The translations under genes and the position numbers were made by a program. This document shows positions 1 to 64,000 of a stretch of 64,000 nucleotides of DNA, piece after piece. Within the stretch, counting starts at the first letter, position 1. Each line of letters opens with the position of its first letter. The stretch is from Ilumatobacteraceae bacterium (GTDB lineage Bacteria > Actinomycetota > Acidimicrobiia > Acidimicrobiales > Ilumatobacteraceae), in contig JAJTFJ010000011.1 of NCBI GenBank assembly GCA_021298435.1, positions 1,936 through 65,935 on the forward strand. Direction: 5' to 3'. Below the pieces are notes generated by a model. It made no database searches. It had not been told where the DNA came from and was given only the letters and a program-made list of their open reading frames with translations.

Positions 1-648
1 ATCATCATCGACAAAATCAACGTCGACAAGTTCGTCGTTGCTGGCGTGGGATACAAGGAGTTGGAAAAAGGTCCAGGGCTCTTTGCTGGCTCACCGCTCC
101 CCGGCCAATTGGGCAACGTGTCTCTTGCAGGACATCGCACAACCTTTGGTGCACCGTTTGGCCGCGTCAACGAACTTGTTGAAGGCGACCGCATCGTGTT
201 GCAGACATCACGGGGCGAGTTCGTGTATCTCGTGACAGGCCCGCCCACCATTGTGCAAGCAACTGATGTCGACGTGATTCGCACTGTTGATCCTGCACGC
301 GCCATTCTCACTCTTGTCACATGCCATCCAAAGTGGACATCAGAAAATCGCATGATCATTTCAGCCGAGCTTGTGAAAGAGATTGTTCCGCAGAAGCCCA
401 CTGTGTTCGTCGCCGAAACAGATGAGCCGGAAGCTGTTCTCTCTGAAGGCTGGTTCCATGATCCATCTGCATGGCCGATGGTGATTCTGTTTGCATTCCT
501 TCTCATTGCGATTGCTGGCATCACCCGTTGGTGGGCCGGAAAGAGATGGCGCGCGGTCATTGTCTACCCCGTGGCTGCTGTTGTGTTTTTGCCAACTTTG
601 TTCGTGTTCTTTGGCTATCTCACACGATTGTTGCCCACGAATCTGTAA
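1..648 (+). CDS. Class E/D-type sortase, 5' end cut by window
   Basis: Cysteine transpeptidase that would cleave sorting signals of exported proteins and attach them to the cell surface. The reading frame is open from base 1, so the true start lies upstream; 215 residues are visible. The catalytic His sits in AGHRTT (visible residue 45), the Cys in LVTCHP (108) and the Arg in ENRM (117), which is the full sortase triad. PLPGQ-GN before the His is typical of actinobacterial class E enzymes. Two hydrophobic segments follow the catalytic domain (about residues 158-175 and 185-208), so the protein has a C-terminal membrane anchor. A second sortase lies at 58061-58573. The exact class is uncertain because the N-terminus is missing. 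Confidence 0.85.
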   Translation: MIIDKINVDKFVVAGVGYKELEKGPGLFAGSPLPGQLGNVSLAGHRTTFGAPFGRVNELVEGDRIVLQTSRGEFVYLVTGPPTIVQATDVDVIRTVDPARAILTLVTCHPKWTSENRMIISAELVKEIVPQKPTVFVAETDEPEAVLSEGWFHDPSAWPMVILFAFLLIAIAGITRWWAGKRWRAVIVYPVAAVVFLPTLFVFFGYLTRLLPTNL

Positions 649-689
649 CCGCTGGTTGAATCTCGAGGCATTCGCCTACCCTTTAGGAG

Positions 690-953
690 ATGAATAGCCC
701 TCAGCATGACCCTGTGAGAGCGCGACGCGAACGAGTCGCCCACCTCAACTTGTTGGCTAACCGCATTGGCTATCTCTTCTATGCACTCGCCATCAGCAGT
801 TTTGTGATGGCATACGCCTTCGGCTTCAAGGGACCACTCGTCACGTTCGTGATTGTGTGTCTCATTATTGGTTCCATTCTCCTCGCACCATCCATCGTGA
901 TTGGTCATGCAGTGAAGGCTGCTGAGCGCGAAGACATTGAGAACGGTCTCTAA
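690..953 (+). CDS. Small two-helix membrane protein, unknown
   Basis: An 87-residue protein with a basic N-terminus (RARRER) and two hydrophobic stretches (about residues 28-45 and 50-72), ending in a charged tail. I do not recognise a family. TACCCT at 677-682, seven bases before the ATG, could be the -10 box of a leaderless transcript; the AGGAG directly touching the ATG is too close to act as a ribosome site. The stop is 3 bases before the TetR start, so the two are probably co-transcribed. An alternative start is GTG at 714. Confidence 0.6.
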   Translation: MNSPQHDPVRARRERVAHLNLLANRIGYLFYALAISSFVMAYAFGFKGPLVTFVIVCLIIGSILLAPSIVIGHAVKAAEREDIENGL

Positions 954-956
954 GCG

Positions 957-1526
957 GTGTCCACAGATCGTCGTCGTCAAATTCTCGACGTTGCACTCAA
1001 GGCGTTCTCCACCGCCGGTTATCACGCAACATCAATGAACGGCATTGCTGATGCTCTCAACATCACAAAGCCAGTCGTGTACCAATACTTCGATTCAAAG
1101 CGCGCGCTCTATCTCGAACTGCTCAAAGACGTCGGCGAAGATCTTCTCTCGAGCGTGACTACATCCATCTCTTCTTCTGGTGAGCCACGTGTGCAAGTCG
1201 AGCAAGGCATGATCGCCTACTTCACGTGGGTCGACAAGAACCGCGATGCATTTGCTTTGTTGTTTGAAAGCTCCGCTCGTGTTGATGATGAGTTCGAAGA
1301 CATCGTGAGCGAGTTTGAAGAGGGCGCTGCTCGAGCCATCTCTCCGTTCATTGCGGTCAATGTTGCCCAGGAAGACCTCTACGCCTTCGCCATCGGCATT
1401 GTGGGCATGGCCGAGGCCGTGAGTCGACAGGTCATTAAGTCGGGCAAACCCTTCCAGCCCGAGTCTCTCGGCCGCAGCCTCGCAGTCATGGCATGGGGCG
1501 GATTGCGCTCCATCGGTCAGCATTAG
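957..1526 (+). CDS. TetR/AcrR family transcriptional regulator
   Basis: A one-component repressor type. The N-terminal helix-turn-helix domain spans residues 5-52 and contains the family pattern F-x-x-x-G-Y-x-x-T-S-M-x-x-I-A followed by VYQYFDSK. The remaining 130 residues are the ligand-binding and dimer domain, whose ligand cannot be read from sequence. At 189 residues the length is normal. The start is GTG. It follows the small membrane protein with a 3-base gap and precedes the DtxR-type gene by 9 bases, but that gene seems to have its own promoter. Confidence 0.9.
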   Translation: MSTDRRRQILDVALKAFSTAGYHATSMNGIADALNITKPVVYQYFDSKRALYLELLKDVGEDLLSSVTTSISSSGEPRVQVEQGMIAYFTWVDKNRDAFALLFESSARVDDEFEDIVSEFEEGAARAISPFIAVNVAQEDLYAFAIGIVGMAEAVSRQVIKSGKPFQPESLGRSLAVMAWGGLRSIGQH

Positions 1527-1535
1527 AATTACGCC

Positions 1536-2198
1536 ATGCCGAATCCCGGAGAGCACCACCCAGCGTTTGAGGAGTATTGCGAATGCATCTTCGAATTGCG
1601 CGAGGACAACCTCGAAGTTATTCAAGCGCGTATCGCTGACCGCCTCCGTGTGTCACGCCCTTCCGTGTCAGAAATGATCAAGCGGCTTCTCGAAGAAGGC
1701 CTCATTGTCGTGAACGACGGGCACATCACCCTCACCGACGATGGTGAAGTACTTGCACAACGTGTGGTTCGCCGTCATCGTCTTGCAGAACGTTTCATGA
1801 CCGACATCTTGGGTCTGTCGTGGGCCTTGGCACACCGTGAAGCGGGTCGTTGGGAACACGTGATGTCCGATGCCGTCGAAGACGCCATGCGTATCAAGTT
1901 GGGCAACCCCACTACTTGCCCACACGGCAATCCCATCCCTGGGTCTGGGTATGTCCCCCCTGTTGCCACGAAATTGAAGAGCCTCACCGAAGGACAGCAC
2001 TTCATCGTGTCGCGCATTCCTGAAGAACTTGAGTTTTCCCCGGGAATGCTTGAGTTTCTCGAGAAGACAAACCTCATGCCTGGCATGAGTGGTGTAATCG
2101 GCGCGACAACCGCAGCAGGCGACATGACCGTTACCGTTCATGGCACGGACATCACTGTCGAAAAGTTCGCCACCGAGCGAATCCTCGTCACTGTCTAA
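1536..2198 (+). CDS. DtxR/MntR-family metal-dependent repressor with altered metal site
   Basis: Metal-sensing repressor of 220 residues with an N-terminal winged helix (12-65), a dimer/metal domain (66-145, containing GRWEHVMSD) and a C-terminal SH3/FeoA-like domain (150-220). By my alignment to DtxR, the ancillary-site residues His79, Glu83 and His98 are kept (His81, Glu85, His100), as are Glu105 and His106 (Glu107, His108). However, Met10 is Glu13 and Cys102 is Gly104, so the primary regulatory site differs from both DtxR/IdeR and B. subtilis MntR (Asp8, Glu99). TAGAAT at 1524-1529, six bases before the ATG, suggests a leaderless mRNA. A plausible target is the operator at 41210-41254. Whether it senses Fe or Mn is open. 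Confidence 0.9.
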   Translation: MPNPGEHHPAFEEYCECIFELREDNLEVIQARIADRLRVSRPSVSEMIKRLLEEGLIVVNDGHITLTDDGEVLAQRVVRRHRLAERFMTDILGLSWALAHREAGRWEHVMSDAVEDAMRIKLGNPTTCPHGNPIPGSGYVPPVATKLKSLTEGQHFIVSRIPEELEFSPGMLEFLEKTNLMPGMSGVIGATTAAGDMTVTVHGTDITVEKFATERILVTV

Positions 2199-2224
2199 CT
2201 CTCACAACACATCGGAGCCCCACG

Positions 2225-2647
2225 ATGAAGAACTCAGCCCGCCTTCTGACAATTGGTCTTCTTGCTGTTTCCGTGAGCTCATGCTCGACGCAGATTCTCA
2301 CCACAACCACCACGCTTCCTGGCGTCACCACAACGTCAACGATTCCCGTTCCATCAGGTACGTCGCTCGAACTTTTAGAGCAACTGGGCACTGCTATTCA
2401 GGGACTTGGCCAAGCAATTGTCGACAAAGACAGCGCGACGAAGAATCGCGCGGTGGCTGAAACAAATGCGATCTGGAAGGTGCTGGAGCCACAGCTTCAA
2501 GAATCCGGCGTTGACCTTGTGGAAGATGTCAGCAAGATTGTGAACTTCGTGAACGTTTCTGTGAAGCGCACTCGCCCCGCTGACGCCGACAAAGCCGTGC
2601 GGTACCTCGCGCTGATCATGGAATCAGCCCCCACACTTCTGTCCTAG
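2225..2647 (+). CDS. Putative lipoprotein, unknown function
   Basis: A 140-residue exported protein. Residues 1-20 form a lipoprotein signal peptide with lipobox VSSC (Cys20). A threonine/proline-rich linker follows (about 25-44, runs of T), then a helical globular part rich in Leu, Val and Asp. I do not recognise a domain. GGAG about seven bases before the ATG is a usable ribosome site. It sits between the DtxR-type gene and a second lipoprotein. Lgt and Lnt homologues elsewhere in the window would process it. Confidence 0.7.
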   Translation: MKNSARLLTIGLLAVSVSSCSTQILTTTTTLPGVTTTSTIPVPSGTSLELLEQLGTAIQGLGQAIVDKDSATKNRAVAETNAIWKVLEPQLQESGVDLVEDVSKIVNFVNVSVKRTRPADADKAVRYLALIMESAPTLLS

Positions 2648-2670
2648 TTCCCGCCTGCAATACTTCAGCG

Positions 2671-3003
2671 ATGAAGAAGTTTGTGGTTCGAGTGGCTCTC
2701 TCTGGAGCAATCATTTTGTTTGCTGGGTGCGGAAGTTCTGCAAGCACCGTCTCGGAAACCATTGTCCCAGAAGCCGATGCAGGTTTCTACAGTTCTGAAT
2801 ACCCCACAGAGGTTCAAACAACTTTTGTCAACAGTTGTGTCGCTAACGGCGGAGACACCACAACGTGCCAATGCGTCTTTGATTACATCGCCGATCAGGT
2901 TTCATTCGAACGATTCACTGCGATCGAAACTGAGATCAGAGATGGCGCTGGTGCTGAGGAATTCCCCATCTTCAGTAACGCTTATGAAAGCTGTGCTGAA
3001 TAA
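2671..3003 (+). CDS. Putative small Cys-containing lipoprotein
   Basis: A 110-residue protein with a lipoprotein signal peptide (lipobox FAGC, Cys20). The mature part carries three cysteines around an F-x-x-S-C...TTCQCVFDYI pattern (residues 50-72) and a late Cys near the C-terminus (AYESCAE), so two disulfides are possible. Similar short CxC-bearing exported domains occur in many bacteria without known function. It converges on helD with only five bases between the stop codons. Confidence 0.65.
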   Translation: MKKFVVRVALSGAIILFAGCGSSASTVSETIVPEADAGFYSSEYPTEVQTTFVNSCVANGGDTTTCQCVFDYIADQVSFERFTAIETEIRDGAGAEEFPIFSNAYESCAE

Positions 3004-3008
3004 CCGAG

Positions 3009-5123
3009 TTACAGCATTGCGTTCGGCAATGGCTGCTGGTGCACGATTGACAAACTGCGTGTTGAGCGCGTGAGCGTCACATACAGCAAACGCAAACCTT
3101 GCGGGTCTTCTGCGACAACTGCTGCAGGCTCCACCACAATCACATCGTCAAGTTCTAAGCCTTTTGCCATGGTCGCTGGAACGATGGACAAGTCTTGATC
3201 TAATCCCGCAGCACGTGCCAGACCGTGCTTGATACCAGCTGTGTTCAAAGCGTTAGAGATTTCCTCAATTGAGTCCTCCGCGCAAATGATCGCTGCACGA
3301 CCGCCACCACGAGCGGTGACGTCAGCAGCGCATGCGACAACAGCGTCAACAAGCGATGCCCCGGCTGCAACAGGAATGATTGCGGGGCCTTCATCACCTT
3401 CACGCACACTGCGTGGTGCACGCAATCCGGGTGTTGCCGCCAACATCACTTTGTCGGCAAGTTCCATGATCTGTGCGGGGATGCGATAGCCAACAGAAAG
3501 ACCAACAACGCGGGGGTCTTTCTTTGTCGGAAGATGTTCCAACACATCGTTCCAGTCATTGGCAGCCAATGGCCCCGTTGCTTGAGCGATATCGCCCACC
3601 ACAGTCATCGAACCACTGAGTGAGCGACGCGTGACCATACGCAATTGCATAGGCGTGAGGTCTTGCACTTCGTCCACCACGATGTGGCCATAGGTGCGAA
3701 TCTCATCAGCATCATCAATCTTGCCGTTCCGGCGAGGCTTTGGCCCTAACAAGTGACGGGCCTCATCGAGCAATGCAGCATCAGCAGTTGTCCAACGAAC
3801 ATCGGCGACTGATTCTGAACGTTCGCGATGCAACAAGAGATATTCAGATTCAGGAAGAATGCCCTGAGCCGCAAGCTTGAGAAGAGCTTTAGAACCAAAC
3901 AAATCATGCAGTAATTGCGTGGGTGTCAACAACGGCCACATGCGCTCGAACACAGCGCGCATTTCTGGCAGTTCGCGCAATGATTCGCGTACGTCTTCTG
4001 CTTCCGCGCCACTGCGAACGGTGGCAGCCATTGCCGACCACACTTCGTTCTCGACGAAACGACGCCCTGCGTTATGGCGATGGAAACGACGACGCGCAGC
4101 CTTCACAATGTTGACCGACTCTTCAACGCGCAATCGTGCGTATCCGGTGCCGTAGGGAAGCACCACGTCTTCACGCAATGGACGCTCACGATCAGTAATT
4201 GCTTTGTCGATGACGCGAGCAATCTTCTTTTGGCCCTTCACACGTGCAATATCTGATGATTCACGACCACCGAAAGTTGCATCGGGAATGAGGTCCGCCA
4301 AGATCACTTGCTCGACACCAGCTTCGCCCAAGGAAGGCAACACGCGTTCGATGTAACGAAGGAAAATGCGGTTTGGGCCAATGACCAACACGCCTTGATC
4401 TTCAAGGGGGAAACGATGTGTGTACAGCAAGTACGCGGCGCGGTGTAGCGCAACAACTGTCTTGCCCGTACCCGGACCACCCTGTACCACTAATACTCCA
4501 CCTTGCGGTGAACGAATGATCTCGTCTTGTTCAGACTGAATAGTCGCAACGATGTCGCCGAGTTGACCAGTACGGCTCTTGCCCAGTGCAGTGAGCAATG
4601 TGCTGTATCCGCGCAAACCTTGACGAGGATCTTCGCCGCCTAAGCCTTCATCGTGACCAATACCAAGATGACCTTCACCAAAGAGTTCGTCTTCCAACGC
4701 CAAGAGACGTGCGGACTCAACAACGAAGTGACGACGACGCAACAAGCCCATGGGCTCGCGACCTGTCGCGCGATAGAACGGCTCTGCAACAGGTGCACGC
4801 CAGTCGACAACAACTGGTTCACGATTTGCATCTGCAACAGCAAGACGTCCGATGTGGAACGCTTCAATCTCGTCACCTTCATCTGCTGTGCGATCAATAC
4901 GACCAAAAACTAAAGCTGCATCACCGAGCTCTAATTGCTCAAGACGGTGCACCAGGTTTTCGTCAAATACGTTGCGCTCAAGCCGCGCTTGAAATGTGCC
5001 ACCAGGACCTGACGACGTGAGCTCACGGATTTTCATCGCTCCGGTTTTGCTGGCTTCGAGACATTCATAGGCGAAAACGATGTAGGCCTGCTCTTCTGCC
5101 ATCTCGGGATGCTGTTGGGTCAT
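3009..5123 (-). CDS. helD: HelD-like UvrD/Rep superfamily ATPase
   Basis: Superfamily 1 motor ATPase of the HelD group. Characterised members bind RNA polymerase, push into its channels and release it from stalled complexes; some actinobacterial forms protect against rifampicin. Visible motifs include Walker A GGPGTGKT (residues 218-225 counted from the upstream TTG), DEVQD (Walker B), VVGDIAQ (motif III) and LYVTLTRS (motif VI). An N-terminal region of about 200 residues precedes the first helicase motif, as expected for HelD and not for UvrD. The length of 704-707 is close to the mycobacterial protein. The start is ATG 5123 or in-frame TTG 5132. No operon partner is seen. Confidence 0.9.
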   Translation of the reverse strand: MTQQHPEMAEEQAYIVFAYECLEASKTGAMKIRELTSSGPGGTFQARLERNVFDENLVHRLEQLELGDAALVFGRIDRTADEGDEIEAFHIGRLAVADANREPVVVDWRAPVAEPFYRATGREPMGLLRRRHFVVESARLLALEDELFGEGHLGIGHDEGLGGEDPRQGLRGYSTLLTALGKSRTGQLGDIVATIQSEQDEIIRSPQGGVLVVQGGPGTGKTVVALHRAAYLLYTHRFPLEDQGVLVIGPNRIFLRYIERVLPSLGEAGVEQVILADLIPDATFGGRESSDIARVKGQKKIARVIDKAITDRERPLREDVVLPYGTGYARLRVEESVNIVKAARRRFHRHNAGRRFVENEVWSAMAATVRSGAEAEDVRESLRELPEMRAVFERMWPLLTPTQLLHDLFGSKALLKLAAQGILPESEYLLLHRERSESVADVRWTTADAALLDEARHLLGPKPRRNGKIDDADEIRTYGHIVVDEVQDLTPMQLRMVTRRSLSGSMTVVGDIAQATGPLAANDWNDVLEHLPTKKDPRVVGLSVGYRIPAQIMELADKVMLAATPGLRAPRSVREGDEGPAIIPVAAGASLVDAVVACAADVTARGGGRAAIICAEDSIEEISNALNTAGIKHGLARAAGLDQDLSIVPATMAKGLELDDVIVVEPAAVVAEDPQGLRLLYVTLTRSTRSLSIVHQQPLPNAML

Positions 5124-5282
5124 GGACGCCAATCGCTTTCGCTAAAAACCACCCGTTTTCGGGGTCTAGACATGCTATCGGCGTACACATCTCCCACACG
5201 CGGGACACCCGACTGCACATTCATCCCAATGTTCGGCACAATCCCCGCCCGCACTACAGGCCAACAACACAGGAGATTCACC

Positions 5283-6086
5283 ATGAAACCAACCCATTCC
5301 CGAGCCTTTCCATTCCTCGTTTCCTTTGCCGCATTTTTTGTGGTGATTCCTCTTCACCACTCACCCACCGTCTGGGCGCAGGGTTCTGGCTCTGGCAGTA
5401 CAAACGGTGATGCCATCGAAGCTCAAGTTCGTTTTGATGCGCCACCGAAAAGTGACGGGTGCGTGTGGGAAACAGTCAGTGGTATTGATCCACTCACTGT
5501 GCAAAACAGTGACGCCACAACCACACAAGAGACCCTGTTCTACAAAGCATGCGGCAACAAGATTGTGGGATACCAATGGATTCGCACCGATGCACCCACA
5601 CGAGTTGCAGAAACGGCTGCAAGCAAAGTCTCACGACTCGTCCCCACATTGTTGATGCGTACATCACCACCAGCGAATCGCATGGTCGTCGGTGTTGGTA
5701 CGTGGTTTTGGGTTCCCAAACTTGTGTGGAAGCCCATCAGTGTCACCGCATGGATACAGACTCCGGGTGGCCCTGTATCTGTGACGACCACTGCAACACC
5801 AAACACATTGCTCTATTCCCCGGGCAATGGATCAGCACCCGCATCGTGCACCGGGCCTGGTCGTGAATGGACACCATCAGTGGGTGACTCAGCATCAACA
5901 CCATGCATGTACACCTACCGATCGGCATCGCATACACAATCAGTGCGGACGTACAACACGAAAATGTCAATCAGATGGAAGGTGACATGGCGTTCCAGCC
6001 TCGGTCTTCGTGGCTCTCTCCCCAGCATCACCACCGGATTACCCATGAAAGTTCGTGTTCTTGAGCTGCAAGCGTTGTCTCGATGA
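5283..6086 (+). CDS. Secreted tryptophan-rich protein, unknown
   Basis: A 267-residue exported protein. The ATG at 5283 is chosen because AGGAG lies seven bases upstream and it begins a clear signal peptide (residues 1-33, cleavage near VWA-QG); the open frame extends upstream only as a shadow of the helD start. The mature part has a pattern I associate with a family of actinobacterial secreted proteins: GVGTWFWV, CTGPGREW, CMYTYRSAS and a C-terminal beta-rich stretch ending VRVLELQAL. Some relatives are labelled ATP/GTP-binding without good basis. No catalytic motif is visible. Four cysteines could pair. Confidence 0.65.
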   Translation: MKPTHSRAFPFLVSFAAFFVVIPLHHSPTVWAQGSGSGSTNGDAIEAQVRFDAPPKSDGCVWETVSGIDPLTVQNSDATTTQETLFYKACGNKIVGYQWIRTDAPTRVAETAASKVSRLVPTLLMRTSPPANRMVVGVGTWFWVPKLVWKPISVTAWIQTPGGPVSVTTTATPNTLLYSPGNGSAPASCTGPGREWTPSVGDSASTPCMYTYRSASHTQSVRTYNTKMSIRWKVTWRSSLGLRGSLPSITTGLPMKVRVLELQALSR

Positions 6087-6131
6087 CCACGTAACCAATT
6101 AGCCTTGCAACGTACTTCTGAAAGGCCCCTC

Positions 6132-6698
6132 ATGAACGACGATAAGGACCGCTTCCTCCTCGACCGCCGCTACACAGCAGCAATCGAGAATCTCGAGGAC
6201 TCCACCATCGCCACACTTGCTTCCGCTTTGGAGGGTGAACTCAAAGATGCCTTCGCTCGTCTTGTGGGACTCTCCGACGGTGCATTCGAAGATCAAGCAT
6301 CACTGGGCGCACAAATTCGTGATGGCATCGCTAAGCGTCGCGTTGCTCATGACAGTGGCGTCATCCTTGCTGAACCATGCACACAGTGGTCGATTGAACA
6401 GTTGGGTGATTCTTCTGAAGACCCCACTCTTGAAGAATTGAATGATCTTCTTCCAAAAGCAATTGAGAAGTTTGGCCTCGATGCCGTTCACCTCATGGTG
6501 ATCCAGTACTCACGTTCACTCAAGGGTTTCCGTCAACTTGTTGCCGCTGACGAGCGCTTCGCAGTGCAATCAGCTGTTGCCAACATGGGCGTGCTTGAAA
6601 AGGACGAAGCGGAACAGGCTGCAAAGCGCGAAGCACGCAAGGCTCGTAAAGCAGCAGAGGCTGAAAAGAAGGCCAAACAGCAAGGAAAGCGTCGCTAA
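6132..6698 (+). CDS. Conserved hypothetical protein with Lys/Ala-rich tail
   Basis: A 188-residue soluble protein that is mostly helical, with an acidic N-terminus (MNDDKDRF) and a highly basic C-terminal tail of alternating Lys, Arg and Ala (residues 160-188), similar in style to nucleic-acid-binding tails. I do not recognise the core. The ATG at 6132 has GAAAGG upstream; an in-frame TTG at 6105 is less likely. It converges on the phosphofructokinase gene with a 30-base gap that holds no obvious hairpin. Confidence 0.65.
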   Translation: MNDDKDRFLLDRRYTAAIENLEDSTIATLASALEGELKDAFARLVGLSDGAFEDQASLGAQIRDGIAKRRVAHDSGVILAEPCTQWSIEQLGDSSEDPTLEELNDLLPKAIEKFGLDAVHLMVIQYSRSLKGFRQLVAADERFAVQSAVANMGVLEKDEAEQAAKREARKARKAAEAEKKAKQQGKRR

Positions 6699-6728
6699 GA
6701 CTCTTCCCTGGTGGCTGCTCGCAAGCAG

Positions 6729-7763
6729 TTAGCCAAAGAACACGGTGGCAACATCGTCGTACAGCGACAAGTCGACGTGGCGAGTTTTGCCCACCACCTC
6801 GGACAGCGGCACGTGGACAATCTGCTCGTTTCGCACACCCACCATGGTGCTGCTTTCGCCAGCGTGCAGTGCTTCAACAGCTGCAATACCCAAACGTGTT
6901 GACAACACACGATCAAAAGCATTCGGCGTTCCGCCGCGTTGCACATGACCAATCTGCACCACTCGAGTTTCAAAGCCAGTGCGCTCTTCGATTGCGTGAG
7001 CAACTTCCACACTGATGCCACCGAGCCGTGGTCGGCCAAACGGATCCAGGTCGTAGCGAGGCTCGGGCATTGTGCCCTCTTTCGGCATCGCACCTTCGGC
7101 CACAACAACAATGGATGCATACCGACCACGTGAATGCTTTCGCTTCACTTCATTGGCGATGTCGTCGATGTCGAAAGGGCGTTCGGGAATGAGAATTGCA
7201 GTGGCGCCACCAGCAATACCGGCATACGTTGCGATCCACCCAGTGTCACGTCCCATGACTTCCACCACCATGACGCGGTCATGGCTTTCTGCGGTGGTGT
7301 GCAAACGATCAATTGCATCTGTTGCAATTTGAACTGCAGTATGGAAACCGAAACACACGTCTGTTTCAGCAATGTCATTGTCAATTGTTTTTGGAACACC
7401 AACGATCGGGATGCCAACGTCTTGGTTCAAGTGTGATGCGACCCACAATGAACCATTGCCACCAATGACAATCAATGCATCAACGCCCATGTCGGCGAGA
7501 TTTTGTTTGACCTGCTCGGGACCATCGGGCAAGTCGTACGGACTACCGCGCCGTGTACCAAGAATCGTGCCGCCACGAGGCAAGATGCCCGCGAGTCGAG
7601 CAACTGTCAGTTCGGTGGAGCGTTTCTCAAGCACGCCATCCCACGCATCAAGGAATCCAACAACGGAATCGCCGAAATCATTAATTGCTTTGCGAGTCAC
7701 CGCACGAATCACAGCGTTTAGACCTGGACAGTCTCCGCCACCGGTCAGTACGCCAATTCTCAT
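6729..7763 (-). CDS. pfkA: 6-phosphofructokinase, group III (ATP or PPi)
   Basis: Phosphorylates fructose 6-phosphate in glycolysis. It is 344 residues long. The nucleotide loop GGGDCPG is at 8-14, GTRRGSP at 69-75, GGNGS at 101-105, catalytic PKTIDND at 124-130 and MGRDTGW near 170. Classic ATP enzymes have Gly at E. coli positions 104 and 124; PPi enzymes have Asp104 and Lys124. Here Gly104 is combined with Lys at the 124-equivalent, the mixed signature of actinobacterial group III enzymes, so the phosphoryl donor cannot be fixed from sequence. TAGTCT six bases before the ATG suggests a leaderless transcript. Confidence 0.93.
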   Translation of the reverse strand: MRIGVLTGGGDCPGLNAVIRAVTRKAINDFGDSVVGFLDAWDGVLEKRSTELTVARLAGILPRGGTILGTRRGSPYDLPDGPEQVKQNLADMGVDALIVIGGNGSLWVASHLNQDVGIPIVGVPKTIDNDIAETDVCFGFHTAVQIATDAIDRLHTTAESHDRVMVVEVMGRDTGWIATYAGIAGGATAILIPERPFDIDDIANEVKRKHSRGRYASIVVVAEGAMPKEGTMPEPRYDLDPFGRPRLGGISVEVAHAIEERTGFETRVVQIGHVQRGGTPNAFDRVLSTRLGIAAVEALHAGESSTMVGVRNEQIVHVPLSEVVGKTRHVDLSLYDDVATVFFG

Positions 7764-7829
7764 ATGGCGAGACTAACGAGACAACCGAGGGTGAGTGCAC
7801 CGCACACCCCTCAGGGACATGTGTTTGAC

Positions 7830-8657
7830 CTAACGGAAACTCAGCGAATCGTTCACGGTGATGGTGCCGGGCTGAATGATGCGCGCATACACACCAAGGT
7901 TCTGATTCAGATCACGCACGATATGGCGCAAGATGGAACGATCTGGAGGAATCTCTGAGTTGATCTCGCGTGTCACCATGATGCAGCGCGGGCATGGATC
8001 CAAAAACTCAACAACTGCTGAGCCAATTGATGCGGTTCGACCCTTCCACGAGAACTCAGGATGACCTGCTTCTGCCCCGTCAATCACAATGCTCGGCCGA
8101 AAACGACGGATATCAATCACCGACTCTGGCAATGCAGTCTTCAATGCCTCCAGCGCAGATGATGTCATCACCAAAAGCGGCCAACAGTCGTAATGAGTAC
8201 CCGGAGGTGATTCAAACTCAACGACTTCAGGTGGGAACACACTGAAGTCGGGCAATGGTTCATCGGCTTCTCTGCCAAAGATGTTGCGCAACTCTTCCAC
8301 CATGTCTTCAGAATCAGCAGGGCCACGACGAAAGTGCTCATGATTTCCGTCAGCAGGAAGTGATTCCAACGCAACGGATTCTCCTAATGCTTCAGACAAC
8401 ACTGCATTCACTTGCGCATCGGCTGAAGACACCACTGCACCATTCGGCAATGTGATCAACACGGCATCGCCATCACGCGCAGCAGAGAGCTTCATCAGAT
8501 TGCCGATCTTCTTGCCACCGCGAATACCGCCCCGTTCTAAGTCACGAACCGCCCAATGACGATCGCCAACAATGCCGAGGCTGGTGAGTTCAATGGAATC
8601 AACGGTTCCGCCCACCATGGACTTCACCGGATACGACCACAACTGTGAAACATGCAT
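7830..8657 (-). CDS. MOSC-domain protein (MOCO sulfurase C-terminal-like)
   Basis: A 275-residue protein with the N-terminal beta-barrel domain (begins LWSYPVKSM) and the C-terminal MOSC domain. The conserved cysteine is in DPCPRC around residue 220, and RFRPSIVI precedes it. Family members move sulfur or bind molybdenum cofactor, for example mARC-like reductases; no extra ferredoxin domain is present here. ATG 8657 is chosen; GTG 8663 is in frame two codons upstream. It lies between nfuA and pfkA on the same strand, and the pfkA promoter region is just downstream. Confidence 0.85.
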   Translation of the reverse strand: MHVSQLWSYPVKSMVGGTVDSIELTSLGIVGDRHWAVRDLERGGIRGGKKIGNLMKLSAARDGDAVLITLPNGAVVSSADAQVNAVLSEALGESVALESLPADGNHEHFRRGPADSEDMVEELRNIFGREADEPLPDFSVFPPEVVEFESPPGTHYDCWPLLVMTSSALEALKTALPESVIDIRRFRPSIVIDGAEAGHPEFSWKGRTASIGSAVVEFLDPCPRCIMVTREINSEIPPDRSILRHIVRDLNQNLGVYARIIQPGTITVNDSLSFR

Positions 8658-8695
8658 CTGCACAGCCTGTCATGCGCGCACGCGCAGTTGGGAAC

Positions 8696-9319
8696 TCAGC
8701 TGTAGTACGGGTTTGCGCCGGTGGCGTGGTCGGTCACGTCGCGGACCTTGAGAATTGCCGGCACCTGCTCGACCAATGTGGTCTGCACGCCTTCGAGCAT
8801 TGTCATCTTGCTCATCGAGCAACCATGGCAACCGCCGCCCATCGTGAGATACGCAACGCCTTCTCCGTCGTGTCCGACGAACGTAACGAATCCGCCGTGT
8901 GATGCAAGAGAAGGGTTCACATCAGTGGAGATGACTGCTTCAACAGCTGCTGCAGTTTCATCGTCAGAAATGAGACCATCGATCATTGGCGCTGGTGGCT
9001 TATTCGGGTTCCGAATAATGAGACCTTGACGCTCGTTGTAATCAAGTGATGCACCATTGATGTGTTCAAACGACTGCAACGGAATGATGATCTTGAGACC
9101 ACCAATTGTGCGCACTTCATCGCTGAATGCTGCTTGCGTCACGATCTCGAATGACAAGTCGTACTTGAACTCTTCGCCCGGATCAGCAATGACTTCTAAA
9201 CGAAGACCAAGACGTTCCTTCTCTGGTTCCTCATCGCGAAGGACCAGAAGTTGCTTCAACGCTTCTTCGGTAATTTCGACAATGGTGTCTGTGTTCTGGG
9301 GGGCCAGTGGACTGCTCAC
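8696..9319 (-). CDS. nfuA: NfuA-type Fe-S cluster carrier
   Basis: A 207-residue scaffold/carrier for Fe-S cluster delivery. The N-terminal half is a degenerate A-type (IscA-like) domain without its three cysteines. The C-terminal NifU domain carries CHGC (Cys164, Cys167) preceded by MGGG, the cluster-binding pair used in a dimer. This domain layout matches E. coli NfuA. The start is GTG; TAACCT at 9327-9332, seven bases upstream, fits a leaderless promoter. Clients in this window could include the dihydroxy-acid dehydratase. Confidence 0.88.
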   Translation of the reverse strand: MSSPLAPQNTDTIVEITEEALKQLLVLRDEEPEKERLGLRLEVIADPGEEFKYDLSFEIVTQAAFSDEVRTIGGLKIIIPLQSFEHINGASLDYNERQGLIIRNPNKPPAPMIDGLISDDETAAAVEAVISTDVNPSLASHGGFVTFVGHDGEGVAYLTMGGGCHGCSMSKMTMLEGVQTTLVEQVPAILKVRDVTDHATGANPYYS

Positions 9320-9349
9320 GACACGAAGGTTAGCGACACCGACTAGCTG

Positions 9350-10138
9350 TTACTGCCCCACCCGGAGGTTGCTTCCGCCACCATCAATCTGGATGCGCTG
9401 ACCCGTGACATACGAGGCTTGTGGGGAGCAGAAATAGAGGACGGCCTGAGAAATGTCCTCGGGCTGGCACACGCGACCAAAAGGCGCTGCAGCATCCATA
9501 AACCGAAGGTCTCCAGCTTCGCGATTACCGGTGATGGCTCGCGCAAGACGCACACCCATATCTGTTTCCACGAGCCCCGGCGCCACGATGTTGACGCGAA
9601 TGTTGTGGGGACGTTCTTCCTTCGCCAACGTGAGTGCGAGAGCTTCCATCGCTGCTTTGCCCATGTTGTACGGCGCGCCATTTGCTGACATGCCGCTTGT
9701 GGCAACTGATGAGATAAACACCACGTGTCCGCCACCGCGTGCACGCATGTGCGGCAAGAACGCACGGCACAACTGGTGTGGCCCGAGTGCATGTGTTGCG
9801 ACAAGGTTCCACACTTCTTCTGCTTCCGTTTCGACAACACTGCGTCCCTTTGATGCATTGCCACCATTCACAACAACAATGTCGATGCCGCCATGCGTCT
9901 CAATGATTTCTTGCACCATAGAAAAGTTCTCTGCAGGAACATCATTAGAACCCTGGTGAATACTCGCCACGCCTCCGGCATCAAGAATCTCGCGCAATGT
10001 TTCTTCTGCAGCTTCTTTGTCGCGTCGGTAGTTGATTGCGACCGTTGCACCTTGTTCAGCAAGTGCAAGCGAGATGGCCTTACCAATGCCACGACCTCCA
10101 CCGGTCACAACTGCAATCTTGTTATCTAGATAACCCAT
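9350..10138 (-). CDS. Short-chain dehydrogenase/reductase (FabG-like)
   Basis: A 262-residue classical SDR. The NAD(P) loop TGGGRGIG is at 12-19, NGG at 91-93 stands in for the usual NNAG, and the catalytic residues are Ser143/144, Tyr157 and Lys161 (YNMGK). The Arg in NYRRD after beta-2 favours NADPH. The substrate is unknown: it may be 3-ketoacyl-ACP or another alcohol. It is a single gene with its 3' end 30 bases from nfuA; the thi riboswitch is transcribed away from it. Confidence 0.88.
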   Translation of the reverse strand: MGYLDNKIAVVTGGGRGIGKAISLALAEQGATVAINYRRDKEAAEETLREILDAGGVASIHQGSNDVPAENFSMVQEIIETHGGIDIVVVNGGNASKGRSVVETEAEEVWNLVATHALGPHQLCRAFLPHMRARGGGHVVFISSVATSGMSANGAPYNMGKAAMEALALTLAKEERPHNIRVNIVAPGLVETDMGVRLARAITGNREAGDLRFMDAAAPFGRVCQPEDISQAVLYFCSPQASYVTGQRIQIDGGGSNLRVGQ

Positions 10139-10257
10139 TCCATACCCCCATGGACGACGTTCCGAGGCTGCACGCCCCCATGTGACAACCTAGACGCAAC
10201 GTGATGGGCAATCCTTAGGGGCGACAGTTTCTACGACTCGATTCATCTTCATCGAAC

Positions 10258-10286
10258 CTGACATGCAACGTCTCGCCCGATAGTCT
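10258..10286 (+). promoter_or_regulatory. Promoter of the thi operon
   Basis: A -35 element CTGACA (10258-10263) and a -10 element TAGTCT (10281-10286) are separated by 17 bases. This places the transcript start near 10293, about ten bases before the riboswitch fold begins. The match is good for a housekeeping sigma factor. Confidence 0.6.
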
Positions 10287-10302
10287 TCACTTCACATAAC
10301 AC

Positions 10303-10392
10303 CAAGGGGAGCTCGCACGATTCGGCGGGCTGAGAGGGTGGCCGCGGCCACCGACCCGTGAACCTGATCCGGGTAATGCCGGCGGAGGGAAA
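10303..10392 (+). promoter_or_regulatory. TPP riboswitch (THI element)
   Basis: The conserved thiamine pyrophosphate aptamer parts appear in order: GGGGAGC (10306-10312), GGCTGAGAGGG (10328-10338), ACCCGTGAACCTGATC (10354-10369) and GGGTAATGCCGGC followed by GGAGGGAAA. The last segment is both part of the closing P1 stem and the Shine-Dalgarno sequence of thiN, so ligand binding would hide the ribosome site directly. This matches the translational-control design common in high-GC bacteria. The downstream genes (thiN, thiB, thiP) fit the ligand. Confidence 0.95.
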
Positions 10393-10397
10393 TGGAA

Positions 10398-11054
10398 ATG
10401 GCTCCACGCCACGCACTTATCTTTATCGGCGGCAACTCACCTGAATCTTCTGTGCGCGACCACTTGCCTGAGGCTGCACTGGTGATTGCTGCCGACTCTG
10501 GGTGGGAACACGCCACTGCAATGGGTTTTCAGCCCGACCTCCTCATTGGCGACATGGATTCCATCCGACCAGAACATTTGGTCGAAGCACACGCCAGCGA
10601 CGCTGAGATCATTGAACATCCGACGGATAAAGTCGTCACCGATACTGAACTCGCACTGCAACTCGCGCGCAAGTTTGACTACCGCCATATTCATCTTGTG
10701 TCTGGTGGCGGAGATCGCTTCGATCACCTACTTGCCATGGTGCACTCATTGGTGTCTCACGCAGACGACGCAACCATGTCGGCACATGTTGGCGACAACT
10801 ACGTGCGCATCGTGACTCCACGCGAAGCAGCGGAACTAGAACTCCCCATCGGCAGCACTGTCTCGTTGATTCCCCTTGGCGGCAACGCCAAAGGTGTGAC
10901 AACAACCGGACTGCAATGGGAATTGAAGCGCGACACTTTGCATTCATTTGCGTCGCGTGGTGTCAGCAACATTGCAACATCGTTAGAGGTGCGCATCTCA
11001 TTGCGTACCGGAGCTCTCGCCGTCATCTCCACACTCAACAGAGGAAATAGATAA
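10398..11054 (+). CDS. thiN: Thiamine diphosphokinase
   Basis: Transfers pyrophosphate from ATP to thiamine, giving TPP. Diagnostic motifs are AADSGW, LLIGDMDS, TDTELAL and SGGGDRFDH, followed by the C-terminal thiamine-binding domain. It is 218 residues long. ATG 10398 is chosen over ATG 10392 because GGAGGG (10384-10389) then lies eight bases upstream instead of two. It is the first gene after the TPP riboswitch and is followed 2 bases later by thiB. A salvage kinase together with an importer indicates use of external thiamine; no thiamine synthesis gene is in the window. Confidence 0.93.
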   Translation: MAPRHALIFIGGNSPESSVRDHLPEAALVIAADSGWEHATAMGFQPDLLIGDMDSIRPEHLVEAHASDAEIIEHPTDKVVTDTELALQLARKFDYRHIHLVSGGGDRFDHLLAMVHSLVSHADDATMSAHVGDNYVRIVTPREAAELELPIGSTVSLIPLGGNAKGVTTTGLQWELKRDTLHSFASRGVSNIATSLEVRISLRTGALAVISTLNRGNR

Positions 11055-11056
11055 CC

Positions 11057-12055
11057 ATGAAAAAGATCGTTGCCATATTTCTTGTGGTCTCGTTCGTCGC
11101 TGGCTCCGCTCTTGCGAGTTGCTCCGTCATCACAGGTTCATTTGAAGAGAGTGCGAAAGAGATCACCCTGATCTCCTATGACGCGTTCACTCCCAGTGAA
11201 GGAATCTTTGATGACTTCACTGCAGCGACTGGCGCAACAGTCAGGGTTGTGACTGCGGGCGACACCGGCTCCATGGTGAGCAAGGCAATTCTCACATCTG
11301 GCAATCCTGAGGGTGACGTGATGTTTGGTATCGATAACACTTTTCTCTCACGAGCGCAATCAGGAAATGTTTTATTGGATTACACACCAGTTGATGAGAG
11401 CGATGTTTGTCTGAACTATGACAAGGCGTGGTTTGAATCACGTGGAATCACACCACCACAGACATTTGAAGACCTTGCACTTCCGACATACAAGGGACTT
11501 TTGACTGCACCGGACCCCGTGAACTCAGCGCCAGGGTTTGCATTTCTCGTCGCCAGCATCGAACACTTTGGTGAAGGAAAGTGGCAGAACTACTGGAAGC
11601 AGCTGAAAGCTAACGGTGTTCGCATCTCTAGTGATTGGACTGCGGCCTACACGATTGACTTTTCTGGTTCATCGGGCAAGGGCAAGTACCCACTTGTCGT
11701 TTCCTACGGATCAAGCCCCACAGCAGAAGTGCTCTTTTCTGCAACACCGCTCACGACAGCACCCACTGGTGTTGTGACTGCAACATGTTTCAAAGCAACT
11801 GAATACGTCGGTGTTCTGCGTGGCTCAAGAAATGAGGACTTGGCTCAAAAGCTCGTCGATTATCTGTTGGCACAGAAGTTCCAGGAATCAATGCCCACTT
11901 CATTATTCGTGTACCCGGTAAACACAGACGCGGTTCTCCCCGATGTCTTCGTGAAGCATGCAGTGCGCCCCGCAACCAGCAGCACACCATCTGCAGAGAA
12001 GATTGAAAAGAACCGCGATCAGTGGATCGATACCTGGAGAAACATCTTCTTGTAA
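11057..12055 (+). CDS. thiB: Thiamine ABC transporter substrate-binding lipoprotein
   Basis: A 332-residue extracellular binding protein anchored as a lipoprotein (lipobox LASC, Cys22). ITLISYDAFTPSEG at the mature N-terminus and the body (GDVMFGIDNTFLSRA, YPLVVSYGSSP) match the TbpA/ThiB family. Its TAA overlaps the thiP ATG by one base, indicating tight coupling. Position in the TPP-riboswitch operon supports thiamine or a phosphate ester as ligand. Confidence 0.9.
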   Translation: MKKIVAIFLVVSFVAGSALASCSVITGSFEESAKEITLISYDAFTPSEGIFDDFTAATGATVRVVTAGDTGSMVSKAILTSGNPEGDVMFGIDNTFLSRAQSGNVLLDYTPVDESDVCLNYDKAWFESRGITPPQTFEDLALPTYKGLLTAPDPVNSAPGFAFLVASIEHFGEGKWQNYWKQLKANGVRISSDWTAAYTIDFSGSSGKGKYPLVVSYGSSPTAEVLFSATPLTTAPTGVVTATCFKATEYVGVLRGSRNEDLAQKLVDYLLAQKFQESMPTSLFVYPVNTDAVLPDVFVKHAVRPATSSTPSAEKIEKNRDQWIDTWRNIFL

Positions 12056-13587
12056 TGAACTCGGTTGCAAGAACAGCCCAACGGCTGCAGGTGCTCGTCG
12101 TTGCACTGTTGGCTCTGTTCTTTGCATTCCCTGTTCTCTCAATGCTCGCGGAGTTTGCACGACCTCAGGACATCATTGACACACTCACCGCATCCTCGTT
12201 GCGAGGAGTCTGGTGGTTCACGTTGTGGCAAGCCGTTGCATCAACAGCTCTCACGCTTGCTGTGGGCCTGCCCTTTACATGGGCAATTTCGCGACACACA
12301 TTTCGTTTCTCGCGCTTACTCACCGCACTCATCACAATCCCCTTCTTCATGCCCGCAGTTGTTGTGGCAACGGGGATTAAGGCGATTCTTCCCGCAGCCG
12401 GAATTCCTGCGATTCTCTGGGCACATGTTGTCTTCAACGTCGCAATCGTCGTTCGCATCGTGGGGCCACAATGGTTGCTTCTCGACAAAGCAATGGAGGA
12501 CACTGCTGCAGACTTAGGTGCTGGCCGAGTGCGCACATTTCTCTATGTCGTTGTTCCTCACATTGGTGAATCTCTTCGCAATGCCGCTGCGATCATTTTT
12601 CTCTACTGCTTCACAAGTTTTGCGGTGATCACAATTCTGGGCGACATCTCTCATCGCACCATTGAGTCAGAAATCTTCACACAGGCAATTCGACTAGGCG
12701 ATACACGAACAGCAACATCGCTCGCAGTAGTTCAAGCAATTGTTGTTCTTCTGGTTCTTCGTTGGGGAAATCCGGCTTCGCGTGAACCTCGCACAGCAAC
12801 CCAGACAATTCAGATGCTCACGACATCTCGAACACCATTCGGACTGGCTCTGTTTTTTTCTGTCGCTGTCCCCGCCCTCGTTGTTGTCAGCCCACTTGTT
12901 GCAGTGATCATTCGATCATTCACTTTGAACGGACAGTTTTCACTGCGCGGCTATCAATGGCTCTTCGATGGCTCCACCGAAGCTGTCGGCGTAAACATTC
13001 CGCAGACACTCATGACGTCGCTCTTCTTTGCGGCAATCTGCGCAGTCCTCGCGCCCATTGCCGCACTCATCATCAGTGTCGCGCAACAGCGTTCATCCAT
13101 CGTCGCGAGCATTACTGCGTTACCACTTGTAGTTTCCGCAGTCACCTTTGGTCTCGGGCTCATCATCGCCTTTGATCAGTCGCCGGTGAATTGGCGTTCT
13201 CAGTGGTGGCTCATACCAGTTGTGCACTCAGTACTTGCACTTCCGCTTGCTGTGAGAGCGATACGACCTGCTCTTGATGCAATCCCTGACGACCTCTCCG
13301 ATGCTGCGGCATCGCTGGGTGCTCATCCGTGGCGCAGTTGGCGACACATTGAGTTCCCACTGTTGCAACCAGCACTGATTAGGGCAGTCGGGTTGTCTGC
13401 TGCAATATCGCTAGGAGAGTTCGGTGCAACATCATTTCTTTCGCGCAACGACACCACCACAATCCCCATTGCAATTGCACAACTCTTGGGTCGACCAGGC
13501 GATGTCACAAGCCAGTCAGCCTTTGCCCTCGCAGCGCTCGTGGTCATTGTCTTTGCACTGGCGCCCCAAGTACGCCGTCATCAATAA
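12055..13587 (+). CDS. thiP: Thiamine ABC transporter permease
   Basis: A 510-residue membrane protein made of two fused permease halves, with roughly six helices each. EAA-type cytoplasmic loops appear in both halves (AAADLGAGRVRTFLYVVVPHI and DAAASLGAHPWRSWRHIEFP are the core parts), which contact the ATPase. The start is ATG 12055, overlapping the thiB stop as TAATG. A typical set would be followed by thiQ (ATPase), but the next gene is an oxidoreductase, so the ATPase is encoded elsewhere; FbpC at 43843 is one candidate in this window. Confidence 0.9.
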   Translation: MNSVARTAQRLQVLVVALLALFFAFPVLSMLAEFARPQDIIDTLTASSLRGVWWFTLWQAVASTALTLAVGLPFTWAISRHTFRFSRLLTALITIPFFMPAVVVATGIKAILPAAGIPAILWAHVVFNVAIVVRIVGPQWLLLDKAMEDTAADLGAGRVRTFLYVVVPHIGESLRNAAAIIFLYCFTSFAVITILGDISHRTIESEIFTQAIRLGDTRTATSLAVVQAIVVLLVLRWGNPASREPRTATQTIQMLTTSRTPFGLALFFSVAVPALVVVSPLVAVIIRSFTLNGQFSLRGYQWLFDGSTEAVGVNIPQTLMTSLFFAAICAVLAPIAALIISVAQQRSSIVASITALPLVVSAVTFGLGLIIAFDQSPVNWRSQWWLIPVVHSVLALPLAVRAIRPALDAIPDDLSDAAASLGAHPWRSWRHIEFPLLQPALIRAVGLSAAISLGEFGATSFLSRNDTTTIPIAIAQLLGRPGDVTSQSAFALAALVVIVFALAPQVRRHQ

Positions 13588-13607
13588 CCAGCACTACTGT
13601 CACACTC

Positions 13608-14576
13608 ATGAAAGCAGCTGTGTATGACAATGTCGGCGGACCTGAAGTGTTCCGTTATGAAGAAGTGGCAGAGCCGCAACTTCGCAAAGGCGGCGTACTG
13701 ATTGATGTCGCCTTCATTGGCATTCAGGGCGGAGATCTTTTGCATCGCCAAGGTGGTGCACTCGCGACCACTCCGCACATTGTCGGATACCAATGCTCCG
13801 GAATCATTCGTGAAGTCGGCGACGGTGTCACACAATTCGTGAAAGGCCAGCCAGTTGTTGCCACCATGGCGTATGGCTCACATGCAGAAGTTGTCAGCGT
13901 TGCTACTGCATCTGTGTGGGCGCTGCCTGACGGCGTTTCTCTGCAACAGGGTGCCGGTGTGCCCATCGAATTCGGCACTGCCCACGATTGCTTGTTCGAG
14001 TTCGGCCGCTTGAAGGCGGGAGAATCTGTCCTGATTCAGGCCGGCGCGGGCGGAGTCGGACTCGCCGCCATCCAGTTGGCCAAGGCCGCAGGCGCCACTG
14101 TTTTTGCCACGGCTTCTAGCGATGATCGTCTCGCCCGACTCAAGGACTACGGCCTCGACCACGCCATTAACTACGCACAGGTGGACACCGCGAAGGCGAT
14201 CATGGACATCACCGGCGGCAAGGGTGTCGACTTGGTTGTTGACCCCGTTGGTGGGAAAACACTCGAAGCGAGCATCGCATCGTTGGGTTACCGCGGCCGC
14301 GTGAGTTACGTAGGAAATGCAGGCAGAGAGGCACAACCACCTCAAATCGGTGGATTAATGGCCAAAAATGCAGAAATACATGGTGTTTTCTTAGGTGCAG
14401 AGATGGCAATGAACGGTGGACGGACCCACCCAATGATTGCGGGACTTCTTCAGCAGGTCGCCACGGGCGCGCTCACTGTGGTCACCGACAAGGTTTTTAA
14501 CTTGGCAGAAGCTGCCGACGCACACCGATATATCGAGAGTCGCCAGGCATTCGGTCGAGTGCTGATGGTGCCCTAA
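13608..14576 (+). CDS. Quinone oxidoreductase-like zinc-free MDR protein
   Basis: A 322-residue medium-chain dehydrogenase/reductase. The N-terminal GroES-like domain lacks the structural and catalytic zinc cysteines, and the nucleotide-binding domain has AGAGGVGLAAIQLAK, typical of NADPH:quinone reductases. The C-terminal HRYIESRQAFGRVLMVP is also typical. TACTGT at 13595-13600, seven bases before the ATG, suggests its own leaderless promoter, so it is probably not part of the thi operon despite the 20-base gap. The substrate is unknown. Confidence 0.88.
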   Translation: MKAAVYDNVGGPEVFRYEEVAEPQLRKGGVLIDVAFIGIQGGDLLHRQGGALATTPHIVGYQCSGIIREVGDGVTQFVKGQPVVATMAYGSHAEVVSVATASVWALPDGVSLQQGAGVPIEFGTAHDCLFEFGRLKAGESVLIQAGAGGVGLAAIQLAKAAGATVFATASSDDRLARLKDYGLDHAINYAQVDTAKAIMDITGGKGVDLVVDPVGGKTLEASIASLGYRGRVSYVGNAGREAQPPQIGGLMAKNAEIHGVFLGAEMAMNGGRTHPMIAGLLQQVATGALTVVTDKVFNLAEAADAHRYIESRQAFGRVLMVP

Positions 14577-14701
14577 CACGCCATCCCACACGTCGCTCTG
14601 AAGATGCTTGTTCGGTAGTCCCATCCCCCCGTTTTGGTGTGACGAGAAACAGGTGTCGGAAATCCCCGATTTCATTGACTAGGTGGGTTACGGTGACATC
14701 C

Positions 14702-15193
14702 ATGAAGAAGCGTGAACTCATTCAAGCAGTAGCACTCCACACTGAGGTCGATAACAAGACCGCAGCAAAGTTGGTCGAGGGAACCATTGATGTAATCCTC
14801 GCCAATGTTGCAAAGGGTGAAGTCGTAAACATTTCCGGTTTTGCAAAGTTTGCAAAGATCAAGCGTCCAGCACGCACCGGCCGTAACCCGGCCACCGGAG
14901 CAACAATCCAGATCAAGGCAAAAACAGTTGCCAAGATCACAGCCCTTAAGGGATTCAAGGACATTGCACTCGGTGTTGCACCAGCTCCAAAGCTGAACAC
15001 CAAGAAGGCAGTTCCTGCACCAGCAGCTAAGAAGGCTGCAGCACCTGCAAAGAAAAAAGCAGCACCAGCCAAGAAGAAGGCTGCTGCAAAGAAGCCTGTC
15101 GCTAAGAAGGTTGTCAAGAAAGCAGCACCTAAGAAGGTTGTCAAGAAAGCAGCACCTAAGAAGGCTGTGAAGAAAGCAGCAAAGAAGCGCTAG
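14702..15193 (+). CDS. hupB: HU-type nucleoid protein with Lys-rich tail
   Basis: A 163-residue histone-like DNA-binding protein. Residues 1-92 are a complete HU domain, with GFAKFAKIKRPARTGRNP forming the DNA-binding arm. Residues 100-163 are a disordered tail of AAKK/APAKK/VVKKAAPKK repeats, as in mycobacterial HupB, likely adding DNA compaction. ATG 14702 gives the usual start (MKKREL), but AGGTGG at 14681-14686 is better spaced for the in-frame GTG at 14693, which would add three residues. A strong hairpin terminator follows, fitting high expression. Confidence 0.93.
   Translation: MKKRELIQAVALHTEVDNKTAAKLVEGTIDVILANVAKGEVVNISGFAKFAKIKRPARTGRNPATGATIQIKAKTVAKITALKGFKDIALGVAPAPKLNTKKAVPAPAAKKAAAPAKKKAAPAKKKAAAKKPVAKKVVKKAAPKKVVKKAAPKKAVKKAAKKR
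15007..15190 (+). repeat. Degenerate repeats encoding the HU Lys/Ala tail
   Basis: Imperfect tandem units built from gca-gca/cct-aag-aag codons. The clearest copies are two adjacent 24-base units starting at 15110 and 15134 that share AAGGTTGTCAAGAAAGCAGC. They encode the basic tail and are likely prone to length change between strains. Confidence 0.7.
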
Positions 15194-15215
15194 TCGCTCC
15201 TTAACAAGCACTGGG

Positions 15216-15262
15216 AAACGCCCGGTGGCCGCAGTCGAAAGATTGTGAGCCACCGGGCGTTT
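15216..15262 (+). terminator. Rho-independent terminator after HU gene
   Basis: A perfect 14-bp inverted repeat: AAACGCCCGGTGGC (15216-15229) pairs with GCCACCGGGCGTTT (15249-15262) around a 19-base loop, and TTTTC follows the right arm. It lies 23 bases after the HU stop codon. It is the strongest hairpin terminator in the window. Confidence 0.9.
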
Positions 15263-15329
15263 TCATTTGCATCCGAGCCACACGCACTGCAAAGACAGCT
15301 CCTCACAAATCTTCTGTTACTTTTTCAAC

Positions 15330-16370
15330 GTGAATAAATCTCTCATTGCCATCGGAGTTCTCGTCGCTGCTGTCTTCGGTGGATATCAATGGCTCTCCAA
15401 CGTGACTATCGACGTCAATCCTGCATCGATTGCAAAGAACATGACTTACGAAGAGAAAGTCAAGATGTGTGATGCCCTGACACAAGAAGGCAGCGACCTT
15501 GATGGATACACGGCATTTGACATGTGTATGGAGGGTATGAACCTTGCAAGCCAAGGAATCCAGAATCCTGTGATTCCTGATCTCGCTCAACCTCCGTACA
15601 CAGATAACACAACTAGTGGCTATTCAGACAATGAATCAATTGCGCCAGACATGGGAGATGCACAGAACGACAGTGTGAACTCAGGTGAATCAAATGATCA
15701 GAACGAGGCTGTGGTCTCTGGTGAATCAGTAGCAACAACTTCATTCGTACAAGGACTGAGCTCTTGGTCATCAAGTGGCTTCCAATCAATGATGGATAAC
15801 TCATACACCGATTCCCCAGCTTGGAAATACGCATACCACTTATTCAATGGTCGACTTTCCCAACGACAAGCGGGGGGAAGCGATGGCAGTCCACTCAAAA
15901 TGACTTCTGAAGGGACTGGCTACAGAATTTGTTTCACAAGTTCCTGTGAGATGCTCTTTGACAGATTCCAAACACAATCGGGGATGCTCTACTCATTCAG
16001 TGTGAACGGCGTCGATCTCTCTAACGCAATCGTTGCAAATTCTGATGACTCCTCATATGTTTGCGGATCATCAGGGGCCTGCGCATCCCTTCGTTCCCTC
16101 TCATGGTTTGGTGGAACCGCATACGCGACGATTGAAGTTAAAGTCAACAATTCTTCAGCTGGCAAAGCTGTGAAAGCTGCCGTCCGTCTGATTACTACTT
16201 CAGGGCAGAATCTCTCTCTCACCAGCGGAACAACCCCTCATGCAACCATCAACACAAATGCCCATTACTCAGTCGGATTCAAGAACTCCACTTCGCCATG
16301 GGGTGGAGAAGTACGGGTAAAACTGAAAACTTCACTTGGAACCGACACACTCATCCTCCCAGTGAGTTAA
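15330..16370 (+). CDS. Exported or membrane-anchored protein, unknown
   Basis: A 346-residue protein starting at GTG 15330; TACTTT at 15318-15323, six bases upstream, suggests a leaderless mRNA. The longer frame would begin inside the HU terminator. A signal-anchor helix (residues 4-20) is followed by a Cys-containing helical part (KMCDALTQEG...DMCMEGM), an acidic Ser/Asn/Gly-rich linker (about 85-135) and a C-terminal beta-rich domain with cysteine pairs (CFTSSC, CGSSGAC). It could be a surface or carbohydrate-binding protein, but I do not recognise a family. Confidence 0.65.
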   Translation: MNKSLIAIGVLVAAVFGGYQWLSNVTIDVNPASIAKNMTYEEKVKMCDALTQEGSDLDGYTAFDMCMEGMNLASQGIQNPVIPDLAQPPYTDNTTSGYSDNESIAPDMGDAQNDSVNSGESNDQNEAVVSGESVATTSFVQGLSSWSSSGFQSMMDNSYTDSPAWKYAYHLFNGRLSQRQAGGSDGSPLKMTSEGTGYRICFTSSCEMLFDRFQTQSGMLYSFSVNGVDLSNAIVANSDDSSYVCGSSGACASLRSLSWFGGTAYATIEVKVNNSSAGKAVKAAVRLITTSGQNLSLTSGTTPHATINTNAHYSVGFKNSTSPWGGEVRVKLKTSLGTDTLILPVS

Positions 16371-16403
16371 CTCACTTTCGCCCCAACGACTAATCTCCAA
16401 ACT

Positions 16404-17450
16404 GTGACAATTGCTGATCGCCCACCGATTGTTGGATTCATTGGAACTGGCCATATCGCGACGTTTCACTCAAAGATGTTGAAACGATCTGGTGTTGAGA
16501 TGATTCGTGGTGGTTGTTACGACATCGACACCGCACGTGCGGAAGTGTTTGCACAAAGTTCCGGCAGCACCGTGATGAATTCGGAAGCAGAAGTCATTGC
16601 AAGTAGCGACATTGTCTACATCTGCACATGGACAAATGAACATCAACGACTCGTTGACATGTGCATTGCAGCAGGGAAGCCATTCTTCTGTGAGAAGCCA
16701 CTCAGCACAGGTTTCGATCAAGCACGCGAGATGTACGACGCAGCAAGTGGTTCAGGCCTCACCCATCAATGCGGTCTCATTCTTCGCCGCTCCCCTGCAT
16801 ATTTGTGGGCGCGTGAACTGATCACTGACCCAGCAGCGGGAGCGCCTATGGCTGTGGTGTTTCGCGACGATCAGTTCATTCCTATTCAAGGGCACTACAA
16901 ATCAACGTGGCGTGGCGATGTCGAAAAGGCTGGTGCGGGCACGTTGCTCGAGCACAGCATCCACGATGTCGACATGTTGCGCTTTCTCATTGGCGATGTT
17001 GCATCCGTCAGCGCACGAGCCACGTACCAACACGGCATTGAGGGAATCGAAGATTGCGTCGCCGCTTCGGTTCAGTTTGCGAACGGCGCGATTGGCACTC
17101 TCACCACTATCTGGCACGACAATCTCTCGCGACCAAGCCTGCGACATGTTGAAGTCTTCTGCGAGAACCGAACTGTGATCATCGCGGGCGATGATTGGTT
17201 TGGGCCCATCACATGGAGCGATAGCGATGGCAGCACGGGGTCATTAGAGGGCGAAGAATTACTCGCGAAAACTGCACCATTGGCTCATACCCACGCGAAC
17301 CCTGACGCAGCGTTTGTTCTCACTGCGATGAACAAAGAATCAGGTTTCCCTGATTTCTCCATTGCACTCGAAGCTCATCGCATTGTGGAGGCCATGTACG
17401 AAAGCGCGCGCAACGAGGGTGCAAACATCAATGTCGCTTCGGTGAAATAG
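16404..17450 (+). CDS. Gfo/Idh/MocA-family oxidoreductase
   Basis: A 348-residue NAD(P)-dependent dehydrogenase. The Rossmann motif GFIGTGHIA is near residue 11, and the conserved EKP with its Lys is in FFCEKPLSTG. The C-terminal alpha/beta domain contains GAGTLLEHSIHDVDMLRFL, where the His and Asp match the catalytic region. Family members act on sugars and inositols. TAATCT at 16391-16396, seven bases before the GTG start, fits a leaderless promoter. The next gene (GNAT) begins 2 bases after its stop. Confidence 0.88.
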   Translation: MTIADRPPIVGFIGTGHIATFHSKMLKRSGVEMIRGGCYDIDTARAEVFAQSSGSTVMNSEAEVIASSDIVYICTWTNEHQRLVDMCIAAGKPFFCEKPLSTGFDQAREMYDAASGSGLTHQCGLILRRSPAYLWARELITDPAAGAPMAVVFRDDQFIPIQGHYKSTWRGDVEKAGAGTLLEHSIHDVDMLRFLIGDVASVSARATYQHGIEGIEDCVAASVQFANGAIGTLTTIWHDNLSRPSLRHVEVFCENRTVIIAGDDWFGPITWSDSDGSTGSLEGEELLAKTAPLAHTHANPDAAFVLTAMNKESGFPDFSIALEAHRIVEAMYESARNEGANINVASVK

Positions 17451-17452
17451 CT

Positions 17453-17899
17453 ATGGTGCAGCAACTTACGATTGATGACATCATGTCGTTGCGTATTCGG
17501 GTGCTTCGACAAGGAACACCTGCAACTGATGCGCACTATCCCGAGGATGAATACCCCGATGTTGTGCACTTTGGCATCGTGCAGGCCGGTGATGTCATCG
17601 CAACATCAACATGGTTCATCAAGGAATGCCCTGAAGCACCGGGAGTTCTCGCCATGCAACTCAAAGGAATGGCTGTTGATACCTCGTTGCAATCGGGTGG
17701 TCACGGTGCGCAACTGATTCAGGCCGGTGTTGCCTTAGCCACAGAACGAAACGCCGACATCGTGTGGGCCCGTGCACGTGATTCAGCACTCGGCTTCTAC
17801 GAGAAGTGCGGTTTCCATACAGTCGGCGATGGCTTCATTGATGAACCCACTGCCATGCCTCACCACATCGTGGTGCGAGAACTGTCAACAACTCGCTAA
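17453..17899 (+). CDS. GNAT-family N-acetyltransferase
   Basis: A 148-residue acyl-CoA transferase fold: QLKGMAVDTSLQSGGHGAQL covers beta-4 and the CoA-binding motif (Q-x-x-G-x-G/A type), and ALGFYEKCGFHTVGDGF is the typical C-terminal motif B. The acceptor is unknown. It is two bases downstream of the oxidoreductase, so probably co-expressed. Its stop overlaps the stop of the convergent CopC-CopD gene by four bases. Confidence 0.85.
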   Translation: MVQQLTIDDIMSLRIRVLRQGTPATDAHYPEDEYPDVVHFGIVQAGDVIATSTWFIKECPEAPGVLAMQLKGMAVDTSLQSGGHGAQLIQAGVALATERNADIVWARARDSALGFYEKCGFHTVGDGFIDEPTAMPHHIVVRELSTTR

Positions 17900-19497
17900 T
17901 CAGCCACGTCAAAAGCAGCGGTGTACAACAACGTTGAATTCTCCGTTGGCTGTACGCGTGTTTCGAATGCCCAGTTGCCCGAATACGGAATGCTGACAAC
18001 ACCTGTCCAGTGATTCGGACCCAGCTCATACATCTTCACGGGTATGGGTGGAATCTGACGCGACGGGAGTGCCAGTGACACCGAGACATTCGTAACTGGC
18101 TTCAATGCTCCACCCGGCGGTGTGAGCACAACATGCACCTCGGCAGTCCCCACTCGTGTGGGGAAGACGGAAAGATCAGCGACAATCCCTGAGCGAATCT
18201 GTGTCGCGCTAAACACCTGTGGTGTTGAGAGACCCGAGTCCTGCGGAGAGGTGCCCACCAGCATCGCGGTGACAGCGAGAACCGCAACCATGAGTGATGC
18301 TTCAATTCGGATTGTCTTTCCAAATCCTGGAGAGTCGGAATGAACAAGTTCTCGCCGAGCGCGTGCACCAAGAATGACAGCACCTACGACGACAGCAATT
18401 TTGAGGAGAAGGTACTTTCCGTAGGTGGAACTCGTGAGGGAGCCGAGACCATCAAGTAAATGCAGACCTTGAGCAACACCTGTCACCGCTGCGAGCGGCA
18501 TTGTCCATGTTGCAATGCGGGAGAAGCGAGCCGCATCAGTGGCCTCTTCACGTCGTAACACCGTGAGTGCAATCAGTCCACCTGCCCATGCAGCAACGGC
18601 ACCAACGTGCACCGCATCAATCAGCATGAACACTGGCGCAAGCGATGCAGCGCTGGGATGCCCACTCATCGAGAAAGTCGCAATGGTTCCGACTGCTGTC
18701 AAGAACGCGAGGTTCTTCCACCACGAGGTGGCAGCACGCGCAATAGCCAGACAGAGAACGCCCCACAACAGGACAAGTACGAGACGCACCAACATCGCGA
18801 GTCCGAGGCGCGTGGACATGACATCACTAATCAATTGCCCATCGAAGATGGAGCCCCATCCTCTGCTTGACGCATACGGACCCTGTAGAAGCAACACGAA
18901 GACGGAACCCACTGCAAGTCCGACAACAGACAAGTGCATCAGCCTGCGTGCCTTCTGCGTGGCAATCAGTGATGAACCCCAAGTCAAAACCACAGTTCCC
19001 AGCAGGACAATCAACGAGAGAAAAGCAATGAACCTTGCGATAGCAAGAGGGGTGCCCAGCGGTGACTCCGTGTTGATGCTGTTCAGAATCTTTTCAAGAA
19101 CATCTTCACTTGTTCCTGATGACTGCTCACCCACCTCAAATGGAAAAGCGCCCGACACGGGATGCCCATCAGAACTCACGACCTGCCATACAACGACATA
19201 GACGCCATTCGCGAGATTCGGAACTGCCGCCACGACAACGGACGTGTCAACGGGAAGCAATGCAGCACGCTCAATCGTCACTTCTTTTTGTTCCGCATCA
19301 AAGAGGCGGACATTTAACAAAGTGGATTCAATCGCTTCGTCGAAATCCAAGCGAATCTCTTCCGGAGACTGCATGATCACCGAAGATGCAACAGGGTTCG
19401 ATGAATCAAGAATTGCGTGTGCAGACGCGACGCTCGGAGTCGCGAAAGAAACAAGCGCAACGATGCCACCAAAGGCAGCCAACATCCGACGGCGCAT
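17896..19497 (-). CDS. CopC-CopD fusion, copper handling membrane protein
   Basis: A 533-residue protein. A signal peptide ends at ASA-HAILD, giving the mature N-terminal His (His27) used for Cu(II) in CopC; a second ligand region SSDGHPVSGAF follows near residue 115. After the CopC domain comes a CopD-type membrane part with about eight helices (residues 150-420), then an extracytoplasmic C-terminal domain with P-P-G-G-A-L-x-P (residues 425-533). Such fusions take up or buffer copper in actinobacteria. Its ATG overlaps the upstream stop as TAATG, so translation is likely coupled to the DinB-like gene. Confidence 0.9.
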   Translation of the reverse strand: MRRRMLAAFGGIVALVSFATPSVASAHAILDSSNPVASSVIMQSPEEIRLDFDEAIESTLLNVRLFDAEQKEVTIERAALLPVDTSVVVAAVPNLANGVYVVVWQVVSSDGHPVSGAFPFEVGEQSSGTSEDVLEKILNSINTESPLGTPLAIARFIAFLSLIVLLGTVVLTWGSSLIATQKARRLMHLSVVGLAVGSVFVLLLQGPYASSRGWGSIFDGQLISDVMSTRLGLAMLVRLVLVLLWGVLCLAIARAATSWWKNLAFLTAVGTIATFSMSGHPSAASLAPVFMLIDAVHVGAVAAWAGGLIALTVLRREEATDAARFSRIATWTMPLAAVTGVAQGLHLLDGLGSLTSSTYGKYLLLKIAVVVGAVILGARARRELVHSDSPGFGKTIRIEASLMVAVLAVTAMLVGTSPQDSGLSTPQVFSATQIRSGIVADLSVFPTRVGTAEVHVVLTPPGGALKPVTNVSVSLALPSRQIPPIPVKMYELGPNHWTGVVSIPYSGNWAFETRVQPTENSTLLYTAAFDVAD

Positions 19498-20162
19498 TAC
19501 AGGCCAAGTCCTCGAGGCAGACCATCAACTTCTGCGCGTTGCAACAACCATGCAAGACGATGCTTCTCATCCAACTTCATTGCCGCTTGCGGAAGTTGCG
19601 TGAGTCCCATGGCGTGGCTTGCAGCCCATGCCATCTTCTGGCGATCTAGTTCGAGGCGCACGTAGTGCGAAGGCCACTGGTCGTATTCAATGCCGACATC
19701 GAGGTCGGTGAGATGCAGGACGCATTCACGCCAGCGAAGAAAAGGAAGTTCATGCATTGAGATAACAGACCCCGAAGAAGCCGTTCCAGTTCCCTGCCAC
19801 GTGTCATATGTTGAGCCGGCCCAGGCTCCTTCCAGGCTGTAGATGGCCTTGCGGAGTTCCTTCACAGCCTTCTCAGGGGCCCACAACGACGCCTCCGCGA
19901 TCGCAGCAGTACGAACCTCTGGCCCACCGCCATATTGGCGCGCTGATTCCCCCCGAGCAGCCGCCGCCAGCAGTTCAACATGGCTCTGTGCGTTGAGAAC
20001 TAGGTGCCCCACAATCGTGCCTCGAGTCCACCCAGGCAGTCGAGAAGGCTCCGCAAAGGCCTCAGGGCTAATCGCATCAACAGTCTCTAGGAGCAGCTGA
20101 TGAGTGGCAGCACATCCTTCAACGCAAGCGTCCAGAAGTCGGGCGTCAAGGGGGCGTGCCAT
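19497..20162 (-). CDS. DinB/MDMPI-like (mycothiol-dependent isomerase family) protein
   Basis: A 221-residue helical-bundle protein resembling mycothiol-dependent maleylpyruvate isomerases. LPGWTRGTIVGHLVLNA carries the first metal His, and FLRWRECVLHLTDLDVG carries the second conserved segment (R-x-x-E-x-x-x-H-x-x-D). Family members use a divalent metal and a low-molecular thiol. TACCGT at 20169-20174, six bases before the ATG, suggests a leaderless promoter for a two-gene unit with the copper protein. The substrate is unknown. Confidence 0.75.
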   Translation of the reverse strand: MARPLDARLLDACVEGCAATHQLLLETVDAISPEAFAEPSRLPGWTRGTIVGHLVLNAQSHVELLAAAARGESARQYGGGPEVRTAAIAEASLWAPEKAVKELRKAIYSLEGAWAGSTYDTWQGTGTASSGSVISMHELPFLRWRECVLHLTDLDVGIEYDQWPSHYVRLELDRQKMAWAASHAMGLTQLPQAAMKLDEKHRLAWLLQRAEVDGLPRGLGL

Positions 20163-20195
20163 GGGTCCACGGTACTCGCAGGCGAAATGATCCGG

Positions 20196-20978
20196 CTAGC
20201 GAAGCGAGGTGCGGTTTGGCACCACAACGATGGTGCCGTCATCTTCACGATGCACGCGCACCGAGACTCCGTAGAACTCACCAAGTGTCTCTGCGCGAAG
20301 GACATCTTCTGCAGGGCCGTGTGCCACACGATGACCTGCATGCATGAGAGCGAGACGATCCGAATAAATACCGGCAAGTGTGAGGTCATGCATCGCTGAC
20401 ACCACGGTGAGGCCGTGCTCACGACGCAGTTTGTCAACGAGTTCTAACGCCTGCTGTTGGTGACCAATGTCGAGTGCACTCGTTGGTTCATCAAGCAACA
20501 AAATCGGGGCCTCTTGAGCAATGGCACGTGCAATCACTAAACGTTGGCGTTCACCACCAGAGAGTGTGTCTACATCTCGCTGCGCAAGATCCGCAAGATC
20601 AAGCCGAGAGATCACATCATTCACCATGCTGTGATCAAGTGCTGATTCGTGACCAAAGTGAGTCACAAAAGGATTACGACCCAGCAACACATATTCAGCA
20701 CCGGTCATACCTGATGGAAGAACAGGTGATTGCGGAACGTAGGCAATCAGTTGGGCACGACGACGCGATGAGCGTGCAGTCAGTGGCGAACCGTCGACCA
20801 AGATTCGTCCGCCGTGAGAAGTCACGCCGGTGATGGCGCGCAACAACGATGACTTACCAGCACCGTTTGGACCGATAATGCACAACCATTCACCAGGCTT
20901 GATGGTGTCGGTGAAGTCATGCACCGCAGTGCGGCCGTCGTATTGCACGCTGACGTTTTCAAATGCGAGCGATGTCAT
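20196..20978 (-). CDS. btuD: Cobalamin ABC transporter ATP-binding protein
   Basis: A 260-residue ATPase of the FecE/BtuD type. Walker A GPNGAGKS (about 38-45), Q-loop YVPQSP, signature LSGGERQR, Walker B ILLLDEPTSALD and the switch His in SAMHDLTL are all present. It overlaps the permease gene by four bases. It is last in the btuF-btuC-btuD order behind a cobalamin riboswitch, which sets the substrate assignment; sequence alone would also fit a siderophore system. Confidence 0.9.
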   Translation of the reverse strand: MTSLAFENVSVQYDGRTAVHDFTDTIKPGEWLCIIGPNGAGKSSLLRAITGVTSHGGRILVDGSPLTARSSRRRAQLIAYVPQSPVLPSGMTGAEYVLLGRNPFVTHFGHESALDHSMVNDVISRLDLADLAQRDVDTLSGGERQRLVIARAIAQEAPILLLDEPTSALDIGHQQQALELVDKLRREHGLTVVSAMHDLTLAGIYSDRLALMHAGHRVAHGPAEDVLRAETLGEFYGVSVRVHREDDGTIVVVPNRTSLR

Positions 20979-22039
20979 CGCTGAGCCTGCCTTGTTCGAA
21001 GAATGAGGAGAAAGAATGGTGCACCCAAGAAAGCAGTGACCACGCCAATGGGTGTTTCTGCGGGGTTATCAAGAATGCGTCCGGGGATATCGGCGACAAT
21101 GAGAAACACCGCGCCAAGGAGCAATGACATCGGCAGCACGATGCGATACGAACTACCGACAACTAATCGAATGGCGTGAGGAACAATGATGCCAACGAAA
21201 CCAATGAGGCCGCTCACGGCGACCACTGCTGCTGTACCCAGGGTTGCCGAGATGACAACAATGAGTCGAACACGCGACACATCAACACCGAGTGCCGTTG
21301 CCTCTTCATCGCCCACGCGCAGCACGTCGAGCAAACGACGATGCATGAGTAATGCAACTGTTGAGACCAATACGTATGGAATCACGAGACGAACATCGCC
21401 CCATGTTGCAGTCGAAAGACGACCCAGGATCCAGGAATACACCTGACGCACAACATCTGAGTTGCGCTGTAATAAAAATGTTTGCATTGCAGTGGCTAAC
21501 GATGTGACTGCAACACCAGCGAGAACGAGGCTGATGGAACTGCGATCGTTCTTGACCGATGAACCAACGAGATACGTTGCCAACACCGCAAGAAGGCCAC
21601 CAAGGAATGCAGCAAGCGGCAACGGATCAATGATCCAGTCGCTTGAGCCACTGCGATTCACTGTGATGACGATGGTGGCGCCAAGCCCCGCACCGGCAGC
21701 TACGCCCAACAAATATGGGTCGACTAACGGATTGCGAAAGACGCCCTGATAGCTAGCGCCTGCAATCGACAAGGTGGAACCGACGATTGCGGCCAGAACA
21801 ACGCGAGGTGCGCGAATCTGCCAAATGATTGCCCACTCCATCGACGTCATTCCACTATCGATGGAGATGAGAGGGAGACGATTGAGAAGTTCTAAAGGAA
21901 CTCGCCACCACGTGGGACCAGCCGGCCCAATCATGACGCCGCCCAACACAGCCAGAAACAACGCCACGACCGAGGCGGGGATTAACCACCGACTCGCACC
22001 GTGAACAGTGCTCTGTGTTGCTGTGATGGACGACGACAT
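20975..22039 (-). CDS. btuC: Cobalamin ABC transporter permease
   Basis: A 354-residue FecCD/BtuC-family membrane protein with about ten helices. GASYQGVFRNPLVDPYLLGVAAGAG is a family hallmark, and GLIGFVGIIVPHAIRLVVG forms the coupling helix that contacts the ATPase. It starts 12 bases after btuF and its ATGA overlaps btuD. The riboswitch upstream of btuF indicates vitamin B12 or a corrinoid as cargo. Confidence 0.9.
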   Translation of the reverse strand: MSSSITATQSTVHGASRWLIPASVVALFLAVLGGVMIGPAGPTWWRVPLELLNRLPLISIDSGMTSMEWAIIWQIRAPRVVLAAIVGSTLSIAGASYQGVFRNPLVDPYLLGVAAGAGLGATIVITVNRSGSSDWIIDPLPLAAFLGGLLAVLATYLVGSSVKNDRSSISLVLAGVAVTSLATAMQTFLLQRNSDVVRQVYSWILGRLSTATWGDVRLVIPYVLVSTVALLMHRRLLDVLRVGDEEATALGVDVSRVRLIVVISATLGTAAVVAVSGLIGFVGIIVPHAIRLVVGSSYRIVLPMSLLLGAVFLIVADIPGRILDNPAETPIGVVTAFLGAPFFLLILRTRQAQR

Positions 22040-22051
22040 GAAACGGTCGAG

Positions 22052-22966
22052 TTACTTCGTTGCGTTCTTGGCAAGAAGTGCTGAATGCGCCTTGCCGAAC
22101 TGCTCGATGAGATCAACCACACGTGGTCCCCAACGAGATGCAATGTCGTCATCAAGTTCAACAACATTGCCGTTTGCAACTGCGGCGATACCTGACCAGC
22201 CAGCACGTGCCGCAACAGTGGCGGCAGTTTGCTGGCAGCACTTCGTATCGGCAAGGAAAATGACAGCAGGATTCGACTTCACGATTGTTTCTGCATTCAA
22301 CTGCGGATAATCATTTCCTTTTTCAACGCCATCAGCAATGCTTGCGAAGCCAAACTGCTTCAACAACGCACCAACGAAAGTGTTCGAGGTGACGCTGTAC
22401 AGAGTGTTGTCCAGTTCATAAAAAACAGGAATCGCAACAGTAGGCATTTCATCGGGAACTGCAGCATCAATACGTGACTTCATTGATGTAACCACTTCTT
22501 CAGCGCTATCAACACGACCAGTCAGTGCACCAAGTTCATTGATCTGTGCATACACATCATCAAGTGATGCTGCTGCCGCACCGGTCCACACCTTGATGTC
22601 AGGGTCAGCTGATGTGAGCTGCTCGGTGATTTTGTTCATGTCATTCGAGATAAGAACAACATCTGGTTCATACGCAAGAATTGCTTCTGCGCTGGGCTCG
22701 TATGCAGAAATCTTCGTGACTTTGGGAGCCACTTCTGCTGGATATGTGCTCAGGCTGTCAACAGCCACAACCTGATCTCCCGCACCAATGGCGTAGAGCA
22801 TTTCGGTTGCTGTCGGCGACAAGCTGACAATCTTGAGTGATTGCTCGGATGATGCAGGTGCGGAATCGGCAGATTCACTGCCTTGCCCACCGCATGCGCC
22901 GAGAATAAAAACGGAGGCCACAATCGCAGTGATTGCTCGCCTCCTGAATGGGAACTTTGTATTCAT
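22052..22966 (-). CDS. btuF: Cobalamin-binding lipoprotein of ABC transporter
   Basis: A 304-residue binding protein with a lipoprotein signal (LGAC, Cys25) and a helical-backbone-type binding fold: IVSLSPTATEMLYAIGAGDQVVAVD, then YEPSAEAILAYEPDVVLIS. ATG 22966 is chosen because GGAGG lies nine bases upstream; the frame runs further upstream only through the riboswitch. A Cys-Cys pair (DTKCCQQT) is unusual for the family and might form a vicinal disulfide or bind metal. Confidence 0.9.
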   Translation of the reverse strand: MNTKFPFRRRAITAIVASVFILGACGGQGSESADSAPASSEQSLKIVSLSPTATEMLYAIGAGDQVVAVDSLSTYPAEVAPKVTKISAYEPSAEAILAYEPDVVLISNDMNKITEQLTSADPDIKVWTGAAAASLDDVYAQINELGALTGRVDSAEEVVTSMKSRIDAAVPDEMPTVAIPVFYELDNTLYSVTSNTFVGALLKQFGFASIADGVEKGNDYPQLNAETIVKSNPAVIFLADTKCCQQTAATVAARAGWSGIAAVANGNVVELDDDIASRWGPRVVDLIEQFGKAHSALLAKNATK

Positions 22967-23069
22967 ATGGATCTTCCTCCAAGTAAGTCTGGAGAAAGAA
23001 GGTTGGGTCACAGATTCCGGCTCACGCCGGTTGCCTCCGCGGACCGCCCTTCCTTCGAGGACTGGTTTT

Positions 23070-23215
23070 ACGCACACAAGCTCAGGCGACCGGACTTGTC
23101 AGTGCAGAGTTGCCTCTGTCTGAACCACCGTTGCGGGACAGTGCCGGAATCTCACCGGACTTCGCTGTTGCTTGCGCAACACCCCTATTGGGATGCGGTT
23201 ATGACCGTAGCACTT
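23070..23215 (-). promoter_or_regulatory. Cobalamin riboswitch upstream of btuFCD
   Basis: Read on the minus strand, the adenosylcobalamin aptamer core is clear: GGGGTGTTGCGCAAGCAACA, then AAGTCCGGTGAGATTCCGGC, ACTGTCCCGCAACGG and the B12-box-like AAGTCCGGTCGCCTGAGC. Downstream (22981-23050) a GNRA-capped hairpin CCGGC-GTGA-GCCGG and a GAAGG/CCTTC pair could form the expression platform before the GGAGG of btuF. A possible promoter (TAGAGT at 23240-23245) sits just past the aspC stop. Confidence 0.93.
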
Positions 23216-23273
23216 CCGAGTGAGTCCGTAGAAAAACAGACTCTATGAAATTCAAAAGCGATACAAAGTCTGG

Positions 23274-24482
23274 TTACTTCACGAGGTCGATGATGCGCTG
23301 GACGCCATCGACCAAGTCTTCATCGCTGAGAGCGAAGGAGAAACGCATAAAGCCTGGGGTACCAAAAGCTTCACCGGGAACAACCGCGACCTGCACCTCA
23401 TTGAGAATGAGATCAGCGAGTTCCAATGTTGTGGTGGCTTTCTTGCCGCGGATGTCGCGATTCAAGAGTGCAGAAAAGTTTGGATAGCAATAGAACGCAC
23501 CTTGTGGCTCCATGCATGTCACGCCAGGAATGCTGGTGAGCATCTTGTGCATCAACTTGCCACGACGTTCAAACGCTTCGCGCATCATGTACACCGCAGA
23601 GAGGTCTCCGCTAACGGCTGCGAGTGCAGCCATCTGTGCAACGTTCGACACGTTCGATGTTGCATGCGACTGGAAGTTGATGCTGGCCTTGATGATGTCC
23701 TTTGGACCGATCATCCAGCCAACTCGCCAACCTGTCATTGCATAGGTTTTTGCAACACCGTTCAGAATGATGCACTGCTCGGCGAGTTCAGGAACAACTG
23801 TGGGCATTGATACAAACTTGTTATCGCCATAGGTGAGGTGTTCGTAGATCTCGTCGGTGATGACCCACACCTTGTTCTTCACTGCCCATTCACCAATGGC
23901 ACGGACTTCTGATTCGGGATACACAGAACCTGATGGGTTGTCGGGCGACACGAAAAGCAATGCCTTCGTCTTTGGTGTGAGTGCGGCATCAAGTTGCGCA
24001 ACGGTGACGCGGAAGCCATTTGCTTCCTCAGTGTCAATGACCTTTGCAACGCCACCGGCAAGCGAGATTGCTTCGGGGTAGGTCGTCCAGAATGGAGCAG
24101 GACAAATAATCTCATCACCTTCATCGCACAATGCTGCGAACGCTGTGAACACCGCGTGCTTCCCACCGTTGGTGACGAGTACCTGGTCTGCGGTGCATGC
24201 AAAGCCGCTGTCGCGCATTGTCTTGACTGCGATGGCTTCACGCAGCTCTGGCAAACCAGCAGCGGGCGTGTAGCGGTGGTTCTTCACCTCGGAGCACGCC
24301 TTGATGGCTGCTTCCACGATGTGGGCCGGGGTTGGGAAGTCGGGCTCGCCTGCACCGAAACCGATGACATTCTCGCCCTTGGCCTTCAGGGCCTTGGCCT
24401 TAGCATCCACCGCAAGGGTGGCGGACTCGGCAATAGCGCCGAGGCGGGCGGAAATACGTCGCAATTCTGTTGGACCAGGCAT
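23274..24482 (-). CDS. aspC: Aspartate aminotransferase (class I fold, Ib type)
   Basis: A 402-residue PLP enzyme that transfers amino groups between aspartate and 2-oxoglutarate. [51 protein letters not shown] (Schiff-base Lys) and [10 protein letters not shown] are all diagnostic. ATG 24482 is chosen by family length; the frame extends upstream through serC on the other strand only as a shadow. It is divergent from serC with 18 bases between starts, so their promoters must overlap coding sequence. Confidence 0.92.
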
Positions 24483-24500
24483 AAATGAAAGGATGACAGG

Positions 24501-25628
24501 GTGAGCGATAAGAACCAACTTGATTTCAAGATTCCTGCCAACCTTCTCCCTCAAGATGGTCGATTTGGCTGTGGACCTTCCAAAGTTCGCCCCGATCAGC
24601 TGACAGCTGTGATGGAGCGCATGACCTCTGTCATGGGCACCTCGCACCGCCAGGCGCCTGTGAAGAACATCGTGGGTTCCGTTCGTAGCGGTCTCACGAG
24701 TCTCTTCAACTTGCCAGAGGGCTGGGAGATCGTCATGGGCAATGGTGGCTCCACCGTGTTCTGGGATGTTGCAACGTTTGGCCTTATTCGCGAGCGCAGC
24801 CATCACCTCGTGTTCGGAGAGTTCTCTTCGAAGTTCGCTGAGGCATCTGCTGCTGCACCTCACCTGGCTGACCCTTTTGTTGTCTCTTCCGACCCAGGCA
24901 TGCATCCAGAGCCAGCATCAGATGCGTCTTGTGATGTGTACGCATACCCACACAACGAAACTTCGACTGGTGTTGCGATGACACCTGTGCGTCCTGCAAA
25001 GGACGGACTTGTTGTTGTTGATGCAACATCTGCTGCTGGCGGCCTGATGTGGGACCCAGCAAATGTTGATGTGTACTACTTCGCTCCGCAGAAGTGTTTT
25101 GCATCTGACGGTGGCTTGTGGCTTGCTGCATGCTCCCCTGCCGCGATTGAGCGCATTCGCGAAATCAAAGCATCAAAGCGATGGATGCCTGCATCTCTTG
25201 ACCTTTCGATTGCACTTGATAACTCTGTTGCGAATCAGACCTACAACACACCGGCACTTGCCACACTCATCATGTTGGATGAGCAAGTGAAGTGGATGAA
25301 CACCAACGGTGGTCTTTCATGGGCCGCTGGTCGTTCCGCGGAATCTGCTCAGACTCTGTACTCCTGGGCTGCTGCCAGCAATTACGCCACGCCGTTCGTG
25401 ACGAACCCTGCGCATCGTTCTGATGTTGTGGGCACCATCGACCTTGAAGGCGTTGACGCCAATCAGATCAGCGCCATCCTTCGCGCCAACGGCGTTGTCG
25501 ACACCGACAGCTATCGCAAACTGGGTCGTAATCAATTGCGCGTGGGCATGTTCCCCGCCATTGACCCCGCCGATGTTGCCGCACTGACGAAGTGCATTGA
25601 CGTAGTGGTCGACCACTTACGTTCGTAG
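24501..25628 (+). CDS. serC: Phosphoserine aminotransferase, actinobacterial type
   Basis: Converts 3-phosphohydroxypyruvate to phosphoserine in serine synthesis. At 375 residues, with [13 protein letters not shown] at the N-terminus, [23 protein letters not shown] and the PLP lysine in [14 protein letters not shown], it is the mycobacterial-type SerC. The start is GTG with AGG five bases upstream. The PAC2 gene follows 11 bases after the stop. Confidence 0.93.
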
Positions 25629-25639
25629 ATTGTTACGCA

Positions 25640-26518
25640 ATGCCTCTGTCAGTCGAAGAAGTCCTCGAAACCTATTGGGATGACATTGAGCCTTTACGTA
25701 ACCCTGTGATGTTGGTGGCACTACGTGGCCTCTTCGACATTGGTGGTGTTGCGACATCGGCACTTGATTGGATGTTGAAAGAACGCGATTTCGCAGTTGT
25801 TGCCGACATCGACCCTGACCCATTCTTTGACTTCACACAAGAACGCCCCGAAGTGTTCACCGATACTGATGGTGACCGACAGATTCGATGGCCAGAAAAC
25901 GAGTTCACCGTTATTCGCTACCCCGAGGGGGCGCGCGACATGGTGGTACTCAACGGCGTGGAGCCACATGTTTCCTGGGCTGTCTTTACTCAGTCCGTTG
26001 TGGAAGTCGCAAAGGGCCTCGGATGCACATTGGTGATCAGCCTTGGTGCTGCTGCCGAGCAAGTGCCGCACTCGCGCGTTCCTTTCGTTGTGGGCAGCAC
26101 AACAAACTCAGATTTGGCATCGCGACTTGGGCTGAGCCGTCCGCAATACCAAGGCCCCACAGGTGTTGCTGGTGTTCTCCTAGACGCGCTTGATCAGGCA
26201 AAGATTCCCAACATCAGCCTGCGCGTCGGCGTTCCGCATTACCTGATGCATGCACAACATCCGAAGAGCGCCGCGGCGTTATTGCAACACCTGCAGCACG
26301 TATTGGGCATTCCCACTGATCACGCGAACCTGCAACAAGAAATCAGTCGCTGGCAAGAACTGCACGACGCTGCTGTCGAAGGCGACCCACAAGCGTCTGC
26401 GTACGTGCAGATGCTTGAGCATCGTCACGATCAACTTGTCGAACAGAACATGCCTTCTGGCGATGACTTAGCTGCAGAACTAGAAGAGTTCCTGCGCAAT
26501 CAATCCAACGACGAATAA
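25640..26518 (+). CDS. PAC2-family protein
   Basis: A 292-residue protein of the PAC2 (proteasome assembly chaperone 2-like) family, widespread in actinobacteria and archaea. NPVMLVALRGLFDIGGVATSA and a central GAAAEQVPHSRVPFVVGS are family features; the C-terminal 70 residues are helical and acidic. Its role in bacteria is not settled. A perfect inverted repeat begins at its stop codon. It is probably co-transcribed with serC. Confidence 0.85.
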   Translation: MPLSVEEVLETYWDDIEPLRNPVMLVALRGLFDIGGVATSALDWMLKERDFAVVADIDPDPFFDFTQERPEVFTDTDGDRQIRWPENEFTVIRYPEGARDMVVLNGVEPHVSWAVFTQSVVEVAKGLGCTLVISLGAAAEQVPHSRVPFVVGSTTNSDLASRLGLSRPQYQGPTGVAGVLLDALDQAKIPNISLRVGVPHYLMHAQHPKSAAALLQHLQHVLGIPTDHANLQQEISRWQELHDAAVEGDPQASAYVQMLEHRHDQLVEQNMPSGDDLAAELEEFLRNQSNDE

Positions 26519-26559
26519 TCAAACAGCATGTGTGCATTGATGCACACATGCTGTTTGAT
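26518..26559. repeat. Perfect 19-bp inverted repeat between PAC2 and hicB
   Basis: ATCAAACAGCATGTGTGCA (26518-26536) and its exact complement at 26541-26559 flank a TTGA loop. The left arm starts on the last base of the PAC2 stop codon, and the right arm overlaps the likely -35 element of hicB. There is no T-run after it, which argues against a simple terminator; an operator for HicBA or a dual-purpose element are both possible. Confidence 0.85.
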
Positions 26560-26583
26560 GACAATTCAAATCAGTTCTATCCT
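26555..26583 (+). promoter_or_regulatory. hicBA promoter
   Basis: -35 TTGATG (26555-26560), a 17-base spacer and -10 TATCCT (26578-26583), seven bases before the hicB ATG. Transcription would start at or next to the ATG, giving a leaderless mRNA. The -35 shares five bases with the right arm of the upstream palindrome. Confidence 0.65.
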
Positions 26584-26590
26584 TTCCTCT

Positions 26591-26806
26591 ATGCAACTCA
26601 CTGCCGTTATTTGGCCAGATCCATCCGGTGGTTATTGCTCTCTCAATCTTGAGACTGGCACCACAACACAAGGTGTTTCTGTCGAAGATGCACTCGCGAA
26701 TCTTGAAGAAGCCACGTCGCTGTACTTGGAGGAAAGTCCGTTAGACGGCAAGCCTTCAATCACAGGCGCATTCGTGACAACCTTTAACGTTCCGACCATT
26801 GGTTAG
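26591..26806 (+). CDS. hicB: HicB-type antitoxin
   Basis: A 71-residue protein with the HicB RNase-H-like half-fold: AVIWPDPSGGYCSLNLE, then GVSVEDALANLEEATSLYLEE. It would bind and block HicA. No ribbon-helix-helix or HTH segment is present after the core, so DNA binding for autoregulation, if any, would need the complex. ATG 26591 is chosen because the upstream ATG of the open frame lies inside the palindrome. The gene order hicB-hicA is the reverse of the E. coli order. It overlaps hicA by 8 bases. Confidence 0.88.
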   Translation: MQLTAVIWPDPSGGYCSLNLETGTTTQGVSVEDALANLEEATSLYLEESPLDGKPSITGAFVTTFNVPTIG

Positions 26807-27023
26807 GCCGCCCCGAATATCGGGCGACGAACTCATCAAGATTCTTCAAGACATCGGATTTCAGATTCGTCGCCAACGAGGAAGCCATGTTGTCCTCAGG
26901 CGAAATGACAAAGTGTGCGTGGTTCCGCTCCACAAAGAACTGAAGTCAGGAACGATTAAGGGCGTCTGCGAGCAGGCCGGTATTACCCAGCAGGAACTTA
27001 CAGACGCCCTTAAAAAGCGTTAG
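26799..27023 (+). CDS. hicA: HicA-type mRNA interferase toxin
   Basis: A 74-residue double-stranded-RNA-binding-like toxin. ISGDELIKILQDIGFQIRRQ followed by GSHVVLRR carries the catalytic His (His30), and VVPLHKELKSGTIKGVCEQAG completes the family pattern. It would cut mRNA and stop growth when HicB is lost. The apparent start is TTG 26799 inside the end of hicB, implying coupled, weak translation. It converges on metY with 3 bases between stops. Confidence 0.92.
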   Translation: MVRPPRISGDELIKILQDIGFQIRRQRGSHVVLRRNDKVCVVPLHKELKSGTIKGVCEQAGITQQELTDALKKR

Positions 27024-27026
27024 TGC

Positions 27027-28340
27027 TTAGCGGATTGCGGCGAAGCCCAATTCCAAGTCAGCGATGATGTCTGCGATGGACTCAAGTCCGACCGACAAAC
27101 GAACGAGACCCGGAGCAACACCAGCAGAGCGCTGCTCTTCTTCCGTGAGCTGGCTGTGTGTTGTTGATGCTGGGTGAATCACCAAGCTGCGCACATCACC
27201 AATGTTTGCAACATGGCTGTGCAACTGCAGAGCTTCTGTGAACTTCTGACCAGCCTCGCGGCCACCCTTCAATTCAACCGCGATCACGGAACCGAATCCC
27301 TTGCCACCGAAGTACTTCTTCGCACGCTCATGCCATGGGCTGGTTGGCAAACCTGCGTAGTTGATGCCAACCACTTCGCTTTGCTTTTCCAAGAACTCCA
27401 CAACCTTGCCTGCGTTGTCCCAGTGACGGTCCATGCGCAATGACAATGTTTCAACACCTTGCAAGATGCTCCATGCATTGAATGGGCTTGCCGACATACC
27501 GAGATCGCGCAACATCTGCACGCGTGCCTTGATGATGTACGAGCCGGCACCAAGTGCTGGCCAGTACGCAAGACCGTGATAGCTGGGGTCTGGCTCGGTG
27601 AAGTTCGGGAAACGACCACTTGCAGCGAAGTCAAACTTTCCACCGTCGATGATTGCGCCCGCGATTGCTGTGCCGTGACCACCAAGGAACTTGGTTGCAG
27701 AGTGAACGACAATGTCTGCACCCCACTCCAACGGACGAATGCCGTACGGAGTTGGAACAGTGTTGTCGAGCATCAATGGAATGCCGTGATCATGTGCAAC
27801 CTTGGAGACACCTTCGATGTCAAACACGTCGTTCTTCGGGTTGGCAAGAACTTCGCCGAAGAACAACTTGGTGTTCGGACGAATCGCTGCCTTCCATTGC
27901 GCGAGGTCATCTGGATCATCAACAAAGGTGACCTCGATGCCCATCTTCGGGAATGTGTAGTGCAACAAGTTGTATGTGCCGCCGTACAACGATGGCGAGG
28001 CAACGATGTGTGCACCCGCTTCAGCAAGTGTGAGAATGCCGAGAGTTGCCGCGCTCTGACCAGATGCAACAACAAGTGCTCCTGGAAGACCAACTGCAGT
28101 CGCTGTGCCGCCTTCAAGGTCTGACAAGCGAGCTTCAAGAACACCCGTGGTGGGATTCATGAGGCGGGTGTAAATGTTGCCGATCTCTGCAAGTGCGAAG
28201 AGGTTCGCAGCGTGCTGGCTGTCGCGGAACTGATACGAGGTGGTTTGGTAGATAGGAACAGCGCGAGCACCTGTGGTGGGGTCTGGCTGCTGTCCTGCGT
28301 GAATCTGACGGGTTTCAAAACCCCAATTGGCGTTACTCAT
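27027..28340 (-). CDS. metY: O-acetylhomoserine sulfhydrylase
   Basis: A 437-residue PLP enzyme of the Cys/Met metabolism family that makes homocysteine from O-acetylhomoserine and sulfide. FETRQIHAGQQPDP at the N-terminus, YTRLMNPTTGVLEARLSDLE, SPSLYGGTYNL and the Schiff-base Lys in HSATKFLGGHG are clear. The length and the insert in the middle fit MetY instead of MetB/MetC. ATG 28340 is preceded seven bases upstream by the -10 TAGGGT. Confidence 0.93.
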   Translation of the reverse strand: MSNANWGFETRQIHAGQQPDPTTGARAVPIYQTTSYQFRDSQHAANLFALAEIGNIYTRLMNPTTGVLEARLSDLEGGTATAVGLPGALVVASGQSAATLGILTLAEAGAHIVASPSLYGGTYNLLHYTFPKMGIEVTFVDDPDDLAQWKAAIRPNTKLFFGEVLANPKNDVFDIEGVSKVAHDHGIPLMLDNTVPTPYGIRPLEWGADIVVHSATKFLGGHGTAIAGAIIDGGKFDFAASGRFPNFTEPDPSYHGLAYWPALGAGSYIIKARVQMLRDLGMSASPFNAWSILQGVETLSLRMDRHWDNAGKVVEFLEKQSEVVGINYAGLPTSPWHERAKKYFGGKGFGSVIAVELKGGREAGQKFTEALQLHSHVANIGDVRSLVIHPASTTHSQLTEEEQRSAGVAPGLVRLSVGLESIADIIADLELGFAAIR

Positions 28341-28347
28341 GGCGGGA

Positions 28348-28376
28348 ACCCTATCCGCCAATTCCCGACCAAACAA
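28348..28376 (-). promoter_or_regulatory. metY promoter
   Basis: On the minus strand, -35 TTGTTT (28376-28371), a 17-base spacer and -10 TAGGGT (28353-28348) lie seven bases before the ATG, so the transcript is probably leaderless. No SAM riboswitch is visible in the 107 bases up to the next gene. Confidence 0.6.
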
Positions 28377-28447
28377 GTCGGAATTAGCCCGCCGTCACAT
28401 TTCCACTGCCGCGCGACAATCTCATCAACAATCCCGCCGTGTAGTTC

Positions 28448-29308
28448 CTAAAAGCTTCGAATTGCCCTCACGTTGCACGAGCTTGCCTTTGTGTTCCCAC
28501 TTGGAGAACCATCCAAGAAATACATTGCCCTGCCCAATGCTGGGATACCCGCCAACTCCGAACTACTCCAGTACGTGTTAGGAGCGAAACTCAACAGGGC
28601 CGGAACCTTCAGATTTGCGTACATCAAACTCAACTCTTCGTACGATGGTAAATACCAATCTTGAGCAGTTGGTGTTACGTATGTGCCGGCCACTCCGGCC
28701 GCGTAGGCCGATGCAAGTGCTGAACCCCTGTCCATCTGGAATTTGATGCGCTCACTTGCTACAGCCCCCGCACCAATTGCCGAGCTCTTCAATGCTTCTG
28801 CCTTTGCTTCTAGATAGTTAATTTTGCAATCGCTGACACCATCTGCTCCACAAACCGAAACAGTCGCAGACCACGCGATACCTGATGAAGCATCCGTCGG
28901 GGCCGCCTCGAGGTAGTCAAAGTCTGCATATGCCCCAGCGGAATCAACGAAGAAGATCACACCGCCACCGGGCCCTTGCACACCCACTTCGCACAACGTC
29001 GTTCCATTACTGCCACATACCGACTGCTCTACAAACGACGAGCCTGCGGGACCAATCGCACCTGCGGGACCTGACGCACCTGCGGGACCTGACGCACCTG
29101 CGGGACCAATCGCACCTGCGGGACCTGACGAATTCAAACGAAGAATCTGTGTCCTCTTATCTGCACATACGGTGACGGCCTTTGTGCTGACGGCGCCAGA
29201 AACAGCACTCACACCCCCACTAATAATTGAGCCAATCAATACACCGATCAGTACCTTCCCAAGACCTGAAGAGAACCGCTTTTCTAAAGTGTGTAGAGGT
29301 AAGACCAT
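28448..29308 (-). CDS. Collagen-like protein with DUF1566/Lcl-type C-terminal domain
   Basis: A 286-residue surface protein. The N-terminus has a hydrophobic anchor (about residues 17-42). A short collagen-like segment of G-P-A-G-x-x units follows (about 60-90), encoded by five 18-base repeats. The C-terminal domain contains YLPSYEELSLMYANL and NTYWSSSE and ends VRAIRSF, the signature of DUF1566 as in the Legionella collagen-like adhesin. Cysteine pairs may stabilise the middle region. ATG 29308 is chosen so that the anchor helix is near the N-terminus. A role in adhesion or trimer formation is inference. Confidence 0.78.
   Translation of the reverse strand: MVLPLHTLEKRFSSGLGKVLIGVLIGSIISGGVSAVSGAVSTKAVTVCADKRTQILRLNSSGPAGAIGPAGASGPAGASGPAGAIGPAGSSFVEQSVCGSNGTTLCEVGVQGPGGGVIFFVDSAGAYADFDYLEAAPTDASSGIAWSATVSVCGADGVSDCKINYLEAKAEALKSSAIGAGAVASERIKFQMDRGSALASAYAAGVAGTYVTPTAQDWYLPSYEELSLMYANLKVPALLSFAPNTYWSSSELAGIPALGRAMYFLDGSPSGNTKASSCNVRAIRSF
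29043..29130. repeat. Five tandem 18-bp repeats (collagen-like coding)
   Basis: Units starting at 29043, 29061, 29079, 29097 and 29115 share CCTGCGGGACC and alternate between CCAATCGCA and CCTGACGCA endings; the last is 16 bases long. On the minus strand they read Gly-Pro-Ala-Gly-Ala-Ile/Ser. Copy number is likely to vary. Confidence 0.9.
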
Positions 29309-29389
29309 TCCGCACCTTACGCCAAAAGTCAGCGCATTTTGACAAAGCGACTCCATGGACGATGTCAACTAATTTCATTACGCAAACGC

Positions 29390-29423
29390 AAAAGGAGCGC
29401 CACCCGAAGGTGACGCTCCTTTT
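29390..29423 (-). terminator. Terminator of ilvBNC operon
   Basis: A 15-bp stem, AAAAGGAGCGCCACC (29390-29404) with GGTGACGCTCCTTTT (29409-29423), containing one G-T pair. Read on the minus strand the loop is TTCG closed by C-G, a very stable tetraloop, followed by TTTTGCGTTTG. It sits 33 bases after the ilvC stop and before the collagen-like gene. Confidence 0.88.
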
Positions 29424-29455
29424 GAAAGTCTTCGTTGTGCGAAGAGGAAGCGAAA

Positions 29456-31037
<1,582 letters not shown>

Positions 31038-31041
<4 letters not shown>

Positions 31042-32795
31042 TTGAGGAACTCCCGACGACTTTCTTGCATCGGGTGAAGAAGCACATCATCGTTCGCTGC
31101 GCCTGCAGGAACCATGGGGAACACCTTTTCGAATTCCTCAACGCGGAACTCAATCACAACACTGCGGTCATTGATGCTGTTCGCGCGCTCTATTGCTGCA
31201 TCGATTTCTTCTGGTGACTCAACGCGGATCCCGACACAACCCATTGCTTCGGCCCACTTCACGAAGTCAGGGCAACCGGACAAATCAACTTCGGAATAAC
31301 GCTCTCCGTAGAACATCTCTTGCCATTGACGCACCATGCCGAGGTATGTGTTGTTGAGAATTGCAATCTTCACGTGAATGCCTTCAGTGGTTGCAGTCAC
31401 CAGTTCTTGTGCAGTCATCTGGAAACAACCGTCGCCATCAATCGCCCACACGGTTTTATTTGGCTGACCAGCCTTTGCACCAATTGCTGCAGGCACAGAG
31501 AAGCCCATTGTTCCGAGACCACCGGAGTTCACCCATGTGTATGGCTCATTGAATTCCCAGTACAAGCTTGTCCACATCTGGTGCTGACCAACGCCTGCGC
31601 ACACAATGGTTCCTTCAGGTGCAAGATCACGCAAACGCTCAAGGCAGAACTGTGGCTTCAAACGCGCGCCTGGTTCTGATGGTTCGTATACGAGTGGGAA
31701 CTGTTCACGCCATCCGTTAACACGACTGCGCCACGGCGTGATGTCGACTTGTGCAGTGCCTGCAGCCTGCAGTTCCTTAATGGCCTTAATGATTTCTTCA
31801 ACGATGACACGACAATCGCCTGTCAATGGCACATCGGGCTTGCGAACTTTTCCTTGTTCTGCGGGGTCAATGTCGACGTGAATGATCTTTGCTTCAGGTG
31901 CAAAGCCAGCGATTTTTCCAGTGACACGGTCGTCGAAACGAGCACCGAGCGCACACAAAAGATCAGCTTTTTGCATTGCAGTGATTGCAGTAGCGGTGCC
32001 GTGCATACCGGGCATGCCGTAACACAGTGGATGATTGTCGGGGAAGGCACCGCGTGCCATCAATGTGGTCACCACAGGTGCTTGCAACATTTCAGCGAGT
32101 TCTCTCACTGCTTCTGCTGCACGTGCCTTCAACACGCCACCGCCCAAGTAGAGAACAGGACGCTCAGATGACAACAACAACTTTGCGGCAGCTTTGATCT
32201 GCTTTGGATCACCTTCTGTGACGGTGCGATAACCAGGTAACGCAGCGAGAACTTCTTCGTCCGTTGGCCAATTCCATTCCATCGTGTTGATGAGAATGTC
32301 TTTGGGGACATCGAGCAGCACTGGACCAGGACGACCCGTCGTTGCGATGTGAAAAGCCTGACGCACAGCCATCGGAATGTCCTCGGCGCGCATGATGAGT
32401 TCGTTGTGCTTCGTCACGCTGCGAGTAATGCCAATCGTGTCGCATTCTTGGAAAGCATCGGTACCAATTGCAGTCGTTGCCACCTGACCCGTGATGCACA
32501 CCATCGGAATGCTGTCCATGAATGCATCGCACAACGGCGTGACCATGTTCGTTGCGGCGGGACCACTTGTCACCATGGCGACACCAGGGCGACCAGTGAC
32601 ATGGGCATAGCCCTGCGCCATGTGGCCCGCGCCTTGTTCGTGTCGAACGAGGATGTGACGAATGCTGGATTTCAGCAAAGGGTCATACGCCGGAAGAATG
32701 CAGCCACCAGGGAGACCAAACATGGTCTCCACGTTTTCCATTTCAAGCGAACGGATGAGCGCTTCAGCTCCAGTGAGTATCTCTTTGGCTGACAT
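31038..32795 (-). CDS. ilvB: Acetolactate synthase large (catalytic) subunit
   Basis: A 585-residue ThDP-dependent enzyme joining two pyruvates, or pyruvate and 2-oxobutyrate. FGLPGGCILPAYD, the catalytic Glu in RHEQGAGHMAQGYA, the FAD region (ALGARFDDRVTGK) and the ThDP motif GDGCFQMTAQEL...NN are present. AGGAGA six bases before the ATG is a good ribosome site. No leader peptide with a branched-chain codon run was found in the 88 bases before the next upstream gene, so attenuation is not supported. Confidence 0.96.
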
Positions 32796-32883
32796 CGGGT
32801 GTCTCCTGAATCCGTGGACGACTACCTATTGAATTGGCGTTTTGAGCAAAAAATGCCTCAAAAAGCGAAAAAACGACCAATTC

Positions 32884-33213
32884 TCACGGATTTCCTAGCC
32901 CAACAGCCTCTCCGCGAGCCCGATTTAGTCCGGGCACCTCGAGTTTTCCCGCTGCGATCAGGCCCATTGTTCCAAGAACGAACAAAGTGACCCCGAAATT
33001 TGACTTCAATGCCTGCACAGGGTCTGCACCCCACAGATAAAAGACTGCTCGTGTACCACCACAACTTGGGCAGGCCATTCCAGCAAACTGCTGCAACGGA
33101 CACAGGCTGGGCTGATGCTCTAGGTAACGAGCGAATCGGAGAGCGAAAGGGCTGGCGAGCACAATGGCCGCCAGCCCCAACTCGATACTCGTTAGTTTTC
33201 CTTTTAGAACCAT
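32884..33213 (-). CDS. DUF2752 membrane protein
   Basis: A 109-residue protein with three hydrophobic segments. CPLQQFAGMACPSCGGTRA is the DUF2752 signature, with three cysteines that might bind metal or a cofactor at the membrane face. Its function is unknown. It overlaps the TM2-domain gene upstream by 10 bases, so the two are coupled. A weak hairpin with T-runs (about 32838-32865) follows its stop and may end transcription. Confidence 0.8.
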   Translation of the reverse strand: MVLKGKLTSIELGLAAIVLASPFALRFARYLEHQPSLCPLQQFAGMACPSCGGTRAVFYLWGADPVQALKSNFGVTLFVLGTMGLIAAGKLEVPGLNRARGEAVGLGNP

Positions 33214-33512
33214 GCCTTGTCGCCATCGCCATATGTGGCCTGGAACTCTGCATCGTCTTTAGTGAGATAGATGATTCCCTCAATGAATGCAATGATTCCG
33301 ATGACAATTGGACCTACGAAGAAAAGGCAGAATCCCACGACCCAAACAACAAGCATGATGATGCCTGCAGTTTTCTGCTGCTTGCCTCCTAAATAGAACT
33401 TGTGGATACCTAAGCCCCCGAGGAAGATAGCCAGCAGCCCTGCTGCAACTTTTTCCTTCTTGTTTCCACCACCCGGTGGAGGTGGAACTGGCATTGAGAA
33501 TGGATCAGACAT
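33204..33512 (-). CDS. TM2-domain membrane protein
   Basis: A 102-residue protein with a proline-rich N-terminus (MPVPPPPGGG) and a TM2 domain: LLAIFLGGLGIHKFYLGGKQQK, then a second helix and a hydrophobic stretch ending EGIIYLTKDD. The AGGAGG ribosome site lies seven bases before the ATG. TM2 and DUF2752 genes are often neighbours in actinobacteria; their roles are unknown. Confidence 0.85.
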   Translation of the reverse strand: MSDPFSMPVPPPPGGGNKKEKVAAGLLAIFLGGLGIHKFYLGGKQQKTAGIIMLVVWVVGFCLFFVGPIVIGIIAFIEGIIYLTKDDAEFQATYGDGDKAWF

Positions 33513-33602
33513 TGGAAGCCTCCTAGTTGTGATGCGAATGCATCGCGCTTACTTGACAGTACTGCACAACGCAATAAGTTCTGTGCGTAAAGGTAGGTAG
33601 CT

Positions 33603-34526
33603 ATGCAATTCGTCCGCACACCCGATGATCGATTCGACAATCTTCCCGACTGGCCATACAGCCCCATATATACGGACATTTCTGCCGCCGACGGAAGTGG
33701 CGTCTCACTACGCGTTCATCACATTGATGAAGGTCCGCGCGATGCAGCCAACACCATTCTCCTCATGCACGGCGAACCATCGTGGGCGTATCTCTATCGC
33801 ACAATGATTCCTGGCTTGGTGGCAGCAGGACATCGCGTGATTGCTCCCGACCTCATTGGTTTTGGTCGCAGCGATAAGCCAACGCAAATGAGTGATTACA
33901 CATACGAGCGCATTGTGACCTGGATGTCGGAATGGTTAGTGAAGAACGACTTCACCAACATGACGTTCTTTGGTCAGGACTGGGGTGGTCTCATTGGTCT
34001 GCGAGTTGTGACCGCTTTCCCTGATCGCTTCCGTCGCATTGTTGTCTCGAATACCGGCCTTCCGACTGGTGACCGACAGCCCACAGAAGCATTCTTGAAT
34101 TGGCAGAAGTTCAGCCAGACATCTCCCGAGTGGCACATCGGCCGCATGGTGGAAGCAGCCTCGAACTCCAAGCCACTCGGCGCAGAGATTGTTGCTGCCT
34201 ATGACGCACCATTTCCCAGTGATGAATTCACTGCGGGCACTCGTATCTTGCCGTCGCTCGTTCCAACAGGTCCCGACAATCCCACATCGGCTGCAAACCG
34301 CGAAGCCTGGAAGGTTCTTGAAGCGTGGACCAAGCCACTGCTCACCGCATTTAGTGATGGAGATCCCGTCACTGCCGGTGGACACCGAATCTTCCAAAGA
34401 AGCGTCCCTGGAGCACAAAATCAGCCCCATACGACGATTATCGACGGTGGACACTTCGTTCAAGAAGACAAGGGACCAGAGCTCACGGCCATCATTAACG
34501 AGTTCATCGCCTCTACCCCGTACTAG
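33603..34526 (+). CDS. Haloalkane dehalogenase, HLD-I type
   Basis: A 307-residue alpha/beta hydrolase that splits carbon-halogen bonds. Nucleophile Asp126 with halide-binding Trp127 is in GQDWGG, the oxyanion part is HGEPSW (56-61), the acid is a late Asp (SDGDPV, about 258) and the base is His in DGGHFVQED (about 288). This Asp-His-Asp order with a late acid is that of subfamily I (DhlA-like). The true substrate is unknown; natural halogenated organics in water are plausible. It is a single gene. Confidence 0.88.
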   Translation: MQFVRTPDDRFDNLPDWPYSPIYTDISAADGSGVSLRVHHIDEGPRDAANTILLMHGEPSWAYLYRTMIPGLVAAGHRVIAPDLIGFGRSDKPTQMSDYTYERIVTWMSEWLVKNDFTNMTFFGQDWGGLIGLRVVTAFPDRFRRIVVSNTGLPTGDRQPTEAFLNWQKFSQTSPEWHIGRMVEAASNSKPLGAEIVAAYDAPFPSDEFTAGTRILPSLVPTGPDNPTSAANREAWKVLEAWTKPLLTAFSDGDPVTAGGHRIFQRSVPGAQNQPHTTIIDGGHFVQEDKGPELTAIINEFIASTPY

Positions 34527-34545
34527 CCCAACTAGCGTGGGAGCC

Positions 34546-35871
34546 ATGTCTGAAACCCGCACTATTGCCCCCGCCGATGGAAAGCTCGGTGTTCTCACCG
34601 TTGGTCTTGGCGCAGTGGCATCCACCCTCATCGCTGGCGTTGAACTCGCAAAGCGTGGACAGGGCCAACCCATTGGCTCCATGACCCAGATGGGAACCAT
34701 CCGTCTGGGCAAGCGCACCGAAAAGCGCACCCCCCTCGTCAAGGACTTCGTTCCCCTTGCTCGCCTCGAAGACATTGTCTGGGGCGCATGGGACGTGTTC
34801 CCCGACGATGCCTACGTTGCAGCCTCACGCGCTGGCGTGCTCGAGCAGGGCAAGCACATCGAAGCAATCTCTGATGTGCTTCGTGAGATCCGCCCCATGA
34901 AGGCAGCCTTCGAGCGCAAGTATGCGCGCAACCTTGATGGCGAGCACATCATGGCCACCACAAGCAAGCGCGCAATGTTGGATGGCATCCGCGCCGACAT
35001 CAACCGCTTCCGTGACGAGAAGAAGGTCGACCGTGTCGTGATGATCTGGTGTGCGAGCACTGAGATCTTCATTGAGCCAGGCGCCGAGCACGAAACAGTC
35101 GAAGCATTTGAAAAGGCCATCGACGCCAACTCTGATGTCGTTGCTCCATCGATGCTCTATGCATACGCAGCAATTCTTGAAGGCGTGCCCTTCGCAAATG
35201 GCTCCCCCAACCTTGCAGTTGACATGCCATTCCTTCGCGATATGGCCACTGAAAAGGGTGTTGCGATTTCCGGTAAGGACTTCAAGACAGGCCAGACCCT
35301 GATGAAGACAGTTCTCGCACCAATGCTGAAGGCTCGTCAATTGGGTCTTGCTGGTTGGTACTCCACCAACATCTTGGGCAACCGTGATGGTGAAGTACTT
35401 GACGCTCCTGAAAACTTCAAGACAAAAGAAGAGTCAAAGCTTGGCGTTCTCGAAGACATTCTTGACCCCGCCAACAACCCTGATCTCTACGGCAATGTCT
35501 TCCACAAGGTGAGCATCAACTACTACCCACCACGTGGTGATAACAAAGAGGGTTGGGACAACATCGACATCTTTGGCTGGATGGGTTACCCCATGCAGAT
35601 CAAGGTCGACTTCCTCTGCCGTGACAGCATCCTTGCTGCGCCTCTTGCACTTGACCTCATTCTCTACTCCGACCTTGCACAACGTGCAGGCCTTGGCGGC
35701 ATCCAGGAATGGCTGTCGTTCTATTACAAGAGCCCACAGGTTGCACCTGGTCTTCATGCAGAACACGACTTGTTCGTTCAGCTCGAGAAGTTGCACAACA
35801 CTCTTCGCTGGATCATGAACGAAGACCAGATCACGCATCTTGGTCGTGAGTACTACGACGACCCAGCCTGA
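34546..35871 (+). CDS. ino1: Inositol-3-phosphate synthase
   Basis: Makes myo-inositol 1-phosphate (3-phosphate) from glucose 6-phosphate with NAD, feeding inositol lipids and mycothiol. It is 441 residues long. LTVGLGAVASTLIAGVEL is the NAD motif; VVAPSMLYAYAAILEGVPFANGSPN and STNILGNRDG are typical. ATG 34546 follows TAGCGT by seven bases (leaderless pattern); the longer frame overlaps the dehalogenase and is a shadow. The DinB/MDMPI-like gene at 19497 would fit a mycothiol-using cell. Confidence 0.94.
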   Translation: MSETRTIAPADGKLGVLTVGLGAVASTLIAGVELAKRGQGQPIGSMTQMGTIRLGKRTEKRTPLVKDFVPLARLEDIVWGAWDVFPDDAYVAASRAGVLEQGKHIEAISDVLREIRPMKAAFERKYARNLDGEHIMATTSKRAMLDGIRADINRFRDEKKVDRVVMIWCASTEIFIEPGAEHETVEAFEKAIDANSDVVAPSMLYAYAAILEGVPFANGSPNLAVDMPFLRDMATEKGVAISGKDFKTGQTLMKTVLAPMLKARQLGLAGWYSTNILGNRDGEVLDAPENFKTKEESKLGVLEDILDPANNPDLYGNVFHKVSINYYPPRGDNKEGWDNIDIFGWMGYPMQIKVDFLCRDSILAAPLALDLILYSDLAQRAGLGGIQEWLSFYYKSPQVAPGLHAEHDLFVQLEKLHNTLRWIMNEDQITHLGREYYDDPA

Positions 35872-35878
35872 TTCAGCC

Positions 35879-36241
35879 ATGAATCGCGTTGCGCTTCGCA
35901 GTCTCGCTTTTGACTGGGTATGTGTGTTGGCCATGGCCATCATCGGCACGAACAATCACGAAACAGACAACGGAATCTCCGGCGTTCTGTTTGTTGCTGC
36001 ACCTTTCCTTATCGCCACCACACTCTCGCGAGTGTTGATGCGTGCGACAAAGAAAGACGAAACATCAGTCGCTGATGGCGTCACTGTTGTTCTGTTTACT
36101 GTGGCAATCGGCATGATCTTGCGACGCTTCGCATTCGATCGCGGAACTGCCACAGCGTTTGTGATTGTTGCAACTGTTTTCTTGGGAATAACGATGCTTG
36201 GTTGGCGTGGCCTGATGGCTCGCCGTTCAACAACGAAGTAA
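35879..36241 (+). CDS. DUF3054-like membrane protein
   Basis: A 120-residue protein with four hydrophobic helices. The Asp-containing first helix (FDWVCVLAMAIIGTNNHE) and R-R-F-A-F-D-R-G-T between helices 3 and 4 resemble DUF3054, an actinobacterial family of unknown role. ATG 35879 begins 7 bases after the ino1 stop, so it is probably in the same transcript. A 6-bp hairpin (36250-36265) follows. Confidence 0.7.
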   Translation: MNRVALRSLAFDWVCVLAMAIIGTNNHETDNGISGVLFVAAPFLIATTLSRVLMRATKKDETSVADGVTVVLFTVAIGMILRRFAFDRGTATAFVIVATVFLGITMLGWRGLMARRSTTK

Positions 36242-36249
36242 ATCACTTC

Positions 36250-36265
36250 GCTGCCGTCAGGCAGC
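36250..36265. terminator. Small hairpin between convergent genes
   Basis: GCTGCC-GTCA-GGCAGC, a perfect 6-bp stem with a 4-base loop, in the 54-base gap between the convergent DUF3054-like gene and the unknown 401-residue gene. It lacks a T-run on either strand, so terminator activity is only possible. Confidence 0.3.
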
Positions 36266-36295
36266 CATCGCCATCAGGTCACAGACTTGTATGCG

Positions 36296-37501
36296 TTATC
36301 CAGCGAATAACGGCAAGAAGGTGTGTACGTCTTTACACTGAGCCAATGCTTTTGTGAACGTCGACATGTGCGCCGTCATGTTGGTGATTCCCTCAGCCGG
36401 GAACTCCACAACAAGACGCACCTCGCCATCGCGTAATGACACACGCGCACCCACCAATGCGTCATTGAGCTTGTTGATTTCGCCATAGACCCCCAGAGAT
36501 TCTGGGACATCGTCTGACAGGATTGCCGTGAGACGCACAGTCACCGACAAATCATCTAACTCATGCAATGAGACGTAGCACAGGTCGCTCTGATTGAGAG
36601 TGAAAGTCATAAACGATGGAATCTGCTGTGACTTCCAGTTGTCTACGTCAACGCCGACGTTCTTGAGTTCGCGCACCACTTTGTGGTTCCAACGTGCCAA
36701 ATACTCAGCATCCAACAAAATACGAATGCCCCAATCGTCACCGACGAAGTACGCGTATTCTGCATTTTCACCATCGATGAAAATGTGAGCGTCACCATCA
36801 CGATCTTTGGTCAGCAACACCGCAGCCATTTGGTACGGATAGAACGTGGCAGTAATTGCTCCTACTGTGTTTGCAGGTACTGAGCCCGTAAAGCGATACG
36901 AATCTTGACGACGCCAATCCATTGTCCACGCCAAGGTGTCCTTGTCCAGTGCCATCGCCACAAACGGCATTACGTCATTGGGTGGCCAATCGACTCCACT
37001 AGGAAACTTGAACAGAAACTTTGCAAATTGAACGATGTCGAGCATTCCGACTGTTGCAATCGCAGGAGTGCTTTCATCGCGATGAGGGTTTCCGAGATAT
37101 GGGAGATCTTGCCGCTTGAACTCCACGTTCTGTGGATGATCAATGGACAGATACGAACCATTATCCGAGCGCGCCACGATGGTGCCTTCTACCTCATTGC
37201 AGAACAAGTCGATTCCATCTCCTCCTGCAATCATCTCCATAAGTTGCTCAATGAAAAGCTCTGGAATGGGAAGTGCAAACGTGGGATCAGTTGATTCGCC
37301 ATCAGCTGTCACCCAGGAAAGAATCGAGCGATCGCGGATAATCCACAAACGCTTTCCGTTCTCTCCCTTTGTCACCCACACCACATGGTTGGGACGCATC
37401 TTCTGATTGATCGCGCTGAGAGTGAGATGCACTTCCAAGATTTCACGCAGTGAAATACGAATGCGCCAGTCGGAACAATTTGCTTCAAAATCCGGGATCA
37501 T
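36296..37501 (-). CDS. Unrecognised protein C: clamp-like repeats plus YbjN-like C-terminal domain
   Basis: A 401-residue soluble protein without signal or membrane segments. I read three parts: residues 15-135 and 140-265, each with a beta-rich pattern that by eye resembles one sliding-clamp domain (hydrophobic strand, then D-x-x-R-like turn, then a helix and V-x-L/F-x strands), and residues 270-401, which resemble the YbjN/type III chaperone-like fold (VVRELKNVGVDVD...GEINKLNDALVGARVSLRDG). It is a paralogue of the protein at 38153-39346: both share DWGIRI/SWGIRI and MPFV/LPFV blocks in the same order. Its ATG overlaps the upstream stop (TAATG). No function is assigned. Confidence 0.7.
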   Translation of the reverse strand: MIPDFEANCSDWRIRISLREILEVHLTLSAINQKMRPNHVVWVTKGENGKRLWIIRDRSILSWVTADGESTDPTFALPIPELFIEQLMEMIAGGDGIDLFCNEVEGTIVARSDNGSYLSIDHPQNVEFKRQDLPYLGNPHRDESTPAIATVGMLDIVQFAKFLFKFPSGVDWPPNDVMPFVAMALDKDTLAWTMDWRRQDSYRFTGSVPANTVGAITATFYPYQMAAVLLTKDRDGDAHIFIDGENAEYAYFVGDDWGIRILLDAEYLARWNHKVVRELKNVGVDVDNWKSQQIPSFMTFTLNQSDLCYVSLHELDDLSVTVRLTAILSDDVPESLGVYGEINKLNDALVGARVSLRDGEVRLVVEFPAEGITNMTAHMSTFTKALAQCKDVHTFLPLFAG

Positions 37502-37908
37502 TACTTGCGCACCACACGAACATGAGTAGACGGTACGAAACGCAATGACGCTGCATCGCCAACAATGCTCGGCCCGAGGTCGGGCTGATACTGGCTCGAT
37601 GATGGAGCTGCGACATCAATGTCATCAAGGATGCGGTAGACGTCGAGGAAACGATTGGACAACTTCATTCCAGACTTGATCGAGACCTGCTCGAAGCCGA
37701 TCACGAACTCGCCTAACTCTGTGCGAGCCAAATACGCCCAGTTACCGGTCTCGTTCTCAGGACAAGCACCGAGCACATCAATCATGTGACGGTTCAAATC
37801 GCGAATCTTTGGTTCGAGGTCGAGAACTACTTTCTCGATTTCTTCGATGCTCTGAGAAGGGTCAAACGGTTCGAAACCGTCGCCAAATGGGGAAGATGAA
37901 TGGGACAT
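37501..37908 (-). CDS. Unrecognised protein B (135 aa), coupled to protein C
   Basis: A 135-residue acidic protein with a helical first half (SIEEIEKVVLDLEPKIRDLN) and a beta-rich second half ending with basic HVRVVRK. AAGGAG eight bases before the ATG is a good ribosome site, and its stop overlaps the start of protein C by one base, so the two are made together. No family is recognised. The 244 bases upstream hold a possible -10 (TATAGT on the minus strand near 38070) and an inverted repeat. Confidence 0.65.
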   Translation of the reverse strand: MSHSSSPFGDGFEPFDPSQSIEEIEKVVLDLEPKIRDLNRHMIDVLGACPENETGNWAYLARTELGEFVIGFEQVSIKSGMKLSNRFLDVYRILDDIDVAAPSSSQYQPDLGPSIVGDAASLRFVPSTHVRVVRK

Positions 37909-38094
37909 GCAGATGCTCCTTGTGTAGGGAAATCGGTTTATTGGATGAAGAAAGTCCGAAAACTGAATCTCGGATAAGTCAGGCCGAGGCTTAGTTTTTG
38001 GACATTCGTCTGCACCGATCTATTGACATCTGCTCTCCTTTCAGGACGGTCGTATTTGGGGGGACTTAACTATAACAGGTGATTAGGGACTCAT

Positions 38095-38116
38095 TGACCT
38101 TATTAAGGAAAGGTCA
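38095..38116. repeat. Inverted repeat upstream of protein B
   Basis: TGACCTT (38095-38101) and AAGGTCA (38110-38116) separated by 8 bases, with an inner CCTTATTAAGG overlap. It lies between gene A and genes B-C. It could be an operator or a weak terminator of gene A; no T-run follows on the minus strand. The rest of 37909-38152 shows nothing coding. Confidence 0.5.
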
Positions 38117-38152
38117 GCCAAAATAACCGAAGATTTTTTCTCTAGACGATTA

Positions 38153-39346
38153 CTAGAGGAAAACACCGACAACCTCCGCAACAACTTTTGATTTCATCAC
38201 CAGGTCGATGACAGCTTCCGGTGTGAGTTGCATCTCTTCCGCAACAACGTCACGAATTGCAACAAGGTCAGTTTCATGACGAACCAATTTCACGTTTGTC
38301 CATTGGTTGTTCCAACCATTGATCTCTGATGCAATCTCCAAGTTCCACGGGGAGCCTGGAAGAACAACTGTGGACAAACGGAAGTAATCCTGCTGTCCAT
38401 CGAGGCCCTTCACGATCTCCACCGCAACATCGGAACCCTCGAAATGACAATTCACGGTCGGGCTCCAGCCGATGCGCTCGTCTTTGTCCACATCGATCTC
38501 GTTTTCAGACAGGGTATGCACCAATGTACTGCGATATTGATGCACGGTTTCATTACCTAATTCGATGCGGATGCCCCAGGAAATGCCATCAAGAAATGCA
38601 ATGTTCGGAGTCTCATCGGAGAAACACAGCTTCACTGACTCATTCCCATAGGTGTCTGAAAAAAGAAGTTCACGTGGCAACGCACTGGGGTATGAAGAGA
38701 AAGTTCTCGGAGTTGCACCTTCTGCAGTGATCGAGACCGAGATTGTGGGACCTCCAAAGCTTGTCCAATCGCGCTTTGCAATCAGTAATCCGTTTGAAAA
38801 GGAAAAGTCAACGAATGGAAGGGGTTCTTCTTGGTGATCAAAATCAATTGTCACGGGAAACATCAGATGGGCATGACCCAACTGTTGAAGCTCGGCGACA
38901 TCAACCGTGATGTAGGAAATTGCCGCAAATGAAAGGTCAATTGGGGCGATGTCTTGCTCTGGCAGATCTAATTCAACATTGAGCAAACCATTAACAAGTT
39001 CGATTTTCCCGTTCTTGAAATCAACGCGGACAATTGTGGGGAAAACATCGGGGAAGACATTGGTTGCGAACTCCAACACGTTGATGGGAAGAGTGAGATA
39101 CCCCTCAACTGGGCCACCATCTCGATCGAATTCACGAAACCCTGTGATGTTCTGCTCACGCATCACCCACCGACGAGTTGTTTCACCGAACTGCAACTGG
39201 AATCGAAATCCCATCCATGGGTCTGGTGCGTAGCGAACCGCCAGCTCCAAAATGCTCTTTGCCTCCTCATGGGACATCTCGAAAGTGAACTTCTCTGGAA
39301 GCCCAGCGGGATTATTGACAGCAGTAATGGAGGAAGAATCAGACAT
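38153..39346 (-). CDS. Unrecognised protein A: paralogue of protein C
   Basis: A 397-residue soluble protein with the same layout as protein C: an N-terminal region (20-140; FRFQLQFGETTRRWVMREQN, LTLPINVLEFATNVF), a second region (145-270; LPFVDFSFSNGLLIAKRDW), then a linker with SWGIRIELGNE, and a YbjN-like end (LSTVVLPGSPWNLEIASEINGWNNQWTNVKL). ATG 39346 is chosen; upstream codons of the open frame lack a usable start. It lies 96 bases after ilvD on the same strand, with a palindrome in the gap. Function unknown. Confidence 0.7.
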   Translation of the reverse strand: MSDSSSITAVNNPAGLPEKFTFEMSHEEAKSILELAVRYAPDPWMGFRFQLQFGETTRRWVMREQNITGFREFDRDGGPVEGYLTLPINVLEFATNVFPDVFPTIVRVDFKNGKIELVNGLLNVELDLPEQDIAPIDLSFAAISYITVDVAELQQLGHAHLMFPVTIDFDHQEEPLPFVDFSFSNGLLIAKRDWTSFGGPTISVSITAEGATPRTFSSYPSALPRELLFSDTYGNESVKLCFSDETPNIAFLDGISWGIRIELGNETVHQYRSTLVHTLSENEIDVDKDERIGWSPTVNCHFEGSDVAVEIVKGLDGQQDYFRLSTVVLPGSPWNLEIASEINGWNNQWTNVKLVRHETDLVAIRDVVAEEMQLTPEAVIDLVMKSKVVAEVVGVFL

Positions 39347-39376
39347 TGGATTCGCATCTTGACAAAGGGGTGCAAC

Positions 39377-39391
39377 AGGGTTTGAAACCCT
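39377..39391. promoter_or_regulatory. 15-bp palindrome upstream of protein A
   Basis: AGGGTTTGAAACCCT is a perfect palindrome around a central G, 31 bases before the start of gene A and 52 bases after the ilvD stop. It is too short and AT-rich in the centre for a terminator; a repressor site is possible. The binding protein is unknown, and no second copy was noticed near genes B-C. Confidence 0.4.
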
Positions 39392-39442
39392 TACCTGGCT
39401 TGGATTCCGCACATCCAAAAGTGGTGACTAGCCACTCCGCCT

Positions 39443-41152
39443 TTAGGTGGTGGGGTTTGTGATGGCGCCTGTTTCAGCACCTTGCACAAGCTTTGCGAAT
39501 TTCGCAAGAACACCAGTGGTGTAGCGCGGTGGGTTTGGCTTCCAACCAACTTTGCGCTTTTCCATCTCTGCTGCACTAACAAGAACATCAAGAGACTTCG
39601 ATGGCACGTCAATACGGATGGCATCACCTTCAGCGACGAATGCGATGGGGCCACCGTCAACAGCTTCAGGTGCAACGTGACCAATGCAGAAGCCCCATGT
39701 GCCACCAGAGAAACGTCCATCAGTAATGAGCGCGACTGTGGAACCCATTCCAGCACCCTTCAAAGCGCCTGTAATTGCGAGCATTTCACGCATACCAGGG
39801 CCACCCTTTGGTCCCTCGTACCGAATCACGATGACGTCACCATGATTGATTTTCCCGGTCATGATTGCATCCATTGCGCCATCTTCACCATCAAACACTC
39901 GTGCAGGACCTTCGAACTGCATCTGATCTTTTGTGAGTCCAGCAACTTTCACCACACTGCCCTTTGGCGCAAGTGAACCAGTGAGGATGTTGATGCCACC
40001 TTCTGCGTGAATCGGATCACTGAGTGGATGCACCACATCACCATCTGGCTGTGGTGGATTGATATCAGCCAAGTTCTCAGCCATGGTCTTGCCCGTACAC
40101 GTGAGGACGTCACCGTGCAAGAGTCCTGCGTCAAGGAGATGCTTCAACACAACAGGAACACCACCAATGCGATGCATGTCGGACATGTGGTACTTGCCAC
40201 CTGGCTTGGTGTCTGCAATGTGCGGCACTTTGTCAGCGATGCGGTTGAAGTCTTCCAATTTCAAATCCACACCCGCTTCATTTGCAATGGCAAGAAGGTG
40301 CAACACGGCGTTCGTGCTTCCACCTAAAGCATTAGTGATTGCAATGGCGTTCTCAAATGCCTTCTTCGTCATGATGTCGCGAGGACGAATTCCAAGTCGC
40401 AACATATTGACGACTGCCTCACCGGCACGTCGCGCATCATCTTCACGCGAACGATCAATTGCGGGCGCCGAAGCAGTGCCAGGCAAACTCATACCCAACG
40501 CTTCTGCGATGGACGACATCGTGTTTGCAGTAAACATTCCGCCGCACGCCCCTTCTCCAGGGCAAGCAGCCATTTCAATCTGCGTCAGTTCCTCTTGAGT
40601 CATTGTTCCGGCAGCAACTGCACCGATTGCCTCAAAGACCGTGGTGATATCGATGTTCTTGCCGTCGTGATGGCCGGGCATTGTTGAACCGTTGTAGACA
40701 AAAACACTTGCAAGGTTGAGACGAGCTGCTGCCATCAACATGGCAGGAATGCTCTTGTCGCAACCGGCAAGGCCGACGAAACCGTCAAAGCGTTCTCCGT
40801 GAACCACTGTCTCAACCGAGTCGGTAATAACTTCACGAGAAACAAGAGAGGCGCGCATGCCTTCGTGTCCCATGCTGATGCCGTCAGACACCGTGATTGT
40901 TCCGAACTCAAGAGCTACGCCACCGGCGTCACGAACGCCCTTCTTTGCATGCTCTGCCAAACGGCGAAGCGACATGTTGCAGGGAGTGACTTCGTTCCAG
41001 GCCGATGCGATACCCACCTGAGGCTTTTGCCAGTCATCATCGGTGAGACCCACGGCTCGCAACATGGCGCGAGCGGCGGCTTTCTGGTTGCCGTCAGTTA
41101 CGTCGCGACTGCGGGGCTTGACATCGATCGGGGTGCCGTCTGAAAAGGACAT
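39443..41152 (-). CDS. ilvD: Dihydroxy-acid dehydratase
   Basis: Fe-S dehydratase giving the keto acids of valine and isoleucine. It is 569 residues long. Three cluster cysteines are in TPCNM, AGCDKS and [11 protein letters not shown]; the last block and [15 protein letters not shown] are diagnostic of IlvD/Edd enzymes. It is separated from ilvBNC by about 7 kb. It is divergent from the iron transporter, with the operator region between them. The NfuA homologue may help load its cluster. Confidence 0.95.
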
Positions 41153-41200
41153 AAATGCAACGGTACTCCCGAGGTCAAGTCACCCATAGAGAATCAAGGG

Positions 41201-41229
41201 TTGTAAATGTTGTTAGGTCAACCTATCAT
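41201..41229 (+). promoter_or_regulatory. Promoter of the iron ABC transporter operon
   Basis: -35 TTGTAA (41201-41206), a 17-base spacer and -10 TATCAT (41224-41229). The first metal-box palindrome overlaps the spacer and the whole -10, and the second covers the early transcribed region, a layout expected for repression. Confidence 0.7.
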
Positions 41230-41254
41230 CTAACTTGTTAGGACGACCTAACAA
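41210..41254. promoter_or_regulatory. Two DtxR/IdeR-type operator boxes
   Basis: Box 2, TTGTTAGGACGACCTAACAA (41235-41254), is a near-perfect palindrome with TTGTTAGG and CCTAACAA arms. Box 1, TTGTTAGGTCAACCTATCAT (41210-41229), has the same left arm and a partly matching right arm. Both resemble the known iron-box half-sites TTAGG/CCTAA. Their starts are 25 bases apart. Box 2 ends inside the AAGGAGAG ribosome site of the first gene. The DtxR-family protein at 1536 is the natural candidate to bind. Confidence 0.85.
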
Positions 41255-41265
41255 GGAGAGACGCC

Positions 41266-42297
41266 ATGAATTCACTTCAGAAAAAACTCGTAGCTGTTAC
41301 CGCGCTCATTCTGACCATCTCTGCCTGCGGCAGTTCTGGCTCCAACTCAGACTCCACCACACCGACAGCCGATACTCGACTCACCGTGTACAGCGGTCGC
41401 AGCGAGGAACTAGTCAAAGATCTCTTCACTGCTTTCACGACCGAGACCGGAATCTCAGTCGATGCTCGCTACGGCGACAGTGGCGAGATGGCTGCACTAC
41501 TTCTTACTGAAGGCTCCTCGAGCCCTGCAGACGTCTTCTTCTCACAAGATGCAGGTGCCCTCGGCGCAGTAGAGAACCTGTTTGCTGAGCTTCCAGAACA
41601 ATCATTGTCGAATGTTGACTCGCAATACTCTGCTGCAAGCAAAAAGTGGGTTGGTGTTACCGGCCGCGTTCGCGTTGTCGTCTACAACCCATCACTCGCT
41701 CCCACCCCACCAAACACCATTGACGGACTTCTTGATCCACAGTGGACAGGCAAAATTGGCTTTGCGCCAACGAATGCGTCATGGCAATCGTTTGTGACAG
41801 CACTGCGAGTTCTTCGTGGCGAAGAGGCCGCAGAAAAGTGGCTGACGGCATTCGCCAAGAACAAGCCAGTCGCATTTGAAAAGAACGGCGCAGTGCGTGA
41901 TGCAGTAAATACTGGTGAAGTCAGCCTCGGACTTGTCAACCATTACTACTTGCTCGAAAAGATCGCTGCCGAAGGCGCTTCTGCTGTGACGGCCAAGAAT
42001 CAGTTCATGGCAGCTGGCGACGTTGGCGGATTAGTGAATGTTGCAGGTGCAGGAATTCTCGCTTCAGCGAAGCACTCCGGCGCTGCCCAAAAGTTCATTG
42101 ACTTCTTGCAGAGCGAAACAGCCGCTGAGTACTTCAGAACCAGAACGTGGGAGTACATCTTGACCAAAGGCGCGACTCAAGCGGAAGGTATTCCTGCATT
42201 CGCAGATCTCAAGGCTCCCTCCATTGATCTCTCTGACTTGAAGTCACTCGACGTGACACAAGAGTTACTGCAGAAGGTTGGCTTACTCACGAAGTGA
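41266..42297 (+). CDS. fbpA: Iron(III) ABC transporter substrate-binding lipoprotein
   Basis: A 343-residue binding protein with lipobox ISAC (Cys21). TRLTVYSGRSEELVKDLFTA, SSPADVFFSQDAGALG, NDPQWTGKIGF-like LLDPQWTGKIGFAP and a late VNHYYLLEK (Tyr ligands for iron) fit the FbpA/FutA family. The metal boxes upstream support iron as cargo, though manganese cannot be excluded. The stop is 22 bases before the fbpB start. Confidence 0.9.
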   Translation: MNSLQKKLVAVTALILTISACGSSGSNSDSTTPTADTRLTVYSGRSEELVKDLFTAFTTETGISVDARYGDSGEMAALLLTEGSSSPADVFFSQDAGALGAVENLFAELPEQSLSNVDSQYSAASKKWVGVTGRVRVVVYNPSLAPTPPNTIDGLLDPQWTGKIGFAPTNASWQSFVTALRVLRGEEAAEKWLTAFAKNKPVAFEKNGAVRDAVNTGEVSLGLVNHYYLLEKIAAEGASAVTAKNQFMAAGDVGGLVNVAGAGILASAKHSGAAQKFIDFLQSETAAEYFRTRTWEYILTKGATQAEGIPAFADLKAPSIDLSDLKSLDVTQELLQKVGLLTK

Positions 42298-42319
42298 GTG
42301 GCCCAAACGAACACGAAAC

Positions 42320-43846
42320 ATGCGACAGACGCGCGCCTCACTGATCCCTTTGGGTCTCGCGTTTGTTGCAGCTTTCATTTCGCTTGTCCCCCTTTGGTAT
42401 CTCGTGACGCAATCTCTTTCGAAGGGCTTGCAACCATTTCTTGACGAGGTCTTCCAGGAGCGAACCCTCTCCCTGATTATTCGCAGCACGGTTCTCGTGT
42501 CAGCAGTGACGTTGATGAGTGCCATCATCGGAACCTTCACAGCGTGGGTTGTGACGTTGTCGGGTGTCCGCGGACGACTGATACTCACAATCGTTTTCTC
42601 ACTTCCACTAGCAATCCCCTCCTACCTGTCTGCCTTTGCATGGATCTCCTGGAAGCCCGGAATCTCTGGCTTCTTTGGCTCGTTCATCGTCCTGACATTC
42701 GCTTGCTACCCGTATGTGATGCTCCCTGTCTCTGCAGCAATGAGCAGACTTGACCCTGTTCATGAAGACATTGCGCGCACCATGGGACGTTCTTCGTTTC
42801 AGATCTTTGGTGAAGTGGTATTGCCGCAGCTACGCCGCTCGATCACGTCGGGATCGCTCCTCGTTGCCCTCTATGCCTTTAGTGATTTCGGCGCAGTCGC
42901 CGCAATGCGCCACGAGGTATTCACATGGGTGATTTACGGGGCATACCGTGCGGGCTTTAACCCAACGCGAGCAGCATCACTTTCTATCGTTTTGATCCTT
43001 GCGGCACTTGCATTGACATATGCCGAATCCATCACACGCGGACGCGATGATTCCGCAAAGAAAGCGACAACGGCACGGCGACGTCGACGGAATACTTCGT
43101 GGCCTCTTGCACTTCTCACATCTGTAGGAACACTCGCCGTCGTCATTCCCGGAGTAATCATTCCCGTTGCAAACATTACTTCGTGGCTCGGACGTAGTTC
43201 TTCACGATCCATTGACTGGAGTTCAGTGTGGAGCGCAACAGGACAGTCGTTCCTCAACGGCAGTGTCACTGCAATTGTGACGTTGCTGTTGGCCATCCCT
43301 GTTGCATGGAGTGCAGTTCGCCTCACGGGGAAACTCGCAGGCATCCCGGAACGACTGACGTACATCACTCATGCGCTTCCCGGAATCGTTGTTGCAATCT
43401 CGGTTGTGTATGTAGGCATCCGCGTCGCTCGGCCCTGGTATCAAGAGTTTCCTCTTCTCATCTTCGGCCAAGTCATTATCTTCTTGCCCGTCATGGTTGC
43501 TTCGCTACGTGCGGCCTTTGAGAAAACTCCCGTCGCTCTTGAAGAAGTCGCACACAGTCTTGGAGTGGGAAGAATCTCCACATTGCTTCGCGTTGCGCTT
43601 CCCATTGCACTCCCGGGAATTCTCGCTGGCTCAGCACTCTCCATGCTTGCTGCGGTGAAAGAACTCCCCGTCACCCTCCTCTTGCGGCCCACCGGAATGG
43701 ACACGCTGTCGACCAAGATCTGGGACTTCAGCACAATCTCCGACTACGCCGCAGTGGGGCCGTACGCAATTGCCATGCTGATTCTTGCTGCACTTCCCAC
43801 AGCCCTTCTTGGCACACTGTCCGTTATGAAAGATGCGTCTTCATGA
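42320..43846 (+). CDS. fbpB: Iron(III) ABC transporter permease (fused halves)
   Basis: A 508-residue membrane protein with about twelve helices in two homologous halves. EAA-type loops occur in each: EDIARTMGRSSFQIFGEVVLP and EEVAHSLGVGRISTLLRVALP (core parts). ATG 42320 is used; the frame reaches back into fbpA without a better start. Its stop overlaps the fbpC start by four bases (ATGA). The homologous layout to ThiP in this window is notable. Confidence 0.92.
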   Translation: MRQTRASLIPLGLAFVAAFISLVPLWYLVTQSLSKGLQPFLDEVFQERTLSLIIRSTVLVSAVTLMSAIIGTFTAWVVTLSGVRGRLILTIVFSLPLAIPSYLSAFAWISWKPGISGFFGSFIVLTFACYPYVMLPVSAAMSRLDPVHEDIARTMGRSSFQIFGEVVLPQLRRSITSGSLLVALYAFSDFGAVAAMRHEVFTWVIYGAYRAGFNPTRAASLSIVLILAALALTYAESITRGRDDSAKKATTARRRRRNTSWPLALLTSVGTLAVVIPGVIIPVANITSWLGRSSSRSIDWSSVWSATGQSFLNGSVTAIVTLLLAIPVAWSAVRLTGKLAGIPERLTYITHALPGIVVAISVVYVGIRVARPWYQEFPLLIFGQVIIFLPVMVASLRAAFEKTPVALEEVAHSLGVGRISTLLRVALPIALPGILAGSALSMLAAVKELPVTLLLRPTGMDTLSTKIWDFSTISDYAAVGPYAIAMLILAALPTALLGTLSVMKDASS

Positions 43847-44898
43847 GCACCTCACCCGCTCTTGAACTCACCCATGTCTCCCATTTCTTTGGGAGTACTC
43901 AGGTATTGAACGACATCAATCTGCAGGTGCGACACGGAAGCATCACAGCACTGCTCGGCCCTTCTGGGGGAGGCAAGACCACACTTCTTCGCATCATTGC
44001 TGGACTAGAACGCCCTCAGCACGGCACAGTGCGCATCGACGATGTTGTCGTCGCCGACGAAAAGACTTGGGTTCCGGCGCATGAGCGAGGTGTCGCGCTT
44101 GTTCCACAAGAAGGCGCACTCTTTCCTCATCTCACCGTTGCAGAAAACGTTGCATTTGGACTGAAGAAGCGACGCTCCGCGGCCGTGAAAATCCGCGTTG
44201 CAGAGATGCTTGAACTTGTCGGGCTTCCACAATCTGGCAACGTCCGTCCTTCGGAGTTGTCTGGCGGAATGCAACAACGTGTTGCACTTGCACGCGCTCT
44301 TGCAACACAACCCACTCTGGTCCTCCTCGATGAACCCTTCTCCGCTCTCGACGCTGGACTGCGTGAATCTCTTCGTGATCAAGTGGTCGACATTCTCCGA
44401 GCTGCATCAGCCACTGCCATTTGGGTCACACACGACCAAGACGAGGCGCTTTCCATTGCAGACTCTGTGGCAGTTCTTCTCGATGGACGCATTGCCCAGA
44501 AATCTGATCCTGTCAGCGTGTACCGAACACCGCAATCACCTGAGGTTGCGCATTTCATTGGCGAGACTGTTCCCTTCGATGGGACTGTTTTGGGAGACAG
44601 CGAGTCCGTCCAGACACGATTCGGAAACATCGGGTTACTGCAACCACATCAACCAGGGCAAGCGACAATTCTGATTCGTCCTGAACAGTTTGAGATTGTG
44701 GCTGCTGATAGCCCTGAAGCAACTGTTGTCGGTGAAGTGACCGCAACTCGTTACTTCGGCCACGATGGCACAGTTGAAGTTCAATTAGCTGATGGTGTTG
44801 TCGCAACAGTTCGATTGCATGCACGACTTCTTCCCGATGTGGGATCTTCCGTTGGGGTCATTGTGAATGGACGCGTTCTCGCTTTCCAACCTGCGTAG
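43843..44898 (+). CDS. fbpC: Iron(III) ABC transporter ATP-binding protein
   Basis: A 351-residue ATPase: Walker A GPSGGGKTT, Q-loop VPQEGALFPHLT, signature LSGGMQQR, Walker B LVLLDEPFSALD and switch His WVTHDQDEAL. The C-terminal 110 residues form TOBE-like regulatory strands (ILIRPEQFEIV). ThiQ-type ATPases belong to the same group, so this protein could also energise ThiP, whose operon lacks an ATPase. It converges on the acyl-CoA dehydrogenase gene with a 2-base gap. Confidence 0.92.
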   Translation: MSTSPALELTHVSHFFGSTQVLNDINLQVRHGSITALLGPSGGGKTTLLRIIAGLERPQHGTVRIDDVVVADEKTWVPAHERGVALVPQEGALFPHLTVAENVAFGLKKRRSAAVKIRVAEMLELVGLPQSGNVRPSELSGGMQQRVALARALATQPTLVLLDEPFSALDAGLRESLRDQVVDILRAASATAIWVTHDQDEALSIADSVAVLLDGRIAQKSDPVSVYRTPQSPEVAHFIGETVPFDGTVLGDSESVQTRFGNIGLLQPHQPGQATILIRPEQFEIVAADSPEATVVGEVTATRYFGHDGTVEVQLADGVVATVRLHARLLPDVGSSVGVIVNGRVLAFQPA

Positions 44899-44900
44899 TC

Positions 44901-46157
44901 CTATCGACGATCTTTGGATCCGCCGAAACCAAACAGATTGCTTGCCACCTTGCGCATCTGAATCTCTTCGGAGCCTTCCGTAATGCGGTAACGACGGTGA
45001 TGTCGATAGATGTGCTCGAAAGGCATGTGGCGGCTATACCCCACGCCTCCACATGTCTGCATCGCGCGGTCAGCCGCATCACATGCAAGCCGATTGGCTC
45101 GGTAATTACACATGGCAACGAGATGCGTGACCTCCATGTGATGTTTGTGGTCGAGCATCCACGCGGTGTATCGAATCATCTGGCGCAACATGGCGGCTTC
45201 TGTATGTAGTTCGACCAAAGGAAACTGGATGCCCTGGTTCGTGCTGAGCTTTTTACCCCAGGTGATTCGTTCATTGGAGTACCGAACGGCTTCATCAATG
45301 CAGTACTGCGCTGCACCCAATGAACTCGCCGCTTGTCGAATGCGATTCTCATGAACGAAATGTTGTGCGAGTGCCAGACCTTCCTCAAGTGGCCCGAACA
45401 CTGCTTCAGCGCCAACGCGAACGTCAGTCAGGCTGACCTCCGCGTGATCAGTGGGCATGTTAAAAGTCCACCAGAAGAATTCGACTTTGAAACCTGGAGC
45501 ATCAGTGGGCACTAGGAATGCGGTGATTCCCTTCGCGTCACCCTTGTTTCCGCTGGTGCGAGCAAAGATGATGTCGTGCGTGGCGTGGTGCAGGCCGCTG
45601 TTCCAACGCTTCATGCCGTTGATGACCCACTCATCACCATCGCGATACGCAGTGGTCTCCAGATACGTCGCGTCACTACCGTGATTTGGTTCTGTCAGAC
45701 CAAACGCAAGGCGCTTTGTTCCATTGAGAAAACCAGGCATCCAGTTCTTCTTCTGTTCTTCAGTGCCGAAGTCGCGCATCATCAGCACGGTTGGGAAGTT
45801 GCCGACAATGCTGCTTTCATTCTGCAAGTCGTTGTGCAACCCAAGACCTTTTGCCGCTAGATGTTCACGAATGATTGCCATGGTGAGATTGCTTGCACTC
45901 TTGCCGCCGAACTCTTCTGGCAATGCGAGACGTAACCAACCAGCTTTGTCTGCACGCTGGCGCATCTCGCGCAGCAACGCTTCCCAATCAGCCGTGGGGA
46001 CACCGTCGTTTTCAAAGTCAGTACGCGACCATTCACGACGATGATCAAAAAAACGTTCGTTGTCGTCTTGTGCCTGCAACGGCTTGATCTCTGCCTCGAT
46101 GAAGGCATCGATTTCTGTCAACGTGTTGAGTGTCTCTTGCGGTACGGCGAAGTCCAT
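44901..46157 (-). CDS. Acyl-CoA dehydrogenase
   Basis: A 418-residue FAD flavoprotein that oxidises acyl-CoA esters. FGLTEPNHGSDATYLETTA, the central beta domain, QTCGGVGYSRHMPFEHIYRHHRRYRITEG-type end (split across the FAD site) and AEEFGG-like LPEEFGGKSA are present. The long N-terminus and HHRRYR resemble the ACAD10/11-like subgroup more than short-chain enzymes; chain length is not predictable. TACTGT six bases before the ATG points to a leaderless promoter. Confidence 0.9.
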   Translation of the reverse strand: MDFAVPQETLNTLTEIDAFIEAEIKPLQAQDDNERFFDHRREWSRTDFENDGVPTADWEALLREMRQRADKAGWLRLALPEEFGGKSASNLTMAIIREHLAAKGLGLHNDLQNESSIVGNFPTVLMMRDFGTEEQKKNWMPGFLNGTKRLAFGLTEPNHGSDATYLETTAYRDGDEWVINGMKRWNSGLHHATHDIIFARTSGNKGDAKGITAFLVPTDAPGFKVEFFWWTFNMPTDHAEVSLTDVRVGAEAVFGPLEEGLALAQHFVHENRIRQAASSLGAAQYCIDEAVRYSNERITWGKKLSTNQGIQFPLVELHTEAAMLRQMIRYTAWMLDHKHHMEVTHLVAMCNYRANRLACDAADRAMQTCGGVGYSRHMPFEHIYRHHRRYRITEGSEEIQMRKVASNLFGFGGSKDRR

Positions 46158-46204
46158 ACGCGAACAGTACGCCGATTATGGAGAGCCCCAATCACTGAGT
46201 GTGT

Positions 46205-47674
46205 CTATCCGCGACGGGACTGCATGATGGCAGACACGACTTTGCCGTCTGCCTTGCCCTTGCTGGCTTTCATAATGCGACCAACGATTGCGCCGGCAGC
46301 TTTCTCTTCACCAGCGCAGTACTTCGCCCACGCATCAGGGTCTGCAGCAATGGCTTCATCCACCATGGCTTCAACCGCAGATGTGTCCATCGCTTCAAAG
46401 CCCTTTGAAGCCGCAATCGCGGCAGCATCGCCACCACCATTGGCAACGATTTCTGCGAGCACTGTCTTCGCCTGAGTCGCCGACAACTTGTTGTCGCGCT
46501 CAAGAAGTGTGAGAGCTGCAATATCCGCCGCTGGCACAGCCGGCGATGCACCTGCTTCAGCGAATGCCTGCGTGACATAAATGAGAGCCTTTACTGGGTC
46601 TCCACCTGCATCAATAACAGCCTTGACGTACTCATGCTGACCGCGCTCAACAGCAACGACAACTGCTTCACTGCGCACGTCATAGCCGGTGAGTTCATGC
46701 AACATGGCTCGACGAGCTGCTGGCAACGGCGGCAATGCTGCGCGCACTTCTTCAATCCATTCCTTCGACGGATCAACCGTGACAAGGTCTGGCTCTGGGA
46801 AGTATCTGTAATCGTCTGCGTCTTCTTTCGTGCGCAATGTGTGCGTACGGCCTTCTGCATCATCCCAGTGACGAGTCTCCTGGCGAATCACTCCACCTGA
46901 ATCGATGATGTCAATCTGGCGACGTGCTTCGTAATCAATCGCACGCCCCAGCGCACGAATGGAGTTCACGTTCTTAATTTCACAGCGTGTTCCGAAAGGA
47001 GTACCTGGCTTGTGTACCGACACGTTTGCATCGCAACGCATCGAGCCTTCTTCCATTTTCGCATCCGATGCACCAATGGCTTCGAGAATTGAACGAAGCT
47101 CTGAAACGTATTCACGTGCTTGTTCGCTGGTGCGAATATCAGGACGCGACACGATCTCTACCAATGGAACACCTGCACGGTTGAAATCCATCAATGAGTA
47201 ATCACTGCCATGAATACGACCTGTTGCACCACCGACGTGTGTGCTCTTGCCGGTGTCTTCTTCAAGATGCGCGCGCTCGACGCCAATGACAACACCACTT
47301 GGCAGTTCCAAGTGTCCGTCTGCATTCAGCGGCAAGTCGTACTGACTGATTTGATACGCCTTTGGCTGATCGGGATAGAAGTAGTTCTTGCGGTGGAAGA
47401 TGCAGCGCTGAATACGGCAATTGAGCGCGAGACCAATTCGCATTGCAAGCTCAACTGCTTTCTTGTTCAACACTGGCAATGCACCAGGCAAACCAAGCGT
47501 GACAGGGTCAATGTTGATATTGGGCTCGTCACCAAAACGGTTCGGTGAACCGCTAAACAACTTTGTCGCTGTTGCAAGTTCAACGTGCACCTCAAGGCCA
47601 ACAACCATCTCCCAACCGCCAGGCAGCATCTGCTCTGGCGTTGCAACGATGGAACTAAGTGGACTGTCGCTCAT
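46205..47674 (-). CDS. gatB: Asp/Glu-tRNA(Asn/Gln) amidotransferase subunit B
   Basis: A 489-residue kinase/tRNA-recognition subunit of the GatCAB transamidase. [43 protein letters not shown] and [14 protein letters not shown] are diagnostic, and the C-terminal YqeY-like tail ([15 protein letters not shown]) binds tRNA. It overlaps gatA by four bases. Presence of GatCAB means Gln-tRNA, and perhaps Asn-tRNA, is made indirectly. Confidence 0.96.
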
Positions 47675-49110
47675 TGTGCGCCTCCTGCTGCTGCCTCGAG
47701 TGCTCCACCAACGCGGAACATTGCTGCTTCACCTAACGCTGGTGCCAACACCTGAATACCGACTGGCAAACCATGCGCACCGGTTCCGAAAGGAACACTC
47801 ATTGCAGGGTGTCCCGCAAGGTTGGTGGGGATTGTGTAGATGTCGCACAAGTACATCGACATTGGATCATCAGCCTTTTCGCCAAACTTGAACGCAACCA
47901 ACGGGGATGTTGGCATCAAGATGGTGTCGACTGATTCATAAGCCTTTTCAAAATCTTGCGCAATGAGACGGCGCACCTTCAATGCTTTTCCGTAATACGC
48001 GTCGTAGTAACCAGCCGACAATGCATAGGTACCCAACATGATGCGGCGCTTCACTTCATCACCGAAACCTGCGGCACGAGTTGCGCCATACATTGCGTTG
48101 GTGTCAACTGCGTTCACGCGCAATCCGTATCGCACACCGTCAAAGCGAGCAAGGTTGCTGCTCGCCTCTGCAGGTGCGATGAGGTAGTAGGCCGTGAGCG
48201 CGTATCCAAGGCTTGGAAGAGTGACATCAACAATCGTTGCTCCAGCAGCAGCAAGTGCTGCAAATGCTGCGTCAAGACGAGCTGAGACTTCCGGTTCTGC
48301 ACCGCCAGGAAGATCAACAACGCGACCAATGCGCATGCCGGCGACGCCTTGAGACACTGCACCCACTAATGATGGTGCTTCTTGCGGAATTGATGTTGAG
48401 TCCATCACGTCATGGCCGGCGATCACTTCAGTGATCAATGCGGCATCAGACACTGTTGTCGCAAAAGGACCAATCTGATCAAGCGAGCTGGCGTATGCAA
48501 CAAGGCCATAACGACTCACAAGGCCATATGTGGGCTTCACGCCAACAACGCCACATAGTGCAGCAGGCTGGCGGATACTGCCGCCCGTGTCAGAGCCAAG
48601 ACTCACAGGCGAGAAACCTGCAGCAACGGCAGCTGCGCTACCACCGCTCGAACCACCAGGAACACGTGACGTGTCGAGCGGGTTACGCGTTGTACCGAAG
48701 GCAGAGTTCTCGGTACTAGAACCCATTGCGAATTCGTCGAGGTTTGTCTTACCCACCATGACTGCACCTGCAGAACGCAAACGTGTCACCACTGTTGCGT
48801 CGTAGGGCGGCTTCCAGCCTTCAAGAATTTTGGACGAGCATGTCGTCTCAATGCCATGCGTACACATGTTGTCTTTGATCGCGATGGGAACACCAGCAAG
48901 AGGACCTACGGGGCGACCAGCAGCGATGTCTGCATCAATTGCATCCGCCTGCGCACGCGCAGCATCTGCGGTTACCAAATTGAATGCGTGAATATCTGCT
49001 TCGCGTTCATCGATGCGCGCAAGGTGTGCTTCCAGTACTTCTCGAGCGGTCAATGCGCCCGATGCAACTGCTGCTGCAATTTCTGATGCGGTGGTGGGAA
49101 TTGTTGCCAT
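47671..49110 (-). CDS. gatA: Asp/Glu-tRNA(Asn/Gln) amidotransferase subunit A
   Basis: A 479-residue amidase that frees ammonia from glutamine. The Ser-cisSer-Lys triad is visible: Lys in [10 protein letters not shown], and the two serines in [14 protein letters not shown] and [14 protein letters not shown]. Length and motifs are normal. It starts two bases after the gatC stop and ends overlapping gatB. Confidence 0.96.
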
Positions 49111-49112
49111 GA

Positions 49113-49424
49113 TCAGCCCTCTGTTCCCACGATGGGTGGAACACGGAAACGGCGCTCTTCAGTTGCAGGCGCTGAAGCCAACACTTCATCGGTACTGAGT
49201 GTGGGCATCTCAATGTCTTCGCGCATCACATTCACCAACGGGTAGGGCTGAGTCATCGGCTCCACACCAGAGAGATCAAGAGCATCGATGTCACCGAAAT
49301 GGCCCATCACTTTGGCTAATTGCTCGGTGAAGTGCACCACCTGAGCGTCATCAATATCGAGTCGCGCGAGGTGAGCCACTTTGGCTACGTCGGCTGCGGA
49401 AATGGGGCTACCTGACTGGGTCAC
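49113..49424 (-). CDS. gatC: Asp/Glu-tRNA(Asn/Gln) amidotransferase subunit C
   Basis: A 103-residue helper subunit that wraps around Gat[20 protein letters not shown] and [21 protein letters not shown] are the family blocks. GTG 49424 is preferred over TTG 49433: a -10-like TAGGCT (49433-49438) overlaps the TTG and lies eight bases before the GTG, fitting the leaderless pattern used by neighbours. First gene of gatCAB. Confidence 0.9.
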
Positions 49425-49481
49425 AGTGCTCAAGCCTACGAGCCATGCGGGAGGACGCCCCGCCCGATTCCCTCTTCGGGA

Positions 49482-50285
49482 CTAGGCCGAGGGGTCGACA
49501 GGCGGGAATTGTGCCTGCCGCTTCTGCAGATAGCTCACAACACCCTCTTTGAAGTCGGGCCGGGTAAACGACTGACCCATCAGTTTCAGAGCATCAAGGC
49601 TGGCGGTGGAGACATCCTTGTCGTAGTCGCCGTACACCTGGCGCTTCATCACCGACATTGATGATGGCGACACATTCATCGCAAGGTCGGCGGCGTAGGC
49701 CATCACAACATCCATCAGTTGGTCGGCAGGCACAACTTTGTTCACCATGCCCAACTCTTGTGCTTCTGCAGCCATCACAACACGGCTTGACATCAAAAGG
49801 TCCAATGCATTCGCTTGACCAACGAGACGCGGGAGAACCCACGAGATGCCGTATTCAGCGATGAGGCCACGCTTTGAAAATGCGCAGGTGAACTTTGCGG
49901 TGTCGGCAGCAAAGCGCATGTCGCACATCAACGCTTGCACCAAACCGAGACCAGCTGCTGCGCCATTCACTGCGGCAATCACAGGCTTTGAGATACGAGT
50001 GATCTCATCTTGCATACGGCCTTCAAGAATGTTGCTGTCTTCTTTGCCGTCATCACTCGACGTTGTTGGGATGCCCTGCAGTGTGCCCATGTCTGCACCC
50101 GCGCAGTAACCCTTGCCTGCTCCAGTTACAACAATCACGCGCACCGCTGAATCGGCAACAGCCTTATCAATTGCATCGAAGTATTCGACACCCATGCGAC
50201 CTGTCCAAGCATTCAAACGCTCGGGTCGATTCAGGGTGATGACGGCAATGCCGGGCTCAACAACGTTGTACAGAACTTCACTCAT
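49482..50285 (-). CDS. Enoyl-CoA hydratase/isomerase family protein
   Basis: A 267-residue crotonase-fold protein. ITLNRPERLNAWT, GYCAGADM (oxyanion part) and AAVNGAAAGLGLVQALMCDMRFA (second oxyanion part) are present. A Glu in the usual catalytic position is not obvious (GLIAEYGISWVLPRLVG holds one candidate), so hydratase and isomerase are both possible. The ATG at 50285 overlaps the end of lgt by eight bases. Confidence 0.88.
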   Translation of the reverse strand: MSEVLYNVVEPGIAVITLNRPERLNAWTGRMGVEYFDAIDKAVADSAVRVIVVTGAGKGYCAGADMGTLQGIPTTSSDDGKEDSNILEGRMQDEITRISKPVIAAVNGAAAGLGLVQALMCDMRFAADTAKFTCAFSKRGLIAEYGISWVLPRLVGQANALDLLMSSRVVMAAEAQELGMVNKVVPADQLMDVVMAYAADLAMNVSPSSMSVMKRQVYGDYDKDVSTASLDALKLMGQSFTRPDFKEGVVSYLQKRQAQFPPVDPSA

Positions 50286-51123
50286 GTTCAGTGACCGTAG
50301 ACGGTGCAGAGGCCTCCCGAGAACGCCGAGCATCAAAAAGTAGAAACCCGACAGAAAGGGCGAACACTGCCAGCGACACCCACTGATTCAAGCGTAAGCC
50401 GCCTGCAGAGTGCGCGGGGTCGATACGGAGACCTTCGATGAAGAATCGAAGCGCCGTATAGCCCGCGGCATACCAAGCAAGAAGCCGGCCTGGCGCAGGG
50501 TCCAAACGGCGTTCAACAAGGATCAGTAATCCGGCAAGAACAACGCACCCAATGGATTCATACAAGAAGGTGGGATGAAACGTTGTGCCTGCAGTTTCTC
50601 CCGCCTTCATCGCAACAGAGTCCGAAACACGCAGTGCCCACGGCAATGTTGTGGGGCTACCAAAGAGCTCCTGGTTCCACCAGTTCCCCCATCGCCCAAT
50701 TGCTTGTGCAATCGCAATCGCTGGTGCAGCACACGAAAGAATCGCCCACGCATTGAGGCCTCTCACGCGTGCACGCCAAAACCCGACGGCTACACCGAGA
50801 GCGACACCACCCCAGATACCCAAGCCGCCGTGCCAGATCATGAACGCTTCAGCCCAGTTGCCCCTGAAACGTTGCACATCCGTGATCACGTGATACACGC
50901 GACCACCAATAACACCTGCAGGAACAGCCCACATCGCGATCGACGAGAAGTCCTCCACAGTTCCGACACCACGAGCCTCTGCTCGTCGACCCGCAATGCG
51001 AACAGCGACAATGACGCCGAGGGCAATCATTAGCCCATACGCATTTAGGCGAAGTGGGCCCAGCTCAATTGATCCGCTTGATGGGCTAGGGATTGATGCG
51101 AGCAACGTCGTCGAAAAAATCAT
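50278..51123 (-). CDS. lgt: Prolipoprotein diacylglyceryl transferase
   Basis: A 281-residue membrane enzyme that attaches diacylglycerol to lipobox cysteines. GGRVYHVITD contains the family Arg/His, and AIGRWGNWWNQELFG is the Lgt signature. About seven helices. It would modify the lipoproteins encoded here (2225, 2671, thiB, btuF, fbpA). It overlaps the esterase gene upstream by four bases and the crotonase gene downstream by eight. Confidence 0.94.
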   Translation of the reverse strand: MIFSTTLLASIPSPSSGSIELGPLRLNAYGLMIALGVIVAVRIAGRRAEARGVGTVEDFSSIAMWAVPAGVIGGRVYHVITDVQRFRGNWAEAFMIWHGGLGIWGGVALGVAVGFWRARVRGLNAWAILSCAAPAIAIAQAIGRWGNWWNQELFGSPTTLPWALRVSDSVAMKAGETAGTTFHPTFLYESIGCVVLAGLLILVERRLDPAPGRLLAWYAAGYTALRFFIEGLRIDPAHSAGGLRLNQWVSLAVFALSVGFLLFDARRSREASAPSTVTEHE

Positions 51124-51878
51124 GAGGTGACACGTTGTGCAAAGGCAACTGCACCTTCAAAGATGATGCCTTTGTCATAATCCTGCGTCGCCACATGGAA
51201 GCTGCGCTCCAACATGACACGTTCTGTGGGTCCGCCGTATTCCGCCATCAATGCATCGCCGTCAGTTGGACTCACGACGTGGTCTTGCACCGAAGAAAAA
51301 AGAAGCAACGGCATCTTCGTTGATGCATACCGCTTCGCCAATGGAGTCAGACCATCCAATTGGAATGAGTACAGAGCAGCAAGCGGTGTTCCCGGATACG
51401 CCGTCTCGACAACCCCTGGCTCTGCGATATCAGAACCAATGCCGTCCATCACTTCTGCACCACTGTCGATCATGCCTTTCAGCATCTCCATCACTTCAGG
51501 TGCTTGCGGCTGTGTCGCCGGATTCACGCAGACCAAGCCTTTGACCTCTGGATGTTCTGCTCCCACCCACAAAGTGAGTGCGCCACCCATCGAAAGACCC
51601 ATCACCACAACTTGCGAGACCCGCTTCGCGAGAGCCTGGTACGCAGCTTCAGCATCTGCACTCCAGTCGGCCCATCGCGTCGGAATCATGTCTTCCATCG
51701 CTGTGCCATGACCAGCAAGTTGGGGCATTTCCACATGAAAGCCAGCGGCCACACAGGCCTCGGCAAGTCCACGCATCGAACCTGGATTGCCAGTGAAGCC
51801 ATGCAACACAAGGACACCCGCGTCACGTGAGCCGACGACGGACAGTGGCTCAGCGCCTGGAATCGTTGGTGCGGTCAT
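51120..51878 (-). CDS. Carboxylesterase/monoacylglycerol lipase-like hydrolase
   Basis: A 252-residue alpha/beta hydrolase similar to Est30-type esterases. VLVLHGFTGNPGSMRGLAE gives the oxyanion region, the nucleophile Ser is in GLSMGG, the acid Asp in SSVQDHVVSP and the base His in SFHVATQDYD. ATG 51878 with AAGGAG upstream is chosen. Its stop overlaps the lgt start (ATGA), so a lipid-linked role is possible but unproven. Confidence 0.88.
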   Translation of the reverse strand: MTAPTIPGAEPLSVVGSRDAGVLVLHGFTGNPGSMRGLAEACVAAGFHVEMPQLAGHGTAMEDMIPTRWADWSADAEAAYQALAKRVSQVVVMGLSMGGALTLWVGAEHPEVKGLVCVNPATQPQAPEVMEMLKGMIDSGAEVMDGIGSDIAEPGVVETAYPGTPLAALYSFQLDGLTPLAKRYASTKMPLLLFSSVQDHVVSPTDGDALMAEYGGPTERVMLERSFHVATQDYDKGIIFEGAVAFAQRVTS

Positions 51879-52013
51879 GTCGAAACTCCTTGTAAGCATT
51901 CAGTCAATTGACATTCCGAGTGTATGTGAGGCAACGATGCCACACGGGAGCAGTCACGACTGAAGGGCATGGTCATTGACCCCTCACCTCTTTACTGGTG
52001 GACTAGGGGGCTT

Positions 52014-52928
52014 ATGCCGTCCTCATCTCGCCTCCAACGTCAGCGCAGGGTGGACGGATACGCAATCGCAGCCATCGCTCCGGTTCTTGCTCTGATTCCT
52101 GCCTGGCTCGTTGCCATCGCTGCTGTGTGGTGGGTCCTGCAGTTGTTCATCACTATCAATTTCTTTCTATTTGCTCTTGCATTCTTTTTTGCGGGTGCAC
52201 TTTTATTTGTGCGCCCCGTACAACGCATTGTGTTGCAACGCCTTCTCGGAGCGCGCACTCCTCATCGCGCGGAGCACGAAGCTCTTCACCGCGCATGGAA
52301 TGTTGTTGCACAGGCAAATCACATCTCGCCAGGTGACTTTGTCTTGGCAGTCTCTGATTCTGAAGACCTCAATGCATTTGCATCGGGCGGACATCTCGTT
52401 GTTGTCTCTAGTTGGGCAATTGCAAATGTGTCGCATGAAAAACTCTGTGGAGTTCTTGCGCATGAACTGAGCCACCACCTCGGCATGCACACGATTGCTC
52501 TCACGGTTGGTCAATGGCTCACCATTCCCATCATCCTTCTTGCTCGCATTGGTTTCTTTCTACAGAACATCGCACACGCAGCAACCGACACATTTGCAAC
52601 GCGCGAGAACGCCGTCTCATTTGCCGGACGAACAATTGCTGGAATCCTCACCATTATTTCGTGGCTCTTTCTTTCGATGATCACTGTCTCTCAACTCATT
52701 GGCAATGCAGTCGGCAAGGGAGCCGAGTTCAAAGCAGACGAAACAGTTGTTGCAATGGGATTCGGCAATGAACTGCGCGATGCCTTGCGCATCGTGGTGC
52801 AGGCTGGAAACGGCGAGCGAGCATCACACTGGCGAGACAGGCTTGTCACCGCCCACCCCCCTGCTCGCACCCGTATTGCACGAATCGACGCACAACTGCG
52901 AAGGAACCCCAAGGGCCGACCCCGATAG
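52014..52928 (+). CDS. M48-family membrane metalloprotease
   Basis: A 304-residue HtpX/Ste24-like zinc protease. Zinc motif LAHELSHHLG, with the third ligand Glu likely in AEFKADETVV. Helices at about 18-70 precede the active site and others lie between the motifs. A C-terminal His-Pro-Pro segment (AHPPARTRIARID) is also typical. ATG 52014 is the most likely start, but its AGGGGG is only a few bases away; 51969 is an in-frame alternative. Substrate unknown, probably membrane-protein quality control. Confidence 0.85.
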   Translation: MPSSSRLQRQRRVDGYAIAAIAPVLALIPAWLVAIAAVWWVLQLFITINFFLFALAFFFAGALLFVRPVQRIVLQRLLGARTPHRAEHEALHRAWNVVAQANHISPGDFVLAVSDSEDLNAFASGGHLVVVSSWAIANVSHEKLCGVLAHELSHHLGMHTIALTVGQWLTIPIILLARIGFFLQNIAHAATDTFATRENAVSFAGRTIAGILTIISWLFLSMITVSQLIGNAVGKGAEFKADETVVAMGFGNELRDALRIVVQAGNGERASHWRDRLVTAHPPARTRIARIDAQLRRNPKGRPR

Positions 52929-52938
52929 CGTTTAGGAG

Positions 52939-53892
52939 ATGACCTACGCCATCACCGCGAACAATCTCGCTCGCGCCTTCGGTGACAATCTCGCCGTTAA
53001 CGGGGTTGACCTCGCCATCAAGACAGGCGAGATCTACGGATTCCTTGGGCCCAACGGTGCTGGTAAGTCCACCACCGTACGCATGCTCACCACGCTTTTG
53101 AATCCCACATCAGGGTCTGCCTCAGTCGCTGGGTACGACATCGTTACCGATACCGAGAATGTTCGTCTTCGTATTGGTGTTGCTTTGCAGAACGCAGCGC
53201 TCGACCTCAAGCAAACGGGGCGTGAAATTCTCGATATGCAAGGCCGTCTGTATGGCCTCACTGCAACACAGCGCAAGCAGCGAATCGATCACCTCTTGGG
53301 ACTCGTCGATATCGGTGACGCCATTGATGACATGGTGTCCACGTACTCAGGCGGAATGAAGCGCCGTCTTGATCTCGCAGCATCACTTGTGCATCAGCCC
53401 GAAGTGCTGTTCTTGGACGAACCAACAACAGGTCTCGACCCCGTGAGTCGTGCGGCAGTGTGGGCAGAAGTTCGCAAGCTCAACACAGAGATGGGAATGA
53501 CTATTTTCCTCACCACGCAATATCTCGAAGAAGCAGATGAACTGGCGGATCGAGTCGGAATCATTGCCAAGGGTCGCATCGTTGCAGAGGGAACACCAAC
53601 CGAGCTCAAGCGCTCCATCGGTGCCGACGTCATCATTGCGAAGGTGTCAACTGAAGATGCAGCACGCGCTGCTCAGGCACTGCAAACAGTTCCTGGACTC
53701 GATCACATCGAGGCCAAAGGAGACAGCATTGTCATTGGCGTGACGAATGGTGGATCTGCGCTAAGCCCCGTTGCTGTTGCACTCAGCAGTGCAGGAATTG
53801 TCGTCAACGAACTCACCATGCGCACACCCACTCTCGATGATGTGTTTCTTGAAACCACTGGAACACGCATGCAAGAAGAGGCCACACAATGA
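52939..53892 (+). CDS. DrrA-type ABC exporter ATP-binding protein
   Basis: A 317-residue ATPase of the daunorubicin-resistance group. Walker A GPNGAGKST, signature YSGGMKRR, Walker B LFLDEPTTGLD, switch TTQYLEEADELADRVGII and a C-terminal accessory domain. TAGCGT at 52926-52931 with seven bases to the ATG fits a leaderless promoter (its first three bases are the previous stop codon). Overlaps the permease gene by four bases. Confidence 0.92.
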   Translation: MTYAITANNLARAFGDNLAVNGVDLAIKTGEIYGFLGPNGAGKSTTVRMLTTLLNPTSGSASVAGYDIVTDTENVRLRIGVALQNAALDLKQTGREILDMQGRLYGLTATQRKQRIDHLLGLVDIGDAIDDMVSTYSGGMKRRLDLAASLVHQPEVLFLDEPTTGLDPVSRAAVWAEVRKLNTEMGMTIFLTTQYLEEADELADRVGIIAKGRIVAEGTPTELKRSIGADVIIAKVSTEDAARAAQALQTVPGLDHIEAKGDSIVIGVTNGGSALSPVAVALSSAGIVVNELTMRTPTLDDVFLETTGTRMQEEATQ

Positions 53893-54686
53893 ACGCATCA
53901 ACACCTGCTCTCGCACGGCGCGCTGGATTTCTTCACGACCTCATGTCTGTTGCACGACGCGCGCTACGACTTTCTATTCGTGACAAAGAAGCAATCATTC
54001 CCGGACTCATGGTCCCCATCTTCTTTCTTATTGTCAACATCGGTTCACTACAAACCCTTGTTGAAGTGAACCTTCCGCCAGGTTTCGACTTCAAAGGATT
54101 CCAGTTGCCAGTTGCCATCATTTTTGCGGTGACTGGCATCTCGCGCGCCGGATCACTGGTGATTGACATTCAAGACGGATATCTCGACCGTTTGTTGTTG
54201 ACGCCCGTTAATCGCGCAACCTTGCTCTTGGGCTGCATGATTGCTGACTTTGCGGTAGTCGCCATCCTCGCAATTCCTGTCCTGCTCCTCGGGCTCATCA
54301 TCGGCATCTCATTTCAAGCCGGAATTCTCGGCATGATCATGTTCATCGCACTCGCCGTTGCATGGGGTCTGGCGTTCACCGGATTCCCGTATGCCATCGC
54401 TCTCAAAACCGGCAACCCCATTGCCGTGAACAATGCATTCCTTCTGTTCTTCCCGTTCGCCTTCCTCACCACTGCATATGTTCCTCAAGAGCAGATGACT
54501 GGTTGGCTGGCGACGGCAGCCGACTACAACCCCGTGACCTACCTCCTTGCTGGCATGAGAAGCCTCATTTTGGAGGGCTGGGATGCCTCGGCTCTCGGGC
54601 AGGCTTTCCTCGCATCAGGCATTGTTGGTGCGATTTCTTTCACTTTGGCCTTCACCGCTTTGCGCGGACGGGTTCACCGCAAGTAA
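53889..54686 (+). CDS. DrrB-type ABC-2 permease
   Basis: A 265-residue ABC-2 membrane protein with six helices. The N-terminal amphipathic segment (ARRALRLSIRDKEAIIPG) and the late LFFPFAFLTTAYVPQEQM...YNPVTYLLAGMRSL are hallmarks. With the ATPase it would form an exporter of lipids or drugs; the heme genes follow within 10 bases, so heme or precursor export is a thought but not supported by a specific motif. Confidence 0.9.
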   Translation: MNASTPALARRAGFLHDLMSVARRALRLSIRDKEAIIPGLMVPIFFLIVNIGSLQTLVEVNLPPGFDFKGFQLPVAIIFAVTGISRAGSLVIDIQDGYLDRLLLTPVNRATLLLGCMIADFAVVAILAIPVLLLGLIIGISFQAGILGMIMFIALAVAWGLAFTGFPYAIALKTGNPIAVNNAFLLFFPFAFLTTAYVPQEQMTGWLATAADYNPVTYLLAGMRSLILEGWDASALGQAFLASGIVGAISFTLAFTALRGRVHRK

Positions 54687-54695
54687 CCAATAGGT

Positions 54696-55733
54696 ATGAC
54701 AAGTCTCCCCGGCGACCCTTTTCTTGCAGCTGCACGCGGCGAGCATGCATCTCACACACCCGTGTGGTTTATGCGTCAAGCAGGACGCAGTCTTCCTGAG
54801 TACCGCAAGATTCGTGGCGAAGGCAGCATTCTTGAAGCCATCAAGCAGCCAGAGTTGGCGGCCGAGTTCACATTGCAGCCTGTTCGTCGACACAACGTTG
54901 ATGCCGCTGTTCTCTACTCCGACATTGTCGTGCCACCACATGCAGTCGGATTCGGAATTGATGTAGCACCAGGAACTGGCCCCGTTGCCTCTCAACCTCT
55001 TCGCACACGTGATGACTTCGCACGGCTTCGTCCATTAGAAAGGAGTGACGTTTCGTATGTTGTCGACACAGTGAAGATCCTCGCAAACGAGTTGAAGGTT
55101 CCACTCCTTGCATTTGCTGGAGCTCCATTCACTGTCGCTAGTTACCTCATTGAGGGACGCCCCAGTAAGACGTATCAAAACACCAAGTACATGATGCATG
55201 CCGACACGCAACTGTGGAACGACGTCATGGAACGTTTGGTCCAACATTCAGTGGAATTCATCTCAGCCCAACTTTCAGCTGGTGCTGAAGCATTCCAGGT
55301 GTTTGATTCGTGGGCTGGCTCGCTCTCGCGTTCCGATTACGACACCTTTGTGAAGCCACATACAACTTCTGTATTCGCACAACTTGCCGAACGCCACCCC
55401 GAAGTCAAAGGCATTCACTTTGGTATCGGCTGTGATCATCTTCTTGAATCAATGAACTCTGTCGGCAACGCAGTCATCGGACTCGACTGGCGCACAAAGA
55501 TCGCCGACGCGCGTACTCGACTTGGCGCACAGACTGTGGTGCAAGGAAACCTTGACCCCGCACTTGTACTCGCTGGTACTGACATTGCCCTGAAGGGTGC
55601 CGCAGAGGTGCTGAAAGATAATGGTGGCCACGCAGGCCACATCTTCAATCTCGGTCACGGCGTTCAGCCAGACACCAACCCAGACGTCCTCACGGCCGTC
55701 GTCGATTTCGTACATACGGAGACAAGCAAATGA
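54696..55733 (+). CDS. hemE: Uroporphyrinogen decarboxylase
   Basis: Converts uroporphyrinogen III to coproporphyrinogen III. It has 345 residues. The N-terminal WFMRQAGRSLPEYR, YSDIVVPP (catalytic Asp), AGAPFTVASYLIEG and the late FNLGHGVQPDTNPD are diagnostic. It overlaps hemH by four bases (ATGA) and is the first gene of hemE-hemH-hemY. Confidence 0.96.
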   Translation: MTSLPGDPFLAAARGEHASHTPVWFMRQAGRSLPEYRKIRGEGSILEAIKQPELAAEFTLQPVRRHNVDAAVLYSDIVVPPHAVGFGIDVAPGTGPVASQPLRTRDDFARLRPLERSDVSYVVDTVKILANELKVPLLAFAGAPFTVASYLIEGRPSKTYQNTKYMMHADTQLWNDVMERLVQHSVEFISAQLSAGAEAFQVFDSWAGSLSRSDYDTFVKPHTTSVFAQLAERHPEVKGIHFGIGCDHLLESMNSVGNAVIGLDWRTKIADARTRLGAQTVVQGNLDPALVLAGTDIALKGAAEVLKDNGGHAGHIFNLGHGVQPDTNPDVLTAVVDFVHTETSK

Positions 55734-56659
55734 GTAACGAACAACGCACAGCAGTTGTGCTGATGGCCTATGGCACTCCGCGTACAAAAGAAGAGACTCT
55801 TCCGTATTACACCGACATTCGTCGTGGTCGTCCGCCGACAGAAGAGGCATTGCAAGATCTCATTGATCGCTATGAAGCAATCGGTGGCCTTTCTCCACTC
55901 AAGCAACTCACAGAAGCACAGCGCGATGCGTTGCAGCGCGAGCTTGATGACATCAAGCCAGGCCACTATCAAGTGTTTCTTGGTCTCAAGCACGCCACAC
56001 CATTCGTAGAAGAAGCTGTTGCAGAAGTTGCAGAACTTGGTTTTAAGAAAATTGTCGGTCTCGTCCTTGCGCCGCACTTCTCTTCTTACTCGATTGGTCA
56101 ATACATCGGCCGCGTGCGCGAAGCTGCTGCTCCACACAACATCGAAGTAGTCGGAATCGACTCATGGGCTCGCGAAGAGGCGTTCATTGAATTTCTCGCC
56201 GACGACATGAAGAAGAAATTGGCAACAATGCCAGAACGCACCAAGGTTCTCTTCACAGCACATTCACTTCCTCAGCGAATCATTGATGACGGAGACCCAT
56301 ACCCCGACGAATTACGCGCAACCGCGGAACTGGTCGCCGAGAAGGTGGGCCTCACTCGCTGGTCACAGTGGTCGATTGCGTGGCAGTCAGCGGGAAGAAC
56401 TCCTGAGCCGTGGATTGGTCCCGACATTCTTGAAGTCATCGATCAAGTCGCAACTACTCGCTCTTCTGATGAACCCATTGACGGTGTTCTGGTGTGTGCC
56501 TGCGGTTTCGTTGCCGATCACCTCGAGGTTCTGTATGACCTCGACATTGAGGCAGCACATCGCGCAGAGCCGCTCGGTCTTGCATTCGCACGTATTGAGT
56601 GCGTGAACGACAATCAGAAAGTGATGCATGCACTCGCGCAGCGAGTGACCTCCGCATGA
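55730..56659 (+). CDS. hemH: Coproporphyrin/protoporphyrin ferrochelatase
   Basis: A 309-residue iron-inserting enzyme. VVLMAYGTPRTKEE, GGLSPLKQLTEAQRDAL, the metal-site His in LGLKHATPFV, FTAHSLPQR and the late Glu in VADHLEVLYDLDIEA are present. In actinobacteria this enzyme acts on coproporphyrin III (CpfC); gene order with hemE and hemY supports that. No HemQ (ChdC) gene is in the window. Stop overlaps the hemY start. Confidence 0.93.
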   Translation: MSNEQRTAVVLMAYGTPRTKEETLPYYTDIRRGRPPTEEALQDLIDRYEAIGGLSPLKQLTEAQRDALQRELDDIKPGHYQVFLGLKHATPFVEEAVAEVAELGFKKIVGLVLAPHFSSYSIGQYIGRVREAAAPHNIEVVGIDSWAREEAFIEFLADDMKKKLATMPERTKVLFTAHSLPQRIIDDGDPYPDELRATAELVAEKVGLTRWSQWSIAWQSAGRTPEPWIGPDILEVIDQVATTRSSDEPIDGVLVCACGFVADHLEVLYDLDIEAAHRAEPLGLAFARIECVNDNQKVMHALAQRVTSA

Positions 56660-58050
56660 GCCAAGGACATCGCGTTGTCGTGATTGGCGGTGGCATCACC
56701 GGCCTCACTACTGCTTTGTCCCTTATTGTTGATTCACCTTCACCCATTCATGTCACGTTGCTAGAAGCAAAAGACACAGTCGGTGGAATCATTCGAACGT
56801 CTCCATTCGCAGGACTGCCTGCAGTAGACGAAGCAGCCGATGCTTTTTTGGTTCGAGTGCCCCATGCACAACAACTCGCCACTGAATTAGGTCTTGGCGC
56901 TGCACTCACAGCACCTACCGGTGCGCATGCCTCGGTATGGCACAACGGGATGCACGACATTCCTGGGGACTTACTTTTGGGTGTACCAGCAAAAGCGCGA
57001 GCATTCGCTCGATCAACTCTTTTCTCGCCATATGGAAAAGTGCGTGCGGCTTTTGAACCTCTCCTTCCACGCACGACTGACAACGACTCCATTGGTCATT
57101 ACATCCGCCGACGATTTGGTCGCGAAGTGCACGAACGTCTCGTCGATCCACTCGTAGGAAGCATCTACGCAGCCGATACCGATTCATTTTCGATGGCTGC
57201 CGTTCCACAACTCGCAGCTCTTACTGGCGAGCGCAGCATGTTGCTCGCCGCTGGTCGTGCGCGTTCGGCTGCAGCAAAAAACTCCCAACCAGGTACACCC
57301 ATCTTTGGCACTCCCCTAGGCGGTATGGGAGCACTCATCGAGACACTGACTCAGCGGGTGACATCACTGGGAGCCAGCATCGTTCTCAACGCTCGCGTGC
57401 ACAGCGTGACCAAATCAGGTCACCACTACACCGTGCACTCCAGCAGCAACGATTACGACTGTGATGCAGTCGTTGTTGCATCCCCCGCACGTCACAGTGC
57501 TCCTTTCATGCACGATCTCGACAAACACGCAGGACAGTTGTTGGCCGAGTGGACTCATGCATCTGTTGTGCTCATCACGCTGGCCATCCCTGCATCGCAA
57601 TGGCCAGCGCATCTCACGGGAAGTGGCTATCTCGTTCCAAAGCCCGATCAGCGATGGGTCACTGCCGCAAGTTTTGGCTCCAACAAATGGGCGCATTGGC
57701 GTCCCACCGATGGCTCAATGATTGTTCGCGTGTCTCTCGGTCGCGATGGACTCGACGTGATGCATTTTGATGATGACAAGCTTGTGAACCTCGCATTGGC
57801 CGACATGAAATTGCATCTTGGCGTCGATCTTCAGCCGACTGAGGTTCGTATCTCGCGATGGGCCGAATCGTTTCCGCAATATCGCCCCCATCACTTCGCT
57901 CGTCTAACAGAAATTGAGCAATCACTAGGCGCACAGGCACCTGGTGTTGTGTTTGCTGGCGCAAGTTATCGAGGAATCGGCATCCCAGCGTGTGTGCAAC
58001 AGGCTCGGACTGCCAGCACGGCGATTCACGAACACCTGTCATCGCTGTAA
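56656..58050 (+). CDS. hemY: Coproporphyrinogen/protoporphyrinogen oxidase (FAD)
   Basis: A 464-residue flavoprotein that oxidises the porphyrinogen. The FAD motif VVVIGGGITGLTTALSL is at the N-terminus, FGREVHERLVDPLVGSIYAAD is the family core, and the C-terminal FAGASYRGIGIPACVQQARTA closes the FAD site. In gram-positive bacteria HemY makes coproporphyrin III. ATG 56656 overlaps the hemH stop as ATGA; the upstream frame is inside hemH. Confidence 0.94.
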   Translation: MSQGHRVVVIGGGITGLTTALSLIVDSPSPIHVTLLEAKDTVGGIIRTSPFAGLPAVDEAADAFLVRVPHAQQLATELGLGAALTAPTGAHASVWHNGMHDIPGDLLLGVPAKARAFARSTLFSPYGKVRAAFEPLLPRTTDNDSIGHYIRRRFGREVHERLVDPLVGSIYAADTDSFSMAAVPQLAALTGERSMLLAAGRARSAAAKNSQPGTPIFGTPLGGMGALIETLTQRVTSLGASIVLNARVHSVTKSGHHYTVHSSSNDYDCDAVVVASPARHSAPFMHDLDKHAGQLLAEWTHASVVLITLAIPASQWPAHLTGSGYLVPKPDQRWVTAASFGSNKWAHWRPTDGSMIVRVSLGRDGLDVMHFDDDKLVNLALADMKLHLGVDLQPTEVRISRWAESFPQYRPHHFARLTEIEQSLGAQAPGVVFAGASYRGIGIPACVQQARTASTAIHEHLSSL

Positions 58051-58060
58051 AGATGTAGCA

Positions 58061-58573
58061 ATGCGTTGCCGCACCCTCATCGTCGCATTTGCTGCTTGCC
58101 TGATTCCAGCAGTAGCAACAAGTACTCCCATCGCACACGCTGCCCCCGCGATCACCGACCACCTTGTCTCCTCGTCTCGTGCCCAAAAACAAATGGGCTT
58201 GCTGCATATCCCGAGGCTTCGAGTCACCACACTGATCTTCAACGGAGTCACTAATGCTCAGTTCGACATCGGGGTAGGACAATGGCCCGGTAGCCCGAAA
58301 CCGGGTGTGAATGGCAACATCGTGATAGGTGGACATCGCACGTCGGCCAAGCGCCCCTTTGCCGATATCGACAAACTGAAGAATGGCGACGAGATGTTCC
58401 TCTATCGCAACGGGAAAAAGTACCGCTATGTCGTCTCAAAGTCGATGATCGTCAAGAGAACAGCTGTGTGGATCATTAACCCAACCTCGACACCCACATT
58501 GACACTCTTTTCGTGCCATCCAAAAGGGAAGACATCACATCGTTATGTCATTCGAGCAAAATTTGTTTCGTGA
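58061..58573 (+). CDS. Secreted sortase (class D/E-like), short form
   Basis: A 170-residue sortase with a signal peptide (1-27, cleavage near AHA-AP). The catalytic residues are His92 (GGHRTSAKR), Cys152 (LFSCHPKGK) and Arg161 (SHRYVIR). Unlike the enzyme at 1-648 it has no C-terminal membrane helices. It starts 10 bases after hemY and ends 12 bases before lnt, so it may be co-transcribed. Its substrate is unknown; no LPXTG-type protein was seen nearby. Confidence 0.87.
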   Translation: MRCRTLIVAFAACLIPAVATSTPIAHAAPAITDHLVSSSRAQKQMGLLHIPRLRVTTLIFNGVTNAQFDIGVGQWPGSPKPGVNGNIVIGGHRTSAKRPFADIDKLKNGDEMFLYRNGKKYRYVVSKSMIVKRTAVWIINPTSTPTLTLFSCHPKGKTSHRYVIRAKFVS

Positions 58574-58585
58574 CTGAATTGTTTC

Positions 58586-60025
58586 GTGATTAAGAAAATC
58601 TTCTTACCGCTCGTCGCCGGCTTACTCGTCGCTGCGTCGATGCCACCGTGGGGTTGGTGGCCGCTGAGCATCGTCGGAATCGCGTTGTACGCATCTCTAG
58701 CGCGACAACGCCGTACCACTGCGCCGTTCGCTACTGCATTCTTGTTTGGTATTGGTTGGTTTCTGCCAGCGATGGCATGGATGTGGTTCCTGACCGCACC
58801 TAGTTATCTCATCGTTGTTGTTCTCTTTGCATCCCTCCATGGCGTTGCCGCGCGTGTCGCCGCACTGTTTCAAGACGAAAAGACCCACACTGCCGCGCTC
58901 ATCGTTTTTCATGCGTTGGTTGAAGCACTTCGACTTTCGTTGCCTTTTGGTGGAGTGCCCCTCGCAACTCTTGCCATCGCGCACGCTGATAGTCCCATTG
59001 CGCATTTGGCGCCATGGCTCGGTGTAATCGGAATCTCCGCTGTTGTGCTGTGGCTCAGCATGTCGCACCATCGCGTACGCGTTGCGCTCATTCTTCTCGT
59101 GCTTATCGGAGTGGCATCTCGATGGGATGGCACGTCAGACACCGGTCGCACTGTTCACTTCACCGCCATTCAAGGTGGCGGCGAACAAGGCACGCATGCC
59201 ATCGACACAGATCCTCGTGATGTCTTCCTCCGTCATCTCTCGCTTACGAAATCTCTACAACCCGATGCGATTCGAACCGCTGTTGTATGGCCAGAGAATG
59301 TCATCAACGTCTCAGCCACCGGACTCTTTTTTGATAGTCGCGAGTATTCCGAGTTACTAACAGAAGCTCGACGACTCAACGTTCCATTTGTTGTTGGCAT
59401 CACCGAAGATGCAGGAGGCAAAGAATTTACGAACGCACAAGTTGTGATCAACCCAGCTGACGGCATCACATCTCGATACGACAAAGTTCGCCGCGTTCCG
59501 TTTGGTGAATACATGCCGATGCGATCACTACTGACACGATTGGGAGCACCAACACATCTCGTTCCACGCGATGCACGATCTGGTGATGCACGTGGATGGA
59601 TTGACATCGCTGACGAGCGAGCCGCTGTTGCCATCTCGTGGGAGGTGTTCTTTGGTGGACGCGTCAATGAGGGAGTCGAAGACGGGGCAGGATTCATCAT
59701 CAACCCCACAAACGGTTCCAGTTACACCTGGACCATCTTGCAGACCCAGCAAGTGGCCTCTTCACGATTGCGGGCACAAGAGCAAGGGCGATGGTTGCTC
59801 CAGATTTCACCCACAGGCTTTAGTGGCTTTGTACGACCCGACGGCACCATGTACGACCGCACAAAGGTCTCCGAGGCAGCAATCATCGACAGCACAATTC
59901 CCGTCCGTACTGGGCGAACGCTGTATTCGCGTCTCGGGAATGATGTCTACATTTACCTTTTAATCGCGGGGGCATTTCTCATTACCCGACGAGGCCGCCG
60001 AGCCATTCCACGGGGTGCCAGTTAG
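58586..60025 (+). CDS. lnt: Apolipoprotein N-acyltransferase homologue with Ser at the nucleophile position
   Basis: A 479-residue membrane enzyme homologue. About seven N-terminal helices (1-180) precede a nitrilase-type domain (190-450). By alignment to E. coli Lnt, Glu267 is Glu237 (VVWPEN) and Lys335 is Lys300 (YDKVRRVPFGEYMP), but Cys387 is Ser351 (AISWEVFF instead of ICYE). The rest of the active-site region (NPTNGSSYTW, RLRAQEQGRW) looks intact, so the gene is not decayed. It may use Ser, act differently, or be a divergent paralogue. Start GTG 58586. Confidence 0.87.
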   Translation: MIKKIFLPLVAGLLVAASMPPWGWWPLSIVGIALYASLARQRRTTAPFATAFLFGIGWFLPAMAWMWFLTAPSYLIVVVLFASLHGVAARVAALFQDEKTHTAALIVFHALVEALRLSLPFGGVPLATLAIAHADSPIAHLAPWLGVIGISAVVLWLSMSHHRVRVALILLVLIGVASRWDGTSDTGRTVHFTAIQGGGEQGTHAIDTDPRDVFLRHLSLTKSLQPDAIRTAVVWPENVINVSATGLFFDSREYSELLTEARRLNVPFVVGITEDAGGKEFTNAQVVINPADGITSRYDKVRRVPFGEYMPMRSLLTRLGAPTHLVPRDARSGDARGWIDIADERAAVAISWEVFFGGRVNEGVEDGAGFIINPTNGSSYTWTILQTQQVASSRLRAQEQGRWLLQISPTGFSGFVRPDGTMYDRTKVSEAAIIDSTIPVRTGRTLYSRLGNDVYIYLLIAGAFLITRRGRRAIPRGAS

Positions 60026-60037
60026 CCTCTGACGCCT

Positions 60038-61324
60038 ATGTCAGGCGCGTACGACCCCAACGGCCCATTGCGCATTGCGTATCTCACATATCGCGGCAAG
60101 CCGCATGTTGGAGGTCAAGGCGTATACACCCGTCACCTCACCAAGGCTCTTGTCGATCTCGGGCATTCAGTCGAAGTGTTTGGCGGCCAGCCCTACCCCA
60201 TCTTGGATGAGCGCATTGAGATGCACAAATTGCCCAGCCTTGATTTGTTCAACGATCAGTACCCCGGCCGCATCCCCGGCTATTGGGAAATCAAGTCACG
60301 GCCCGACTTTGTTGAATCGATCCGACTCTTGCGCGGCCAGTTTGCAGAACCACTTACCTTCAGCAAGCGTGCATATGGCGAACTGAAACTTCGAGTGAAC
60401 GACTTTGACCTTGTTCATGACAATCAGTGTCTCGGTTGGGACATCTTGAAGATCGAGAAGATCATTCCCACCATCGTGACGTTGCATCACCCCATCACTC
60501 GTGACCGTGAATTGGAAATGACGCACGCAGCGACATCAAAGCGCCGACGTTCACTGAAGCGCTGGTACTCCTTCGTTGAGATGCAAGGAAAAGTTGCCAG
60601 CAGAATGCCGCGCATTGTTGTTGTGAGCGAGAACAGCATCAATGACATCAACAAAGACATGGGTGTTGAACGCGACCGTATGCGCCTCGTACCGGTTGGA
60701 GTCGACCCCGAATTGTTCACACCGTTGCCACATGTGGCACGCAAGCCTGGCCAACTCATCACCACTGCTTCTGCTGACGTAGCACTAAAAGGACTCTCTT
60801 TCTTGCTTGAGGCAATGGCCGAATTACGCAAAGAACGCGATGTACGCCTCACCATCATCGGCAAGCCTCGTCCAGGACACAGCATGGATCTCATCGAGTC
60901 ACTCGGACTCATGCCATACATCGACTTTGTTTCTGGTGTGAGCGATGAGCGCATCGTTGAGTTATACGCCGAAGCTGAACTCGCAGTTGTTCCAAGCCTG
61001 TACGAAGGCTTCAGTCTTCCCGCCATTGAAGCCATGAGTACAGGTATCTGTCTTGTCGCAACCGATGGTGGTGCACTCCCCGAAGTCACTGGAACAGATG
61101 GCGACACCGTTCTGCAGTGCCCAGCAGGAAACGCAGCTGCGCTGGCCGCAACCATCCGCCGTGGATTAGATAGTCCAGAACTCCGTGCGCGCGTCGGAGA
61201 GAACGGTCGCCAACGTGTGGTGTCACGCTGGAGCTGGAGACATTGCGCACAACTCACTGTTGAGCAGTACCGAGAGGTTCTCGAGATGCCGCACAACCGA
61301 GCCAAATTACAAAAGCGGGGATAA
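60038..61324 (+). CDS. Glycosyltransferase family 4 protein
   Basis: A 428-residue GT-B glycosyltransferase. The N-terminal GGQGVYTRHLTKALVDLGHSVEVFGG and the C-terminal SLYEGFSLPAIEAMSTGICLVATDGGALPEV (with the E-x7-E motif) fit GT4. It probably acts on a surface lipid or polysaccharide. TAGCCT nine bases upstream is a possible -10. First of a run: GT4, methyltransferase (5 bases on), toroid protein (overlap), with a second methyltransferase on the opposite strand. Confidence 0.92.
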   Translation: MSGAYDPNGPLRIAYLTYRGKPHVGGQGVYTRHLTKALVDLGHSVEVFGGQPYPILDERIEMHKLPSLDLFNDQYPGRIPGYWEIKSRPDFVESIRLLRGQFAEPLTFSKRAYGELKLRVNDFDLVHDNQCLGWDILKIEKIIPTIVTLHHPITRDRELEMTHAATSKRRRSLKRWYSFVEMQGKVASRMPRIVVVSENSINDINKDMGVERDRMRLVPVGVDPELFTPLPHVARKPGQLITTASADVALKGLSFLLEAMAELRKERDVRLTIIGKPRPGHSMDLIESLGLMPYIDFVSGVSDERIVELYAEAELAVVPSLYEGFSLPAIEAMSTGICLVATDGGALPEVTGTDGDTVLQCPAGNAAALAATIRRGLDSPELRARVGENGRQRVVSRWSWRHCAQLTVEQYREVLEMPHNRAKLQKRG

Positions 61325-61328
61325 CACC

Positions 61329-62066
61329 ATGCTCACTATCCGATTCAACAAACTCGGTCTCCGCCCTGGAGACAAATTTCTCGATGCAGGCGCCGGTTTC
61401 GGTCGCCATGCCTTTGAAGCAGCCCGCCAAGGTGCAACCGTGTACGCACTTGACTGGGCACAAGAAGAAGTCGTCGGTACTCGCGCAGTCTTTGGTGGCA
61501 TGGTGCACGAACGCGAAATCCCACGGGCCAACTTTGGTGGCGTTCTTCGCGGTGATGCAACACGTCTCCCCTTCGCTGATAACACGTTTGATTGTGTTGT
61601 CACCTCCGAAGTGTTGGAGCACATCCAAGATGATGTCACTGCAATCTCCGAACTACATCGAGTATTGAAGCCAGGTGGATCTCTTGGTGTCACAGTGCCC
61701 ACGTGGTGGCCAGAGAAAATCAACTGGATGTTGTCTGATGAATATCACGCACCAAAAAGCGTTGGTGGGCACGTACGTATCTATTCCGCAACAGAACTCA
61801 AGGCAAAGTTGCAATCAGCCGGACTAGAAGTGCGCGACTCGCACCACGCGCACGCTCTTCACTCGCCGTATTGGTGGTTGAAGTGTGCAGTAGGACCTCG
61901 CAATGAAGATCATCCACTCGTGACCAAGTATCGCAAGCTGTTGGAGTGGGACATCATTGAGGGTCCAAAGTCAATGCGGATTGCAGAGCGTGTTCTCAGC
62001 CCAGTGCTTGGGAAAAGCTTCATCGTGTATTCAACAAAGCCAGTCACAGTGGGTGCACGCGTATGA
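61329..62066 (+). CDS. Class I SAM-dependent methyltransferase
   Basis: A 245-residue methyltransferase. Motif I is FLDAGAGFGRHAFEAARQGA, then VYALDWAQ, and GDATRLPFADNTFDCVVTSEVLEHIQD spans motifs II-III. ATG 61329 is chosen; the longer frame lies inside the GT4 gene. It overlaps the toroid gene by four bases. The target is probably a sugar or lipid built by its neighbours, by context only. Confidence 0.9.
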   Translation: MLTIRFNKLGLRPGDKFLDAGAGFGRHAFEAARQGATVYALDWAQEEVVGTRAVFGGMVHEREIPRANFGGVLRGDATRLPFADNTFDCVVTSEVLEHIQDDVTAISELHRVLKPGGSLGVTVPTWWPEKINWMLSDEYHAPKSVGGHVRIYSATELKAKLQSAGLEVRDSHHAHALHSPYWWLKCAVGPRNEDHPLVTKYRKLLEWDIIEGPKSMRIAERVLSPVLGKSFIVYSTKPVTVGARV

Positions 62067-63136
62067 CATCTCGCATGCCCCATCTCCCCGGAATCCTGAC
62101 TACAGCCGACCTTGCAAAAACGGCTGATTCCATTGAGGCGTTACAGTTGTCCAACGGAATGATTCCTTGGTATCCAAACGGACACTGTGATCCGTGGAAC
62201 CATGTCGAGACCGCTATCGCTCTCGACATTATGGGTCGCCACGACGCAGCTTTTGCTGCCTACACATGGCTTGCAAACAATCAAGATGCATCTGGTTGGT
62301 GGTTCAACTACTACATGCCTGATGGATCAATTGAAGATCGCAAACTTGATACTAATGTGACGGCATACATTGCCGCAGGTGTATGGGCACACTGGCTGTG
62401 CACCCGAGACACGAAAGCTATTGCTGCTTTGTGGCCCACAGTTCGTAATGCGCTCAACTGGGTAATGGACATGCAGCGCCATGATGGCACCATCACTTGG
62501 GCGCGAGAAGTTGACGAAAAGCCATGGGATTACTCACTGCTTACTGGTTGTTCTTCCATTCGCCATGCTCTTCATTGCGGTGCGGCTCTCGGAGATCTCC
62601 TCAATGATCCACAGCCACAATGGACTACAGCTGCCGATGCAATTGATCGCGTGATCAACACCGATCTCGGAGCGTTCGAGTCCAAAGATCGCTGGGCGAT
62701 GGACTGGTACTACCCCGTTCTGACCGGTGCAATGACAGGTGTGCGCGCAAAAGCACGTCTCGCGGAAAGCTGGGACAAGTTTGTGCTTGATGACCGCGGC
62801 GTTCGTTGTGTCTTCGATGAGCAGTGGGTAACAGCAGCAGAAACCAGCGAATGTTCCATCGCACACTGTGCAGCTGGTGACAGAGAAACTGCCTCAGAAC
62901 TGTTGCTGTGGACGATGCCTCATCGCCGCGAGGACGGAGCATATTGGACAGGCATCGTGTATCCGTCCGACCCAGACAAGACAATGGTGCACTTCCCAGC
63001 CGATGAGTACAGCGCGTACACCGCTGCAGCGATCATCATGGCCGCCGACGCAATTTGTGGTGGCTCACCTGCATCATCGCTCTTTACAAAGCCGATGGCA
63101 CGCAAGAACGCGCATATGCAAGTTCCTGCGCTCTAG
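62063..63136 (+). CDS. Alpha/alpha-toroid protein (prenyltransferase/glycosidase-like)
   Basis: A 357-residue soluble helical-repeat protein. Repeats of the type Q-x-x-x-G-x-I-x-W (LQLSNGMIPWYPNG; NQDASGWWFNYY; MQRHDGTITWAR) alternate with helices, as in alpha6/alpha6 toroids of glycoside hydrolases and squalene-cyclase-like proteins. Relatives next to GT4 and methyltransferase genes are often called prenyltransferases; no DDXXD or DXDD motif is present to support that. HFPADEYSAYTAAAIIMAAD ends the fold. Activity unknown. Confidence 0.7.
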   Translation: MTSRMPHLPGILTTADLAKTADSIEALQLSNGMIPWYPNGHCDPWNHVETAIALDIMGRHDAAFAAYTWLANNQDASGWWFNYYMPDGSIEDRKLDTNVTAYIAAGVWAHWLCTRDTKAIAALWPTVRNALNWVMDMQRHDGTITWAREVDEKPWDYSLLTGCSSIRHALHCGAALGDLLNDPQPQWTTAADAIDRVINTDLGAFESKDRWAMDWYYPVLTGAMTGVRAKARLAESWDKFVLDDRGVRCVFDEQWVTAAETSECSIAHCAAGDRETASELLLWTMPHRREDGAYWTGIVYPSDPDKTMVHFPADEYSAYTAAAIIMAADAICGGSPASSLFTKPMARKNAHMQVPAL

Positions 63137-63772
63137 TTATCCGCGGCGCAGAATCCGCAACGAACCTTCAACGCCAATCTCCGTGAACAGTCCGCTGGCA
63201 ATAGCCGGCAGGTAAATGTTCTCGTACGGAGGACGACCACCGTCCGCTGGGTTGGGAAACACATCATGAATCGCCAGGGTTCCACCTCGGGCAACACGTG
63301 GTGTCCACAACTCATAATCAAGAGTTGCTGGCTCGACTCCATGGCCACCATCGATAAACAGGAAGGACAATTCAGTGGTCCAACTCTTCGCCACTGTGGG
63401 CGAGTCGCCGACAACGGCCATCACTACATCCGTCAGGCCCGCGTCAACAATCGTGGCGCGAAAACGAGGCAGCGTGTCCATACGCCCGGTGCGCTCATCA
63501 ACAAGATCTGGCTCGTGCCATTCCCATCCGGGCTGATTCTCTTCACTGCCCATGTGATGGTCGACAGCGAACACAGTACGACCGGTCTCTCGCGCAGCTC
63601 CACCTAACCACACGGTGGAACGACCACAGTACGAACCCACTTCGAGAAAAGGGCCTGCGGCATTAGCAGCAGCGCCAACAGCAGCCGCATACAACGCATC
63701 GCCTTCGTTCTCGGGCATGAAACCCCGTGCAGCAAGTGCATGTGCACGCAGAGATGTGTTCAAACTCACCAT
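63137..63772 (-). CDS. Class I SAM-dependent methyltransferase (Methyltransf_24 type)
   Basis: A 211-residue methyltransferase fold: FLEVGSYCGRSTVWLGGAARE (motif I), FAVDHHMGSEE, then ELSFLFIDGGHGVEPATLDYELW and GGTLAIHDVFPNP, typical of the Methyltransf_24/cephalosporin-hydroxylase-like group. ATG 63772 is used; TTG 63781 is in frame. It overlaps the nitroreductase gene upstream and its stop directly abuts the stop of the toroid gene on the other strand. Confidence 0.85.
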   Translation of the reverse strand: MVSLNTSLRAHALAARGFMPENEGDALYAAAVGAAANAAGPFLEVGSYCGRSTVWLGGAARETGRTVFAVDHHMGSEENQPGWEWHEPDLVDERTGRMDTLPRFRATIVDAGLTDVVMAVVGDSPTVAKSWTTELSFLFIDGGHGVEPATLDYELWTPRVARGGTLAIHDVFPNPADGGRPPYENIYLPAIASGLFTEIGVEGSLRILRRG

Positions 63773-64000
63773 GTGTCCCAATGAATAATGCTGTCGGCTG
63801 CAGGGCGCGCAGCTGGTTTGAAATCAGTGCCAACGGTGTACGCAAGCGGAGACAAGCATGCCTGCTGCACTGTGTCGAAAGGAATTCCCACGATGTCTGC
63901 AACCTGTTGTTCCATCATCAGATGCACAGTTGTCCATGCAGTGCCAAGCCCACGTGCTCGTGCGGCGAGCATGAAACTCCACATTGCGGGCAAGACGTTG
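63766..64000 (-). CDS. Nitroreductase family protein, C-terminal part (cut by window)
   Basis: The last 77 residues of an FMN-dependent nitroreductase-like protein; its start lies beyond the window. PAMWSFMLAARARGLGTAWTT, then IVGIPFDTVQQACLSPLAYTVG are the family C-terminal blocks. It overlaps the following methyltransferase gene by 7 bases (ATG start), so the two are probably co-transcribed. Confidence 0.85.
   Translation of the reverse strand, partial: NVLPAMWSFMLAARARGLGTAWTTVHLMMEQQVADIVGIPFDTVQQACLSPLAYTVGTDFKPAARPAADSIIHWDTW

Follow-up and report, generated by a model that had tools for sequence, protein, structure and literature searches.

Three genes, here called A, B and C, lie together on the reverse strand of the window, by which we mean the whole 64,000-nucleotide stretch of Ilumatobacteraceae DNA that was analysed. 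They are placed as follows:

38153..39346, (-): A, clamp-clamp-TY chaperone protein of 397 aa (P0001), from ORF reading and models
37501..37908, (-): B, putative small partner protein of 135 aa (P0002)
36296..37501, (-): C, clamp-clamp-TY chaperone protein of 401 aa (P0003), translationally coupled to B

A is probably leaderless and transcribed from its own promoter. B and C share a single base (TAATG), in agreement with the translational coupling proposed in the earlier note. The note had also read a common block order in A and C, which was recovered in both proteins (LPFV, SWGIRI and EINGWNN in A; MPFV, DWGIRI and EINKLND in C), and their similarity is detectable by BLASTP, with 23% identity over 316 aa at an E value of 2e-13. 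A and C are true paralogues, and the A-type proteins of the genus form a single group with full support in the tree. Since dN/dS against the nearest relatives is 0.04-0.09 for both, A and C are real genes under purifying selection. Searches of A, B and C against Pfam, NCBIfam, PADLOC and the sequences of solved structures returned only weak TY-Chap1/YbjN matches.

In order to describe the domain structure of the two large proteins, we used sequence profiles, together with AlphaFold2 models that were built from small alignments and reached a pLDDT of 83.8 and pTM of 0.70 for A, and a pLDDT of 82 and pTM of 0.77 for C. Both models have the same three-domain fold, and no sign of unrelated folds was seen. 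The domains are assigned as follows:

38552..39298, (-): A residues 17-265, two sliding-clamp domains, from structural superposition
38156..38551, (-): A residues 266-397, YbjN/TY-type domain, from the secondary structure of the model, a weak Pfam YbjN match and homology to C
36707..37477, (-): C residues 9-265, two clamp-type domains, the first at lower confidence, from domain 2 against PCNA and from hhalign
36305..36706, (-): C residues 266-399, TY-Chap1/YbjN-type chaperone domain, from structural matches and a sub-cut-off Pfam match

Residues 17-266 of A superpose on residues 123-366 (domains II-III) of the E. coli beta clamp with a Z score of 18.1 and an rmsd of 3.6 over 234 aa; the fit to PCNA and to domains I-II of other DnaN proteins is almost as good. 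For C, domain 2 matches PCNA with a Z score of 11.3 and an rmsd of 2.1; the first domain is less certain in the model and, unlike in A, the two domains are not arranged as in a clamp. Since Foldseek gave only a high rmsd (~19) across both, the clamp claims for C rest on domain 2 and on homology to A. In hhalign the family profile scored 44.5 against DnaN, where 40 column shuffles reached at most 19.2. Domains 1 and 2 could be aligned with one another and with DnaN, domain 3 with neither. In a phylum-wide search of 396 genomes the same profile also matched three genuine dnaN genes adjoining dnaA or recF, and the only matches in a viral structure library were the clamps of phages and large viruses. 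The curated Pfam clamp models (PF00712, PF02767 and PF02768) gave no match in A, C or 15 relatives. The clamp reading is supported by the predicted fold together with a weak but specific sequence similarity.

The last third of each protein is of a different kind. Residues 270-397 of C matched AmyR (Z 12.3), E. coli YbjN (Z 12.3), DR1245 (Z 11.4) and SigE (Z 11.3), and type III secretion chaperones were also among the structural matches. At the sequence level, C matched Pfam TY-Chap1 (PF22551) at 1.2e-4 and 22 bits, below the cut-off of 27, and A matched Pfam YbjN (PF10722) at 0.15 and 12.7 bits, below the cut-off of 22. TY-Chap1 was matched in 15 of the 17 members, at best with 9.3e-6, and in L103-L105 at 1.7e-21 to 3.3e-29 (77-102 bits). 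These three distant relatives, from related families, carry a DUF3293 domain after TY-Chap1 (L103:8808-10499, L104:8262-9815, L105:4319-5884), and the clamp-clamp-TY-Chap1-DUF3293 genes of L103 and L105 lie near a gene that by eye is VWA-like; the one near the L103 protein had no Pfam match at 0.01, and DUF3293 was not mentioned in the open-licence papers searched. On the predicted fold and a published prediction, the tail may act as a chaperone. The two beta-rich clamp-type repeats and the YbjN-like tail that the earlier note had read by eye are thus supported by profiles and by predicted structures, and it is almost certain that A and C consist of two sliding-clamp domains of PCNA/DnaN type followed by a YbjN/TY-type chaperone domain.

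The B-C unit was found to have further features:

37504..37530, (-): B residues 127-135 (STHVRVVRK), C-terminal motif, from an alignment of relatives
38069..38077, (-): candidate extended -10 (TGTTATAGT) of the B-C unit, from sequence reading
37991..38029, (-): 12-codon upstream ORF MSIDRCRRMSKN with an AAGGAG Shine-Dalgarno, at the same position in relatives
37955..37974, (-): candidate attenuator hairpin, an inverted repeat (TCCGA..TCGGA) lying downstream of the short ORF and upstream of B

In relatives, B directly precedes C wherever the contig reaches, which fits the cluster proposed earlier. Throughout the genus a B-like gene stands directly upstream of a large gene, nearly always with a 1- or 4-base overlap, and the same pair is found elsewhere in the class, in other families (L094, L095, L097, L099, L100 and L102). 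Homology between B proteins extends beyond the genus (hhalign probability 89, score 41, with 60 shuffles reaching at most 14.5), and the C-terminal histidine is kept in 20 of 21 aligned relatives; the upstream gene in L096 and L098 has little beyond the B-type tail in common. Read from these sequences, the constant and older unit is B with its translationally coupled large gene, and A is a second large gene. In two genomes (L054, L058) the A-type gene has a B' of its own, so that A of the window, which has no B of its own in this lineage, most simply lost its B' and may share B with C. Upstream ORFs precede B in 13 loci, lying ~115-130 nt upstream with a strong Shine-Dalgarno; they have 11-13 codons and are mostly Arg-rich (for example MLRFRLIRMSKN, MSKRRFIGQSTI, MFRRRHKISQI and MSERRRHLRKI), and they are absent where B directly follows ilvD. 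The B-C leader folds 2.9 sd below shuffles, the best fold using a competing stem. The upstream ORF and the hairpin that follows it in the window are a candidate leader-peptide attenuator.

The relatives, which were searched with a closer alignment instead of the genus-wide one, are freshwater Ilumatobacteraceae/Acidimicrobiaceae MAGs. In the genus the module occupies a fixed site between ilvD and an inositol-phosphate-synthase gene, and it is missing from that site in five related genomes. A, B and C diverge far faster than the neighbouring genes, yet all three are under purifying selection; identity to G001 is 31% for A and 49% for C, against 92% for ilvD. When positions 36296-41152 of the window were compared with L049, A, B and C were 99-100% identical to G014 and the adjoining ilvD 91%. 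Such a mosaic suggests a recombination border between ilvD and A. Between ilvD and an acyl-CoA dehydrogenase gene, positions 41266-44898 (+) of the window read as an ABC transporter with a solute-binding protein; at that place G003, G008, G009, G013 and G025 encode just one membrane protein, which begins with MGASFLITLREGLE and looks by eye like an iron permease of FTR1 type. A mobile element is not favoured, the module lying at one site between conserved genes in the genus. A scan of IMG/VR with the C-type alignment found no relative, and the PADLOC models gave no match.

The neighbours of B-C in other genomes connect the module to the removal of ADP-ribose. ARG-centric systems with Nudix regulators, phosphatases, VWA proteins and TY-Chap1-3 have been predicted to counter ADP-ribosylation (PMC9503650); TY-Chap1 was defined in these systems, which were read as conflict systems (PMC9503650). 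In G021 (L060) an ADP-ribosylglycohydrolase-phosphatase, a Nudix-NrtR regulator and an HD protein stand beside B-C, and G020 (L061) has by similarity the same neighbours. NrtR adjoins C in G031 (L059), L099 of another family has genes for a glycohydrolase-VWA protein and for NrtR next to B-C, and Nudix-NrtR adjoins the module in L096 and L098. In the window's own genome the VWA, NrtR and glycohydrolase-phosphatase genes are found on contig C20, unlinked from the module. The glycohydrolase-phosphatase (L196:4399-5889, on another contig of the same genome) matches PF03747 at 5.2e-56 and DSPc at 8.1e-9, and the divergent regulator gene (L196:3525-4295) encodes NUDIX and NrtR_WHD. An AAA ATPase gene, most copies with AAA_lid_6, directly follows the glycohydrolase in three genomes (L206:2698-4110, L199:5887-7311, L201:2132-3595), and is not at that position in the window's genome.

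Among 32 genomes of the genus, the glycohydrolase was present in 17 of the 23 with the module and in none of the 9 without it (Fisher 1.8e-4, or 0.003 for genomes at least 80% complete), p values which ignore phylogeny and include several incomplete genomes. Of the six module-carrying genomes in which the enzyme was not found, most are incomplete MAGs; G007, however, has a completeness of 91%. In a tree of ilvD and INO1, four of the genomes negative for both nest with G025 and G009, in which both are present, and G026 stands separately. Judged from this tree, the joint absences are independent at least twice. Being kept or lost with enzymes that strip ADP-ribose suggests that the module is a component, so far overlooked, of a bacterial system predicted to serve in stress or defence, and we consider it likely that it belongs with the ARG-centric ADP-ribose-removal system.

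A sequence element shared by the promoters bears on the same connection:

39356..39372, (-): promoter element of A, CACCCC-N2-TGTCAAGAT, also present at the ADP-ribosylglycohydrolase promoter on contig C20

In several genomes the sequence upstream of A, of B or B' and of the glycohydrolase reads CACCC(C), then a short gap, then an extended -10. Our first promoter regex performed at chance level in the window (12 matches, 14 expected), and for this reason we turned to a stricter pattern and to counts over whole genomes. This tight pattern, which had been derived from the very two sites that it went on to match, has two matches in the 1.53 Mb of the window's genome, ahead of A and of the glycohydrolase. 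With a looser pattern there were exactly two matches in G003, again ahead of A and of the glycohydrolase, and G013 gave the VWA and glycohydrolase promoters; overall there was about one further unrelated-looking site per genome, and two other matches in G000 and one checked in G031 showed no connection with the system. In 427 kb scanned there were 54 sites against ~24 expected, ~22 of them before these genes, from many of which the motif had been read. The B-C promoter of the window lacks a clean copy of the element.

Based on these observations, we propose that A, B and C make up the arm of an ARG-centric system that handles clients, and that they are co-regulated with the enzymes of the system; to this account we give a probability of about 60%. 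A and C would be PCNA-sized pairs of clamp domains carrying a C-terminal type III secretion/YbjN-type (TY) peptide-binding domain, and B, encoded on the same message as C and bearing the conserved His-containing tail, would be their dedicated small ligand or adaptor. The enzyme arm, encoded elsewhere in the genome, would comprise the ADP-ribosylglycohydrolase-phosphatase fusion, VWA and sometimes the AAA ATPase, and both arms would be held off by an ADP-ribose-sensing Nudix-winged-helix (NrtR-type) repressor. ADP-ribosylation of macromolecules by a phage or toxin enzyme, or under NAD stress, would lead to released ADP-ribose and lift the repression. The TY domain would then hold a modified or misfolded client, with the clamp domains serving as a rigid docking scaffold or DNA tether, and the glycohydrolase-phosphatase would remove and break down the ADP-ribose. 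This repressor and client mechanism is tentative, and the odds are somewhat against it: NrtR is presumed to bind the shared element, B may bind its large partner, and the clients may be ADP-ribosylated. It is rather improbable that the full version holds, in which a clamp protomer with a secretion-type chaperone as its third domain and B as its partner holds ADP-ribosylated proteins or DNA for the glycohydrolase and is co-induced by the ADP-ribose-sensing repressor.

The clamp half lends itself to other readings. A and C, with or without B, might form a ring around DNA and act as a specialised sliding clamp, through which the chaperone domain and the glycohydrolase would reach stalled forks or ADP-ribosylated DNA. 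The clamp domains of A are placed as in a PCNA protomer or DnaN, the chaperone domain stands where DnaN has its third domain, and components directed at DNA, among them REases and helicases, occur in other ARG-centric systems (PMC9503650). However, the helices of the inner face carry less positive charge than those of DnaN, with a charge sum of ~-0.6 against +0.8 to +1.5, and the mean net charge of the clamp half is -18, values which are suggestive only; nor was a clamp loader recognised among the neighbours examined. We regard a DNA ring as unlikely. It is very improbable that the clamp half is a DnaN decoy which soaks up phage or toxin proteins aimed at the replication clamp: the link to the glycohydrolase and B would be left unexplained, even though a clamp fold free of detectable similarity to the clamp models, its rapid divergence, the known phage beta clamp inhibitors and the presence of the Gp168-clamp complex among the structural matches of A would all suit it.

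A further possibility is that the module and the glycohydrolase locus perform ordinary NAD/ADP-ribose housekeeping or stress repair and take no part in conflicts with phages or toxins. Regulators of the NrtR type are sensors of ADP-ribose or NAD state, and the purifying selection on A, B and C, the fixed chromosomal site and the zero PADLOC model matches would be in line with such a role. Fast divergence, patchy presence among sister species and turnover of paralogues are, however, more typical of conflict or accessory systems, and a role in conflict is what the published analysis assigns to ARG-centric systems (PMC9503650), so that housekeeping alone appears doubtful to us.

The client-handling arm that we prefer resembles the published ARG-centric systems with TY-Chap1 (PMC9503650) in its Nudix-type regulator, glycohydrolase-phosphatase, VWA, HD and TY-Chap1-like proteins. 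These are adjacent in some relatives; the chaperone gene adjoins genes of the ARG system in G020, G021 and L099, and is unlinked in the window's genome. It differs from them (PMC9503650) in that the chaperone protein has two clamp domains, a coupled B and two paralogues, and in that the enzyme genes are unlinked; clamp, PCNA and DnaN are absent from the main text of PMC9503650. With DnaN and PCNA, A and C share the fold and order of two clamp domains, in A arranged as in a clamp protomer, but they join two clamp domains to a chaperone domain where those proteins have two or three clamp domains, and they have no clamp Pfam match. A separate dnaN is present in most of the genus genomes tested. 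The fold of the last third is that of the YbjN family (AmyR, DR1245) and the type III secretion chaperones (SigE, SycT, CesT), with Z scores of 10-12, although those are stand-alone proteins of ~110-150 aa and in A and C the domain follows clamp domains within one chain. A sliding clamp joined to a YbjN or TY chaperone was not found in the open-licence papers searched. TY-Chap1 in ARG-centric systems is already known; no paper that could be searched describes the clamp half, B, the shared element or the joint loss.

These findings give a structure-based identity to unannotated proteins of freshwater actinobacteria, and tie A, B and C to a predicted ADP-ribose-removal system. The fusion of clamp and chaperone is an architecture not described in the literature searched, and the shared promoter element, together with the joint losses, defines a small and directly testable regulon.
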